Assembly (NCBI GenBank): GCA_963422465.1
Contig: OY730174.1
Coordinates: 186,001 to 250,000, forward strand
DNA length: 64,000 nucleotides
From: Lichina pygmaea
Lineage: Eukaryota; Ascomycota; Lichinomycetes; Lichinales; Lichinaceae
Reading direction: 5' to 3'
The position numbers and the translations under genes are program-made. Shown in pieces: positions 1 through 64,000 of the stretch. A model generated the notes under the pieces. It was not told the origin of the DNA and searched no databases. It was given only the letters and a program-made list of their open reading frames with translations. Numbering within the stretch: the stretch's first letter is position 1; the number at the start of each line of letters is the position of its first letter.

Positions 1-878
1 TCACATCATTCGCCGCGTCGTGGTAGACCTAGCTGCAGAAGTCTCTGTTGTCTTACCTCACAAAGACCCTTACGTACCGCACAGAAGCAAATAATCTCCT
101 CCAGCTTCCGAGTCATTTGGACGTCGGATGAGTGTTGATATGGAGCTACAGTTCAGCTACACAGTGTTCTTGTACTGGCTGGCGTGATGGTGGCGGGTGG
201 AAGGATAGTTACTGGATCGATGGCGGGGGCCAGAAAGATGGCTGCTGGCTTCATGGTGATGGGTGCAAGGATAGCTGCTGGCTTGACGGTGGTGTATAGA
301 ATTGTACGCCTGATTGCTCTGGGTACTGCATCTTGTATGACTGAGTCTTCTTGACATGCTTAGTGTAGATAGTGCTCATCACGGCCAGTGTCACGTACCC
401 CTGTCCCAGATTTTTTTTTCAACCTTGACTGGATCTTCTCTTTGTAGACAAGATAGAATAGTAGATGGCTCCAGGATTGGCTAGTCCACAAACTTCTCAA
501 ACAGCAGCAACCAGAGACAAAGTGTCTCCAACTTTGAAATACGACATCAGGGCACTGGAAACATCAACAAGTCCACAAAAGAAACCCTCCCCCGAACCAG
601 CAATTCTTCGAGATGACAAGAGATGGACCAGGTGACGGATGGGTAGAGCCAAGTCGGTTGAGCGGTCAGAGAATGTTGCCAGGCCTAATGACAAGACCAT
701 TGGATTGTATTTCAAGCTTTAGAGTAATCTATCTCGATGCAATTGTCGAGTATAGAAACTTGTTATAAAATATCAAATGTTGTTCAAGTGCCCGGTAAGG
801 GGTGTGTCTTTTGAAAGAGTCCCATGCCATAGATGTCAGAGTATGACCTCTCTTCTTCTGGAGGAAAGAAAGCCTCCA
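1..878. other. Left edge, no gene supported
   Basis: I see no supported gene here. The stretch between about 175 and 300 carries imperfect repeats of a GATGGTGG/GGATAG-like word (ggctggcgtgatggtgg, ggatagttactgg, ggatagctgctgg). A 72-codon minus-strand frame at 497-715 starts with ATG and has mixed composition, but has no motif I recognise and no clear exon partner. Confidence 0.4.
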
Positions 879-1638
879 TCAAGGTCGCGCTAGTCGAAAG
901 ACAGGCCGGTTGGGTTGATGGGGGCCACCTCTCGGCACACCGATGCCTGACAAGGAATGCCCCGCGGACTTGACGATCTTGGTGAAGATTTCGTCCAGAG
1001 AGGGTACAGAGAACTGCATCGGCGCTCCGCCATCCGTCGGCTCTCGATCATCCCTGATGCCCTCTTGGCCCCTTGCCTGTGCCTCTCTTTCCTGTTGCAT
1101 TTCGACCAGCTCCTTGTACTGTTTTACTGTCAAGCCGAGCTCTTGCACACAGTCGACCTCCAATCCTTCTATGAATTCATCTGCCGATTGATCTCGGAGT
1201 CTTCGTTTGGAGCCATACAGTATCTTTCGATATGTTTTTGGGGGGAATCAGAATAAAAACTTCCACCAAACCTTGGACGGTACGGTATAGGTCACTCTCC
1301 CCAGGTTTGACCATCTCTCTCAACGCTGAACTGACCTTATTCAAGACGCACTCAATGAAGGTGGAGTAGAGATCACCCTGGGACGACCCCTTGGACTTCA
1401 TCATCAGTCTAGCTTTGATGCCCCGCTTCAGTCGGCAAGTCTTACCGTGGAACTCCGCTTTGCAAGTCTTGTGCCAGAGGGCCATGCCAAACCATCTTTG
1501 GTTGTCTGCTGTTCGAGAGATCGAGCTTCAAGCTCGAGGACTCTGACATCAGAGTGTCCATCCTGTGGGAATGTTGCTCCAGAGATACGTGTTACGGCGC
1601 AGGCCAACAGACCAAAGAGCATGTATGACCCTCGCATG
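879..1638 (-). CDS. Candidate secreted protein, exon structure unresolved
   Basis: I do not recognise this gene. Reading leftwards, an ATG at 1638 opens a frame whose first 20 or so residues (MRGSYMLFGLLACAVT...) look like a signal peptide, a short basic N-end followed by a hydrophobic core and ISGA. A second frame, about 1485-1285, encodes a basic Cys-containing segment (HKTCKAEFHGKTCRLKRG) followed by a helix-rich stretch with IECVLNKVSSALREMV. A third, about 1225-879, contains ILYGSKRRLRDQSADEF and QYKELVEMQQEREAQARG and ends in RPVFRLARP. The last two can be joined by a 56-nt GT-AG intron beginning near 1276. The first join is not settled. The three segments look like exons of one small secreted protein, but composition is the only support and no family is known to me. 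Confidence 0.35.
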
Positions 1639-1699
1639 CTTCTCTCTCTCTCTTTGCGGTACCGTAATGTCCAAGGCACAACAAACAATGAATGCGGTA

Positions 1700-3291
1700 C
1701 GGTATGGCTGACGACAGAACAGGTGAGTCCACCGATGAGAAAACAAGGAGATTACCATCACTTATCTATATGGAATCGATCAGGCTGCCATAGATTACCT
1801 CGTACTTTACCATGCGTACGCATACGAAGTTGAAGTCTAAGCCACTTGTTCCTCATATACGTGTGGAGGTACATCGTAAAGCCATGACAGACGGTCGTGA
1901 CAGTGTCTGTCGCAAGCATACCGTACTTCCGTACCGTACGGTGCCGTACATCTCGGCTGCTAGCCATGACATAGCGGGACTCTATGAGCACGAGTAATAT
2001 GGCAGTTGCTACGAAACATGCTGACGGCAGATGTAATCCGCTTTTCAGTTTCAGGCTGCCCTAATCGGAGCTTACCGTATCCTACAGCTCTGTCGCTCAC
2101 CAGCCACTGGCCCCCCCTCCCCTTCCCTCCTCTCCATCACACAGCTCCGTTGTAGCAGCCAACAGTTCCCCTGCAGCAGCAGCTCACCAGCTCCTCGATC
2201 GCTCAGTAGATCTCTGTCTCTCACTAGCTTATCTGTCAGAGAGAGTTGTTCAATTCAAACAAACAGTACCGTAAGGTATTCTCTACACTCTGCGGCAAAA
2301 ATACACAAGACTAATACTGAGCCTTGTCAATAATAGTGTGGCCTTGTCTCCGAAGGTCCCAGGGATGCACACGTAGAGGCATGCGCAGGTCATTCATGTT
2401 GGGGCTCAGGCTCAGGCTCATTTGACTGGAGCTCCTGGCTGGGCGGTGCGTGGAAGTACGGAAGATCTACTTACAGGATCAATAGCAACTTGCATGAGAA
2501 ATTTAGATGGGAGAGCTACGTACTTGATTTTTGATCTTGATAATAAGTAATGTTTATGTTAACCATCAATGATATAGGGTGAACAGCGGTTTGAACTGTA
2601 CCTTCACCAGACTTGAATCATGCTGGCCTATCATTGTTCATGATGAGATCAACTTGTCGCACTGAGAGATCAGTGGTATGTGACGGAGGTAACAAGCATA
2701 CGCAAGGGAGAAGATGCTATCCTACGGAGCATACTTCATACGATACTGTTTCAACAAGAAGGCAAAGGTGATCTGGAAATCAGCAACCTTCATTGATGAT
2801 CAAGCGGCGCGTTGATGTTTTTCTTCCATGATCACGCCTCTGAGTCGGGTAAGTGTACTTCCGTACGGAAGTACCACACATAGGTACAGTACGTAACGTA
2901 CGGAAGTACGAAGTACGTACATACAAGGTAGGTACTGGTACGTATTTACGAGTAGTACGTACACTGTCACCTGTACGTAACGTACACCGTCACCTTTACC
3001 CGTACGTACCTCGAATGTACATATATTTAGGCTGACTAACGGGCCCTCCAGCCCTGCCAGACTTGCGCAAGACTCATCGCGAGATCCCAGACTGGAAGCG
3101 ACGATGCTAATGTTGACAGACGTGGTCGGTAGTTGCTGCTACGGCATTGCAATTGGGCTACAAGTTGCTGAAATCTGATGATGGGACGAATGCGACCGTC
3201 CACGACCACAACATCTCTCTCCTTCTGATGCTAACGCGTTTTCCGACTGTACCCCGTTTCGCGTCCCACTCTGACGTTGACAATTTTGACC
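1700..3291. other. Intergenic spacer with a CGTACG-rich island
   Basis: No gene is supported. The left part (1910-1960) and especially 2850-3015 are crowded with GTAC-centred words such as ttccgtacggaagtac and gtacgtaacgtac. A pair of imperfect direct repeats of about 24 bp built on CGTACACtGTCACCTgTAC lies at 2960-3010. The last 250 bases before 3292 are the presumed promoter and leader of the microtubule-organiser gene. Confidence 0.5.
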
Positions 3292-6200
3292 ATGTTGCCT
3301 CTCGGTGACAGCAGCCTCCTTACGCCGAGGAGCGAGCTCGACAGCGAGGCCGAGCGCCAGATGCACGAGCGACTGGACGATGTCGACTCGAGCTTCGTGG
3401 GAATGCCCTCACCTGTGGCGCTCTACGCCGACCACTCCGTCGACCATGACGACTCTCTGGCTTTTCCCACCCCACCTGGGGCATACATGGCCTCTTGGAC
3501 CTATCCTGTCGCGTCACCGATGAAGCAGACCTCTCCCAACGTCACCAATGTCGATGGCCATGACAGCCTGTCGGCATTGGAGACTATGTCGTCCCCTACA
3601 GCCGCCGTGACTGCCCGCATCGTCTCAAGCGCGGTCTCGAAGGCAACTGCAGACTCGCACGAGGCTTCTGACGAGGCGCCGGTCGACCAAGGAACTGAAA
3701 ATGTCCGTAGCGAGGGGCCAACGGCGCCCCGTCAACGTGAAACCCAAACCTCAGGGACGCCGCCCACGGCCCGGGAGACTCTCAGTCGACAGCCTCCGAC
3801 GTCCTCAACCATCTCGCAGACCGATTCTTCCTCCGGCAGCTCGCAACCCGAGCCGGCTTCGACTATCTCTCGCGGAAGGTCGTCGTCGGATACCTCGCAA
3901 CCAAGGACGGACAAGTCGTTGAAGTGGGCCGTGGAGCCATCCCTTGCTACCTCAAACTCCAAGCCGAGCTCCAGGACGTTCGTTCCGAAATCGTCGTCTG
4001 TCACGTCCGAGTCACCGACTTCCTCCACGGCTCTAGAGAAGAAGCCCTCGTCTCGAATCAAAAAGTCCAACTCGCTGTTTGCGGCGTCGCAAACAAGGGC
4101 TTCTGCAACGGCCACACGTGGCAGTTTCAAGGGCTCGTCCGTCAAGCCGGATGCGATCCTCTCTGGCGATGAACCCGGCTCGTCCTCTAATCACTCACTC
4201 CCCATGAGCCGCCAAGCTAGTTCGCGATCGAACAGTTCATCCGCCCCAGCACCGTCCGGCCGTTCGGGAGTTTCGACCAGCGACGTCACGCTTGGTCGAA
4301 GCAAGGGCCTTAGCCTCCGGGAGCAGACGAGTACAATCGATCGGCTCCAGAAGGAAAACTTCGACTTGAAGCTCAAGATTCACTTCCTGGAGAAGGCGCT
4401 CAGCGAACGGTCCGAGGAAGGGGTCGAGGAAATCATCGCCCGGAATGTCGAGCTGAAGGTCAAGTTGTCCGCGACCCGCAAGGACAATGCAAGCCTCAAG
4501 AAGAAGCTCGCAGAACTCGAGACGAAGCTGGACGCCAGGGAGAAGGGCGAGAGCCGACCCAGCACTGGCGGAGGCTCCGGCTCATCGATGCCCGCCTCGG
4601 CCTCGTCTCTCCCTACCGAGTCGCAGTACTCGGAGAAGGAGGTCCTCTACCTCCGAGAATGCGTCAAGAGGTATGAGGCGGAGGTGGAATACCTGAAGAA
4701 GAGCACCACCAACGCCAGATGCGACGACAACGACAACGACAACGACTGCCATGTGGCCGATGACAGGAAACAGGCATCGGGCGAGGTCAGCGCCAGAAAG
4801 GAAATGGTACGTCATCACCTTCCCCAGCACCAGCCTTTCCGAGACGCGAGACCATCGGTACTGAATCTCGGGGAAATTAGCGCATGTGGAAAGATCTGTA
4901 CGAAGCCGAGGCGTTTCGGGGCGAACAGGCGGAGGAGACCGTTCGGCGGCTCGAGGAGGAGAACCGGCGTCTCAGGAGCGAGCATTCGGCGACCTTGCCC
5001 TCTCGCCACCGAAGGAACGTGTCCGACGACAGCCGAGACGGCCAATATCGGTCCCTAAACGCACGAAGCTTCCGTACCGAGTCCCACCTCGATCGAGGCA
5101 GTGCCTACAATAGCACCAGCAGTACCCTGGTGGACCAGCTTCAACGGGAGAACGCCGAGCTGAAGCGCGAAGTGGGCGCTCAAGCGTCAATGCTGACGTC
5201 ACGGAATCGGGAGAAGGACAAGCTGTATCAGGAGATTGAGGATCTGAAGCTGAGCCAGATGCGCGGCGAGCGCATGCACTCCATCGCCGGAGATGCCTAC
5301 GATGGATCCATGTCTCGGTTGCGCCCTCGATCAGGCTCGAGGACGAGCGCCGAGACGCCGGTCACCGTCCTGAGCGACGTCGAACGATCCGTGTACGAAC
5401 AGAAGCTAGGCCAGCTGCGAATGGAGGTGTCGCAGCTGAAGCTGCACAACCAGGAGCTCGAGAAGAGGCTCGACGACTGCCTCGACGAGATGGAGCAGGC
5501 CGAGCTGCTCAGGACCAACCGCGAGAAGGAGTTTGAGCTCGAGCTCGAGTTGGCCTCTCGCGAGATGCGAGGTGTCAGCCGCGAGCGCGACGTTTTGTCC
5601 GCCGTGAAGACCGATCTCGAGGCGGATTTCGAGAAGCTGAAGCAGGAGGCCCAGCAGGAGATCAGCCAGTTGGAGGCGAACGTCGAGAGCCAGCGCACCG
5701 AGCTGCGGCAGGTCAAGCGTGACCTCGGAAACCGTCACGAGAGCTTCAGCGCCCTGCAGAACGAGATGCGCCTGGTCAGCGAGGTGATGATCCGGCTCGA
5801 GGACGACCAACGCGCGCGGACCCGACAGCTGGTCGACCTACGGGGCGGGCTGCAAGACGCTCACGCCGAGCTGGCCGCCCTCGAGAGGAGTCTCCGGGAC
5901 GCGAACGCGAAGATCGAGCGCTACGCCGTGCAGCAGGAATCGAGCCAGAGCGAGATCGCTTTCCTGCGGGAAGAGCAAGACACGGACAAGATCAAGATCG
6001 GCGATCTCGAGTCGGCCCTGAAGGAGACGCGCAAGGCGCTACAGGACCAGGAGGAACTGGCGCGCGCGCTCGAGGCCCGGGTGCGCGACGAGAGGCACGA
6101 GCACGAGACGCAGACCAGCAAGGCGAAGCACGAGGCCCAGCGCGCGGCCGACCAGCTAAACGCACAGCTGTCGAGCGTCGAGGACGAGGCGCATCGGCTT

Positions 6201-7537
6201 CGCAAGTCGATCTCGTCGGCCGAGGCCGAGGTGCGCGAGTGGCACGACCGCTATCACGAGTTCGAAGGCCAGCTGCGCGAAACGCTCGGCGACCGGAACA
6301 ACTCGGCAACCGGTCTACTCCGGGTAAGTTCTCTCGCGTATCTGACCGGAGGACCCCTTTGGACGGCATCGGTGCTGACGGCGTTCTTCCTTCGCTCGCT
6401 CCGGCGCAGTTGGTCGGCAAGCTCCAAGAAGAGCTCGAGGTCACATCGGCCGAACTGGAGGCTGCCAATGGTAATCTGGCGGACCGGGAGCGGATCCTCC
6501 GACACCGCGACGGTCTGCTCGAGAGCGCCGGTCTCGAGTCACGGAAGCTCTCGGAGATGCTCGAGAAAGAGCGCCAGGGGCGCAAGACAGATCGACACCA
6601 CTACGAGCAGCTTGAAAAGTCGACCCGGCAGGCTCTCCGGTCGGCAACCCAACAAGAAGGCCGCGTGCTGGAGCTCGAATCGGCGCGGCAGGCCGACCGC
6701 CGACGCGTGAACGGAATCGAGACGCAGTACAAGGACCAGCTGCTCGAGCGCAACAACCTACTCCTGGCGCTGTGGAACCGTCTCTCGACCATGTGCGGGA
6801 CCGAATGGTCGCACAAGCATAGCCAGGTGCACGGCAAATTGCCCACCATCGAGGTGATCGCGTCGCAACTGCCGGGCTTCAGCAAGAACCTGCTGCTGGC
6901 CGTCAAGACGGTCGAAGGCCTCGTCGGCGCGCTCAAGAGCCGCATCCGGAACGTCGAGAAGGACCTCTGGAAGGAGTACCAGGCGCTCGAGCGCAACGTC
7001 GACACGCGGCTCAAGCGTCTGGACCGGCTCGAGGGCTACTACTACGGTGACGGCACGACCCCACCGGGCGTCGCAGCGGCCGAGAACACGAAGATCAAGC
7101 AAGAGAATCGCGCGTTACGGACGGAGCTGAAGGCGCTCCAGACGCAGGACATGCCACCTCGGGCTTCGCGCAGCGTGCAGCGCGGCATGTCGGGGAACAT
7201 GCCCCTCGCCGCCATGACGGCGAACCCGGAGAGCAGCCAGGTCGCAATGACGGCGGCGCTCACCCGGGATTCGTCGCTCACCAGCATGGGCCTGTTCGAC
7301 CAGTTCGACGGGGCGCAGCGCGCGTCGATGGCAGGCCCGCCAACGAACCCGGCCGATCAGGCGTCGGAGCAACGCTGGATCCACCGCCTGCGCGAGCTCG
7401 AGAAGCGGCTCAAGTCGGAGCGCGAGGCGCGGATCATCGACCGCAGCGGGGCACGCAAACGTCTCGAGGAGGGCCGGGCCGAGTACGAAGAGCTCAAGCA
7501 GGAGCTCGAGCGGGAACGGCTTCGCAAACCCAGTTGA
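3292..7537 (+). CDS. Microtubule-organising coiled-coil protein, Mto1/ApsB (centrosomin) family
   Basis: Three exons, 3292-4806, 4881-6323 and 6410-7537, give 1,361 residues. Both introns (74 and 86 nt) are GT-AG and fall between codons. The first ATG is 3292; the frame upstream of it opens only with TTG. Residues 1-330 are Ser/Thr-rich and probably disordered. Residues about 340-405 (LREQTSTIDRLQKENFDLKL..., then HFLEKALSERS) match the centrosomin N-terminal motif that recruits and activates the gamma-tubulin complex. Residues 420-1,150 are almost continuous coiled coil. The last 55 residues, from WIHRLRELEKRLKSERE, match the Mto2-binding region of fission-yeast Mto1. Expected role: nucleation of cytoplasmic microtubules at spindle pole bodies, septa or other non-nuclear sites. 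The domain order makes the family call firm; the exact ortholog (ApsB, Mto1 or Pcp1) is inferred. Confidence 0.9.
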
Positions 7538-8472
7538 AGTGGCTCGACCTCTGCTTCTCTCTTTCTTTCTTTTTTTTTGATTTCTGAGATGTCTTTTCTT
7601 CGCCTGATTTCCTATCCTTACCGTACGCTCGGTCGTCCAGGATACCCGCGACGGCTTGTTTTCTACCACTGTCGATCGACTCACGAGTTATAGCCTTACA
7701 GCCTTACAGCCTTACAGCGTCCATTGCCCCCCCCCCCCCCCCCCCCTCCTCTCCCTCCACATCCTCATCTTCCTTCCAACCACGTCTGTTGTACTTTAGC
7801 ATTGTTTTGGGCGGCCAGAACGGCTGGAGCCGGTCTGGCTGTTTTCCTTGACTTTGGGGGGGTTTTTTTTTTGGTTTGGTTTCTGGTTTTTGGAGGTTTT
7901 TCTTGGTTGGGTTTGGTCGATGGCCGTCGAATGGGAATTGGATGCCACGGCGAGGCAGCATCGAAAATCATCTCCGTCGCTGCTAACTCTGTACGAGGTG
8001 GTGTAGTACATACAGTACGCACGTGGTACGAGTACAAGTACGTACTAGGACGGATATGAAGTATCTGTCCCACCACAACTGCCAAGAACAGCCAAAAGGG
8101 GTGCCACCAGTCCTCCCCCTGACTCCCTCCTGGGACGGTGATCTTTGTACGGGGCTAGGTGGTGTTCAGATGTGTAGATCGCCGACGATACCGCGATCAG
8201 CTGCAGAACTACAGCAGAGGAAAGAGAGGGGGAAGGGACAGAATGTTGGAATTGGACGTTGTGGGTATGGAGCCCTAAGCACTGTCATGTTTGCTCTTGC
8301 CCCATGTATTTTGGGGCAGTCGCCGAAAACCTAGCTAGTTCTTCAACAACAACAAACAAACAACATCATCCTCTCCTTCTGCTGTGCCTCCAGAATCGAT
8401 CACAGAAACCAGCGTGATGAGTCCCAAGGCCCAGAACAAATGAAATGCAGATGGTACTGCTGTCTCCTCCCC

Positions 8473-8507
<35 letters not shown>

Positions 8508-8538
8508 CAAAGAGACTGACTGACAGATACTGGTGGGA
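7538..8538. other. Convergent intergenic spacer with two poly-C runs
   Basis: The spacer lies between two 3' ends. It holds three tandem copies of ccttacagc (7692-7718), a run of 20 C at 7727-7746, a G/T-rich patch (7856-7905) and a run of 32 C at 8474-8505. No coding frame looks real. Confidence 0.6.
8474..8505. repeat. Poly-C run of 32
   Basis: Thirty-two uninterrupted C on the plus strand, 33 bases beyond the stop codon of the minus-strand membrane-protein gene. In that transcript the run would read as G and lie in the 3' untranslated region if the message extends so far. Confidence 0.95.
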
Positions 8539-10731
8539 TTACAATGGATATGGATATCCGTTGTAAGGCCTGACACCCGTCATGAACGTCGAAGTTGTGT
8601 GCGCGGGCGCGTATCCACCCATCAAGGGCCCAGTCTCCTGCTGCGTCCACGTCATGCCAGACTTGACGTCGCTGACGCTGGTGCTGCTGCCGCCACTGCC
8701 GCCGCCGGCGGCGGCCATGGCGCGTGAGAGACGGGGATGGTCAGGGTCGATGGTGGCGTCGAAGCCGCCGAGCAGTTCGCCGGCGCGGGTGACAGGCACG
8801 GACGCCGTCGTGCCGGACCACGTGCCCATGCCGACCTCCTCGAATGCGAGCCGCTGGAGCTGCAGCGTCTCGTCCAGGATCCACTGCAGGCGGCGGTGCA
8901 CACCCCTGCGCAGCACTCTGTGCTGGATCCAGCCGACGACGCTGTCGACACACAGGCTGGTCAGGACGATTGTCGTGCTGAGCACGAGGATGATGAACGT
9001 CCCCAGGGCTGAAAACGAGATGGATCCGTCCGTCGCGTGCACCTTCTGGCTGCTGCACATTTCTCTATTGATTGTGTCGGGTATGATCTGAAGTTTAAGA
9101 CCGGGAACAGCGGCCGGCCCTGTTGCGTACTCAACTGTCTTCTTTTGTAGTGAGGCAAGGCCCACGCTGAACCAGGTTGACGCCTCGATGGTCCACTGGT
9201 TTGGTGGCAGCGGCGCCTGGTTCAACTGGCTGACAGTCTCCTGAGCCCGAAGCGCGCTGGCGCCGCGGGCCGAGAGCAGCACTTGGAGGGCGGACTGCTG
9301 TGCTGCATAACTAAGTCTTGCCTTGGTGAGTCCCTGAACCGGATTCAGTTCAAGGGCATCGGCGTTTCGAAGCAACAGCTCTGATCCCGTCAGGTCCGTA
9401 CACCTTCCATTGAGAGGATTGCAGAATTGATACTGTTCGGTGCAGCCCATGACGCTCATGTAATAATCAGAGAGATATGACGTGATAATACCTGTCAGGA
9501 GAGTGTTGACCGTAAGATTTTGGTGGGCGGGGAAGAACGGGTCATCGCACTGGGTGGTAAATCGTATTGAGTTCGGTGCCACCATGATGAGCACGACATC
9601 AGCATCTGTCCGTTTCAGCTCTGGGGTCGGATCCCACGTGGACGTCCGCTCCCCCACCAGCGAATGCAAAGCCCTGTTCCCACCCACCCGTTAGCTTTTG
9701 TTATCAAAGGCCTAAGGCCCTGCAGCGCCGGATACGAAAGAAAAAGGCACACATCAAGCGCTCAAGAAGGCAAGATCGGGAGACACGCACCACAATCTGT
9801 AACCAAAATTGGACAACGCTGTATGGGTATTGTATTCCATGGTTATGTTGTCATCCAGGCCGACAGTGGGACCGTAAAACAATTCAAGGATCTGATCTCC
9901 TGGCTTCCCGATGTCGTTGGCCTTTCCGGTGTTGTTTCGGACTTCTGCCCGGCGAACCAGAGGTGCACAGGTGGAGACCTTGCGGTAATCGACACGAGCG
10001 CTCGTTGGACCGTTAATCCCGAATATGGAGTGAGAGCTCATCCGACCAGAGTCCATCTTGAAGGCAGCTGTGGAGGAGATCATGCACATATCGGGGCCGA
10101 ACGGGCAGGAGGCATTGCTGTTGGTGTTGAAGTCGATTCTTGGAACGGTGTACGTGTTGCATTGCAGGCGCGACTGGTCCAGATCGCCATAGTAGCAAGT
10201 TCGTGCATGGTCAGCTGCGGCGACGCTATCTGTGAGTGACTTTATTGTGAAGCTGGCCATGTCTTCAGTGGCCCACATGCCGCATCTTGGACTCATGATC
10301 AGTGCCTCAGTCCCAACAGCCTTGGTCACCTCGGACGAGAAGATGATGGCCAAGCCAGCGGCAAGGGCGTAGGCGAGCGCAAAGAGAGCCCAGAGCAAAG
10401 AGCGCAGGGACGGTCGTCGCGCCAGAGAGCGCCAGTGAAAGGCGATCAGGAAGAAGCTCCAGGCAGCCGAGGTTGCGGAGCTGGCGTTCCGGAAAGTGGC
10501 CTGGGTCTGTTGTCGGGGTCCGTCCTGCGGTGCACGCCTCGCCCGTGCCTGATGGACCACGTAGCTGAATATGCGCCAGAGACTGGTGGCCGTCACCGTG
10601 ACGCACAACGCCAGGAAGGCAATCAAAAGACCGCCGTCTCGGGCCGAGAGGGTGATCGTCGCGCCATACACGCGCCCTCGGGACCAGTTGGTCCAAATGC
10701 CATGGTAGATATAAGGTCCGGCTGTGGACAT
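8539..10731 (-). CDS. Uncharacterised fungal multi-pass membrane protein
   Basis: Two exons, 10731-9791 and 9673-8539, joined across a 117-nt GTGCGT...CAG intron, give 691 residues with the split codon restored as Trp. The ATG at 10731 is the first in frame; the frame extends four codons further only through a TTG. Hydrophobic segments lie near residues 30-50 (LLIAFLALCVTVTATSLW), about 90-110, about 118-138 (LLWALFALAYALAAGLAIIF) and near residue 530 (FIILVLSTTIVLTSLCV). Between the last two is a large loop with many Cys and N-glycosylation sequons, so it is probably extracellular or lumenal. The C-terminal 130 residues are hydrophilic and end in Gly/Tyr/Pro-rich sequence. This layout is common among unnamed ascomycete plasma-membrane proteins. 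I assign no function. Confidence 0.75.
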
Positions 10732-11283
10732 GAGGCTGGGCAATGTGATGGGTGAATAGACTGCCCTCTCAACGTCTGGATTCTATGTTTTCCCCACTGA
10801 TGAAGGATGCTGCCCAAGAGCGCATGAGGAGAATAGGGGACTGAGGAAACAATCAAGAGTGGAGGCGTGAGAGGGAAGAGGGCGACCTATCAACCTAGAC
10901 AAGTTGATAGAGGACCTGACAGGTGACCTGCCGGCCGCCACCAACGTAATTATCGTAAGCTCAGGTGAGGCTGATTGTCACGGCGAAGCAGCCTTGTCGT
11001 CAGCTGTTGCATCTGCCGATGGGGCCGTTGACCTGAGGCCCCGGCGTACAATTCGATGCAAGAATCAACCTCCCCACCTCCCCCCTTCACAGCCCGTCTC
11101 CCAAAGCTACTGCCGCCGCCTTGGCCCCTCTTGTACTGTACGTTACGTACTCCCGTACTGTGAGGTGACTAGTCCCGTCACTCACATACTAGGACTTGGC
11201 CATCTCCCGACCGGGACAGAGGTACGTAACGTACACATTGGTGTTTTAGTCAGTTAACATCAATTCAGTCGTACGACAGTCGA
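10732..11283. other. Intergenic spacer, promoter side of the membrane-protein gene
   Basis: About 550 bases without a supported gene. It includes GTAC-rich words at 11138-11235 (ctgtacgttacgtactcccgtac, ggtacgtaacgtacac). The minus-strand gene at 8539-10731 would be transcribed away from here. Confidence 0.5.
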
Positions 11284-11288
11284 TTGAT

Positions 11289-12456
11289 CGGACAATTACT
11301 GCCGTACCCCCCAGTATGCAGATTCCTTCGCTCGTTTACAAAGAGATACTTACTATATCACTGTATAAGCATTGAAAAAGATGCACCTTCTAAGTCTTGC
11401 GCTAGACTAGCGTGGTACATACTCTACCACCAGAACTACAATACAATACAAGTACTTTACTTCAGTACCCCCCCTCCGTCCCGTGTCTGAAATAGAGTCA
11501 GTTAGGCACTTGCTCTACCACTATACTCCCATACGAGTTGAAGTACTCATAAGACTTTAGCGTGACACTTCTTCCACTACGAGATCTCCCACACAAATCT
11601 AGGTACTTTACTTCAATACCCCCCTCCATCCCGTGCCTCAACACAAGCTGTCGCTCGTGCTGTCACTTCTGCTGTCGCTTTCTCTGTCGCTCGTGCTGCG
11701 GTCTTCTTGTTGTGGGGCCACGAGTAGTATCGTCAATTTGCATGTGTACTCACTGGTACTTATTTTAGTGTGGGCACATAACTTCTAGATGAAGTACCTC
11801 AATGAGACACGGGATGGAGGGGGGGCATTGAAGTAAAGTACCTATATTTGTATGAGAGATCTAGTGGTGGAAGAAGTACGACGCTAGAGACTTATGTATG
11901 TATGTATGTATTCCTACTCTATTCTAAAACTAGCTAGGCTAGATTATGCTGGGAATCTATAAAGTCAGTAAGGAAAACCTCAGGTCACATAGTACCCATG
12001 TGATCCAAGGACGAAAAACCTCCTCTGCGGCCTCTAGGCGGTGGCCATCCGGTCGAGTTGCTACAAACTGGTGGATGACTGCATTGCAGTCAGGTAGGGG
12101 GGAGCTGCTCCCGGGCCCAGGCAAACTGGGGAAGAAGATCTAGCCAAGGGAACCACACTGTCAGGGCGGCGGCGGCCCGGGACGCTAGAGTCTTATGAGT
12201 ACTTTAAACTGAATAGTATTATAGTGGTAGCGCAAGTACCTGACTGACTCTATTTCAGACACGGGACGGAGGGGGGTACTGAAGTAAAGTACTTGTATTT
12301 GTATTGTAGTTCTGGTGGTAGAGTATGTATCACGCTAGTCTAGCGCAAGACTTAGAAGGCGCATCTTTTTCAATGCTTATACAGTGATATAGTAAGTATC
12401 TCTTTGTAAACGAGCGAAGGAATCTGCATACTGGGGGGTACGGCAGTAATTGTCCG
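11289..12456. mobile_element. Long-TIR foldback element, non-autonomous
   Basis: The two ends are near-perfect inverted repeats of about 275 bp, arms 11291-11564 and 12182-12456. Both begin CGGACAATTACTGCC and both carry CAGTATGCAGATTCCTTCGC and CTTGCGCTAGACTAGCGTG. The sequence TTGAT flanks the element directly on both sides (11284-11288 and 12457-12461) and is a plausible target duplication. The interior has no transposase frame. Inside is a smaller, more diverged inverted pair, about 11563-11640 against 11800-11880, sharing GTACTTTACTTCAaTACCCCC with the arms. High identity between the arms suggests a fairly recent insertion or arm homogenisation. A related terminus lies at 62390. The best reading is a MITE or foldback-type DNA element; the superfamily is not certain. 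Confidence 0.8.
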
Positions 12457-12740
12457 TTGATCGAATTCCTACACCATTCTAGCACTACTGTAACTAGGTT
12501 ATGCTGAGTCATCTACAAAGCTAGGCTAGGAAAACTTCAAACAAGTAAAAAACCTCTCCATGCAGCGCCTCACCAGCGCTATCCTATCGAGTCACTGTAG
12601 AACATGGGGGGGGGGGGGGGGGGGGGTAGCTACTTCGTAGCCAGCTTCCAGCTGCTCCTAAGTCCAGGAGAACTGGGGAAGGATACAGTGGTGGAGGATC
12701 CACGCTGTAAGGGTGGTGGCGGGCCACGGTCGTGAAGTCA
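11905..12740. repeat. Imperfect direct duplication inside and beside the foldback element
   Basis: About 11905-12180 inside the element and about 12474-12740 just outside it are diverged direct copies. Shared landmarks in order are attctaNNactaNctaggNtNNattatgctg, ggaaaac, aaaaacctc, cgagttgct/cgagtcact, agctgctcc, aactggggaag and a gtaagggtggtggcgg-like end. The simplest reading is that the element inserted next to or into an older copy of related repeat sequence. The outer copy also holds a run of 21 G at 12606-12626. Confidence 0.6.
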
Positions 12741-13520
12741 TCACCTGGTAATCAGTACCGGTACTTCGTAGTGGATGCTGCTGCATATAGGCTGCAGCAG
12801 GCCTGCTGAAGGTGGGGGCAGGCAACAACTAGGCTGCCAGCCCAATCTTATCTGTGCGGACCTGTGTAAGGATGCTGCTCTGGGCCTTCGACAAGCCGGC
12901 GTGAAGCCGGAGAGATTACAGGTACAGTATGGCATCTTGTCGGGCTTCCAGTCATCCCCTCCTCCGGGGTCCGGGTCCAGCAGGTGGTACGATAGTATTA
13001 CGTACGTATTACAGTGTTTAATGTGGTTTACTGGCCTTGCTTCAGACCTATGGCCCTGTGCAGAGTGGATTACCTCAAGGGTTCAATGAACAGAGTACGG
13101 AGTACGGAGGTACGGAGGTACGGAGTACGGAGGTACGGAGGTACGGAGTACGGAGTACTGGGGTACGTATGTACGTACCTTGCGAGTACGAAAGTACGGA
13201 GTATACACGAAGAGGATCGAGGCTTGAGCATGCTGCACCACTTTTGTTTGCCCATGCTGTTTCTCCGGCCGAGTGTGAAAGTACTCCTAATGAGAAGTCT
13301 GCGAATGTACGAGCATGTACTTCCGTACGGAGTATGGAAGTATCTTGTACCAAGCAAGCAACAGCTGCGCCGCGTATTCTAAATCGGGCTATCAGTACTT
13401 CCGTACTCCGTACGGGAGCAGACGACATAATTATTCGGAATCTCACCAAAAAGTGATGAGACTATCCCCACCACCAAAAGCCACCTCACCCGACCCCATA
13501 CCACCGATCAACCAGAACCA
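12741..13520. other. Repeat-rich spacer with a GTACGGAG microsatellite
   Basis: No gene is supported. From 13092 to 13200 the sequence is a degenerate tandem array of gtacggagtacggag/gtacggag units. Further ttccgtacggagta words lie at 13318-13340 and 13395-13420. Frames here open only because the repeat lacks stop codons. Confidence 0.6.
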
Positions 13521-13750
13521 ACAAAAGTATCAGCATTGCACAGAAAGCATGTGTGCTTGCTCTTCTTGAAGAAGGTGTACCTGTGAAGCATATCAGTAAT
13601 CTCGCAGACCTTTCTTTCAGTACAATCTACGTATCAAATCCGCCAAGTCAAGTCATGTACGACTGTGGCCACCATCCAGTCACAAACTCCGTGGACAAGA
13701 ATAACAACAGTGATGAGAATAGTGACAGCTCAGAGTGGGAAGAAGACTGA
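13521..13750 (+). pseudogene. Tc1/mariner-like transposase remnant (N-terminal helix-turn-helix)
   Basis: The plus-strand frame that includes 13553 reads SISIAQKACVLALLEEGVPV and then KHISNLADLSFSTIY. This has the form of the N-terminal helix-turn-helix of fungal Tc1/mariner-type transposases: an initial helix, a VKHI-type turn and a recognition helix S.STIY. The frame soon turns into Asn/Ser/Asp-rich sequence and stops at 13750. No DDE/D catalytic region follows. I read it as a small broken remnant next to the larger pogo-like element; the match is from memory of the family pattern and is not strong. Confidence 0.4.
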
Positions 13751-13966
13751 GCTTTATAAGAAGATACTTGAGAACTTCAGACTTCAAGACCTCCGTCAAA
13801 CTATAGGGGTGATGGGGTGGTGGACAATAACAAGAATGATGATACCAACTGGGAGGGGAATTGCGGGATAGTCTCACAACTTTTGTCACTACCATTGAAA
13901 TCTTTCCGAATAATTTTGGCGCGGGCCTCCGTACTCCGTACTGTACTTCCGCACAGAGATACGTAT

Positions 13967-15139
13967 GTACCCGTGCCGAGGAGGTACTCTCGTACCACCC
14001 ACTCTCTTCGCAAGCTTCGGTCGGGACACCTTTACGAAGTAAAGGTGTCTATCACAGGGACGCGACGTATCACCGGGACGCGACGTTTTTGTCACGATCG
14101 AGTCTGCAGTCCTATAACTCCGCAACACCACGACTAAATCAAAAAGTAAGCGGCTTATCTGAATCCCCTACTTCTGTAGTATAATACTTGAGATTTTAGA
14201 AGTCTACTGATTTTTATAGCGTTGCTGAGAAACTACCACAGCTGCTAGATCAAAAACAGACCCTCGACAACGAACACTTCAAACACCTATAACTTTGTAG
14301 AACAATGACCAAATAGTAATTGTTATTTGCCCATCTGATTCTAGACCACTTCATCTATCGGATAGTAGCTTGTCATGTTGTTCGGAGTATTGTGGTGTTG
14401 GTGGATCATGGTTGCAATTGCAACACCTGCCATCGTGGCTTTGCCTCGCGCCACTTTGGCTTCCTTTGCCCAAGCACGCTCTTCTGCCACCATAGCCTTT
14501 GCTGCCTGCTTGGCTGCCTGCTTGGCTACCTGCTCTGCTTTCTTTGCCTGAGCACGCTCTTCCTTTGCCACAGCTATAGCAGCTTGCTTTGCTACCTTCT
14601 GCTTCCAGAAAGAGTATTCTGGGTGACGTTCCAGAAACCTATAGACCCATAGAGCACCAATGGTAGGTGGGGGGGGATCTCCAGTATAACCCTGAGAAAG
14701 GATCACATTGGCAGCGTTGTGAAGCATTGGTGGTCTTGCACATATTCCTAGCTTGTCGAGTCTATCAATGTACCAACAGACAGCAAGCTCTTCAGTGACA
14801 GAGAGCTTCCTGTTGACAGGAATGATGTCGTGGCAAGAGGGGGTGCCATCGAGGCGGTTTTGGAGTTGATGTCAGGAGACGTTGAATTCTTCAGCCAGTT
14901 TTCAGACTGTGGACTTCTCACGTGTTAGGATGCTATCTATAGTATTCTGGATTCAAGTCCCAGTCTCAGTGGATAATTTGGCTATGATGTGGAGAAGTTA
15001 TGGTGGTTTGAAGATTGTGGACTCGATCACGACAAAAACGTCGCGTCCCGGTGATAGACACCTTTACGAAGTAAAGGTGTCCCGACCGAAGCTTGCGAAG
15101 AGAGTGGGTGGTACGAGAGTACCTCCTCGGCACGGGTAC
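13967..15139 (-). mobile_element. Degenerate pogo/Fot1-like DNA transposon with long TIRs
   Basis: The ends are inverted repeats, 13967-14104 and 15020-15139. Both start GTACCCGTGCCGAGGAGGTA and run through TTCGGTCGGGACACCTTTAC to a CGGGACGCGACGTTTTTGTC block. Each arm contains a perfect hairpin, ACACCTTTAC-nnn-GTAAAGGTGT. The left arm has one extra copy of the GGGACGCGACG word. The interior carries a broken transposase on the minus strand. At about 1.17 kb, against about 1.9 kb for full Fot1-like elements, it lacks the DDE region and cannot be autonomous. Confidence 0.75.
14341..14890 (-). pseudogene. Broken pogo-like transposase, N-terminal DNA-binding part
   Basis: The minus strand reads KLAEEFNVS, then HQLQNRLDGTPSCHDIIPVN, then RKLSVTEELAVCWYIDRLDK and LGICARPPMLHNAANVILSQ, then PTIGALWVYRFLERHPEY. 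This is the psq-type helix-turn-helix followed by the CENP-B/Tc5-type DNA-binding domain of Fot1/pogo transposases (compare the family pattern PTIG..WV.RF..RHPE). Two in-frame stops interrupt the first part (after STV and after NVS). After HPEYSFWKQKV the frame runs into a Lys/Ala/Glu-rich repeat (AKQAAKQAAKA, EERAQAKKAEQ) and then ends. The catalytic DDE domain is absent. Confidence 0.75.
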
Positions 15140-15338
15140 CTAAATTAGCGTGATTAGCAACGCCCATGCTTTGGCAAGCGCGGGAGGCTTTCAAGACAAT
15201 GAAGCTAGTCCGTTTTAGGCAAAACCAAAACAGTGTCTCGAGCCACCAGCTCTCTTCTCGCGCCCAGCAGCATCAACAAAAATCTGCGTCGACCGGAACA
15301 GCAAACACGTAACAGCAGCTTTTTAGTCAACAGAGACA

Positions 15339-18176
15339 ATGGACGAAAATTCAGCGCCTCTATTCGATGTCTACCTGCGCCTCAAGCCGTCAGAATCTGC
15401 GGCGGGTGTCTCGTCGACGGCCGGCTTCGAACCCGCGACGGCGGAGCGGTATCTAGCCGTCGAAGAGCCGTTCCTGGACAACGCCAGCGGCGCGCCCACG
15501 CACATCGTGGTATCGCCGCCCGCGGATTCCAGACGGAGGGCCGTCGAGAAGTTCGCCTTCACCCGCGTCTTCCAGGAAGATGCGTCCCAGCTCGACATCT
15601 TCAAGGGCGTGGACGTGCTGTCGCTCGTCGAGGGCGTCTTGGCCCCGCCCGGGACGAAGCAGAGGGACGGCCTCGTGGCCACTCTCGGCGTCACGGGCTC
15701 GGGAAAGGTCGGTCGATCTACATTCCCCGTCTGCGTCGAGAGCTGCGCCAACCGGCTGAACGCGCACAGAGCCATACGATCCTGGGATCTGCATCACAGC
15801 GCGGTCTGACGCAGCTCGCACTCGACGTTCTCTATCGCTCGCTCGAGGGCCGCCTTGTCGACTCGGGCACCATGGCGTACTTGACGCCTGCTCTGGCAGC
15901 GTGCGACGCATCGGAGGCTCATATCGTTACGGCCTCGGCCTTTCTTGATGGGCCTACCAGGGAGTGCTCGGTCGATCGGATGACTTCCAGGGCCCATACT
16001 CCCATGGCATCTCATCGGGAGCCCGTCGTGAACATGACGTCGCTCGGGCTGTATCCATCGTTGTTCGGTCAAAGTACCGGGTACTACCCCCGCGGAAATG
16101 ACAAGTCGCCAATCCGAATGCTGTATTCTAACAACATTCGTGTCACCAGAAATGCTGCAAAGGCGCACCTCGGACCTACGAGAGATGCTGGTTGCACCAC
16201 GTCTAGCCAGAATCGCCGCCACGTGATGCAGCGACATGCTGCTCTTCCTCAGACTCCAGACATTTCCGACATCGTCATTCCAACCGACGACAATGCCGAC
16301 TTTGTGGTTCTGGTTTCGATGTACGAGGTGTACAATGACCGGATCTTCGACCTTCTCGAGAGTCCGAGCTCGCACTCGGCGACGCCCGTCCAGAAGGGTC
16401 CTCGGAGACGCCCACTTCTATTCAAGTCGACCGAACACTCGCCGGACAGAAAGGTCGTGGCTGGTCTTCGCAAGGTCGTCTGCGCCGACGTCGACGAGGC
16501 TTTGATGGTGCTTGAAACAGGCTTGCTCGAGAGACGGGTGGCCGGTACCGGAAGCAATTCCCTGAGTTCCAGGAGCCACGGCTTCTTCTGTGTCGAGGTA
16601 CAGAAGCGGTCGAGGCAGGCCGCAAGCCAATGGACCAAATCTACTTTGACAATTGTCGATCTGGCCGGTAAGCTCGTCGAACGCACCGACGATTTCCCCC
16701 GTCGTCAGACCCCCCACCAGAGGGAAATCCAACAGCTCACATCGTTCAAGGCTCGGAACGCGCGCGGAATGCCAAGACGGCTGGAGCCACCCTGGCCGAG
16801 GCCGGTAAGATCAACGAGAGCCTCATGTATCTTGGTCAGTGCCTGCAGATGCAAGGCGATCGGTCCGACGGCAACAAGGTATAGCTTTCCCGGGGTGGGG
16901 CGGCCGCTTCGTTCTCTGTGTTGACAAGTGTCGCCACCAGTCAGCCATTGTTCCCTTCAGGCATTGCAAGTTGACCGAGCTCCTCTTCTCCAATTCGTTC
17001 CCGACCGGGACTGGACCTACGCATCGCCAATCCCCTCACCCAAGCGCACCGCAAAAGGCGATCATGATCGTGACAGCAGACGCCGTGGGCGATTTCAACG
17101 CGACCTCACAGATCTTGCGGTACTCGGCTCTCGCCCGGGAGGTCACCGTACCCAGAATTCCCTCCGTTGCCAGCACGCTGTGGTCTCGAAGCAATGTTCG
17201 AGACGTTGCCAGTGGCCGCAACACGCCGGCTGCTCTGGACCCCGAGAGCTTCGCCACGGCCGCTCAGGAGATTTCTCGATTGACTGAAGAGGTCGAGGCG
17301 GCGAACATGCGTCTCACTGAGGAACAGAACAGACGACACGAGGCTGAGCTAGCGCTCGAAGCAGCCCTAGAGCGATGCATCGCGGTAGAGCAGGACATTC
17401 GTGAAGACTGCTGGATTGAGTGCGAAGCCCGGCTTGAGGAAGAACGGAGAAGATGGAAGGGGGCGTGGTGTGAAGAGGTAAACCGGATTTTCAGACTGGC
17501 CTGCAGAAGATCGATGCTAAACCCGACCCAGGCCGATCGAAACGACGAACATATCGACCGGAAACTCGAGGTCTTGACCCGATCTATCCAGAGTCTGTTC
17601 CCCTGGCTGTTCGTTCCGCACTGGCTTGCTCGTCCGATACTGACGTTCTCGGCAGTCTACGAAGATCCAGACGCATCGGTCGTGCGGCAACTCGAAGATG
17701 TCGAACACGAGAACGAAGATCTCAGGCGGAAAGTCGCCAACATGGAGAGGGAGTTGCACGGCCGCTCTCCGACCAAGAAGAGAAGCCAGCGGAAGATGGC
17801 TGCCCCGGCAAAAGCAATGCCCGCCGCCGCCGCCATCTCCATCAGCGGCGATTCCGATGCCGAAAACACCGCGTCGTTGCTCGACTCGATGAAGCTCGCC
17901 GACATCCGAGCCGGTGCTCCGTCTACATCCACTTCACCGCTGAAAGCTCGAACGCCAGGAAAGAAGCAACGGTATGTAACCGCCCAGCATGCCCCTTTAC
18001 CCTGCCCCCATACCATGCCTCCCTACGATGCAACCCACGACCAACAACATCGCCGACACACAAAGATCGAGACCGTGCATCACTTTAAACATCCGACTGA
18101 CGGCGCGGACCAAAAAACAAACAGAAAACTGACGACGAGAAAGTGGGATCTTGCGCCGGACGATTCTGATGCGTAA
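15339..18176 (+). CDS. Kinesin-6-like motor protein (Klp9/MKLP type)
   Basis: Proposed exons 15339-15707, 15770-16667, 16751-16878, 16941-17477, 17532-17592, 17656-17971 and 18125-18176 give 786 residues. The motor domain comes first (FDVYLRLKPSE at residue 9). The P-loop GVTGSGKSHT is split by intron 1 after its Lys. Then come MYEVYNDRIFDLLES, switch I NSLSSRSHGFF near residue 388, switch II DLAGSERARNAKTAG (split by intron 2), INESLMYLGQCLQMQ and FRHCKLTELLF. An insertion of about 100 residues sits between the P-loop region and the YNDRIFD strand, as is usual for kinesin-6. A coiled coil follows (about residues 560-640), then a basic Ser-rich tail. Expected role: central-spindle microtubule sliding or bundling in anaphase. 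The introns at 17478-17531 and 17593-17655 keep the frame and could be retained instead. The subfamily call is inferred. Confidence 0.82.
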
Positions 18177-19917
18177 ACAAGCGCCTGGCAAGTTTTACGA
18201 CATTTTTGAGGCTGCGGAGGGAGAGAACACGGGGCGAGTGGCGCAGGAAGTCGATAGTGCGTTTCTCGTGTGTCCGATGGACAAGATATGCTACAGTAAG
18301 TCTGCGAGGAAGGACGAGTGATTGACACATTTGCCGTGTTATCATTCTGGGCTGCTACAGCAGTGCTCTAGAGAGATGGCAAGGGACTTTATTCTCGTTA
18401 GATACCTACGTACTTCCGTACAAGCACTTCCGGTACGAGGATACTGTTTCGGCTCAGTAGTTCGAGTCTACTGTACTCCGTAGGAGGTATCAATATTAGT
18501 TTCATCATGAAGCACTGTAAGTTAGTCCACGCAGCAGATAGAGTCTTAGTCTCCGAAAACAGAGATACTTGGTATGTCGATCATGTAGTTACTGTAAGTG
18601 GCTGTGTGAGGTAGGTAAGGTAGGCACAGTAAGAATCTCAAGTAGTGGAAGCGTGGTACTTTACTTCGTGCCTTGTGACTGGTCTTTTTTAGACAGTATG
18701 GTACGTAGTCGAGTACTGTGATTTTCATACGGATTATTTCTAAACAGTAGAGTCTTACGGTATACAGATGTCGAAGACGTAGTAACTTTAAACCCCCCCC
18801 CCCCCCCCCCCCCCCTCCACAAAAAAACCCCAAAACTATGCTTTCAAGACCGACGGGGGACGGTACCGAATGGTCATCAACGACCTCGTAAGGTCGGGCC
18901 TTGGTCGGATATGTTCCAGGATAAGACCTGACCAAGCCCACCGGTGCTTGCGCCATTGTGGCGGCAGTAGCTGACACAAGGGTTTGAGCAAAGTATGACG
19001 TCTACAATACGCAGTGACGTGACTGAGGATAGATGTGTGCTGAAGTAGCATAGCTAGGTTGTCTCCTATGTGGCCCGTGGTTTGATTCTTCAAGTACGGT
19101 ACCTTGCTTCCTTGCTATGTTCCGACGGCCGACGGGACACAACGCCAACGAAAAGGTATACGGTAAGAGAGGGGAGCAGGAAAGGCTGCAAGAAGAGCTA
19201 GAGCTTCTTCGAAAAGAACAGAGAAGAAAAGTAGGCGTGAGAGCTCGGCGCGGATCATCTTTCAGGGAGCGGAATATCCATTCAGATATCTGACGGGGGA
19301 GGAGTGGTAATATCAGTCACGATCCCAAGAGTTCTATGATGTCGCCATTGATATCTATAATCACTTTGGTCATTCTAGCAGTCAGAAGATACTGATGTTC
19401 TTGATGTTTTTGTTGTCGGCGACATAGACTTGGCCCTCAATGTGATGACATGATCTTCATTGTGGTGGCAGGGGGTTATGCTGGTGCTGCTCGCGTTGTT
19501 TGCACCATCCCTGCCACTCCCACCACCCGTGCTGCGAAGTATGCCCTCGCCGTCAGGGGTTACGCCGCCACCGAGAGGCCCTAGTGGTATGCTTCTCCGG
19601 TTGAAATCTCCCGAGGACCAAGCCCCGAAAATGATCGTATCATCCATGGTGGACTGGTCAACGTGCCTTGAAGATGTCTTCCTCCTCACCACCACCGTAT
19701 AATTCGCCCACTTGACTGCCTTCCCTCCCAGACGGGTGTCGATTAGCTCTGATCATTCTCGAGGACTAATCTCTTATCGATGCCTGTCAAGTCCTAGTTC
19801 GCTGTTAAAAAATGGAGCCACCTCATGATACTGCGGTCCTCAGTCGCTCGGGAGACTTTCCTCTCACCTCAAGGTGCCGTGGCCGTGCTGGGTGCTCCTT
19901 AGGTCGATTCGACTTGC
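18177..19917. other. Repeat-rich spacer
   Basis: No firm gene. A GTAC-rich patch lies at 18408-18490 and a run of 23 C at 18793-18815. A minus-strand frame at 19375-19647 starts MDDTIIFGAWSSGDFNRRS and is Gly/Ser-rich; it has no motif I know and may be chance. Confidence 0.45.
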
Positions 19918-20633
19918 TCAGCACTTTTTGACGACCCGACCACCTGGATCGGTTCCTCCATCGACTTCTGATTCCCTGGAGTGAATGGACATTAGTACTG
20001 CATTCAACTGCCTATACCACGATCGACTATCCAGTCTCTTGCCATTGTTTCTACATGACGTACCTTCGACGAGGCGTTCAAGAGACGTCTTGATAAACGA
20101 TTCGCCTTTCTGTGTAGCCGCGAATGCGGACGCAAGATACCCTTGAGGTTTGTAGTATGCCACGTAAACAGGTGGGGGTGGCTTTGGGAACATTGCTGAT
20201 CCGTGCTTGACGATCTCTGACCAGGCAAATGTCCTCATCTTGGCCAAATCAGGGTGATCGCGACGCCAAGTCCGTTCTTCAAACTGCTCTGAGGGGATAA
20301 AGTCTAGCTGCAACTCCCTCGCATACTTTTCAGCTCGCTTGACAGCACCCAGACGGTACGGTATAGCAACTCGTTCAGTATGTGATCAAAGTCCTCCTGA
20401 GGCACTTGACCGCGCAAAGCTTGACGAATGTGGTTGTGCGAGGTGGTGTTTGAGGCTATCGTGTCCGGACCAGGGCGTGATTGGAAATAAAAGGAGGCGA
20501 GGCTTCGGAGAGCAGAGCACAGGTCTTGAGATTGCTGGTAAGCTCCAGAGATCTTTTTCGAAGTTTTCGAATGATTCGACCATGTCTGGGTAACGGTTTT
20601 TCCAGGCTTGTATTTCCGTAGTGGGGATGTCAT
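19918..20633 (-). CDS. Hypothetical protein, about 200-220 aa
   Basis: I do not recognise the family. Exon 1 is 20633-20371 (MTSPLRKYKPGKTVTQTWSN...), ending in DFDHILNE. A 53-nt intron, GTTGCT...GAG with a CTGA branch-like site, restores a Glu codon and leads into ELQLDFIPSEQFEERTW. The two exons make 220 residues. A second GTACGT-AG intron (20063-19998) keeps the frame and would shorten the protein by 22 residues. The sequence is soluble, slightly basic, and contains SEIVKHGSAMFPKPPPPVY and GYLASAFAATQKGESFIKT. There is no signal peptide or membrane span. Without the intron the frame appears broken, so the gene depends on that splice. It stands alone between two larger spacers. Confidence 0.5.
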
Positions 20634-21437
20634 CACTTATGCTCGGGTCTTGACGAGGTCATGATGGTGAGAATGGTAGTAGCGGGAATGGAAGACAGAG
20701 GTAGGTAGAAGAGGAGCGTGTTAGCAGAAGCTGAGAAGTTTTCGTACAGAGGGAATTGATTACCTAGTCAGATACTGTTGACCTCTCTGGAAGAGTTGCC
20801 CGAGGATTTGCAGGGGTGTCGAGATCAGCCTCCCCCTGAGCGACAGCTAAATTGTTTGCCTGCACGTGACAGTGTGCATAGTTTTCTCCTTCTTTGTCGT
20901 CGCTCCTAGATTTCTAGTTAGTTAGACAAGAGAGACCAATCTAGACACTCACTCAGTCAACCAGTCGTCGGCTTTCAGGTACTTACTGACCCCTATTGGA
21001 AATCAAGAAAGTTTCAACCTTGACAAAAAGAAAGTTAATTGACTACTTCTTTCTTCAGCTCAAACCAGGTAGTCAAACAACATGTGAAGGTCTGCGTCAA
21101 TGATGAAGGTTTCCACAGGGCGTTAGTTGGAACTGGAGTGTGCGATGATCAAGATTTTTCACAAGGAGGCAGTCTTCAACGATGACATTGAGGTCAATCC
21201 ATGTGAAGAGTTCAAAGCATTAGCCGGTGGGCTCAATGAGATGATCTCTCTACTCTCACTAGTACTCAGCTTCCACGACAGATTCAAGGACTGAACCACT
21301 GATGTTACTTTTGCCACCGACTTCAATACTCCGTCTGAGACAGTCACCACCTGAAGAGAGGAGGCTCGAAAGTAGACAACTCGCGGAAGACCAACATATA
21401 CCCCTTTGATATATGTCATGACCGCGACTCACGTGCC
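20634..21437. other. Intergenic spacer
   Basis: About 800 bases downstream of the CoA-transferase gene. No frame looks coding: the short minus frames at 21159-21441 lack motifs and overlap each other. No long repeat was noticed. Confidence 0.5.
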
Positions 21438-23452
21438 TCATCCAAAAACCGCGCCAGTCTCCTTCAGCCGACGAATATCCTTCTCATGCATGCCGAGCAG
21501 GCCGCGGAGAACCTCATCCGTGTGCTGTCCCAGTGTCGGCGGAGGTGATCGGATGGAAGGTTTGGTGACAGAGTATTTGATCGGCGTGTTCACCATCTTG
21601 ATCGGACCACATGTGGGATGGTCGACTTCGACGACCATATCGCGGGCGAGAACTACATCGACGGCGTGCACAGTAGGTACCATGGTACCGTGGTGCCCTG
21701 TTAGCTCCATAGCTGATTGCGCAGAGAGAGATGTCGCGAAGAGGCTTGGGGAATTGAAAGAACACGGATTAAGGATTGGGTGGAATGGACAGGTTACTCC
21801 TTTCGAACAAGAATTTCGAAGAATTTAGGTTTCGGGTATGGTATAGGTCTGTCCGACAACGATGATGGTTATGGAGACGGTACATTGAAAGGAAATCAAA
21901 TCTCGAATCGATATCAGGTGGAGAATGGTAACCAACTTTGGTCATGGCTCAGTGTCTTGCCCAAGTCATTGACAGGGGCGTATGGCATGCCACTATTTTC
22001 GAAACGCTCAAGCCATTCCTAATTGATTCCACCGTCAGTTAAGGTAGATCATACAGAGGTGAACGCAATACAAGATCCGAGATCTTTTAGTGACCGCAAC
22101 AATAGATGAAACGTACTTGCGTGGTTCTTTGTGTCGTCTGCTCTTCTATCATTGGCTCGAGAACCCCTCGATTGGAGACACGAGAAGAATTGCTGGTGAA
22201 CCTATGATCCATGCGCCATTGTGGTTTGTCGAGTAATTGGCATAGAACGCCAAAGAGATGGTCATTGCCAGCTCCAATCAAGATCTCTCCATCTGCGGTC
22301 CTGAATGCTTTGTAGGGTACAATCGATGCTGCAGCGCTGATCAGGCATTTTGAAACCAGTTTAGAGGCGCGGGAGTAGCTCGAGAAAGTCCATCTCGATA
22401 CGTACGATGAGCCGTTCCCCATCGTCCCGAGTCACCTTTTCCGCTGACGAGAGCAGAGCTTGCAATGTTGGTAAGTGTAGCTACTTGACAGTCGCTGAGA
22501 GCAGCATCGATGTGTTGACCCTTTCCTGTCTTGCCTCTGTGGATCAAGGCCGCGAGGATGGCGTTGGACGTGTATAATCCGGTGGTCAGGTCCGTGACGG
22601 CGACTCCAACCTTCACCGGAGGCCCATCTTGAGGTCCGGTGATATGCATCAAGCCCATCTCGGCTTCCACCATGACATCATAGCCAGCTCTGCGACGATA
22701 CGGACCCGTTTGTCCATACCCAGTGATGCTGGCATAGATCAATCTAGGATTCAGTTGCGCAACTGTTGAATAGTCCAAGCCATATCTTTGCAGAGTGTCT
22801 GGGAGGTAGTTCTCCACTAGTACATCGCATTTCTTGACTAGACGATGCAGGACGTTGACTCCTGCGGGGATCGAGAAGGACAGCGCCAAAGATCTCTTGT
22901 TTCTGTTGACCTGAAAAACTTTCAGAATGAGCAGAATATAGACGTGATGCCTCGTACCGAGAGGAAGTAGGCGCTTTCTCCAGGTCTTTTATCACCCTCG
23001 TTTTCTAAAGGGCGAGCAAACGGTGGTCCCCAAGATCTGGTATCGTCTCCGCGCGATGGATGTTCAATCTTGATAACATCCGCTCTGCCAGAGCCACATA
23101 GAATTGAGCCAATCGAAAATCTCGACAGATTTTTACCCATTTCGCAAGCAGCATTAGCCACTTACAACTCGGCGGTCCGTACCCTAGATCGCCCAGAATT
23201 TGGGTGCAGTATGGCTACAGGAAGAGCACCTATGAGTTCCTGTCTGATATGTAGGTATAGCTGAGGATTGGAGTGATAATGTCAAAGACTTACACCGGCC
23301 AGGACTCTTGTCATATCTAGGACTCTTATTCCCTCCAATGGGAGTGTATGGCTCGCACTGTTGGCCTGTATGGACAGGTATCTTGCCCCAACAGTCTTCC
23401 AGATAAATGTCCGTAGATGTCTGCAAATCGCAGTTCTTTGAGATAAATTCAT
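21438..23452 (-). CDS. Mitochondrial CoA-transferase, family III (succinyl-CoA:glutarate CoA-transferase type)
   Basis: Seven exons reconstruct 443 residues, close to the 445 of human SUGCT: 23452-23294, 23214-23183, 23084-22958, 22910-22406, 22328-22117, 22018-21937 and 21652-21438. All six introns are GT-AG and every junction rebuilds a family motif: [15 protein letters not shown], then [62 protein letters not shown] and MPYAPVNDL. The Asp in [17 protein letters not shown] fits the catalytic Asp position of the CaiB/BaiF fold. The N-terminus ([20 protein letters not shown]...) has Arg/Lys and no acidic residue, like a mitochondrial presequence. It probably moves CoA between succinate, glutarate and 3-hydroxymethylglutarate in lysine breakdown. 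The last intron, 284 nt, is much longer than the rest. The family is firm; substrates are inferred. Confidence 0.88.
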
Positions 23453-24114
23453 TGCACGCTTGGTGTAGAAGCAGCACGATCTTCAGATTGGAGGGATTGT
23501 GGCTGTAGATTGCTTGATCCCGATGGCATGGGATCCGTAGCGCCTGTTGAACTGTAAACTTCTAATTCATAGGCTAGCTCTGCCCTCCAAAAAAGTAGAT
23601 GGGATGGGATGGGATGGGATGGTGATGACTTCTCACTTCCTAGAACGAGGTTTCCTCATGCATCAAGTTGGACGACCTCAACATCCTGAAAGGGTCTTTC
23701 GTCAAGCTTCTAGCGAAGAGTTATTGCATTCTCATTGTCAACGTGCCCCACTATTGCCGTGGAATACATACGTACATACGTACCTATGTACGCTCCGTAC
23801 TGGAGAGTAATTACTGTCAAGTTTGATCAGAAGCTGGGGCCATAACTACCGACACAGGTTACAGCTCAGTAGTTTAGGCCCTATCCTATAGCGGCGCATG
23901 AGCGACTACACGGGCAGCTCTCAGCCTAAGCTTTAGGGCCACGAACTTTACGCTGTAAGTGGGGCCAAATCTTGTTCAGCGGAGCGGGCAGCTTCCTACT
24001 ACCGGTACAACCGTCGCCGGTCGACCCACCACCGTTGATTGGACGCATCAAAATCAGCTTTCAGAAGCCCTGCACTACCTGCGACCAAATCGCATACAGC
24101 TACAGAGTATAGCC
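23453..24114. other. Divergent promoter region
   Basis: A 660-bp spacer between the CoA-transferase (minus) and the PHD protein (plus). It holds five tandem GATGG pentamers at about 23598-23623 and a short GTAC-rich patch at 23765-23795. No gene is seen. Confidence 0.55.
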
Positions 24115-25938
24115 ATGTCGTTATCAAGAGCTGCTGTTCCACCGGAACCGTCTAATCCCTCAGCGCAAGCCTCGGCGCAGCCCCAGGCGCAGCAACAGAT
24201 CCCCTCCTCGAACCTGGGCGCCAACCGGCAGATAGCTGCAGCACAGCCCATCAACGACGCCACAGCTCTTCCTCGGCTTAGCGCAACGACGGAGCAGATC
24301 CTCAGGCGCATCAATGCCAACGGAGGTGCGCAACCAGCGCTGCAAGCTGCGAGAGAACAGGTGCTCCAACAGATGGTGACGACGCAGAACGTTTCAGCGC
24401 CGAAACAACCACCGCCGCCCCGGAGAGGGTCCGGCCGGGGTCGAGGTCGCGGCGGTGGCAGCAGCGGCACCAAGGTGGAGAAACCACGGAGGGAGAGTGC
24501 TGCGACTGCTGGGAGTCCGACTAATCCAGGACGAGGCAGGGGCAGTGGAAGGGCCAGAGGGGGTGGCAGAGGAGGAAGACGAAGACGGGTCAAGAAGGAA
24601 GAGGTCGAGTACGATGACGAGGACGAAACGTCCGATGTGCGATATCCCCTTTTGGTAGTCGCTGTCAGGTCCCCTAGAGTACGATTTGCTGATCGATCAT
24701 CTGCACGCAGCATACGACATCGTCCGAGACGTTCACGTCCCTCCCGACAACGACCAAGTCGGGCCGGGCCATCAACCGGCCTACCCAGTATGACCCGGCT
24801 ACGAAGACGCCGACTAGACGACGTGGTCCGTATCGGCGCATGGCCGAAGCGTCTGTTTGCCGGGTCTGTCAGCGAGGGCATAGTCCGTCGAGGAACCTGA
24901 TCGTCTTCTGTGACGGCTGCAACACGCCGTATCATCAGTACTGCCACGATCCCCCGGTCGAAGACGAAGTGGTCAAGGTCGAGGAGAAAGAGTGGCTGTG
25001 CTCGTACTGCACAGGATCGCGGCAGACGGCGCCGACGGGAGGCCTCGGCGAGGCGGAGCTGCGGACCGCGGTCGGCGGAGAAAGACTGTCTTTGGAGGAG
25101 GTACGTGAGTTTGCTAGACCTAATTTCTGCTATATCAAATACGATATGCTATCGACAGCTCCGCTCACTTGGCATCGGATACCGACAGAGACGGGCCTAC
25201 TTCCTCCGGCTTCCTCACGCATCCTTAGTCTCCCTTCTTCTGCACGCCACGTCTCTGCAGCCCACGCTCCCGCTCTTTTTACCGAATGCGGAAGCTCTTC
25301 TCTCTCCAATTTCTGCTGTACAATGCCGCGCTCCGTCTTTGGCCGCTGCCAATTTCAAAAGCACAGAAATCGTTCCAGGTACATCCGGATATAATGCTAG
25401 CCAAGGAGAAGACCGTCAAATGTCTGATATGACATCGTCACGAGGCCAAGCTGCCGCTCCTCCTGCCACAGGCAGTCTCGGCGACATCACCTTTGCAAGC
25501 CACCACAGCCTGTCTAACACCAGCACGGCAAACAAACTCTTACCGCCCGCTCCGCTGCCACCTGCTACCCCACACGACCTCCATCTGCAACAGCCGCTTC
25601 ACGTTCCATATCAGCACTACCCCAAGTCAGGCAACGGCATTCGTCTGCCGCCTCTGACCGACGAGGATCTTGCGTGGCTCGTGGACGACGACTTTGTTTC
25701 ATTCACCCATCTGTACCACGGGCAGCCGGTGACCGATCTCGACGGGCACATTCAACCGGTTGGGCTTTCCCCAGAGCCTGCTGCTGGCGCACCTGTATCA
25801 AGCGACGGTGCTCTCAATCAACACCGTACTGTCGATGGCGGACAGCAGCAGATGACAACGAACGTCGATCCTACGGAACAAGAGAAGGACGTTGGAGGGG
25901 GAAGGGAGATGTACGCACACCACGCAACAGCCGCATGA
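24115..25938 (+). CDS. PHD-finger protein, Cph1/Cph2-like (Rpd3/Clr6 HDAC-associated type)
   Basis: Three exons, 24115-24636, 24711-25100 and 25159-25938, give 563 residues; both introns (74 and 58 nt) lie between codons. Residues 1-175 are Gln/Pro/Arg/Gly-rich with an RGRG patch and an acidic YDDEDETSD end. Exon 2 has SGRAINRPTQYDPATKT, then a PHD finger at about residues 218-270: CRVCQRGHSPSRNLIVFCDG, CNTPYHQYCHDPPV, WLCSYC. All Cys4-His-Cys3 zinc ligands are visible. The run VFCDGCNTPYHQYCH is the hallmark I associate with the fission-yeast Clr6-associated PHD proteins. The segment after the finger (RRAYFLRLPHASLVSLLLHA...) is a conserved helix; the rest is Pro/His/Gln-rich. The expected role is chromatin binding in the nucleus as part of a histone-deacetylase complex. 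Partner assignment is inferred. One more in-frame intron near 25380 cannot be excluded. Confidence 0.78.
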
Positions 25939-26636
25939 CAGCCGACGGTTACTACGGCTAGTACTGCTCCAAGGCAGAGATCAGGCATTGCCGATGCTGT
26001 CCAACCCCAGAGCTAGTCCACGACCACAACGATAGCAATGACACGCAAGGTGCTCGACGCAATCGATGTATCAAATCATCGTGAAGATTGGGGATCAGCT
26101 GGGGGGCTTGCGATATGGTGGGTGAGGGGGAGCTGCCTAGGTTCCCTCTGAACCGAAGTCCTTCCTCGTCTCTGTACCGACTAGCATTTCCATCTCTATA
26201 TCCATCTCCATCCTTCACAGCTGGACAAACAACACCAGTGTACGTTCCGTACTTGCAACGCAATATGCGACACGCAATACGCAATACGTAATGCACAACA
26301 CACAACACGCAACATGTAAAATGTGCTACGCAGATGGGATGTAACATACCCAGATACACGACGCAGCCTATTGCGGCCATAGGGCTGAGGCTAATTTATT
26401 CAGTAGTGTTAGTCAGCTGGATAGGGGGGCCATTTAGCCCTCGGGTCCGAGAGGGCGTCAATGATCATCTTCTCCCCGCTCAGAGCAGGCCATTGCCTTG
26501 TAGCTCCAGCACAGCCAAAGAACACTATAAGTAGCCGCGTAGTAGCGGTGCTGTACTTCAAGTATTGCCTAGTTCCGTATATTACGAGTAGATATAGTAT
26601 CTGCATACGTGCCTTGAGCGCAGAGGGCCGGCCCTG

Positions 26637-26702
26637 GCGGAACTGGCCACGGACGAACTGGCACCGGCTGAACTGGCACTGGTTGAACTGGCACTGGCTG
26701 AA
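26637..26702. repeat. 15-bp minisatellite, about four units
   Basis: Units of the form gaactggcactggct/gttgaactggcactgg repeat about four times with substitutions. The period is a multiple of three, so one frame reads as repeats of NWHWL, but there is no coding context. Confidence 0.8.
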
Positions 26703-27104
26703 ACGTCCTACAGTTTTCTGTATAAGCTGTGCGCCAAGTCACAGCTGCCCAGCCACACCCCTACCAGTAGACACAGCCACACCACTACCGGTTAACACAC
26801 CGGAGAGAAAGGTTGGTGGCTTGATAAGGTTGCCCATGAGGGTGTGGAGTGTAGCATGTACGAGAGGACTATCACTGCTCATGGCCAAGCCTCGTCGTAA
26901 AATGCAGCTCCAGCTTCAGCTCCAGCTCCAGGTGTATCTGTATCATGCAATCCTTCTTGGCAAGCTTACTTACGGTAGATCTAGATAGCGCCGGCTAGCA
27001 TATTGTGTTGTTGTCATATTCAGGGACGGACGCAGAGAATGCAGCGGGTTTCGCTGGTCTTTCGATCTGGATTTTGATGTTAAAATCTTTTTTTTTTCCA
27101 TCTA

Positions 27105-27310
27105 GGGCTGGAGGAGGAGACGGGGCGGTGAAGGAGGATGAGTAGCGGAGGGGAGGAGAGGGGGGGAGGGCCGAGGACGAGGACGAGGACAAGGACGATG
27201 ATGAGAAGAGAAGATGGGGGGAGGTGGGGAAGGCGGACGAGGATAAGACGAGCATGAGGATGAGGATGAGGGGGAGGAGGACAAGGGAGGAGACGGGGAG
27301 CAAGAACAGG
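27105..27310. repeat. Purine-only-like strand (G/A-rich tract)
   Basis: Over about 200 bases the plus strand is almost wholly G and A, with words such as gaggacgaggacgaggacaagg and gatgaggatgaggatgaggg. It lies downstream of both neighbouring 3' ends. It may be a decayed trinucleotide array or a triplex-prone mirror-like tract. Confidence 0.7.
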
Positions 27311-27595
27311 GCGTTGCGTCAATTATATGTCTCATGTTTGGCTATAGTGGCATGAAGTGACCGATGAAGGAAGACGGGTAGCAGGGAGAGTGAGAACAGA
27401 ATGCTAGGTACAACTTAACGACGAACGGGAGAGTCTTGCGATGTCGTCGTTCATACTTAGGTAGGTAGAGGTGGACTTTGGAGAGAAACGGCCAGGGCCA
27501 GGGGGCGGTGAGAATGTGCAAGGTTCGAACATGTGTACTGGCACGCCTGAGGATATACGTTAAATACCAGATAGCGTGCCCCGTTGTGATAGCCT

Positions 27596-30564
27596 TCAGT
27601 AATAGCCTCCGTCGCCGTCGTCGTAGTCGTCCATGTCTTCCGGAATCTCGTCCTCCGGCTCGTCGTACATGACCTCGTCGTCGTCGACGTCAACCTCTTC
27701 ATCATCTTCTTCGGCTTGGCCGCCGTCGTCCTCGTCGTCATTAGCTTCTTCGTTGCTGGCGTCGTTGTCATTGCTGTCTTTCTTGGTATCGTTGCTGGTG
27801 GTGGCACTGCCCTTCTCGGTGGTCGTCGCTCGTGCATCTTTAGCGATCGCAGCAGCGCCGCTCACCTGAACGTTGGCGCGACTAGCAGCAGCAGCCCGAG
27901 TACGTCGACTGGGGGACCTCGTGTCGCTGGCGGACGTCACGGAAGCGGCTCCTTCGCTTGCCGCGACGCTGCCCTCCCGGCTGGCATCGGCCGACTTGCG
28001 CTGGCCGAACATCTCTTTGATGATCTCGTAGTTGATCTTCCTGCTGGGCGCACGTCGTTCCAACATGTCGATCGTTGCCTCGGCCGCGCTCATGGCCCGC
28101 TCTCCGTTTCCCCCCTCGCCGACGCGGCCCTGGTTCTTTCTCTTCGTCACTCGATTTTTCTTGGTGCCGTTCTTCTCCTCGAGCTGGCGACGCAGCATCT
28201 TCCGTTGCTGCTCCCTTAGGTAGTCACGGTTCTCGTGGACCCAGATCCTCTCTTTGATCTCTTGCTCCTCGGGCGACAGCATACACGATAGGACCTCTGG
28301 ATCGTCTGCAAACTCGCTATCTGAGATATCCTCCGTCGTTCGGACAGTAGAAAGAGCCTCCTGATTGGTGCATGAGGCTGGGTTGGCGGCCGGGACGCTC
28401 TTTTGCCCCGGCGTAGCGGGTGTGGCCTGCTGCTTCGGTGATAGGGGTTCCGACGGCGACCCTCCATCGGCACCTGGCATGGAATCCTTCGGCGCGGTTT
28501 CCATTGTCAATGTCGCCGTCTCGGCAGGCGATGTCTCGGGCCCGGCGGGGGCGCTCGCCGATGGCTGGGCTGATTCTTCTCGTCCATCGGCGGATGACGC
28601 AGTAGCGGGCGATGCCGTGGTCTTTTGAGCTCCGTCCGTACTGGCTGCAGTAGATGGTATGCTGCCGGAAGCGGCCGTAGAGATGGCAGCGACTTCTCCT
28701 CGGCCCGACGCTTGGGTCGGCTCTTGTGGAGAAACAGCTTCGGTGTCTGCAGGGGTCTTTCCCTTGGTAGACCGTAGGAGCGCCCTTCGACGAGCGCCGG
28801 ATAGAGGTGCGACGAGACTCTTCGCGCTACTTTGGGATGAAGCGGATTCTGCCGCCGATTGAGGTTCGAGCGTGGCGGCTGCCTTGTCTCTTCGTGGCGT
28901 AGCTTGCCTGGATGCCCTCAGCATCGCCTCGCGAGCAATGGACTCGGCGGGGCCAGGCGTCCCTGCTCGAGACGTGGCTTCGGCCGCCGAGCGCTTGGCG
29001 GCTGTGGAAGCGGCATAGGCGTCCACGCGCTCTTGGGTCGAAGGATCGTTGACGAGTCTCGAGATCTCTATCTCCAGAGCCTGCTCGTCGGCAATTTCCT
29101 CGGCGGAGGGTTCGGGATACTTCGTCTTTGCTCGCTTTCGGGGGCGCGCTTCCGACTCGGTCTCGGAAGCAATGGCCTTGGCGGCCGCGAGCGGATTGGT
29201 CAGCTCCGAGAGGGCCGATGCAGAGGCGGCCAGAAGCTTCGGGTCAATAGGGATGTCGGGGATGGCAAAGCCGTCCTTGTCCCGGCGAGGCGGTCGCTGA
29301 GGGGGCGCGTTGGACGCCGCTCGCTCACTTCTCGGTCGCTGGTCGTTCGTCTGGGCATCCGACTGCGCCCCGTCGTCCTCACTCCTATCGCTCTCGTTCT
29401 CGTCTTCGTCTTCCCCCTGACGGGTTCTCTTCCTCTTCCGTGTGCCAGCTTTCTTCTCGTAGAACGCCGGCGGATCGTGTGTTTTCTCTAGGTCGATGAT
29501 GCGGAATTGATCCACCGTGAGATTGCTGCTGGCCGTTACTTTGAACTCGTCGAGGCGCTTGGTGATGGTGATCTCGGTGACCTTGGCGATGTAGACGACC
29601 TCTCGTACCGTCCTCCGGAAGTTGTTCATCCGAGCGGCCAGAATTAGGCAGGCGCCGCAGACGCCCGAAGGACGACGACCGGTGGTCATCCAATCGCGAT
29701 CCATGCGCTGTACCAGCCGGACGGCGTCTTGGGCGACGCGCTCGGTCATACTTCCAAACTCGAGCTTGGTCGCGAATCGGTAGACCAGATGTTCGGGCAG
29801 CATGGGTTCGACCCCTTCGATGGTGCACTCCTTGAGTAAGGCCTTGTAAGTCGAGCCGAGTTTGAACACGTTGACCTGAAGCGGTGTTAGAACGACTCCA
29901 GAGGACAATCGCGCAAGGCTCAATCGACTCACGCTGAGCACGTCGGAGAAGTCGATGAGCATCACGTTGTTCCGCTTTTGTTTTCTACACGCGATGTAGA
30001 GCGCCACGGCCGCGATATTCTTGGTCCTCCGTCCCTGGACAAAGTTGTGGTATAAAGCTAGCTTGAATATCTGGAAAGCCGTGTCGGCGGTGGAGGACGG
30101 GATGTGCAGAGCAGCTGCCAGCTGGTTAATGTAGCGCTTTCCTTTTCAGAGAGAACCGGGTCAGCGATCAGGATCCGACTCTCGGTGTGGGCCGTGTACA
30201 AACCGTTCGCGTCCCGAATCTCCCTACTGTCCATGCCCTCGCCCCTCCTGAAGCTACCACCCGACGTCCTGGCATGGCTCTGATCCGCTCCGACGAAGGT
30301 ACCCTGCAACATGGCCGCTCCCGCAGAGGTTTCTCCAAACTGAACTTCATTGACGATATTCGACTCGCTGACGACTGCTCCACATCCCGTGCAAACTCGA
30401 TTCCCGTCAACGTCTTCAACACTAGGCGCGGGGCAATTCGGAGTGGGGCAGCCAGGGGCCGCCTTCGAGGCTGGTGGTCGGCGGATAGGAGGCGGGTTAC
30501 GAACGCCTTTGAGTCGTGTAGGCGCCTGGCCCGGCTTCGGCGTCGACCTCCTCGCGCTCGACAT
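27596..30564 (-). CDS. BRF1: TFIIIB subunit BRF1 (TFIIB-related factor)
   Basis: Exons 30564-30204, 30141-29933 and 29875-27596 give 949 residues. Intron 1 (62 nt, GTTTGT...AAG) rebuilds DANG|KRYINQLAAALHIP; intron 2 is GTGAGT...CAG. The zinc ribbon at residues 39-61 shows CPTPNC...CTGC. Two cyclin-type repeats follow, containing FVQGRRTKNIAAVALYIACR and RPSGVCGACLILAARMNNFR. A long Ala/Ser/Pro/Glu-rich linker leads to EDISDSEFADDPEVLSCMLS then EEQEIKERIWVHENRDYL, the BRF1 homology block that binds TBP. The C-terminus is highly acidic and ends in DDGDGGYY. The role is assembly of TFIIIB with TBP and Bdp1 on RNA polymerase III promoters (tRNA, 5S, U6). The gene is divergent from the cysteinyl-tRNA synthetase gene about 640-750 bp away, so a tRNA-supply pairing is tempting but not demonstrated. 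Confidence 0.95.
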
Positions 30565-31204
30565 TTCTTGCAGTTGGATTTTTCACGGCTTGCACGGCTC
30601 CTTAGGACCGAAAGCGATATTAGAGCCTCCAGTCAGACCGGGCCAAACCCCGAGGCTGGAAAGAAGGAGGAATGGCTCCACAGCTCGGCCTCGAGCGAGG
30701 CCCAACCTCGTCAGAGACCAGGTTCGGCAAGAGAAGCAACCCGTGGCACCGTACGGCAGTACCGTACTCTCAAATACAGCCGTTGATGAGTAGAAACGAG
30801 AGCAAGAAAGGAGATGGATGCGCAAGGCTATCGGACTCGAATGATGAGCAACAAAGGTCCGGTTTGATCTGATGAGCTTCCTGGTGCAGTGGAAGTTGAG
30901 CGATGTTTATTGTGAGGGAAGCGGGAAAGCTGCGGGCCTGTCAAAAGTTGCTGCCTTTTATAGGTCGGCCGGGGTCGGGCCAATGCGGAGTTGGCTCTAC
31001 ACGTACCCCGTATCTTGACTCGTCCGGTACGTACTGTACGGTACGGTACCGGAGTATTTCCGTACCTTATCTTATCTCCCATCCGGGGAGATCAATTGGT
31101 CAGAGACCTTGACGGGGCTGACTAAGCCTCGAGGAATTCAGACGGCGAGCCAAAGCTTTACAGAGCATGGCAGCTAATGAATCCGATTCACTTATTGTTC
31201 CTCT
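30565..31204. promoter_or_regulatory. Divergent promoter between BRF1 and the cysteinyl-tRNA synthetase gene
   Basis: About 640 bases separating the two start codons. GTAC-rich words cluster at 30748-30775 and 31005-31070 (tccggtacgtactgtacggtacgg). No TATA-like element stands out and no gene is seen. Confidence 0.55.
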
Positions 31205-33813
31205 ATGGTGTTTACAGCTTGTCCCTTGCTGTGGCCAGCTTTTCAGCTTCGATACCCTCTGGCACGAGTGACTGTCCGCGTTTTGAGAGCCCAACGTGCA
31301 CATCACGCAGCAATGTCAACTGCTACTGCCTTCCATCCGCTTTCGATCTACGAATCACTAAGAAGGGAGAAGACCCAGTTCATCCCCCTGGATCCTAATG
31401 GGAAGAAGGTCACCTGGTACTGCTGCGGCCCGACAGTCTATGATGCTGGTCATTTAGGTCACGCTCGAAATTATGTCTCCACCGATATCCTGCGACGTAT
31501 AATGGAACATCTAGGCTATAATGTAGAGTTTGTGATGAACATCACAGACATTGACGACAAGGTGGGAAAAGCAGATGAGGGAATACTGCATTAGCTATGC
31601 TAAGACCAAGAAGATCATTCTTAGAGCACGACAGCAACATTTGTTCAAGGGATTTAGGCGCCAACATCCAGACCACACGGCCGAGCAAGTCTCGAGAACC
31701 GTTGCAGCGGCCTACTCGGAATACGCGCGGAAGAACCTCCCAAGGTTGCCGTCGGGGCTTGATCGCAGTTTATACGAGTCTCTCAAGGTCGAAGCCTATG
31801 GTGACATCCTAGGCGGTGGCACCCTTTCTGGCGAGGGTACTCCCGGCGATGCTGAAACCAAGATTAAAATGCACCTGAATACCATGGATTCAGCTTCGAA
31901 GGCTATGAGGGCGGCGCAGCAAGATCCAGCGTCCATTTCATCGGATGAATTCTTTCGTGGGGCGTACGACATACTGTTACCTTACCTAGATGCCCACGAT
32001 GGTGCATCGGTGCCAGCGGATGACTACTCAATATTCAAGGCTTTGACCCAGCATTGGGAGCTGCAATTCGAGAAGGATCTGAAGCTTCTGAACTGCCTCC
32101 CCGCAACAAGGCTTACTCGGGTCAGCGAGTACATGGCCGAGATAGTTGATTTTGTGGCGAAGATCTTGTCGAAGGGCTTCGCCTACCGAACCTCGGACGG
32201 CTCTGTTTATTTCGACAGTGCAGCATTTGAAGGCGCTGGGAATCAGTACGCCCGACTGGAGCCCGGCAATAGGAACAATCAGCAGCTTCAAGCAGATGGA
32301 GAAGGATCACTGTCGAAGAAAAACACCGAGAAGAAGTCGGACTCTGACTTTGCGCTTTGGAAAGCGTCAAAGCCCGGAGAGCCGAGCTGGGAGAGCCCTT
32401 GGGGAGGAGGGCGGCCGGGGTGGCATATCGAGTGCTCTGCAATGGCATCGTCAGTGCTGGGTAGCCGCATCGACATCCACTCGGGAGGGATCGATCTGGC
32501 CTTCCCTCATCATGACAACGAGCTCGCTCAGAGCGAGGCGTATTGGGGGCCGGGCCCGAAAGAGCCCGGAGGTCATCGGGATCAGCATCAATGGATCAGC
32601 TATTTTCTGCATATGGGCCACCTGTCCATAAAGGGCTCGAAGATGTCCAAGTCGCTGAAGAATTTCACTACAATCACCGACGCGCTGAAACCTGACGGTG
32701 GCTGGACCTCCAGATCGCTCCGGGTAGTATTTCTGCTCGGCGGTTGGCGAGACCCTGTGGAGATTACAAGTGAGGTCGTAACAGCGGCCAAATCGTGGGA
32801 GGGAACGGTAGATGTACGTCCCTGTGCTCCCCCTTTCCATGGCCTTTCTGACAACGAGAAGAAATTCTTTACAAACGTCAACGCGTATGTTGCCGCAGAC
32901 GAGGAAGCCAAAAAGGCAGGACAGATTGTCCCTCAAGTCTTTGGAGAGCCTGAGCGTGAGCTGCGCGCGGAGTAGGCAGTCCGCTTGTTTGCAACTCGGT
33001 TGTCAAAGGCTGACCGTCTGTAGGCTGGATGCTGCAGTACTCAAGTTCGACAGGGCTCTTCACGACTCGTTCAACACGCCGTTGGCAATGCGCGTCATAG
33101 ACGAGGTCATATCCACGACCAATGTCTACACCTCCAAGCAGAGGTCGACCGCGAGCTTGCCTAGCGTCAAGGAGGTGGCCCGCTGGATCTCGGGTGTGGT
33201 GGAGATGCTTGGTCTGGACGCTTCAAAGGCGGCACCTGACGGCGGCAACAAGATCGGTTGGTCCAGGAGTGGCAGCGCCCAAGATCCTGGCTCGGATGGC
33301 AGCGCTTCCAGAGGAAACAGCACCGAGTTTCATCGGGACGTATCCAAAGCCAGGGACAGTCTCCGCAGCATCGCGACGAACGCGCCTGCCGAGATCAAGC
33401 GGGAGCTGCTTGACATCTCGGACCACTTGAGAGACCACGTCTTCGTCAACGAAGGCATCTACCTCGACGACCGCGACGCCGGCCAGCCGGCGCTGCTGAA
33501 GTACATCCCGAGGGAGGAGCTCATAGCGGCGCGGCAGCAGCGACAAGCCGAGTTTCTGGCGCAGAAGGAGAAGAAGGAGGCCGCTCGGCTGGAGAAGGAG
33601 AAGCAGGAACGCGAGCGGCTCGAACAGGGGAAGCTCAGTCCCACGGACATGTTCCGAACCGACGAGTTCAGCGCCTGGGACGAGGACGGCCTGCCGACGA
33701 AGGACGCAAAGGGCGAAGACGTCGCCAAGAGTCGCAGCAAGAAGCTGAGGAAGGACTGGGAGCGCCAGAAGAAGAAGCACGAGCTCTGGCTTCGGTCGGG
33801 CGGGAAGGGCTGA
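31205..33813 (+). CDS. Cysteinyl-tRNA synthetase, possible dual start
   Basis: Exons 31205/31313-31561, 31614-32813, 32859-32955 and 33038-33813. From the second ATG (31313) the protein has 773 residues. Class I signatures are clear: [16 protein letters not shown] (HIGH-type, HLGH), NITDIDDKI split by intron 1, [15 protein letters not shown] and [14 protein letters not shown] (zinc and active site), and KMSKSLKNF (KMSKS). The C-terminal third has [15 protein letters not shown] and a charged eukaryotic-type tail. An in-frame ATG at 31205 adds 36 residues ([20 protein letters not shown]...) with five Arg and no Asp or Glu, like a mitochondrial presequence. One gene may thus supply both cytosol and mitochondria. 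The intron at 32814-32858 (45 nt) keeps the frame and may be retained; intron 3 was chosen by phase and is the least certain junction. Confidence 0.9.
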
Positions 33814-34793
33814 TCGTGTCTCGTATCCTTGTGCGCAGTATCCTGTATTCGTCTGAGCGCGCGTTTCATTCAATGGTCTACTGTACGCACCTCTCATCCA
33901 ATTCCCATCGACCTGTCATGCTGTGTCAAGACATCGTACGCTAAACCGCACCTTTCTGACCTACGGCCGCAGCGGGGCGGCTACTCAACATGTGAGTTTG
34001 ATACGACCTACGTGCGGTACGGTACCGTGAAACACGGTGCGAACTTTTTCTTTTCCTTGGTGTACGATAGCTTTTCGTTGGATGATGTCGTAGTCCGTCC
34101 CGAGGCCGGGCCTAGGAGTGGGACCGGCCCTAGAAATAGGGCTCAGGGGGGCTCAGGGCTCTACACTTGGAGACAAATAATGGTGGGTTGAGTTACTTTG
34201 GCTACTCTGAAGGAGATCGGTTGTGTAAACTAATCTGATCTTTCCCCCCAACTGCCTGCTGGAGCTGGAGGATCTAAAGTATAGTACGTCAAAACTCGCA
34301 GTGAGTGATGTACTTTTTGAGGGGAGGTATAGAGTGAGTGGAATATGTTTGAAGAAGAAGAAGAAGAAGAAGAAGGAGAAGGAGAGAGGGGGTATTGGTG
34401 GAGAGGAAAGGGGGGTATGAGTAAGGTATTGGCTGCAAAGAAGAGGAGAGGAGAGATGCTGTGTACAAGATCGAGTTGGATCGAACAGAGTGACAACCTA
34501 CTACCGTAGAGCTCTGTAGAGTTGGGGAGTTGTGGGGAGGCGAATTGTACAGTGAATCGTGATGGTGATGATGACCAGACCGTACAGAGGGCCAAGAGGT
34601 GGACTGGCCAGGTGGCTTTATTTTTGGCCAGAAGAACTATGAGACAGAGAGAGAGAGAGAGGAAAGGGAAATAGAAGGTATAGAGACGCCCATGTGACGA
34701 CGGAGATGAAGGAGCCTAACACCGATGCAGCACCAACGTAAACAGAGCGGAGGAGGGAAGGGAAAGCAACGAAGAGGACTGCATAGGTCCATC
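33814..34793. other. Convergent spacer
   Basis: Between two 3' ends. It contains a GAA run (34351-34378) and a GA run near 34647-34662, and a short ggtacggtaccg patch at 34015-34027. No gene is supported. Confidence 0.6.
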
Positions 34794-36264
34794 TTACAGC
34801 TCCGTCGTGACCGACGGCGAGCTGCCGCTGCGAGAGCGCTGTTCCGTCTCCGGGTCTCTGCCGGTGGTGAGGAAGTAGACGCCCAGAAAGGTCATGGCGC
34901 AGCCGAGGGCGAACTTGGCGAGCCGAGCGGGCGTGGCGCGCTCAAAGTCGCGGTACAGGATGGCGCTGCCGACGATGACGGAGATGGTGAAGAGCACAAA
35001 CTGCGTCGGGATGACCTGGGTCGAGCCGAAGCGCTGCAGCGCCCGGTTGATGTACCGGATCTGCAGCAGCGCGCTCGACACGAGAACCGCCAGCAGCAAG
35101 TACGTGATCGGGAACGTCAGGAGACGCCAGAGAGTATGCGAGAGGAGAGAGGATACGCCCTTGGTAGAAAGGGCCGTGTAGGCACCTACCACGCCGTGGA
35201 TCGTCTGGTCAGTGATGTGTGGACGAGTGTGAGATGTGTCGTCGTTTTTGGGTGCGGTAGTGGTGGTGGTGGTGGTGGTGGTGGTGGTGGTGATGGGTGT
35301 TGATGGGGATTATCGGGTGGTACTCACCAAAGAGCCCGACGAGGCCAAGATCGATAAAGATGAAGCGATCTCCATACTTCTCGCTGGCCAGCATGCCGAC
35401 GATCATGAGCACGGCCGTGACGAGCATGTACACTTCAAACTCGAGCTGCGTGATGGCGTGCCAGATCAAGTCCGGGTCGAGCTTGGTCTCGGACGGCTTG
35501 GCGCTGACGACGATTGTGACGGCACCGGCGATGGCCACGACGACGCCCCACAGGTCGCGCCGGCGAAACGGTTCGTGGAGCATGATCGGCGCGACGATGC
35601 AGTTCGATATCAGCGCCACGACGCCCAGAGGCGAGACCACGGACGCCGGCGCGAAGCCGTACGCGACAAAGTTGCCCATCTCGCCGACCACCATGAGGAG
35701 GAGCCCGGTCCACCAGATTGGAGATTTCAGGTAGGTTTTCCGCCTCGGGGCGAGCAGCCCGGTCCTGAGCAACGGGATGCTCTCCGAATGCCTAGAATAG
35801 CCGGGACGCTGCTTTGCATCCCTCGACGTGGTCTGATGATCTTCCTGTTGATGGTCGAGGGCTCCATCTCCAAGGCCCGTGTGCGAGCCGTCGGCACCAG
35901 ATTGGCCGATCAGACTGTCTCTCTCGGAGGACAGATCCACCGACGCCGAGGCCGAGGCTCGGGCTTTCGAGCTGCCATCGTCTGGCCTGCCGTTCCGAAG
36001 TGCGTCCGCTTTGCCGAGCGGCGCAACGCTGTTCGCGAGGCTCTCTCTGCCCAGCCTGATATGCGCATAGCGAGTGACGTTCAAGGCGAGGGAGATGAGC
36101 ACGTTTCCGACGATGGCGGTGATGATGCCGATGAGGGACGACCAGCTGTGAAGTTCGGGGCCGTTGCTCCAACGGGATACCGGAGTCGCCGGGACGGCAG
36201 AGCCTGCGAAAGGCGCCGTCGACGCCGTTGTCATGCCAGGAGGATGCCTGGATAGTAGAGCCAT
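34794..36264 (-). CDS. NIPA-family magnesium-transporter-like membrane protein
   Basis: Exons 36264-35328 and 35185-34794 give 442 residues. The 142-nt intron (GTGAGT...TAG) carries a CAC/GTG trinucleotide repeat; the splice rebuilds GLVGLFGAYTALSTKGVSS. About nine hydrophobic segments are seen, e.g. LIGIITAIVGNVLISLALNV, IWWTGLLLMVVGEMGNFVAY, the FAPASVVSPLGVVALISN region, WGVVVAIAGAVTIVVSA, TYLLLAVLVSSALLQIRYIN, FVLFTISVIVGSAILYRDF. The block GEMGNFVAYGFAPASVVSPL is a signature of the NIPA/DUF803 family. A hydrophilic Ser/Ala/Asp-rich loop of about 120 residues is inserted after the first span, as in other fungal members. Family members in animals carry Mg2+; transport by this protein is inferred. 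Confidence 0.88.
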
Positions 36265-36782
36265 GAGTAGAACCAGTATCCTAGAACCATGACGACAGCA
36301 GTCCGAGGCGGACTTTCGAGACTATGCAAGATGCGGCGTCGGGATGCTTCGTCGGACTAGACTCATCTCCGGTATGGTCCAAGCGCATTGTCATATCCGA
36401 TGGAACTACGCATGTATATAGCAGCAAGACAGTCGCCCCGAGAGGGTAGGCAGATGGTGTTTGCGTAGGAGGGAGAAACCACGACTGGCCCGAGATGCCT
36501 ACCGGTATCGCACGCGTATCGTCTCGTCACCGTCCACGTGACCGTGGCGTCGTCGGTCCGCTACTTGATCAAATCTGACTAATGAAACTGCTACAATGTC
36601 AATTCTACTTTGCGGGCGTGGTGCAAACAACAGCTTGTTCATGATGCTTTTTTCCAAGAAGGGATATAAGTCCAAGCCACCCAGATCCCAATAGTAGCGC
36701 GCGATACTTACGTACAGTCGTGAAACAAAGCTCATGAACGACAAAGCAAAAAAACTTGATACCCCACGATGAAAACTTCCCC
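36265..36782. other. Spacer upstream of the NIPA gene
   Basis: About 520 bases between the NIPA start and the WDR70 stop, with both genes on the minus strand. It should hold the NIPA promoter and the WDR70 terminator. No repeat or gene was noticed. Confidence 0.5.
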
Positions 36783-38693
36783 CTACGTCCGTTGTCGCTT
36801 CTTCTCTGGTTTCTCCTCGGCGTCCTCGTCGCTCAGCTCCGCGTAGATCCTATGGATGAAGCGCCTCGTTAGCTTCCGGACCACGATACTGCGCCAGCTC
36901 ATCGCCCTCGGACTCACGTCTTTGGCTGAGTCTCCTTCCAGGCATTCGTAAACATCGGGTCCTTCTCTGCCTTCTCGGCGTACTTTAGCAGGGCCTCTCT
37001 TGGGTCCTCGTCGCGCATCGAGCTCAACGGAATGTGTTCCTTGATGTGCTTCTCATCCGGTTGGCTCTTGGCGAATGGGGTTTGCGCGGGGAGATGCGGT
37101 CGCCGGGGATCGCGCGAACGCCCCGAGGCGGTCATGCCGACAGTCGGATGTCGAGCTGCCCAGCTTGCGGAAGCCTGACCTGAACTCTTGAGCAGACCGT
37201 TAGGGTTGACAATACTGTCCCCCGAGAGACCAAGGGTCGTGTCGGTGGTGAGATTTGGGTCATCGTCAATGTGACGACGTTTCGGCGCCTTGACCATGAT
37301 CTGTACACCGCCTCGAGTTGATATGGCTGGATTGTAGAGCACATGCGTCTCCGCGTTTGCGGAGCCGGTGACGATCTGGTTGATCTTGTCATGCCAGACG
37401 GCAGTTATCAAGGCAGAGTCGGACGTGACCATCGTAACGTGCTCCGACTTCAGAGTTGCAGGATTGAGGATATGAAGATGCCCCGTCTGAGATCCAGTGA
37501 CAATGTAGGATGAATTCGGAGAGAAAGAGATGGTGGATGTCGGATGCTGGCTGGATGTGGATGTGTGAGATATGGTGGCAATAGGAGTCTTGAATTTACG
37601 AGTATCCCAGGCTAACTTGCGGTCAGACAAACTCACACGCCGTGTGGGTGGAGGGGATCCAACTTTTTATGGTGTCGTCGCCGCCTCGGGTGACGACAAG
37701 CCTTCCATCAGAGCTGATATCCAGGCCGCTGGTCCAAGTATCTCTCGCGTGGGCATCTCGTATCTCCCCGGAGGGCCGGGTGAAAGGTCCATTGCCGCTC
37801 CACATCGCCAAGCTCCCGTCCAGGGCCGCGCTTACCAGCACGTTGTTGCCGCCTTGTGCTGGGGAGCCCCAAGCCACGGCTGTCATCCTCGTTCGGCCTC
37901 CAGCACCCGGCAGCCGGGATTTATGGACGATGACCTCCTTCTGTGAGCGTTTGTTGTTGACGTCCCATATCCTTAGCGTGCTGTCCGTGCCAGCGGTGAC
38001 GCATAAATTCCGATCAACAGGGTTCCATGTGCCCGTGGTGACTTCTGACACATGTCCCTTGGTGTTGTGCAGGTCTCTGAGGTACATGTCTCCCTTGACA
38101 AATTCGGTGATGATATCTCCATCGCGGCTGAGGATCTTGGCTTGGGGAGTTGCAGATATCACAAGGAGATGCCCGGCCGAGACAGGGCTGAAGACAGCAC
38201 GGTGAATGGGATGGGTCTCCATGGCGGCCGAGCCTTTTGAGGCGGAAGGATCGACTGATCTGAATGCGCGAAGCGTGGTTGGGGTCATTGACGCAAGGTC
38301 ATGCAGCTTGATCGTGCAATCCGAGGAGCCGGTGACCAGGCGGGATCCAGACTGATCAAGTGTGATGCTCGTGATAGCTCGATCATGGGTTTTGAGTACA
38401 ACTTCATGAGATGTCGGGAACTCGTCTTCCTCCTCATCGTCACTGCTGTCACCATCATCACTTCCTCCTGCGTCATCGACTCCGAGCTTCGTATGCTCTG
38501 CATTATCGTGACCGTCCAGCGCTGTCTCTGAGCGTTTCTTGGCCGCCTCATCTTTGCTACCTCGATCCGGCAATCGCTGAGATTGCTTCAATCGCTTGGC
38601 AATGTCTGTAGTTGCGCTCTGTTTCCCAAAGGAGACGGGTAGAAAGCTCCGCAGCTCGTCATCGGACGTGTTCTGCTCCGAAATCTCGTCCAT
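36783..38693 (-). CDS. WD40-repeat protein, WDR70 family
   Basis: Exons 38693-37664, 37611-36918 and 36849-36783 give 596 residues. The first intron (52 nt) has an unusual GTTGGA donor but rebuilds GGDDTIK|TWDTRKFKTPI, the family sequence; the second is GTGAGT...TAG and adds IYAELSDEDAEEKPEKKRQR as the C-terminus. The N-terminal 110 residues are acidic. WD repeats begin at THDRAITSITLDQSGSRLVT. The block TRPSGEIRDAHARDTWTSGL, then DISSDGRLVVTRGGDDTIK, and the C-terminal DPREALLKYAEKAEKDPMFT are typical of WDR70 (gastrulation-defective 1 homologs). In fission yeast and humans WDR70 works with the CRL4 (Ddb1-Cul4) ubiquitin ligase in double-strand-break repair chromatin. The C-terminal Lys/Arg cluster is probably nuclear-localising. 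The role here is by homology. Confidence 0.9.
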
Positions 38694-40170
38694 GTCTTTT
38701 CGACTGAAGCTCTCAGTTGGAGATGTCTGATTATCGAGGCCTGTAATACGTGCTGTACGTACCTTCCTTAAGTAGGTATATACATACGTTACGCACTGTA
38801 GGTATGTACGAGTACGTCCATACTCCGTGCTCCGTACATACGTACGTATGTATGGAGTACGAAGCTCGTAGCTGGTGTACCGTACCGTACCGTACCGTAC
38901 GTACGTACTGGCATGATGTAAAACAAGTCGACAGAAGTCATATAAGACGTTACCGGTACGTCATTCTGAGCTGCACTCACACCTGAATATCATACAAGAT
39001 GTTCTTCTGTGGAAGTACTGTCGACGCTTTCCGACGTAGGAGCACGTATGTCGACGGAGGAGGGGTGTAACAGAAGCAGCTTCCCCCTGAGCCACGCTAA
39101 AAAGTCTTGGCGGCACGGGACTGCTCCTTCTCGTCGCTCGTTAGGAGCTTAGATACTGTAGATCAGACCAATACACGCTCATTCCCCGGCCAGACGCCGG
39201 TTGTCAACTTACAATAAGCGGCTCAACAAGGTCTTGTGCTGCTCTGCGGCCTCGCAGCGCCTCGTATCTCGTACGTACGGATGTAGCAGCAGCGCGCCAG
39301 CTGTCCCAGGTAAAGCCATTGAATTCTCTAGAGCTCGATATTCACAACCGTAGCGTGACGGAGGATAGTCTTATACAGCAGCCAATGAGTATAGATTCCG
39401 AAAGCGGAGGAGATACTTTTTTGGTAGAGATACTGTGCCATGGCTGCTAGACCGATTGATTGATACTAGTGGCAATGGCTCGCGAGTTGGTGGTACTACT
39501 CTACGTATGTACCGTACCAGTGAGATAGCAAAGTAGATAAGCTAGCTGGAGCTCTGCTTCGAAGGCTATCACAGCTGCTAGGACGGACATCAGGTTCGTG
39601 ACTGAGCTGACCCATTGGTTTCCGGCAGCCCTTACCGTAACAAAGTGCGTATCAATATCACCGTTGGTCTGCAAGCTCATGCTGGGCGGATCGGGTCTGA
39701 CGAGCTGTTTTTCGGCGTGTAATGCAAGCTAAGACATGTTGCCATGCTTCTCGTGCCTCTCCCTCACTTGGCATTGCGCCGTGAAGATTCCTCTGATGAG
39801 CCATTGTTAACCTCTGTGTGGTCTGAGGTAGCGTTGGAGTTCTGACATCAGCGATGGAGGGCTCGTGGGCGGAAGGTCAGAGGATGCAAAGAAGCCGTCC
39901 GCTTGGGCACAGCGTCGATCGAGTGGGTGGTCGCGATGGCGCCGTGCTAGGCCGTATGGGGAACGCAATAGCCCCCTGAGTTCCAGATCATCGGCGTCTT
40001 ACCGTCCCCCTTGTTCAGTCGACACCACTCATCCAGCTGAGCTTGGGTCGACCACTATTCGACAAAGTCAGCTCGCAACGACTAGAAAAAGGCCTTGAGT
40101 CATATCCTCGGCACATACCAGACGCTTGCTGGCAATGATCAGCTGTATGAGGGCTTGCCTGGTCTGCCCG
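38694..40170. other. Spacer with a strong GTAC island
   Basis: Positions 38745-38905 form one of the densest GTAC islands in the window, including gtaccgtaccgtaccgtaccg and gtacgtacgtatgtatgg. The rest holds no supported gene. Confidence 0.55.
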
Positions 40171-40612
40171 TCAGCATTTCAACTCCCCCGATGGTCGACA
40201 GTGTCGGAAAACGATCACCAACGTGAACATGAAAATAGCCATGACGAAGAATACTGTTGCCCATGCCAGACCCGAAAATATTCTGGGATGAGAGGATTCC
40301 AGACGAATTAACTGCACGTGAGCCGAGATCTCGACTGTAGCTCGCCGCCCACGAGGATGGCAGCGAGGGTACATAGAAGACCTGAAAGCCTGCCCGAAGT
40401 TGCACAGCGCTATAGCCGTGGTTAGCTCGCACGAACCAAGCGACGTCCTCCATCTCGTCTGGGGCCGACTTGACCGGACGGGAGAAAATACCGGCGATTA
40501 GATACAACAAGCCCCCAAAAAGCCTCCAATCTTCGCCTTCGAAGAGAGAGGTATGGACAGCTGCTTTCCACAGCCACTCCAACGTGCAGCTGATGACCTT
40601 GACAAGACCCAT
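40171..40612 (-). CDS. Hypothetical membrane protein, probably incomplete at its 5' side
   Basis: From the ATG at 40612, exon 40612-40373 encodes MGLVKVISCTLEWLWKA... and FGGLLYLIAGIFSRPV, ending GFQVFY. A 61-nt GTACCC...CAG intron leads to 40311-40171, which encodes LIRLESSHPRIFSGLAWATV and the strongly hydrophobic FFVMAIFMFTLVIVF before RHCRPSGELKC. The pieces give 126 residues with a C-terminal membrane span. An upstream frame at 40710-40590 (LTPLCGKLCEDIYSDCHLPQ, ASRFAAKDIGNDGSC) also looks coding and may be an earlier exon, but I could not find a splice that joins it. The family is unknown to me. A plus-strand frame at 40725-40991 overlaps the presumed 5' side. Confidence 0.4.
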
Positions 40613-41196
40613 CGTTGCCGATATCCTTCGCTGCGAAGCGCGATGCTTGAGGCAAGTGGCAGTCTGAGTAGATGTCCTCACAGAGTTTGCCGCATAGTGG
40701 TGTCAGCAAGACCTCCAGGTTTCAGTGAGGCCTGTGGCATGGACGACAGAAGCGTTGATAGAGGCTTATGCCGAGGCACCTTCCCTTCGTGATACTATGA
40801 CTGCTGAGATCGTTCGGCAAAGACTGTCCCGCGCTCGAGCTTGGAAACAGGGGGATTCGGGCTTTACCGACTTCTATCCGCGGATACAAAATCCGCGTGA
40901 CGAGCTTCAAGACGTAGAACTGGACATCAGGAGTGGGCGATTTTGTGATTTTTGCAGACGACCGAATGTCATCTTCCTCGTGCTACCGTAAGTAGAGGAG
41001 AGCAACAGAAACTCGACCTGAAATTTTTCAGGGCTTAACACTCAAGCCACACAATTGTCATTGCGAACGACACAGCTCAATGACAGGTCATTTCCAACAC
41101 GAGCTCAAGTACAATCGAAAATGACAAACGATGCTGGCAAACTCTTACAGAAGAGGTTCCCCGCGGGCCTCGGCTCCATGATGGTCCACAACGCTT

Positions 41197-42711
41197 TTAA
41201 ATCTCAAATGTCCGTACGGTGCTGACGTTCAGCTGGCTCCATGGCCTCCCATGCCGGATCGACATCAGGAACTTCCCCGGCCAATAGACGTGGTAGAGCC
41301 ACCACCAGGGCAACGGGTCCCAGACGGTGTACGTGCCTTCTTTCCAGAAGAGAAGATGGCGCATGACGACACTGAAATCGTGGAGCAGCTGTCTTGCTGG
41401 CACACGGCCGAGCAAGCAATCAAGAAGCGGAAGGCAGAAGGACGTGACCAGGTCGTGACCGGCCCAGAAGAACTTGAGCGACTCGTTCGGTGTCACAACG
41501 TGGGGCTCGTACCCGTTGACTGCCCCGTTCGGCGCACCGGGCGAAAGAGCAGCGAGATAGGCGTTCGACAATTCGACGCTGAGCCCGTCGAAAAGCAGGA
41601 CGGCAGTATGTGCGCGAGGGTTGCATTCGATCGGGTAGATCGTCGTCTCAACTCCCTTCGCACTCGGCAGTTCCCGCACCATAAAGTCCAAGGCCAGATG
41701 GCCGGTCATCTCGCCTTTGGATCTTGTTGCGAACTCCTGGTTGAACTCCAGCAGGGCCCTGTTGAGCGCGGAATCGGCAGGCAGGGCCTCGTAATGCATC
41801 AAGAGCTGGGTAGAAGGGCAGGCGACGAATGCCTTGACCTCGTTCCTGACCACCAGCGCATGAGAGCAGTACTCTTTGCCGCGGACAAATTCCTGCAAGA
41901 CCCAAGGGTTGGCTGGTGAAACGTCCAGGCTCGCGACGTACGAGTATGTCCGGCTCCTCGAGGAGTGCGGCAGAGCGGTCAGCTCGCCGCGTCGAGCGTT
42001 GTCTATGCCGTCGGGCTTGATGATGTATCTGCCGACGCGGGAATGATCCAAGATCTTGTGGATCGCCCCTCGAGAGGTGACCAGATGCGTCTCGGGCACG
42101 TTCAGCCCCAAGGAAGCAACGTAGCGGACGAACGAGTCCTTAGGATGTACTGTCTCGATCAGCCCCGCATCCAGCTGGACGACCTTGCACGAGGTACGTC
42201 GTTCGATCACTTCCTTTGCCTGCGCGTCTTCGAGCTCAGTCGACTGCCCGGCACAGCTGACCCAGAGGTCGATCCCCTCTCGCCTCACGATCGCGAGCAG
42301 GTCGCTGATGTAGGCAGAGGCGCCTGCGGTGCCGTCCGGAGCGCTGACGCGATAGAACTTCCGCAGCGCACACGAGACCCGTCCTCGGACCAGCACGCCG
42401 TCGGGTTCAAAGTCCGCTCCAATGACCTCGTGGCCCGCCTCGTAGAAGGTGCGGGCGAGAAACAGCCCCTTGTCCATTCCAACACCGGTCACCAGGATGG
42501 CCCGGGGACGGAACGTCGGCGACTGTCGGATCTGCCGCCGCGGCGACCTGTGCCGGAATCGACGCGCAACATAGCTGAGCAGCAGAATGCCAGTGTCCAA
42601 TGGCAGGAGAATCAGGCTCAACAGCAGTAGAGCTACATTCTTCAGGATGTGCGCCGTCTTCGGTGACCGCTGAAGCTGTGTCAATCTCTTTCCCGTCGGT
42701 AGGACAAGCAT
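41197..42711 (-). CDS. ATP-grasp ligase, mycosporine-synthase (MysC) type, membrane-anchored
   Basis: Single exon, 504 residues from the first ATG (42711); the frame opens 22 codons earlier only through TTG. Residues about 25-47 (NVALLLLSLILLPLDTGILL) form one hydrophobic span followed by RRFRHRSPRR, so the catalytic domain is probably tethered facing the cytosol. Then ILVTGVGMDKGLFLARTFYE and AGHEVIGADFEPDGV give the nucleotide-binding-like N-domain, with YIIKPDGIDNARRGEL, PWVLQEFVRGKEYCSHALV and TTIYPIECNPRAHTAVLLF covering the ATP-grasp Lys, acidic and Glu/Asn metal positions. The whole resembles fungal ATP-grasp enzymes of mycosporine clusters, which join an amino acid to 4-deoxygadusol. 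It is divergent from the GH127 gene, with 460 bp between starts, and lies 6 kb from the cyclase. The family is firm; the substrate is inferred from neighbours. Confidence 0.82.
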   Translation of the reverse strand: MLVLPTGKRLTQLQRSPKTAHILKNVALLLLSLILLPLDTGILLLSYVARRFRHRSPRRQIRQSPTFRPRAILVTGVGMDKGLFLARTFYEAGHEVIGADFEPDGVLVRGRVSCALRKFYRVSAPDGTAGASAYISDLLAIVRREGIDLWVSCAGQSTELEDAQAKEVIERRTSCKVVQLDAGLIETVHPKDSFVRYVASLGLNVPETHLVTSRGAIHKILDHSRVGRYIIKPDGIDNARRGELTALPHSSRSRTYSYVASLDVSPANPWVLQEFVRGKEYCSHALVVRNEVKAFVACPSTQLLMHYEALPADSALNRALLEFNQEFATRSKGEMTGHLALDFMVRELPSAKGVETTIYPIECNPRAHTAVLLFDGLSVELSNAYLAALSPGAPNGAVNGYEPHVVTPNESLKFFWAGHDLVTSFCLPLLDCLLGRVPARQLLHDFSVVMRHLLFWKEGTYTVWDPLPWWWLYHVYWPGKFLMSIRHGRPWSQLNVSTVRTFEI

Positions 42712-43171
42712 ACTCCGCGATCTGTCAAAGTGATGTTCTGAGCACAACCTGATCAGGGAAGCGACGTCGTGCTGCAAGCAAGATTGTGTCTGTCTTACAT
42801 GTCAAGACGGCGCTCACGGTAAGCAGTCGCCGATGAGAGATGCAAGCAAATCAAAGTCTTCGCGGTGATGCGTTCGGTACGGTAGCGCCAATCTTATGTT
42901 GACGTCACTCTCTTCCGTGTGGCATTCTAAACTTCGGCCTGCATGATGTTGCCGTGGTCAGCTCACGACCAAAATAAGAAGCTTTGGCAATGGATTGACT
43001 CTGGATTGTGATTGATTGAAGTTGGTGTAGATTAGATATTGCTATGGATAGCTAGTGCACCCCCTGACATGACCTCGTACCGATTGGCCTGTCATGAGTC
43101 AGTCCTCGCCGTCTGTCGTGTGACAGTTTCATGCTCGCCTCGTTTATGTGCACGGCGTCGTCGAGTTGCCG
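42712..43171. promoter_or_regulatory. Shared divergent promoter of the ATP-grasp and GH127 genes
   Basis: The 460 bp between the two start codons contain a perfect TGACGTCA palindrome at 42900-42907, the site for CREB/ATF-type bZIP factors such as fungal Atf1/AtfA. A ggtacggtagc word lies just upstream at 42877. No coding frame intervenes. Co-regulation of the two genes is inferred from the layout. Confidence 0.6.
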
Positions 43172-45410
43172 ATGATGGCTCGCAAGATTCTCCTGGCAGG
43201 GACGAGCTTCGGCGCCATCATGGCTGCAGCTTCGGGGGTAGCCGTCCATGATCGACGTGAGTTCCACGCGAGGAGAGAGGCCCTTGCATTGCTGTAACTG
43301 ACCGTGGCGCAGTGCTTCCGTACACTTTCGAGCCGCTGCCGCTTGGCTCCATCAAACCTATGGGATGGCTGCGCGACCAGCTGGGTTTGATGGCGAACGG
43401 CCTGCCCGGGCACGAGGCCGATTTCTACCGCTATGTGAAGGACAGCGTCTGGACCGGCGGCGGCAAGGATTACAGCGGCCTCCACGAAGCAGCCGCCTAC
43501 TGGTTCAACTACATTGTCCCGCTGGCGTACGGTCTGGACGATGCCCGCTTGAAGAACCAAGTCCGCCGGTTCGTCGACCATGTGCTCGACGGTCAAGCGG
43601 AGGACGGCTGGATCGGACCAGAGAGAACGGCTGCGACGCGGGATCTGTGGGCGAGGTTTCCTGTGATGCTTGGGTTGATGGTAGGAGTCTCATGCTGCTC
43701 GTGCATTGGCCTGCCGACTCTCTTGCTGATAGCTTTCGGTCACCTCTATAGCAACTTTGTGAAGCTGACGATGCTTACGCGGAGAGGGCGCTTCCTGCTA
43801 TGCACAGATTCATCAAACTGATGCACCATATGCTGGAGAACGGTGGCGAGGGATATGTCAGTTGGGGTCGGGCACGGAGCCACGACATGACGATCACGCT
43901 GCAGTGGCTCTATGAGAAGCATCCGATGAACAATGAGCCGGTGCTCCTCGATACCATGAGGCTTCTGACCGACGGCGCATTTGACTGGTCGTACTTCTTC
44001 AGCAAAGACGTCTTTCCCGTGGACGACCTTGACAGTATCCCTGACCTCGACCTTCCGTATGACTTTCAACATGTCGTGAACGTAGCCCAAGGTCAGTCGC
44101 CCTGGCCTCCTCCTCTGCCAGCTCGATGCGCCGACGCTCATCCGGGCTCCCGCCGTAGCTCTGAAGTCTGCCGCCGTCATCCGCCGCTTCACCCACAGCG
44201 AAGCCCTGCTGGAAACGGCGCGGAATGCGGTCAACTGGACTTTCCTGTATCACGGCAGTCCGGCTGGGGCCGTCATTGGCGACGAGCGCATCAGCGGGGT
44301 CAGTCCAAGGAGAGGGTGAGCTCCCGTGGTGAACTTTCACGCGCGTTCGAGAAGCTGAGCGGCTGTGTTCAGAGCGGAGCTCTGCGGCGTCGTGGAAGCG
44401 ATGCACTCGTTGAGCTACCTATACAAGGCCATCGGAGACAAGACCTTTGCCGACAGGTGCGAGTTGGCAGCGTTCAACGCCCTGCCGGCCATGATATCCC
44501 CCGACTGGTGGGCTCACCAGTACGTGTCGCAGGCAAACCAGGTGAGTTTGAGCTTTCGTCTTCGCCGTTGGGGCCCACGTTGACCGGTCTCGTGCCTAGC
44601 CGTTTTCTCGACCGCTACCGGAGTCGCCCTTCTTCAATGTCAACGGCCGAGGTCAGACGTTCGGGCTGGAGCCTCACTACGTAAGTTTTCCCCCGGCTCT
44701 GACGGCTCAACCCCCCTCTGGGCATGGCTCACCGCTACCCATTCAGCCCTGCTGTACGGTGAACCACCCACAAGGCTATCCCAAGTTTCTGTCGGCGGCG
44801 TACGTGAGGGTTGGTGGCAACGGCCTTGGCCACGCCTTGCTCGGGCCGAGCCAAGCCACCGTCAGTCTCGGCGAGAGGAAGTCTGTCAGCGTGCAATGCG
44901 AAACGAGTTATCCGTTTGAAAACCAGCTCTTGTATACGATCACGGCAGAAGAGCCGTTCGACTTCTTCGTCCGCGTCCCAGACTGGTGTGTCCCCGAGGC
45001 ATCCCACATCCGCATCAACGACGACGCTACGCAGCCGCTCAGTCCCGACGTAGCAACGGGCATGCACAAGATCGCCATTCCTGCGGGCAGGACCAGCGTC
45101 AGGTATGTCTTGGGAGCTCGCATCAGGGTAGTGCGCCGGGCGAACAAGGCCGTGTCGGTGTACCACGGCGCTCTTCTGTACGCGCTAGACGTCGGCATGG
45201 ACGTGCGGAGCGACGCTCCCCGGGCCTGGACCCAGCAGTATCTCTCGGACGACGAGGTCGTGCCGGAAGCGAAAGACTACGTCGTCACGAACACGACAGC
45301 GTGGGCCATCGCCATCGATCCCGCGACCTTGACTTTCCGTTCTGGGAGGTTACCTCGGTCTGACGCAGCCGCCGCCGCCGCAGTAGATCAGATCCATGTT
45401 TCTCCTCTGC

Positions 45411-45444
<34 letters not shown>

Positions 45445-45859
45445 GCAACCAGTGCCTTTAGACAATCCCGTCTTCACTCCAGGCGCCCCGCCAGGATCCA
45501 TCACCGTGCGCGCCTGCGAGGTCGAGTGGGATTGTCCCAAAGGCGTTCCTGCCGATCCGCCGTCTTTAACGGCCAGGGAATGCACGTCCGAGCCCTTTAC
45601 GGCGCGACTCATCCCTTACGGCGCCGCCAAGATCCACATGGCCGAATTGCCCACCGTGGACCTTTCTCATCTCCCGTCGTCCGTTCCTGGCGTGATCTTG
45701 GACACTGCATTCGACGCCGAGCGAGCTAGATTCACGCAACCTCAGCCCGAACGTCAAAAACACTTGCACCAGCATCAGCAGCAACAGCAGCTGCTGCTGC
45801 TGCAGGACCCGAACTGCAACCACGAGCACAAAACACAAGAGCAAAGCCTCGAGCTATGA
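43172..45859 (+). CDS. Secreted GH127 (DUF1680) glycoside hydrolase, beta-L-arabinofuranosidase-like
   Basis: Seven exons give 770 residues: 43172-43256, 43313-43680, 43752-44091, 44159-44315, 44373-44541, 44600-44680, 44747-45859. Exon 1 encodes a signal-peptide-like start (MMARKILLAGTSFGAIMAAA...). Family motifs follow: FEPLPLGSIKPMGWLRDQL, HEAAAYWFNYIVPLAYGL, FQHVVNVAQALKSAAVIRRF (across the fourth junction), GDERISGVSPRRGAELCGVV, EAMHSLSYLYKAIGDKTFA, DRCELAAFNALPAMISPDWW and PHYPCCTVNHPQGYPKF. The Zn ligands and nucleophile of HypBA1-type enzymes (Glu and Cys in AELC, both Cys in PCC) are present, so it should be active. The C-terminal part has a run of about ten Asp and a Gln/Leu-rich tail. 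Enzymes of this family remove L-arabinofuranose or related sugars; the substrate here is unknown. It sits inside the mycosporine-type cluster. Confidence 0.87.
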
Positions 45860-47137
45860 ACAACCAAACACAAACATCCAAGGACCGAATACTGCAAGCC
45901 CCAGATGAAATTGACAGATAAGCAGGTAAGATAGCCAGATGAAATACTGTAGCCAGATAAAACCAGGAGCAATGAGAATGTACCAGTTCAAGTAACCCCG
46001 CGACACGTGATCCCCAAGCGATCCACCTGCACACTACGTTACGTACCTCCATATACTGCCTGGAAGGACTTGGTACATACGACTAAGAACATCTCAGGAG
46101 ATTTTCCCTCTTGAAGCTGACCCATTGCTGGTCTCGAAGCATCGAGATCTAGTTAATCAATGGTAATTATACGTATAGATTGTAGCTCCGTAGGGAGCTT
46201 CTTACATGCCTCCGTCCATGTGGGCATAAGTGGCTGTCTCTGCCATCCAAGCGACTGACTACTGCCATACTCCGTATGCGATCTTTGACTACTGTTGCTT
46301 TACGAGGGGGGGACAGGTGCGATCTACGTTCCGTACTAACGTACTAATTAACGTACGGTAATCCCCAAGCAGCCACCGCCCTGACAGGGTAGTTCCTGCA
46401 ACTTGACATTTCTTCTGCAGTTCATCTGGGCTTTGGATCGGCTCTGGCCTGGCTATCACCGGCCACCTTCCTTGTTCTACAACACTTTGGCAGGAGGCCG
46501 CCCAAGCAGAGGCCTCTGGCGCTGGTCACCTGAGCTGGAGGTTTTCCCTACCAGTTTTACGGCTATCACAGTATAATGTACGGAGTGTAGCCTAGCTACT
46601 TAGCTTTAGAACACGGTGGGAACTCAATACAATACAGTACTGGTATCGTAATGACATAGGTTCTCTTTGGCCATGAGCTCCGTTCCATATTCGAGATTTG
46701 ACGTTCGAGGCTCGAAATTCGATGTTCGATGCTCGACGTTCGGTGTTCGAGGTTTCACTTCGAGGTCGAGGTCGAGGTCAAGATCGGATGTCAGACTGCC
46801 GTACCTTTATGTCTTCGCTCGCCCTCGCACTTGCAAAAGCCCTGTTTGGTTGTTGTTGTTGGGTAGTCAAGGTTCGGATCTGTGGATCATTCGGCTCATA
46901 CAAAGGAGAGGAACGGAGGAAGTGAAAGAACGAGGGAGAGAGATCAGATGGTCAAGTCAACTTTCGTTTATATCATCGGCTGCCCTTTTATTGGCTGCCT
47001 TTCAAAGCCGCCTCGCAGGGCTGCCCACGGCTGCTTCTCCCGTACGGCATGAATAAGATAACACTGAGAGAAGGAAAACTCTATTCTCGCTGTCAATCGA
47101 TCCTCCTCTTCTTTCGGATGACCACCGTTGCTCTCGG
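45860..47137. other. Convergent spacer inside the cluster
   Basis: Between the stops of the GH127 and cyclase genes. It holds GTAC-rich words (46030-46045, 46328-46360) and a degenerate array of ttcgatg/ctcgacg/cgaggtcgaggtc words at 46690-46785. No gene is supported. Confidence 0.55.
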
Positions 47138-48898
47138 CTATGCGGCCACCCCGTTCGTATGGCCGTTCGCGTTGATGCCGTTCACAACATCGTTCTCCTC
47201 GTTGGTCCCGTTGGCCCTGTTGGTCCCGTTGGCCCCGTTGGCCCCGTTGGCCCCATTGGTCCCGTTCACGCCGTCGATTTTATGACCGCTGGGTATCGTG
47301 CTGGAGATGCTCGCTCCCTTGATGGCCGACTTGGCACCGTTGAGCGTCGCCTGACTCATGCCCGAGCCAGCGCCGTTCGCCTCACCGGCTTTGTCGGCGG
47401 CGATCTTCGTCGCCACGGTCTCGGTGATGTTGTTCTCGGTGTAGCCGGTGTCGCTTGCGTCGACGTACGCCTCGAGACCCTCTCCGTTGCGAGGGTACTC
47501 CTTCATCAGGGCCTTGTGTCGACGCAGGGCGGCGTTCATCTCTCCCTCGCTGACGTCGTTGAGGAAGACGCATTTGCCGAGGGGGTTGGGCACGGCGGCC
47601 CGCAGCAAGCCGTCCCGCGTCTTGAGGATGGCCGCGGTGGCCTTCTTGAGGAGATCCTCGTCGAACTGATGGTGGTCCATCGAGAGCCCCGCGCGGGAGA
47701 AGAGCTTCAGGAGCCGTCGGTGCTCGTCGTCGCTGATCAGGCCGCGATCGTTGGCCAGCGTGGCCGAGTAAGCCATGTCGATGGAGATGGCATGACCGTG
47801 TCGGAGCGGCGTCTCCGGAACCAGCTCGTGCAGGGGAGACCATCTGAGGTGGCGTCAGCCGCCGGATCAGGGGAAAGAGGATGGAAGACGAGGGAGAAGA
47901 GGTCGCACGTATGGCCGTAAGCGATGATTCGGTCGAGGCCTATCTCGTGGAGATTGGGCGTCTCGAGTCTCAACATCTCGTGTATGCCATCCCTGTTGAT
48001 CGAGTCGGCCGCTCGTCGCACCTTGTCCGAAGCACCGTCTGCGCGTCCGAACTTGGACTCGATCAGGTCCTCGCAGTACTTGTCGAGGAGGTCGAACGTG
48101 CCCAGATGGGCGCAGGACGAGATCTTGATCAGCTCGGCAAAGCCGTTTCGGACCTGGGCGATGGGCAGCGTCCGCAGGAAGGTAAAGTCGAGAAAGGTGT
48201 GCAGGGGCGCGTGGTAGGCCCCAAGCCGGTTCTTGTAGTTGCCGTAGTTCACCGCGACCTTGATCGAGACCGACGCATCAATGAGCCCGATCACCGTGGT
48301 CGGCACCCGGATGTAGTTGGAACTTCGCCGATACGCCGCACATGCGAATCTGACGGCCCCCCTTGAGATTAGCCACATCGCGGCGCAAGTTGTCCAGGAA
48401 CGGGCGGATCGGGGCGTCTTGACGGCTGTCGTCGGCAAGCGCATGCGGAGCGAGCTTTTACCCAGCAACGTCGGTCACCAAGCCACCTCCGACCACCAGC
48501 ACAGGTTCCTAGCGCTGGTCAGTTTCCCACGCCGCAGGCCGACGTCAACTGCTGGGCGAAGCCCATACTTTGCGGATGATCCCAAATTCGGTCATCGAGT
48601 CGACGATGCTCAGGAAGGTCGGGATCGTCTTGGCCTTCTCTCCGATCTTGGTCTTGTGGATCTTCAACTCCAGCCCGTGGTGGCCAAAGTACCTCTCCAT
48701 CCGGCCTCCGTAGAGCTGGTACACGTTGAGGTCCATCACGGCCAGAACCCGTCCCCATCTCTGGTAGCAGTCCGCGAGCTGCTTGTTCTCGACGTCGAAG
48801 ACGCCGTCAAGGAAGGAGAAATCGTAGGTGATCTTCTCGTAGCCCTCGACATGGAAGCCGTTGGTGGTCTCCTCGACCGTGGCCTTCAGGTCCGACAT
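47138..48898 (-). CDS. Sugar-phosphate cyclase, 2-demethyl-4-deoxygadusol synthase (MysA/DDGS) type
   Basis: Exons 48898-48569, 48508-48462, 48349-47909 and 47843-47138 give 507 residues; the three introns (60, 112, 65 nt) are GT-AG and rebuild [13 protein letters not shown]..., [11 protein letters not shown] and YGHT|WSPLHEL. It belongs to the dehydroquinate-synthase superfamily: NAD-binding [34 protein letters not shown] (residues 160-179), [18 protein letters not shown]. The three metal ligands are visible (Glu198 in GFAEL, His272 in YGHT, His288 in LRHGH). The KNRLGAYHA and [12 protein letters not shown] wording fits DDGS better than dehydroquinate or valiolone synthases. It would convert sedoheptulose 7-phosphate to demethyl-4-deoxygadusol. 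The last 60 residues are a low-complexity NGT/NGA tail. Position near methyltransferase and ATP-grasp genes supports the call. A 2-epi-5-epi-valiolone synthase is the main alternative. Confidence 0.86.
47185..47270. repeat. NG-repeat-coding tandem array in the 3' end of the cyclase gene
   Basis: On the plus strand, units of the type gttggcccc / gttggtccc repeat about eight times. On the coding strand they encode NGT and NGA triplets near the C-terminus. The period of nine keeps the frame. Confidence 0.85.
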
Positions 48899-51129
48899 CT
48901 TGCCTGACCGGTAGAGAGCGTAGCAGGAGGCGCGAGAGCAGCGACAGGGGAGCGGACACGGACACAGGGCACAGGGCACAGGGCACAGGGAACGACGGGC
49001 TTTGGATCTCGACGACGGGAGCCGACATCGGCAGCCGGGGAGCGTCATGCCTCATATACCACGACGCGCGACCCCACTCGGAGGGGCACAAACCCCCTCG
49101 CGGCGTCGGACGCAACGCACATGGACGTGCCTCGACCGGCCCCGGCAGATATTGACCCTCCGCATCGGGGAGAGCGGAGACGGACCATGCCGTCGTCGCC
49201 GTGGGACTGCCGCGACTCGTCGGCTCAGGCAAAGCCATCTTGTTCCACCTTCGGCATCCGTGCCACCCCTGGTGGGGCCAAGTCCGCCAAGGCCGACGAC
49301 GCGGGCGGAAGACTAGATCTTGCAGATGTGCGCCGGCATGCAACAGATCTCCGGAGCTAGGGCGGCAGACATGTCAAAGGCCCGATATGGATCGTATTGC
49401 AACACCCGAGGACGCTGCAGGATGGCATTCCTGCAGCTGTTCGAGCACGTCAGGACTCGGACGATGACGGAACCACCGCAGACGGCGCGGCAAGCTAGCA
49501 CCCCTCCGGCATCAAGAGCCCATTGGTCGGAACGGAAAAGGTCGATCTTGTACGGCTGTACAAGGTACTGTCAGACCTCTCCTGATGAGATCTCGGGTAG
49601 CTCTAGATCGTGCCTTGCGTGAATATGCTTCTGGACCGGCTGCGGCTAGAGAAGGAGGCGAGCAGCCTAAGCGCAGATGGGTTCGTACGCTCGGAGGTCG
49701 AAGCTTGGTCTGTAAAAAGCAGGCCTGAGCGTTCACCTGGTACTGTTCATGACGATGACGTTCAACTGACAGTTGAATGTTCCACAGCAAAGTTCGACTC
49801 GGAACTTCAGCTCAGGCAACTCAAAGGCGAGAGGTCAAGATGCTTCTCATGCCCGTGGCTGCTCGACGTAGATCCTCGAGTTCGTGATAACAAGACATGC
49901 GGTGCAACAAGCGCCTCCAGCTAATCGAGATCCCAAGTCCATGCAAGGGAAACAGACTGATCATGGTGCGGCAAGCCGAGGCCAATCTTCTACTCCGTAC
50001 GATGATCGGCGAGCAAAAATGACGGAAAGATCTTCGGTACGAGGCGAACAGAACGCCTCGGCAGATCTTTTTGATAAGCTTAAACAAGGCTAGCCGTCCG
50101 AGTACCGAGTGAAGTGGAGGCAGAGGTATCTTGCACCGAAGATCTTTCTGGCATGTCTGGCCTGGCTTGGCCTGACCGGGCATTGATGTCATCAGCCTGC
50201 ATCTGCTGGCGCGCTGGCTGGGCGAACGGCGGAGAGAGTCTGCTTAATTTAGACCGCAACCACCGAGAAGCCCCCACGTAGGTATGAGGCGGTACATAGG
50301 TACGATGGACTGCTGGGTAGAAGACCTAGACGTACGTACGTACGGAAGTACGTAGGCGGTGCCTTTGTGTTGTTAGGCTTTCGTGCTAGGCGTGCTAGGC
50401 GTGCTAGGCGTGCTAGGTGTGCTAGGGTACCCTGCGAGCCGTGGAAATTGCCGCACCGGAACGAGAGTCGTCATACGTCAGCCACTTATGCAAGGTCGAC
50501 CTTGGTGTCACCCCGTGCACCTCACCATGCCCCACCAGTTTTACCCCGCTTCGACGCAGAATCCCGAGGCACCCGAGTTCTGCCCCATCAAGAGCATGAC
50601 GTGACAGGCACAAGCATCTTGCACGTGATCAAAGACCCAGATGGTCACCTCGGACAGTTTTTTACATCGAGTTGAGAAGAATCTTGAGGAGTCTTGTCCT
50701 GGATGGCTATTTGGCGAATTTTGGATGTCGTTGCTGTTGGCCTGTTGCCAGTGGTCATCATTTCATTAGTCCTTGACCGTGGACCCGGGTCACCGGGTGA
50801 GATTTTCCTCTCGGAACTTCTTTTATAGTCGAGAGCTAGATGTCCAGGCAACCGGTGGGGGTCCGTTGGAGACGTTCGTAATTGATCGCAGCGACCGGCC
50901 AAGCATTTCTGTGCATGGCACTCTGATCACTCTCCCCTAAAGTGAAAGTATGCGTAGGCCTCTGAAGCCTGCTGAAAAGCCTGCTGAAGCGCCTGCTCGC
51001 GACAGATGCAGGCGTGCTGGGCAGGACTGGATGCCTGGACGTCATGGACGAACCAGACCTCCCGGGCTGAGTTCATGACCATTCAACGAGTGGACGGCAT
51101 CGTCCTCGCGAACGATACACCACAGCAAC
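48899..51129. other. 2.2-kb divergent gap between cyclase and methyltransferase genes
   Basis: No gene is supported, though several 60-100-codon frames are open. Features seen: a ggcacagggcacagggcacagg array (48960-48992), a five-unit 9-bp array (50382-50426) and a GTAC patch (50330-50355). GACGTCA, seven of eight bases of the bZIP palindrome, occurs at 51038-51044, about 90 bp before the methyltransferase ATG. A small unrecognised or decayed gene in this gap cannot be excluded. Confidence 0.5.
50382..50426. repeat. 9-bp tandem repeat, five units
   Basis: Five near-perfect copies of gtgctaggc follow each other (the fourth unit has t in place of c). No coding context. Confidence 0.9.
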
Positions 51130-52081
51130 ATGGCCGAATTCGATCAGAGCAAGGTGTACGTGCAGCGGGACGACAAGAGCTACGTAAGTACAGACTCGCT
51201 GCCTGTGGTTCCATCTCCTGTTATCGTCGAGGCTGACATGTCGCCGTGGTGGCTCTACGCAGTTCGACGACGGACGGGAGCAGGAGCTCCTGCGGTTCAT
51301 CTACAGCCACCCGTCACTAGAGAGCCTTCGTGGCTCGCCTTCCAAGATCCTGAGTGTCATTGACGAGTATGGCCGGAGCAAGGCGTTCTTGATGAACGTC
51401 GGCGAGCACAAGGGCAAGGTCGTGACCGACCTGATCGGCGAGATCAAGCCCAAGGTCATGGTCGAGTTGGGAGGCTACGTCGGATACTCGGCCTTGCTGT
51501 TCGGGGACGCGGTGCGCAGGGCCGGCGGCAAGCAGTACCTGAGCCTGGAGCGGGACCCTCTCTTCGCGGCCGTCATCACGTCCCTCGTCGACCTGGCCGG
51601 CCTCAGAGACGTCGTCCAGGTCGTGGTCGGCTCCAGCGGGGAGTCCCTCAGGCGGCTACACCGGGAAGGGACGCTGCGGCGGATCGATCTCATGTTCTTG
51701 GATCACTACAAGCCCGCCTACACACAGGACCTGAAGCTCTGCGAGGAGCTGGGCCTCGTCGGACCAGGCTCCGTGCTGGCGGCCGACAACGTGGTCCTTC
51801 CGGGCAACCCACCGTACCTGGAGTACGTCCGGAGCAGCGTCGACGAGAAGCGGCGGCGGCTCGGAGACGGCTCGCGCACCGGTGCGTCCACCGAGCACTT
51901 TCCCGAGCAGGCGAGGAAACAGTACGAGAAGCGCCATGGCCCCGCCGCGGTCGACGCCGAGGCCAACGGCAACCCGAACCTCGTGTACGAGAGCGAGCTG
52001 GTGGAGAGCTTTGAGCCCACGGGCCACAAGGACGGCGTCGAGGTCTCTCGATGCGTGGGCGAGGAGAAGCCAAAGCAGTAG
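51130..52081 (+). CDS. COMT-type O-methyltransferase, mycosporine MysB type
   Basis: Exons 51130-51183 and 51263-52081, joined across a 79-nt GTAAGT...CAG intron, give 290 residues starting MAEFDQSKVYVQRDDKSY, then FDDGREQELLRFIY. The family pattern is clear: FLMNVGEHKGKVVTDLI, the SAM-binding motif VELGGYVGYSALLFG near residue 84, the Glu in LSLERDPLF, LMFLDHYKPAY near 164 (metal Asp and catalytic Lys as in catechol O-methyltransferase), and LAADNVVLPGNPPYLEYV near 193 (second Asp-Asn pair). All metal and catalytic residues are kept, so it should be active and Mg2+-dependent. With the cyclase next door it would methylate demethyl-4-deoxygadusol to 4-deoxygadusol. The substrate is inferred from context; on sequence alone it could be a general catechol methyltransferase. 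Confidence 0.85.
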
Positions 52082-52422
52082 GGTTGCATGGTCTCCTTGA
52101 GAGACCGCTGAGTGGCAAGAGGGAAAAGGTCAGGGGGTCCATCCTCTCGGCCAATCTCACCTCGATGTAGTTCATCGACAGGACGCATCTGTTGGACCGA
52201 AGAGATTGATATGTGCAGCAGGCCCCCAGTAAAACTTTCACCATTGCTTCGACGTAGGCTCCTCAGACCTGTGTTCTTTCTTTCCCCCCCCCACAAGACT
52301 CCACCCCGAGAGTAGAAAACACAACAAATCCTTCAATCCTTCAACAACAACGACAGAGAGACGGCGTGGATCATGACAGACGGACGGACGGAGAGAAAGG
52401 AAAGGGGAGGGGAAAAATCAGT

Positions 52423-53067
52423 TCACTTGCTGCTGCCGCCGCCGCCGCCGCCGGCCTTCTCCCTTCGGTCGATGAGGGACTCAATCTCCTTCATGAGGCC
52501 GGCGAGGTCCGGTTCGTGGCCCTCGAACTCGAGGGCGCGGCCGACCCAGTCCCTGGCCTCGTCGAGCCGGCCCATCTCGAGGAGACAGCGACCGCGGCGC
52601 CACCAGCCCTTGGCGTTGCCGACGCGCTTCATCTCGACGCTGGTGCCGGCGTCGACCATGGCGTCGGCCCAGGCCTGCATGGCCATGTGGGCCTGGGCGC
52701 GGTTGGCGTAGAGGGCGGCGACCTCGTCGCGCACGAGACCGGCCGGCTCCCACGGCGGCCGGCCCAGGGCCATCTCGAGCCCGAACGTGTACATCCGGAT
52801 CGCGTCGCCGTAGGCGCCCTTGCGGAAGCTCGCGTTGCCCGACTCGCGCAGCTTGTTGATCTGCGCGCTGCGCTTCGGGTTCACCGGCACCGGCGGCGGC
52901 GGCGCCCCGCCGTCCAGCCCGACCACGGCCCGGTGCAGCTGGTTCAGCGCCGCCAGCTCCTCCTGGACCCCGGCCTCGTGCACGTCGCTCTGGATCGTCT
53001 TGCTGCTCGGGTCCATCCGCAGTGGGAGCTGGGTGAACGTCTCTTCCATGGTCGCGGCGCCGGGCAT
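52423..53067 (-). CDS. Sec72-like TPR subunit of the Sec62/Sec63 translocation complex
   Basis: A single exon of 214 residues from ATG 53067; a second in-frame ATG at 53049 starts the conserved MEETFTQLPLRMDP and may be the real one. Fungal Sec72 landmarks run through it: GGAPPPPVPVNPKRSAQINK, LRESGNASFRKGAYGDAIRM, GRPPWEPAGLVRDEVAALYA, NRAQAHMAMQAWADAMVDAG and GNAKGWWRRGRCLLEMGRLD. These form TPR helices. The end is Gly/Ser-rich. In yeast, Sec72 is a cytosol-facing partner of Sec63/Sec71 that helps post-translational import into the endoplasmic reticulum and can bind Hsp70 tails. It lies beyond the methyltransferase in convergent orientation and marks the right flank of the mycosporine-type cluster. 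Confidence 0.88.
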   Translation of the reverse strand: MPGAATMEETFTQLPLRMDPSSKTIQSDVHEAGVQEELAALNQLHRAVVGLDGGAPPPPVPVNPKRSAQINKLRESGNASFRKGAYGDAIRMYTFGLEMALGRPPWEPAGLVRDEVAALYANRAQAHMAMQAWADAMVDAGTSVEMKRVGNAKGWWRRGRCLLEMGRLDEARDWVGRALEFEGHEPDLAGLMKEIESLIDRREKAGGGGGGSSK

Positions 53068-53378
53068 GTCGATGTCTGCAGATGGATGCGTATGGCAACG
53101 GCCGCTCGTCCGCACGATGTAGATGCAGTACCGTACTGTTTCCGATATGCTGTAGTTGGGTGTATAGTACAGTTATACGGAGGGACTCTGTCCGTTCGAT
53201 CCATTTACGTATCAGCCAAAGAAGAGACTACCGTAGATGAAAACGCAACCCTTCCTCTCCGTAATGCTCCCCCTTCCAGAAGGAAACGTACCGGGTAGCC
53301 CTCTAATCAGCCTCTCGTCAAACCCCGGTCAGACTCCAGATCTTCAACTCTTAGCAAAAGTAGTGGCGGCGGGAAGCT

Positions 53379-53458
<80 letters not shown>

Positions 53459-54701
53459 AGCAATTAGCTTCTCGCCGATCAAAGCCCGTCCATGATCTAC
53501 TCCATCTCCGTCTCCATCTTCGTCTCTTCCAGTCGTGCCAGTGTATCGCGATACGTCGGTATACCGTGATACGTACTTCCGTATGGGACGTACTCGATCG
53601 AGAGCAGAACACGTGGAGGACGTGGAGATACGTACCGCGCTGTACCGTACCGCGCTGTACCGTACCGTACCGTAGGTCTCAACCCGTCACGTGCTCTCAG
53701 GCCTCCAGATCTACGAAGTACGTGTACATACCCTCAGACCTGGTGCTCGCACGTGCTCACAGTACGTATGTAGATGTACAGTGCCACAACATAGGTCTGC
53801 ATACACCAGTACAACCCATCAGCTGCCATCTTCTTAAGTAATGCGACAGAATCAGAGTTACAGCGACAGCAGCAAGTGATGATGTATTGATCCTCCGGAC
53901 TAACCCGAGGTAGATTATGCATGAAGGTGTACGCAGACTTATGTCATGCCACCGTATTGGGGCAAAAGTCAGTTCGCCAGGTCAGTGCATACAAGAACGT
54001 ACCATGAAGGTTGGCTCTACGTGACTACTGTGCTGTGGGCTGTTTGCGCTGGGTAGTTTCCGCCCGGCTGTTTCCACCCGGCCAGGTCAGATTGGTCAGG
54101 TACGTTACGTACGTATGGGATACTGGATTGTGAACTGTGCTTTATACTGTACGTAACATCATCCCAAAAAGGTCAAGGATCAAGAGCAGAGAAGAGAAGA
54201 AAGTGGTTTCCAAGTTGTTCTTCTCCTCTTCTTCTGTTCTCCTCCCGTCCCTTGCTGGTGCTTCGATCATCAACAGCTGTCGTAGTTTGTTCCAAGTTTA
54301 TTCATGCGCCCTGTTTGCTGAAGAGATAGGTATCAAGACCATGGTGGTGATGGTGATGAGTAGAACAGATATGGCACATGGTGATGGTGATAAAGGTGTT
54401 GGTGATGAAGGTGTTGACGATAAAGATGATGGTGATGATGATGATGATGCCAGAACAACAAAGATTGCTTGGTAAAGGGGCCATGACACCCTTTTCGGCC
54501 CAAGGGTAACACTCGAGGACCCTGCTAAACAAGACAAGACGAGAAAAGCACGGATGGAATGACAAGAAGAACTAAAAGCCATTCCCGCATTGATAGATGA
54601 TGAACCGAGGATACACATATGTACACAGTACGATAAAGAAGACACCGGTGGCTTCCGTACGGGAGCCTCGCACGGACGGACGAACGAGCGAACGTACAGC
54701 A
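53068..54701. other. Repeat-rich spacer
   Basis: No gene is supported. It holds an AG dinucleotide array, a GTAC island at 53545-53690 (cgtaccgcgctgtaccgtaccg), a GTAC patch at 54098-54155 and a GAT/GGT-rich stretch at 54338-54450 just beyond the 3' end of the deadenylase gene. Confidence 0.6.
53381..53457. repeat. AG dinucleotide microsatellite
   Basis: About 38 uninterrupted GA units. Open frames across it (Arg-Glu or Ser-Leu repeats) are artefacts of the repeat. Confidence 0.97.
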
Positions 54702-56340
54702 TCAACCTCGTCCGAACTGGAACCCGCTGAACACACCGCTGCCGACACCGACCCCACCGACCCCACCGACCCCAGAAGGCGTCAGGCCGCCCACACCGGT
54801 CCCCCGGTTCTGGCCGTGAGATCCGGGGGTGTTGGCGAGGCCGACGTGGTCCGTGTTCGGCGTCGTGGTCGCGTTCCCGTTGTTCGAGTACATGGCCGCG
54901 CCGCCGTTGTTCGTCGAGTGGTTCTGGTGCTGGGCGGCGGCGGCGGCGGCGGCGACGGCGGCCGCCGCCGCAGCAACCGCCGCCGGAGCCGGAGCCCCGA
55001 CCCAGTCCAGCCCCCAGATCTGACCGAGGTACTTGTCGTCGTCGATGTGACCGCCAAAGACCACGCGCCGCACCTCCCAGAAGATCTTCCCCGTCACGAG
55101 CGAGTCCGAGCCGGCCTGGTGCTGGTTGCCGACGCGCTTGACGTTCAGCTCGTCCGCGATCGCCTGCAGCCCCGACTGTTGGCCGAGGTTGGCGATGACC
55201 TGGTGCGCCTGCGGCGTGAGGGGCGAGTTGTTGACCGTCTGCGTGCCGCTGGCGTGCTTCATCAGGTACTTGATGTCGTAGATGCTGGGGAAGAAGATGT
55301 TCATGACCTTCCGGAACTCCCGCTCGTCGTCCGGGAGCGGCTTGCACAGCATGATCTTCATCAGGTATCCAAAGTCGTAGCCCGAGTGGAACGAGATCCA
55401 CCGGACGTCCTCCGTGAGCACTAGGCCTGACGTGATCAGGCACGATCCGAACTCGAGTGGGTCGATGCCGTTCTTGTCGTGCAGCTGGAAGTCGAGTCCG
55501 GACTTCTGCAGCAGGTCGATCGACGCCTGAGCGTACATGTCCGTCTCGAGCGAGAAGCGGAAGTTGAACTGCCACGTGCATGGGTATGGCATGAGGTTGT
55601 TGGGGTAGCTGGATCCATTCACGCCCGACGACTCGGCCGGATGCGGTGGAGGAAGCTCTCCGTCCAGCGTGAACAGCGTGACGCCGAGCTGGATGATCTT
55701 CAAGAGATCGACGTTACATCGAAGACATTGGTAGTGGTAGTCGGCCTTGGTCGTGAAGGTGCCCATCGGTCTTGCTACTATGCCAGGGAACTCGGTGTCC
55801 TGCACGCGTTTCAGCACATCGAGTTCGCGCACGCGTCCGGAACGCGGTCCCGAAAAACATCTGGACATCTCCGAACTCCAAACTCACCATGCTCACAAAC
55901 GGATATTTATCTATGAGCGATCTGATCACCGTCATCTCCTGCGCGAGGTTGTTGCGCCACACGTCCCGTATCCGGCCTTTGGACATGCCCTTCCAGTCGG
56001 CCTGGTTGGTCCCGTTGCTCTCCTGCAGCTCTTGCCGCTGGAGAGCAGCGCCGTGGGCAAAGCCCGCCTGGGCAGCTTGACCGCCCAGGCCGGCTCCGTC
56101 GCCGCCGATGCCGGCGAACCCGTTACCGTACTGGTTGTGCGCGTGGGCCCCGTTCGAGCCGAAGAGGTTGAGGTTTGGTTCTGCGTTGCCGAATCCTAGC
56201 TGTGCACCGACCGACGGCGTCACCAGGCTGGCCGACCCGAGGCCTTGGCTGGGATGTTGTAGATGGCGCTGCTGCGGGTTGCCAAACTGCGCCATGCTGG
56301 GCTGACCGCCCTGAAACCTTCCCAGTATTGGCGGCACCAT
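54702..56340 (-). CDS. CCR4-NOT deadenylase subunit CAF1/POP2
   Basis: Exons 56340-55888 and 55799-54702 give 516 residues. The 88-nt GTGAGT...CAG intron splits just before the first catalytic motif: KYPFVSM|DTEFPGIVARP. The DEDD nuclease residues are all visible: Asp and Glu in DTEFPG, Asp in FHSGYDFGYLMKI, Asp in FFPSIYDIKYLMKH, and the GNQHQAGSDSLVTGKIFWEV block. WKGMSKGRIRDVWRNNLAQE is the usual start of the CAF1 domain. The N-terminal 100 residues are Gly/Gln/Asn-rich and the C-terminal 110 hold Ala runs, then Gly/Val/Asn-rich sequence. The protein shortens mRNA poly(A) tails in the cytoplasm with CCR4 and NOT1. It is divergent from NDUFB3, with 404 bp between the starts. Confidence 0.94.
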
Positions 56341-56744
56341 TTCTGCGTTTTGGATCGCGGTCTCGACTACAACTCGAAGGGATCATATGAACGGCGATGT
56401 CGATCATCAGGTCTTGGATTCATCTATAGACAAGACTCAGCAATGAGCTACCTATCTTGGACAATCGATCGGGACGCGACGTACCATGAGCTGTATCTGA
56501 GTTCTTGTCCACCACAACATCCCACCGGGCTCCGTCGGGAGCACCAACTGCCCGCGGGTCGCCAAAATCCAGCTTACGTCAGCAACCTCGGGACTTTGCG
56601 AGGTGCTATAATCACCTCGTACGTCCTTCGACCGCTTCAATTATTGCTGGAGGAGCATTGTCTGTCTTATCCGACAACTGCTTGTAAGTGATGGTACCAA
56701 CTCGACATGAAACCGTCTTCTAAATCTGCAGAGTAGCAGTCACC
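56341..56744. promoter_or_regulatory. Divergent promoter of CAF1/POP2 and NDUFB3
   Basis: About 400 bp between two start codons. It contains a CGGGACGCGACG word at 56469-56480, identical to a word in the pogo-like element TIRs; whether this is a relic or chance cannot be told. No gene is seen. Confidence 0.5.
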
Positions 56745-57052
56745 ATGCCCCCCCGATACGGCCCCCTAACAGGATTCGACGTGAGGAAGTTGGCCTCGGA
56801 AGCTGGTCAACCGGCCAACGACCCGTGGGCTCGCCAGTAGGCCATTTCGATTGCCTTCCTATCTCTCCGATTGTTATCGTCTTGTACTGACTGTCCATTT
56901 TTGTTTGCAGTGAAGCCTGGAGATATAGCCCGCCGTTCTCGCGATGGAATCGGTTCAAGGGGGCTCTTCCAGGGTTTGGATATGCCACGGTGGCCTTCAC
57001 CATCTACTGTGGCTATGAATATCTGTTTTTAAACGACAACAAACATCACTGA
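56745..57052 (+). CDS. NADH:ubiquinone oxidoreductase B12-type subunit (NDUFB3)
   Basis: Two short exons, 56745-56836 and 56911-57052, joined across a 74-nt GTAGGC...CAG intron, give 77 residues. They read MPPRYGPLTGFDVRKLASEA, GQPANDPWARHEAWRYSPPF, SRWNRFKGALPGFGYATVAF, TIYCGYEYLFLNDNKHH. The DPWARxEAWRY and FKGxxPGFGxATVAF blocks and a single hydrophobic span near the C-terminus are those of the complex I accessory subunit B12. It is a single-pass protein of the mitochondrial inner membrane, in the distal membrane arm. Both exons are too short to stand out as long open frames. The start is the first ATG in frame and the length is normal for the family. Confidence 0.9.
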
Positions 57053-58235
57053 GGATCTGGCAAAATGGACGTTCTCTGGTTCATCAAGAGTCTTGCTCGG
57101 CTGAGATGTCCGATCGAAGCTCTATCGGGAAGGTCTCGAGAGATTGGAGTCGTGGTACCTGTCGTCACGAGAGTGAGATTCATTTTCCCTCTATAGCGCG
57201 CAGATGGGCAAGACCACGACGACCATCCAGCCATCTCCCTGGCTCTCCGGCGCCGCGAAATCGCGGAAACCTTCTGCTGGAGGTTCGGGATCTGGATAGT
57301 TGAGACCATGTACTTTGTACGTAGGTACAGGTTGTCCCAAAGAGACCGGGGCGGGCGTCTCTTAGTGGAGCAGCTTCACGGTCTCAATCTCTGTACCAAT
57401 GTGAATCTCGAGTTCAAACTCAAGTCCAGAGAAGATCACCATCGCTATGTTGAATTCAGTCGTGTCCTTGCAGCCATATTGGGTCTCGATGCTCTGCTTA
57501 TCGCCATTGAGTGATACAGCTGTACTTTGATGGTAGCAACAGAGAGAGCTTGATCCGGTACTCCTGTTCGGTTTAAATTCTTTGAGCAGCTTTCTACCGG
57601 TAAGTATCTGGTACGTCGGTAGTCACCTATGTTCCGTACTTGATGACTGCTATAGCTCACCTTATATCATCACCAGTGTTGGGACGAGATATGTATCTAT
57701 GCGTCCACGTGGATACGATGTTAGTCATCAGCATCATACAGTACCGGCACCGTACCGTACTGTCGTAAGTACAGAAGCTGGAACTAATGATCTTCTCAAA
57801 AGTCATCCCGACACCGGAGCGTAGTTCTCACGACGTCCCATGCCACGACTTGGGAAAACTATCAAAGCATCAGTCTCACCCCCCCCGCCAGGGAGTTGCA
57901 CATGCTCAACAGTTGCCGATGACTAACTGAATTTCCCCAAATATTTCTGTGCTCTAGCCATCTCGAAGGCTTGGCCGAATCCAACATCATCCCTCGGTCA
58001 CGAGCTGAGCAAGGGCACGAGTCGAACCTTCTCTCTTGCAATCCGTCCCATCGTTGGAGCCGTTGGCATCGAACTAACCGGCTCCCCGTCGGCGTCTTGC
58101 AGCCGGGCAGCACAAGAGGCCACCCCCACGACTGCCCCACCAAAGCCCTGTGCGGCAGGCAACAGCCGATTCTCACCGCATCTTGAGCGCTACTACTCCG
58201 GCCCACAGGATCAAGTTCGAGACTCCACGATCGCC
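57053..58235. other. Intergenic spacer upstream of the ABCF gene
   Basis: About 1.2 kb. A GTAC patch occurs at 57735-57775. Short open frames exist but none has a motif. The last few hundred bases are the presumed promoter and leader of the ABCF gene. Confidence 0.5.
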
Positions 58236-60326
58236 ATGGTGTCTGCGTCGAAGGCCGCTCGTCAGGCCAAACGAGCCGCCGAGGGTGGTGAAAAGAAAAC
58301 CGCCGCGTCTCGTCTCTCCTCGAAGGCGGCCTCGAAAGCAGGATCCAAGGCATCGTCAGTCGCGGGTGATGAGACTCCGCCGCTCGTTGATGCCAATGGT
58401 GATCCTCTACCAGCAACATCTGACGATAAACTCCCGGACGTGAAGAAGCTGGCGCTTCAAGAAGACAAGCATGGCCTTTCGGACCGAGTGACGACTGGCG
58501 TCTTGGCCTCCATGGCCACTTCGCGGGATATGAAAATCAACTCGACGTCGCTGGTTTTCCACGGCCGTGTTCTCATCACCGACACGACGCTGGAGCTCAA
58601 CTATGGCCGAAGATACGGCTTGCTAGGCGAAAACGGCTGTGGCAAGTCGACTCTGCTGAAAGCGATCGCCAAGCGGGAGTACCCCATCCCGGAGCACATT
58701 GACATATACCTGTTGAACGAAGGCGCCGCGCCGAGTGACCTGGGCGCGCTCGAATGGGTCGTCAAGGAGGCCGAGATCGAGCTGGACAGGCTGGACAAGC
58801 TGGCCGAGGAGGTGTTGGAGAAGGACGGCCCGGAGAGCCCGATATTAGAGGATCTCTACGAGGTAAGGCGGGCTGAATCACCTCGAAGACAGGGAAGGGC
58901 CGCTGATCGGTCCAGCGGATGGAAACCATGGATCCGTCTACCTTCCAAACCAGGGCATCGTTGATCCTCACCGGTCTCGGCTTCAACAAGAAGACGATCC
59001 ACAAGAAGACGAGGGACATGTCCGGTGGCTGGAGGATGCGTGTCGCGCTGGGCAAGGCGCTGTTCGTGAAGCCGTCCCTTCTCTTGCTCGACGACCCGAC
59101 CGCCCACTTGGATCTCGAGGCCTGCGTGTGGCTTGAAGAGTACCTCAAGAAATGGGATCGCACGCTCGTCTTGGTCTCCCACAGCCAAGACTTTATCAAC
59201 GGCGTCTGCACGAACATGATCGACATGCGGATGCAGAAGCTGATATACTACGGCGGCAACTACGACACGTAGGTGCCGAGAGCCGGTCGAAAGGTGGTGG
59301 TAGACGATGCTGATGGGTGCCTGCAGCTACATCAAGACGCGCACCGAGCAGGAAACCAACCAGATGAAGGCCTATCACAAGCAGCAGGAGGAGATCGCCC
59401 ACATCAAAAAGTTCATCGCCTCGGCCGGTACGTACGCGAACTTGGTGCGACAGGCCAAGTCGCGGCAGAAGATCCTGGACAAGATGGAAGCCGACGGCTT
59501 CATACAGCCGGTCATCTCCGACAAGGTCTTCACGTTCCGCTTCGCCGACGTCGAGAAGCTGCCGCCGCCGGTGCTCTCTTTCGATGACGTCACCTTTTCC
59601 TACTCGGGCAAGACCGAGGACAACCTGTACGAGCATCTCGACGTCGGCGTGGACATGGACTCGCGAGTCGCGCTGGTCGGGCCCAACGGCGTGGGCAAAT
59701 CGACGCTGCTGCGGCTCATGACAGGCAAGCTGTCGCCCACCGGCGGCAGCGTCTCGCGCCACACCCATCTCAAGCTCGGCCTCTACAGCCAGCACTCGGC
59801 CGAGCAGCTCGACCTGACCAAGTCGGCCCTCAACTTCGTCCGGGACAAGTACAGCCAGAAGAGCCAGGACTACCAGTTCTGGCGGCAGCAGCTGGGCCGA
59901 TACGGCCTGACGGGAGATTCTCAGACGGCACTCATGGGCACGCTGTCGGAAGGACAGAAGAGCAGAATCGTGTTCGCGCTGCTGGCGATCGAGTCGCCAA
60001 ACATGCTGCTGCTAGACGAGCCGACGAACGGGCTCGACATCCCGACCATCGACAGCTTGGCTGACGCAATCAACGCCTTCAACGGTGGTGTCGTCGTCGT
60101 CTCGCATGACTTCAGGTGTGTTGCAATGTGGCCTGTGCAGCTTGTCGCGAGTGCTGTGTCACCTGTTCAAATCGCTAACGGTACTTTCCATCCCGCTAGG
60201 TTGCTTGACAAGATCGCCAAGGACATCATGGTCTGCGAGCACAAGACCATTCGCCGCTGGGACGGCAGCATCGGGGAGTACAAGAACCATCTGCGCAAGC
60301 ACATGGTCACCAAAGGCGCCGTCTAA
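58236..60326 (+). CDS. ABC-F ATPase, Arb1/ABCF2 type (ribosome biogenesis)
   Basis: Exons 58236-58862, 58916-59268, 59327-60115 and 60200-60326 give 631 residues (yeast Arb1 has 610). Introns of 53, 58 and 84 nt are GT-AG and rebuild [22 protein letters not shown] and [13 protein letters not shown]. The N-terminus is Lys/Ala/Ser-rich. Two nucleotide-binding domains follow: Walker [18 protein letters not shown] with signature [16 protein letters not shown] and Walker [16 protein letters not shown]; then Walker [15 protein letters not shown], signature [17 protein letters not shown] and Walker [14 protein letters not shown]. The two domains are linked by the helical [20 protein letters not shown] region. 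There are no membrane spans. The first Walker B reads DDP, where the usual wording is DEP, which may weaken hydrolysis at that site. The role in 40S and 60S subunit biogenesis is by homology. Confidence 0.93.
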
Positions 60327-62376
60327 GCATCTACAGACGGCCGTGCTCTTGTTGGCTTGCTTTGTTTTCTGCATATCGGCTTGATTGGCGCTCGACGGGG
60401 CTCCGCTGCATCTGCGCATCTCTAGCGGATCCCCTCAGGCCACCGGAAAGCCCTCCGATACAGGCATCCTTGTTTTCGGCCGTGATTGTTTCTTCCAGGG
60501 CTCATCGGGGTGGGGAATAGACAAATAACACCGCGTGACCTTGCCGTGGTTTCTTTTGCAACGCCTGACGGCCTTGAGACTGGATCTGAGGTGACGGTTG
60601 ACAAGTGGGCGGCCGTGATTTCACCGGCACCTGGTCGTCTTGGTGGTGCACCTTTAGGCCTGTCACCTTTGGGCCCCGTCCTTTTTCTTGTGTTTACTTC
60701 TTCCAATGGCTGTCCACTCGCAAGGCGACTCCCTCCTCGCGACACCGTACTTCGCAAGTACTCTCATTTGTTTTTCGGCTGAGCATACATTACAGGATGT
60801 TATAGAGCGAGACAGCTGCTGCTCCCACCTGTTGCACCACCCACCTGCTGCACGACTGACCCCCAAGTTCAACCGATAGTACTGGCGCGCAGCTACTTCA
60901 TTTGATCTGATCTGATCTGATATATCGGCGTCGAGGTCGTACCGTCGTACCGACTATACTTAAGTTCCAGTACATATCTCCATACGTACGAGTACTGGCG
61001 GTACTACGTACCAGAGACCCGACATCGTCGAAGCTGTTTGCAGCCGGCTTCAGAGAGGCCTTGTGGTACATACGTACGTGACGTACGAATATGGAAGTAC
61101 CAGTATGCGGAGGTCCCCAGTGCCACAGCCACATAGTGCTGCGGTCCCAGGTCTGGGGTAGGTGGCTTAGTCAGTCATCTGTCAGCAGACCTAGAGAAGC
61201 CGAGGCCTCGAGTCTTTTGACTCCGTCAGTAGTCACAAGAGAGTGGAAGTACACATGTACGTACGTACGTAAGTACACATACCAAGCCAACTGAGCACGC
61301 CAAAGTACGTACCGTAGGTTTTGTATGTACTAGTACGGAGCACCAGTAGGCAGACTCATGTCGTGCCACTGTGATCTTTAGTTGATCGTGAGGGTACGTA
61401 CGAGTAGCACCTAGCTGTGCTAGCCTACGTATGTACCAGTACTCATTCTGCGAGCTTATAGGCTATGATTCCCTCTGTTCCAGTACCCAAGCCAGGTCGA
61501 CCTCCGTCCATCCTTTGCCAAAGTCGGACGTACGGCCGGGGGAGTAGACGGAGGCCCTCGGGACTCGAAGGGCGTCGTTACCGCGCTGACTAAGACTGCT
61601 GACTAAGCTTCCCCGGCCTTGCCCTGGCGTGCGTAGCTCGGCCCGCGAGCTACGGCCGCAATAGGAACTCCCCATCAGGATGCCGGTGATTAAGTTTTCA
61701 GCTGTTCAGCCCTGCTCGCGTCTTGATTGATTGGTGGATTTGCTCCGGTATCTTTTCTCCGACGGATCGAATGATATCCATCCACAGGCCTGAGGACAAT
61801 TGCTGCCATGCCCCCCCCCCCCCCCCCCCCTGTCATGCAGATTTCTTGCTCCGGTGCCCCCCCTCTTACCTCTGTCACCCCCCCCCCCCCCTCGCTTAGG
61901 TAGATACATACACTTTGCAGAGCTGTCACACATAAAGCTAGGTGTTTTCCCCAAGCTGAACAAGCTATGAGTGCCATAAGTCTTGACAGAGCCACATAGC
62001 AAGCATTTCTCGGTCGCAAATTGTCATAAGCTATATGAGATGCTCAGTCGTACAATAGTGTACTCAAGTCTCAGATTTGATGCCGGATGTCCCTTTTTGG
62101 GGAGGATGTAAATTCCGGCAGCTGTGCGACTGCGCTGATCAGGGGGCTGATGCCCCAGAAGTTTAGCAGTACTTATTGTTACTCCGGGTTACCACGACAT
62201 TAGAAGTACCAGTGGTAAGCGAGGCGCCCACTGAAGCAAGAGGGGGGCAGTAATTCTTCCATGTTTGAATCGCAAAAGCTGAGCCGAAACAGACTGCCGT
62301 GACACCCCCTCGAGTGCCCTCCCCCCCCCCCCCCCCCCCCCCCCCCCCTTTTTCCAACCGTCGACGCCGTGGTCCG
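60327..62376. other. Repeat-rich spacer with GTAC islands and poly-C runs
   Basis: No gene is supported over 2 kb. GTAC islands lie at 60935-61105 and 61250-61440 (e.g. tgtacgtacgtacgtaagtac). Poly-C runs are at 61811-61830 (20), 61878-61891 (14) and 62321-62348 (28). The block 61833-61901 (atgcagatttcttgctccgg and following) is a diverged direct copy of 62414-62472, and 62209-62262 is an inverted partial copy. These look like relics of the TIR element that begins at 62390. Confidence 0.6.
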
Positions 62377-62389
62377 CCCGTCATTCTTT

Positions 62390-62822
62390 CGGACAATTAC
62401 CACCATACCCTCCATTATGCAGATTCGTTACTTTGGTGCCCCCCTCTTACTTCCATACCCCCTCGCTTAGCACAAGTACCTCTAGTTTGGTGGCACTCCC
62501 TGAAGGAACTACGTACTACTAAACTTCTGGGGCATGTGCCCACCGACCGCCCAACTCCAAACTGCTGACGAAGTCCCCACACCACCAAAAATGCCATATA
62601 TGACGTCGAAAATAACATCTGACCTGATAGACATAGATTTAGGCATTGGATACGACCAGAAAAAAAATGCGACTGAAGAATGTGGGTTGTGCGACACGTC
62701 CAAGACTTATGAAGCTTATACTTTGCCTGACTTGAAGAAATATCTAGCTTTATATGGTGTGGCTCGCGGAAGTGCGTATACTGATTTTCGCCGGGGGGCA
62801 TGGAAGTTGCGGTAATTGCCCG
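62390..62822. mobile_element. Small TIR element related to the 11.3-kb foldback element
   Basis: The ends are CGGACAATTACCACC on the left and CGGGCAATTACCGC on the right (read inward). They are flanked by a perfect 9-bp direct repeat TCATTCTTT (62381-62389 and 62823-62831); the wider GCCCGTCATTCTTT also matches because the right end is CCCG. The left terminus continues CCATACCCTCCATTATGCAGATTC, closely matching the terminus at 11289. The 433-bp body has one 94-codon plus frame (MCPPTAQLQTADEVPTPPK...) without recognised motif. A 9-bp target repeat would suit a Mutator-like (MULE-type) non-autonomous element. Confidence 0.65.
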
Positions 62823-62831
62823 TCATTCTTT

Positions 62832-63802
62832 TCTCCTGCGACGGTCGCTACCGCAGTTTTCTTAGCCGAACATGCCGTCAACCAACCATCAGCCCGGCGC
62901 CACTCTGCAAGATCAAGCAAGCGTGGCAAATAAGGGCGAGAAGACCAGTAGGGCTACGCCGCTGGTGCTGACAGCCGCTGCTGACGTATTCGACGAAAAG
63001 GAAACGAGACGCATCACCACACCCTCTTCGGTCTTTCTTCCGTTGCCTGCCTAGGCGCTGATGTTCTTGCCAATACTAGGTACGGTACGACACTGGTGTG
63101 CGCTACGTGCTCTGTACGGCATCGAGCCAACATCGGGAGACGCGGCACAGGAACTCAAGCTTGCGAGGTGGATTGACTTTCGTGTTGCCGATTTCTACGC
63201 CTTGTTTTATTGCTCCCTTTGGGTGATTGTCGCCGACGAAAGGAACGGCTTTCGTCAGCATGAGATCAGCGCAGGAGGAGCTGATCCTTGGTCTCGGTCT
63301 TGCGTTCCCTACGGACTTAAGCACAGGGGGCGACATGTTGGATGACATCTCGGTCGCCGGCACCGTCTCCCCCTCTCTTACCACTACAAGACATACTCGT
63401 CGACGACGAGTCAACGGCGGAAAGCACCGGGAAAAGCGCAGCTGTCAAGTCAAGGTGAGACCGCTGCGCGGGACGATGAAACGGCGCCGCCGTGCCCGTG
63501 CCGGCCCCCGCTGTACTTGTACTCTGTAGGCCTTGCCGTGCCTGAGGCCGGGAGTGTTGGCCCGGTGGCCCGGTCTGAGCGTGCCGCAAGGGCCTCCGAA
63601 GGAAACCGGCGACTATACTCGCGATCGTTGTCGTGTGCAGTTCATCCGAAGGCCAGTTCCAACGTTGCTTCCCATCTTACGGGTAGTATCGAGGGGTCCT
63701 TCTACATGAGTTGCGTCGAGGGTCGGGCGCTTCGTACAGAAACGTGCTCCTGTTGAGACCAGCCCGAGACCGGAACCGGTGCATGTGGATCCGTTGGGCA
63801 TC
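62832..63802. other. Unassigned region before the right-edge gene
   Basis: Two plus-strand stretches look mildly coding: 62872-63054 (MPSTNHQPGATLQDQASVAN..., 60 codons) and about 63390-63462 (LQDILVDDESTAESTGKSAA...). No splice joins them convincingly and no family is recognised. They may be 5' exons of the gene at the edge or a separate small gene. Confidence 0.3.
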
Positions 63803-64000
63803 ATGGGCCAGACATTCATTGGGGACGTCTTCATTCTATCGCAGCTGGCCGTCAGGGTTGGACGCGCCTTCGCAGCCTGTCCCGCCGGAGCGCCAGAGGA
63901 CTTTGCCGAGGTTGACCATCAGATCAAGGCGCTCACCGTCCAGCTGGATGCTCTCGCAGATGCCCTCGAGCTTGACGCCATTGCCGTGACAAGCGCCAAG
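63803..64000 (+). CDS. N-terminal domain of a probable fungal STAND/NLR-like or related protein (cut by window edge)
   Basis: From ATG 63803 the frame reads MGQTFIGDVFILSQLAVRVG, RAFAACPAGAPEDFAEVDHQ, IKALTVQLDALADALELDAI and continues past the window. The pattern LGI.GQ..IGDVF.L..LA.RVG.AF...APEDFAEV...I..LT..L..LADAL is the N-terminal helical domain found ahead of NACHT/ankyrin, kinase or other modules in many Sordariomycete proteins. The frame upstream reads PVHVDPLGIMGQ; the family usually starts M(D)PLGI, and here the Met position is GTG, so either the start has moved to 63803 or an upstream exon supplies it. What follows the domain cannot be seen. Confidence 0.5.
   Translation, partial: MGQTFIGDVFILSQLAVRVGRAFAACPAGAPEDFAEVDHQIKALTVQLDALADALELDAIAVTSAK

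Follow-up and report, generated by a model that had tools for sequence, protein, structure and literature searches.

A probable fungal mycosporine biosynthesis cluster with a COMT-type methyltransferase and a GH127-like neighbour

The locus at positions 41197-52081 of the DNA analysed here, a 64-kb stretch referred to as the window, is very likely a fungal mycosporine biosynthesis cluster with a mycosporine as its product. It comprises four complete genes, none of them with a stop codon breaking its frame, and three of these, encoding a 2-desmethyl-4-deoxygadusol synthase (DDGS), an O-methyltransferase (OMT), and an ATP-grasp ligase (ATPG), are linked and intact in the manner expected of such a cluster (Table 1). 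The initial annotation had proposed both the four genes and a role in mycosporine synthesis; the gene models recover all four uninterrupted, and the proposed role is supported by the branch and motifs of the cyclase, by the MysC-type ligase, and by a divergent DDGS/OMT arrangement like that of Phaffia rhodozyma. Chance resemblance is ruled out by tblastn searches of the window, in which Nostoc MysA and Nostoc MysC gave E values of 8e-123 and 7e-50, respectively. The core is very likely a working cluster of an ordinary, known kind, and its unusual points are a catechol O-methyltransferase (COMT)-type enzyme in place of MysB, which has been little noticed, and a GH127-like neighbour. Introns and gene content point to a fungal origin of the window. 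Exon borders were predicted from frame, splice sites, and similarity alone, and every intron in the final OMT, DDGS, and GH127-like models has GT...AG borders. Being compact and intact and having clear gene models, the cluster is suited to expression in yeast.

Table 1. Genes and intergenic regions at the locus and on its flanks (window coordinates).
Feature	Position	Strand	Description
WD40-repeat gene	36914-38960		Pfam assignment
ATPG	42711-41197	-	ATP-grasp ligase, MysC-like; 504 aa, 1 exon, N-terminal membrane helix
Intergenic region	42712-43171		460 bp; ATPG and the GH127-like gene diverge from it (gene models)
GH127-like hydrolase	43172-45859	+	770 aa, putative signal peptide; 7 exons: 43172-43256, 43313-43680, 43752-44091, 44159-44315, 44373-44541, 44600-44680, 44747-45859
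DDGS	48898-47138	-	2-desmethyl-4-deoxygadusol synthase (MysA/DDGS); 507 aa; 4 exons: 48898-48569, 48508-48462, 48349-47909, 47843-47138
Intergenic region	48899-51129		2231 bp, between the head-to-head DDGS and OMT genes (gene models)
OMT	51130-52081	+	COMT-type O-methyltransferase; 290 aa; exons 51130-51183, 51263-52081
TPR-repeat gene	52423-53172		Pfam assignment
CAF1/CNOT7-type deadenylase	54702-55883		Next after the TPR-repeat gene

Substrates, product, and expression of the cluster are read from established pathway knowledge, according to which DDGS would cyclise sedoheptulose 7-phosphate to 2-desmethyl-4-deoxygadusol. The COMT-type OMT, replacing bacterial MysB, would then methylate an enediol oxygen to give 4-deoxygadusol, to which the membrane-anchored ATPG would attach either an amino acid or an amino alcohol at the expense of ATP. 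The product would be an oxo-mycosporine absorbing near 310 nm. The GH127-like enzyme lies outside this core scheme and is taken as a neighbour with an unproven role. Unlike the window, Nostoc sp. HK-01 carries a D-Ala-D-Ala-ligase-like gene near its cluster, which we take to be MysD; with this gene as the query, the best tblastn match within the 64-kb window had an E value of 0.11, leaving no MysD counterpart there, and therefore an oxo-mycosporine is expected rather than a di-substituted imino-MAA.

The closest known system is the MYC cluster of Phaffia rhodozyma, in which, according to the available part of the 2023 report, DDGS, OMT, and ATPG were proven by gene deletion and yeast expression to yield mycosporine-glutaminol, and which its authors describe as the first fungal mycosporine cluster with a function shown (PMC10057719). 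In the same text, the same three activities reside on proteins of 477, 284, and 500 aa (DDGS, OMT, and ATPG) as compared with 507, 290, and 504 aa in the window, and DDGS and OMT are likewise arranged head to head, separated by 1568 bp (IGR1) in Phaffia and 2231 bp in the window. The two clusters differ in that ATPG lies on the far side of OMT in Phaffia but on the far side of DDGS in the window, where the GH127-like gene is interposed, and in exon number, which is 14, 7, and 6 in Phaffia but 4, 2, and 1 in the window. The six query accessions of the Phaffia paper were met in no other paper in a literature search. Queries of that paper include the ATP-grasp and DHQS-like entries EDU45308 and EDU45310 of Pyrenophora tritici-repentis and EAT88778 and EAT88781 of Parastagonospora nodorum; should such numbers track gene order, a single gene would separate the pair in the former species and two genes in the latter. 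In the parts of the texts available, mycosporine-like clusters of the Hypoxylaceae are treated as NRPS-like and have another layout (PMC8403587), and a paper on interkingdom transfer in Pyrenophora does not show these cluster genes (PMC3612039).

For comparison with bacterial mysABC clusters (Cyanobacteria and Actinobacteria; e.g., Nostoc sp. HK-01, L001), bacterial genome contigs were scanned with a two-row cyclase alignment, yielding 115 relatives, 80 of which were analysed; an earlier contig scan with the single window cyclase as query had given 28 pattern matches and no relatives. Neighbouring genes were scored as ORFs of at least 150 aa at loci where many contigs end close by, and on this basis MysC-like genes were found at 70 of the 80 MysA loci and MysB-like genes at 77. 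No DDGS relatives were found in IMG/VR. The window resembles the bacterial clusters in its cyclase and ligase, the latter with the same membrane segment, but its genes are not co-directional and its methyltransferase is of the COMT type rather than the CCoAOMT type of MysB.

The cyclase is 52-57% identical to MysA at all 80 bacterial loci, the spliced protein reaching 55% over 404 residues with MysA of Nostoc sp. HK-01; its identity to two sedoheptulose cyclases that serve other pathways is only 35.5% and 36.3%. A plasmid search likewise returned the Nostoc HK-01 plasmid as the best match (55%), the next among the matches listed being at most 36%. A first tree was built from the window cyclase, 22 of the 80 MysA rows, four sedoheptulose cyclases other than MysA, and three rows of DHQ type; in it, the window protein and MysA formed a single branch with 100/100 support, and the same branch received 100/100 again in a second tree built with a simpler model and with the two longest rows omitted. 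Approximately unbiased (AU) tests rejected a union with the three DHQ-type rows (p 0.00038). Joining the window cyclase to the other sedoheptulose cyclases was not significantly worse (p 0.22 with four rows and 0.062 with three), long branches being present, which counts against the mycosporine assignment, and because the AU test does not reject this grouping the motifs were inspected as well. PNLHE is present in the window cyclase and in 79 of the 80 bacterial MysA proteins, and GHTWSP in the window cyclase and in 78, whereas the corresponding motifs in three of the four sedoheptulose cyclases outside MysA read PNLW and GHTFSP; HGHA, found in the window cyclase but in only 61 of the 80 MysA proteins (HGEA in 5), is less telling. 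Phaffia DDGS carries NLHE and GHTWSP in the stretch behind its DDGS call, as given in the available text (PMC10057719). The DDGS-type assignment of the initial annotation is thus supported, the cyclase grouping in the trees with MysA and not with the DHQ-type rows or the other sedoheptulose cyclases. That it is instead a valiolone-type or dehydroquinate synthase, the locus making some other C7-cyclitol or a shikimate-type compound, draws on the two non-significant AU values but is highly improbable given the MysA branch, both motifs, the rejection of the DHQ-type rows, and a MysC-type ligase close by.

Within the first tree, MysA of Nocardiaceae (L083, L079, and L082; 91/94) stands as the sister of the window cyclase, a hint at an actinobacterial source that long branches make unsure. 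The C-terminal tail of DDGS, ending the gene at 47138-47450, runs for about 100 residues past the alignment with bacterial MysA, and a 9/18-bp tandem repeat at 47200-47266 codes for part of this tail as Asn-Gly-Ala/Thr repeats.

The ligase is more distant from its bacterial counterparts. ATPG is 27.8% identical over 439 aa to MysC of Nostoc HK-01 (E 3e-53) and 26-33% identical to the MysC-like genes of the bacterial loci, and of the 109 columns strongly conserved among the latter it keeps 56 and differs at 53, a divergence that weighs against the mycosporine assignment. Among 72,556 plasmid records searched by tblastn, 11 matched ATPG, the best being Nostoc HK-01 MysC (E 5e-43, the next 4e-21), which belongs to the same cluster as the MysA of that plasmid. 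No Pfam model matched ATPG, and NCBIfam gave one uncharacterised family, below its cut-off. Residues K232, D342, E362, and N364, which we take to have the roles usual for ATP-grasp residues, are kept in ATPG and are invariant in the alignment. An AF2 model built from 35 rows (pLDDT 86.4, pTM 0.89) was compared with PDB folds, and the best 50 of 369 matches (E <=0.001) are by title enzymes that presumably all belong to the ATP-grasp superfamily, L-amino acid ligases among them. The membrane anchor proposed by the initial annotation is present as well: all 68 MysC-like ORFs longer than 400 aa from the bacterial loci have an N-terminal hydrophobic segment, defined as a 19-residue stretch within the first 90 residues with a mean hydropathy above 1.6 (lowest value 1.605; window ATPG 2.42), and membrane anchoring is therefore an ordinary feature of the MysC family.

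The methyltransferase departs from the bacterial scheme. Searched against PDB chains, OMT matched COMT1 of Schizosaccharomyces pombe (5zy5) with an E value of 8e-43 and other COMTs with 9e-39 to 4e-34, and the non-COMT O-methyltransferases among its 40 matches scored 1e-13 or weaker. Nostoc MysB showed the reverse pattern, with CCoAOMT-type chains reaching 4e-35 and those COMTs at 9e-9 or weaker (60 of its 72 matches). Chain 2avd, deposited as a catechol-O-methyltransferase and presumably a CCoAOMT-like COMT-domain protein, matches Nostoc MysB at 2e-28 and is absent from the 40 matches of OMT. In a tree of 15 of the 77 MysB rows, six PDB fragments, and the window protein, OMT grouped with two COMT fragments with 100/100 support, its sister being S. 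pombe COMT1, to which it is 41% identical over 188 columns; we know of no role of the latter in mycosporine synthesis. OMT was also considered as a MysB orthologue, and a topology joining it to MysB was rejected (p-AU 3.5e-12). It retains LDHYK at position 164 and ADN at position 192, motifs that we take to serve metal and SAM binding. The initial annotation had credited the locus with the key residues of MysA, MysB, and MysC. Searches against these proteins and the sedoheptulose cyclases bear this out for MysA, with its cyclase motifs, and for MysC, with its ATP-grasp residues; the COMT type named for the methyltransferase stands too, its motifs being those of COMTs, but its equation with MysB falls, the MysB sequences fetched being of the CCoAOMT type.

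By its sequence relationships, then, the gene used for the putative methylation step is a different one from bacterial MysB, and its product probably performs the same step. A COMT-type enzyme could have other substrates, which counts against the mycosporine assignment; on established pathway knowledge OMT would act on desmethyl-deoxygadusol, whose enediol is catechol-like and makes the chemistry plausible. COMT-type methyltransferases may be general in fungal mycosporine clusters. InterPro entry IPR002935 is, as we understand it, a broad one. The COMT name, which appears alongside this entry in the available text of one of two Naganishia papers, may therefore reflect the entry alone. In the portions available, both papers count a catechol O-methyltransferase as one of the mycosporine genes, and one of them, citing Phaffia, lists 'catechol o-methyltransferase' among those 'reported in Phaffia rhodozyma' (PMC8875396). 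As the family differs from that of MysB, it can be tested which fungal enzyme families took over the methylation step.

The fourth gene encodes a protein of the GH127 type, as the initial annotation had it. PF07944 matches with an E value of 7e-8 (bit score 32.2, the cut-off being 24.9), the Pfam model of the middle domain falling just under its own cut-off, and the protein aligns with one from Hymenobacter at 32% identity over 688 aa. It matches six plasmid records at 26-32% identity, and its sequence similarity to solved GH127-type chains is marginal (E values of 0.27 and 0.54). The zinc-cysteine site is intact as E319-x-C321 and C402-C403, aligned with four bacterial members from plasmids (27-32%), and Glu307 is a candidate acid/base. 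In the available text of PMC10850190, a Glu-x-Cys plus Cys-Cys site is described for clan GH-P, that of Bll3HypBA1 comprising E723, C725, C804, and C805; the distance from Glu to the Cys pair is 83 in the window protein and 81 in Bll3HypBA1. Domain and site are shared with the GH127/GH146 zinc-cysteine beta-L-arabinofuranosidases, from which the window protein is set apart by an extended C-terminus bearing runs of Asp and of Gln/His. The hydrophobic N-terminus, a putative signal peptide, suggests secretion, in keeping with the earlier call. The Asp run stems from an 11-copy trinucleotide repeat at 45411-45443, and the C-terminal tail rich in Gln and His (45760-45850) is an addition relative to the four bacterial members aligned. 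In IMG/VR, a search for the Cys-Cys motif of the fungal GH127 protein, written as a single exact degenerate pattern, gave no match.

This gene is probably an unrelated bystander, a hydrolase of plant cell-wall arabinosides placed here by rearrangement. Characterised GH127/146 enzymes cleave plant beta-L-arabinofuranosides (PMC10850190) and a fungal GH127 transcript was strongly raised on wheat straw (PMC6757388), both as described in the parts of these papers available, and the putative signal peptide fits such a function; its location within the set rather than beside it, and its divergent pairing with ATPG, argue the other way. Membership as a working part of the cluster, in which the enzyme would remove or transfer a pentose or similar sugar on a glycosylated mycosporine outside the cell or, alternatively, set mycosporine free from the extracellular spore matrix, is unlikely. 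In its favour are the position between ATPG and DDGS, the 460-bp divergent region held in common with ATPG, and the unbroken zinc-cysteine site, but the gene is otherwise linked by position alone, its apparently secreted product contrasts with a pathway that operates inside the cell, GH127 occurs at none of the 80 bacterial MysA loci (ORFs of at least 150 aa, many contigs short), and the Phaffia cluster as described in the available text has three genes and no hydrolase (PMC10057719). GH127 genes are scarce in fungi: a table in PMC3460790 shows them for 4 of 12 genomes, and the comparison fungi of PMC6757388 apparently have 0.4 per genome, as far as the available portions go. Rarity is an argument made in hindsight, however, since an unusual gene of any kind at this place would have drawn comment.

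The two divergent intergenic regions share more short words than letter shuffles do on average (8-mers, 46 against 31.8; 9-mers, 16 against 7.8), which would favour membership, but longer words show little (10-mers, 4 against 1.85; 12-mers, 0 against 0.125), and as the shuffles ignored dinucleotides the common words are not counted as co-regulation. The CRE-like motif TGACGT occurs six times in these regions against 1.5 expected (Poisson p 0.004), an excess not relied on because it was one of four motifs tried; one TGACGTCA lies at 42900, between ATPG and the GH127-like gene. A literature search found no paper covering both mycosporine and GH127, and the membership claimed by the initial annotation thus keeps the support of position and gains none from the bacterial loci or the literature. 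One review, in its available part, brings up mycosporine and arabinofuranosidase. A wider scenario, in which fungi combined a bacterial-type cyclase and ligase with a home-grown COMT and a secreted zinc-cysteine glycosidase, processing glycosylated mycosporine extracellularly, was then recruited in this lineage, is doubtful; we know of no hydrolase so far connected with mycosporine metabolism, and such a glycosidase would be the first. It can likewise be tested whether mycosporine clusters include glycosidases.

Beyond the cluster, no glucosyltransferase was found among the selected window ORFs run through Pfam. On the flanks, the same analysis bears out the WD40 and TPR repeats behind the initial names WDR70 and Sec72, names that the repeats alone do not establish. 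Just past ATPG on the minus strand, a 187-aa open frame without a Pfam match (40139-40702) may belong to a small gene with introns or have arisen by chance. On the 5' side of the TPR-repeat gene lies a perfect GA dinucleotide repeat of 38.5 copies (53381-53457).
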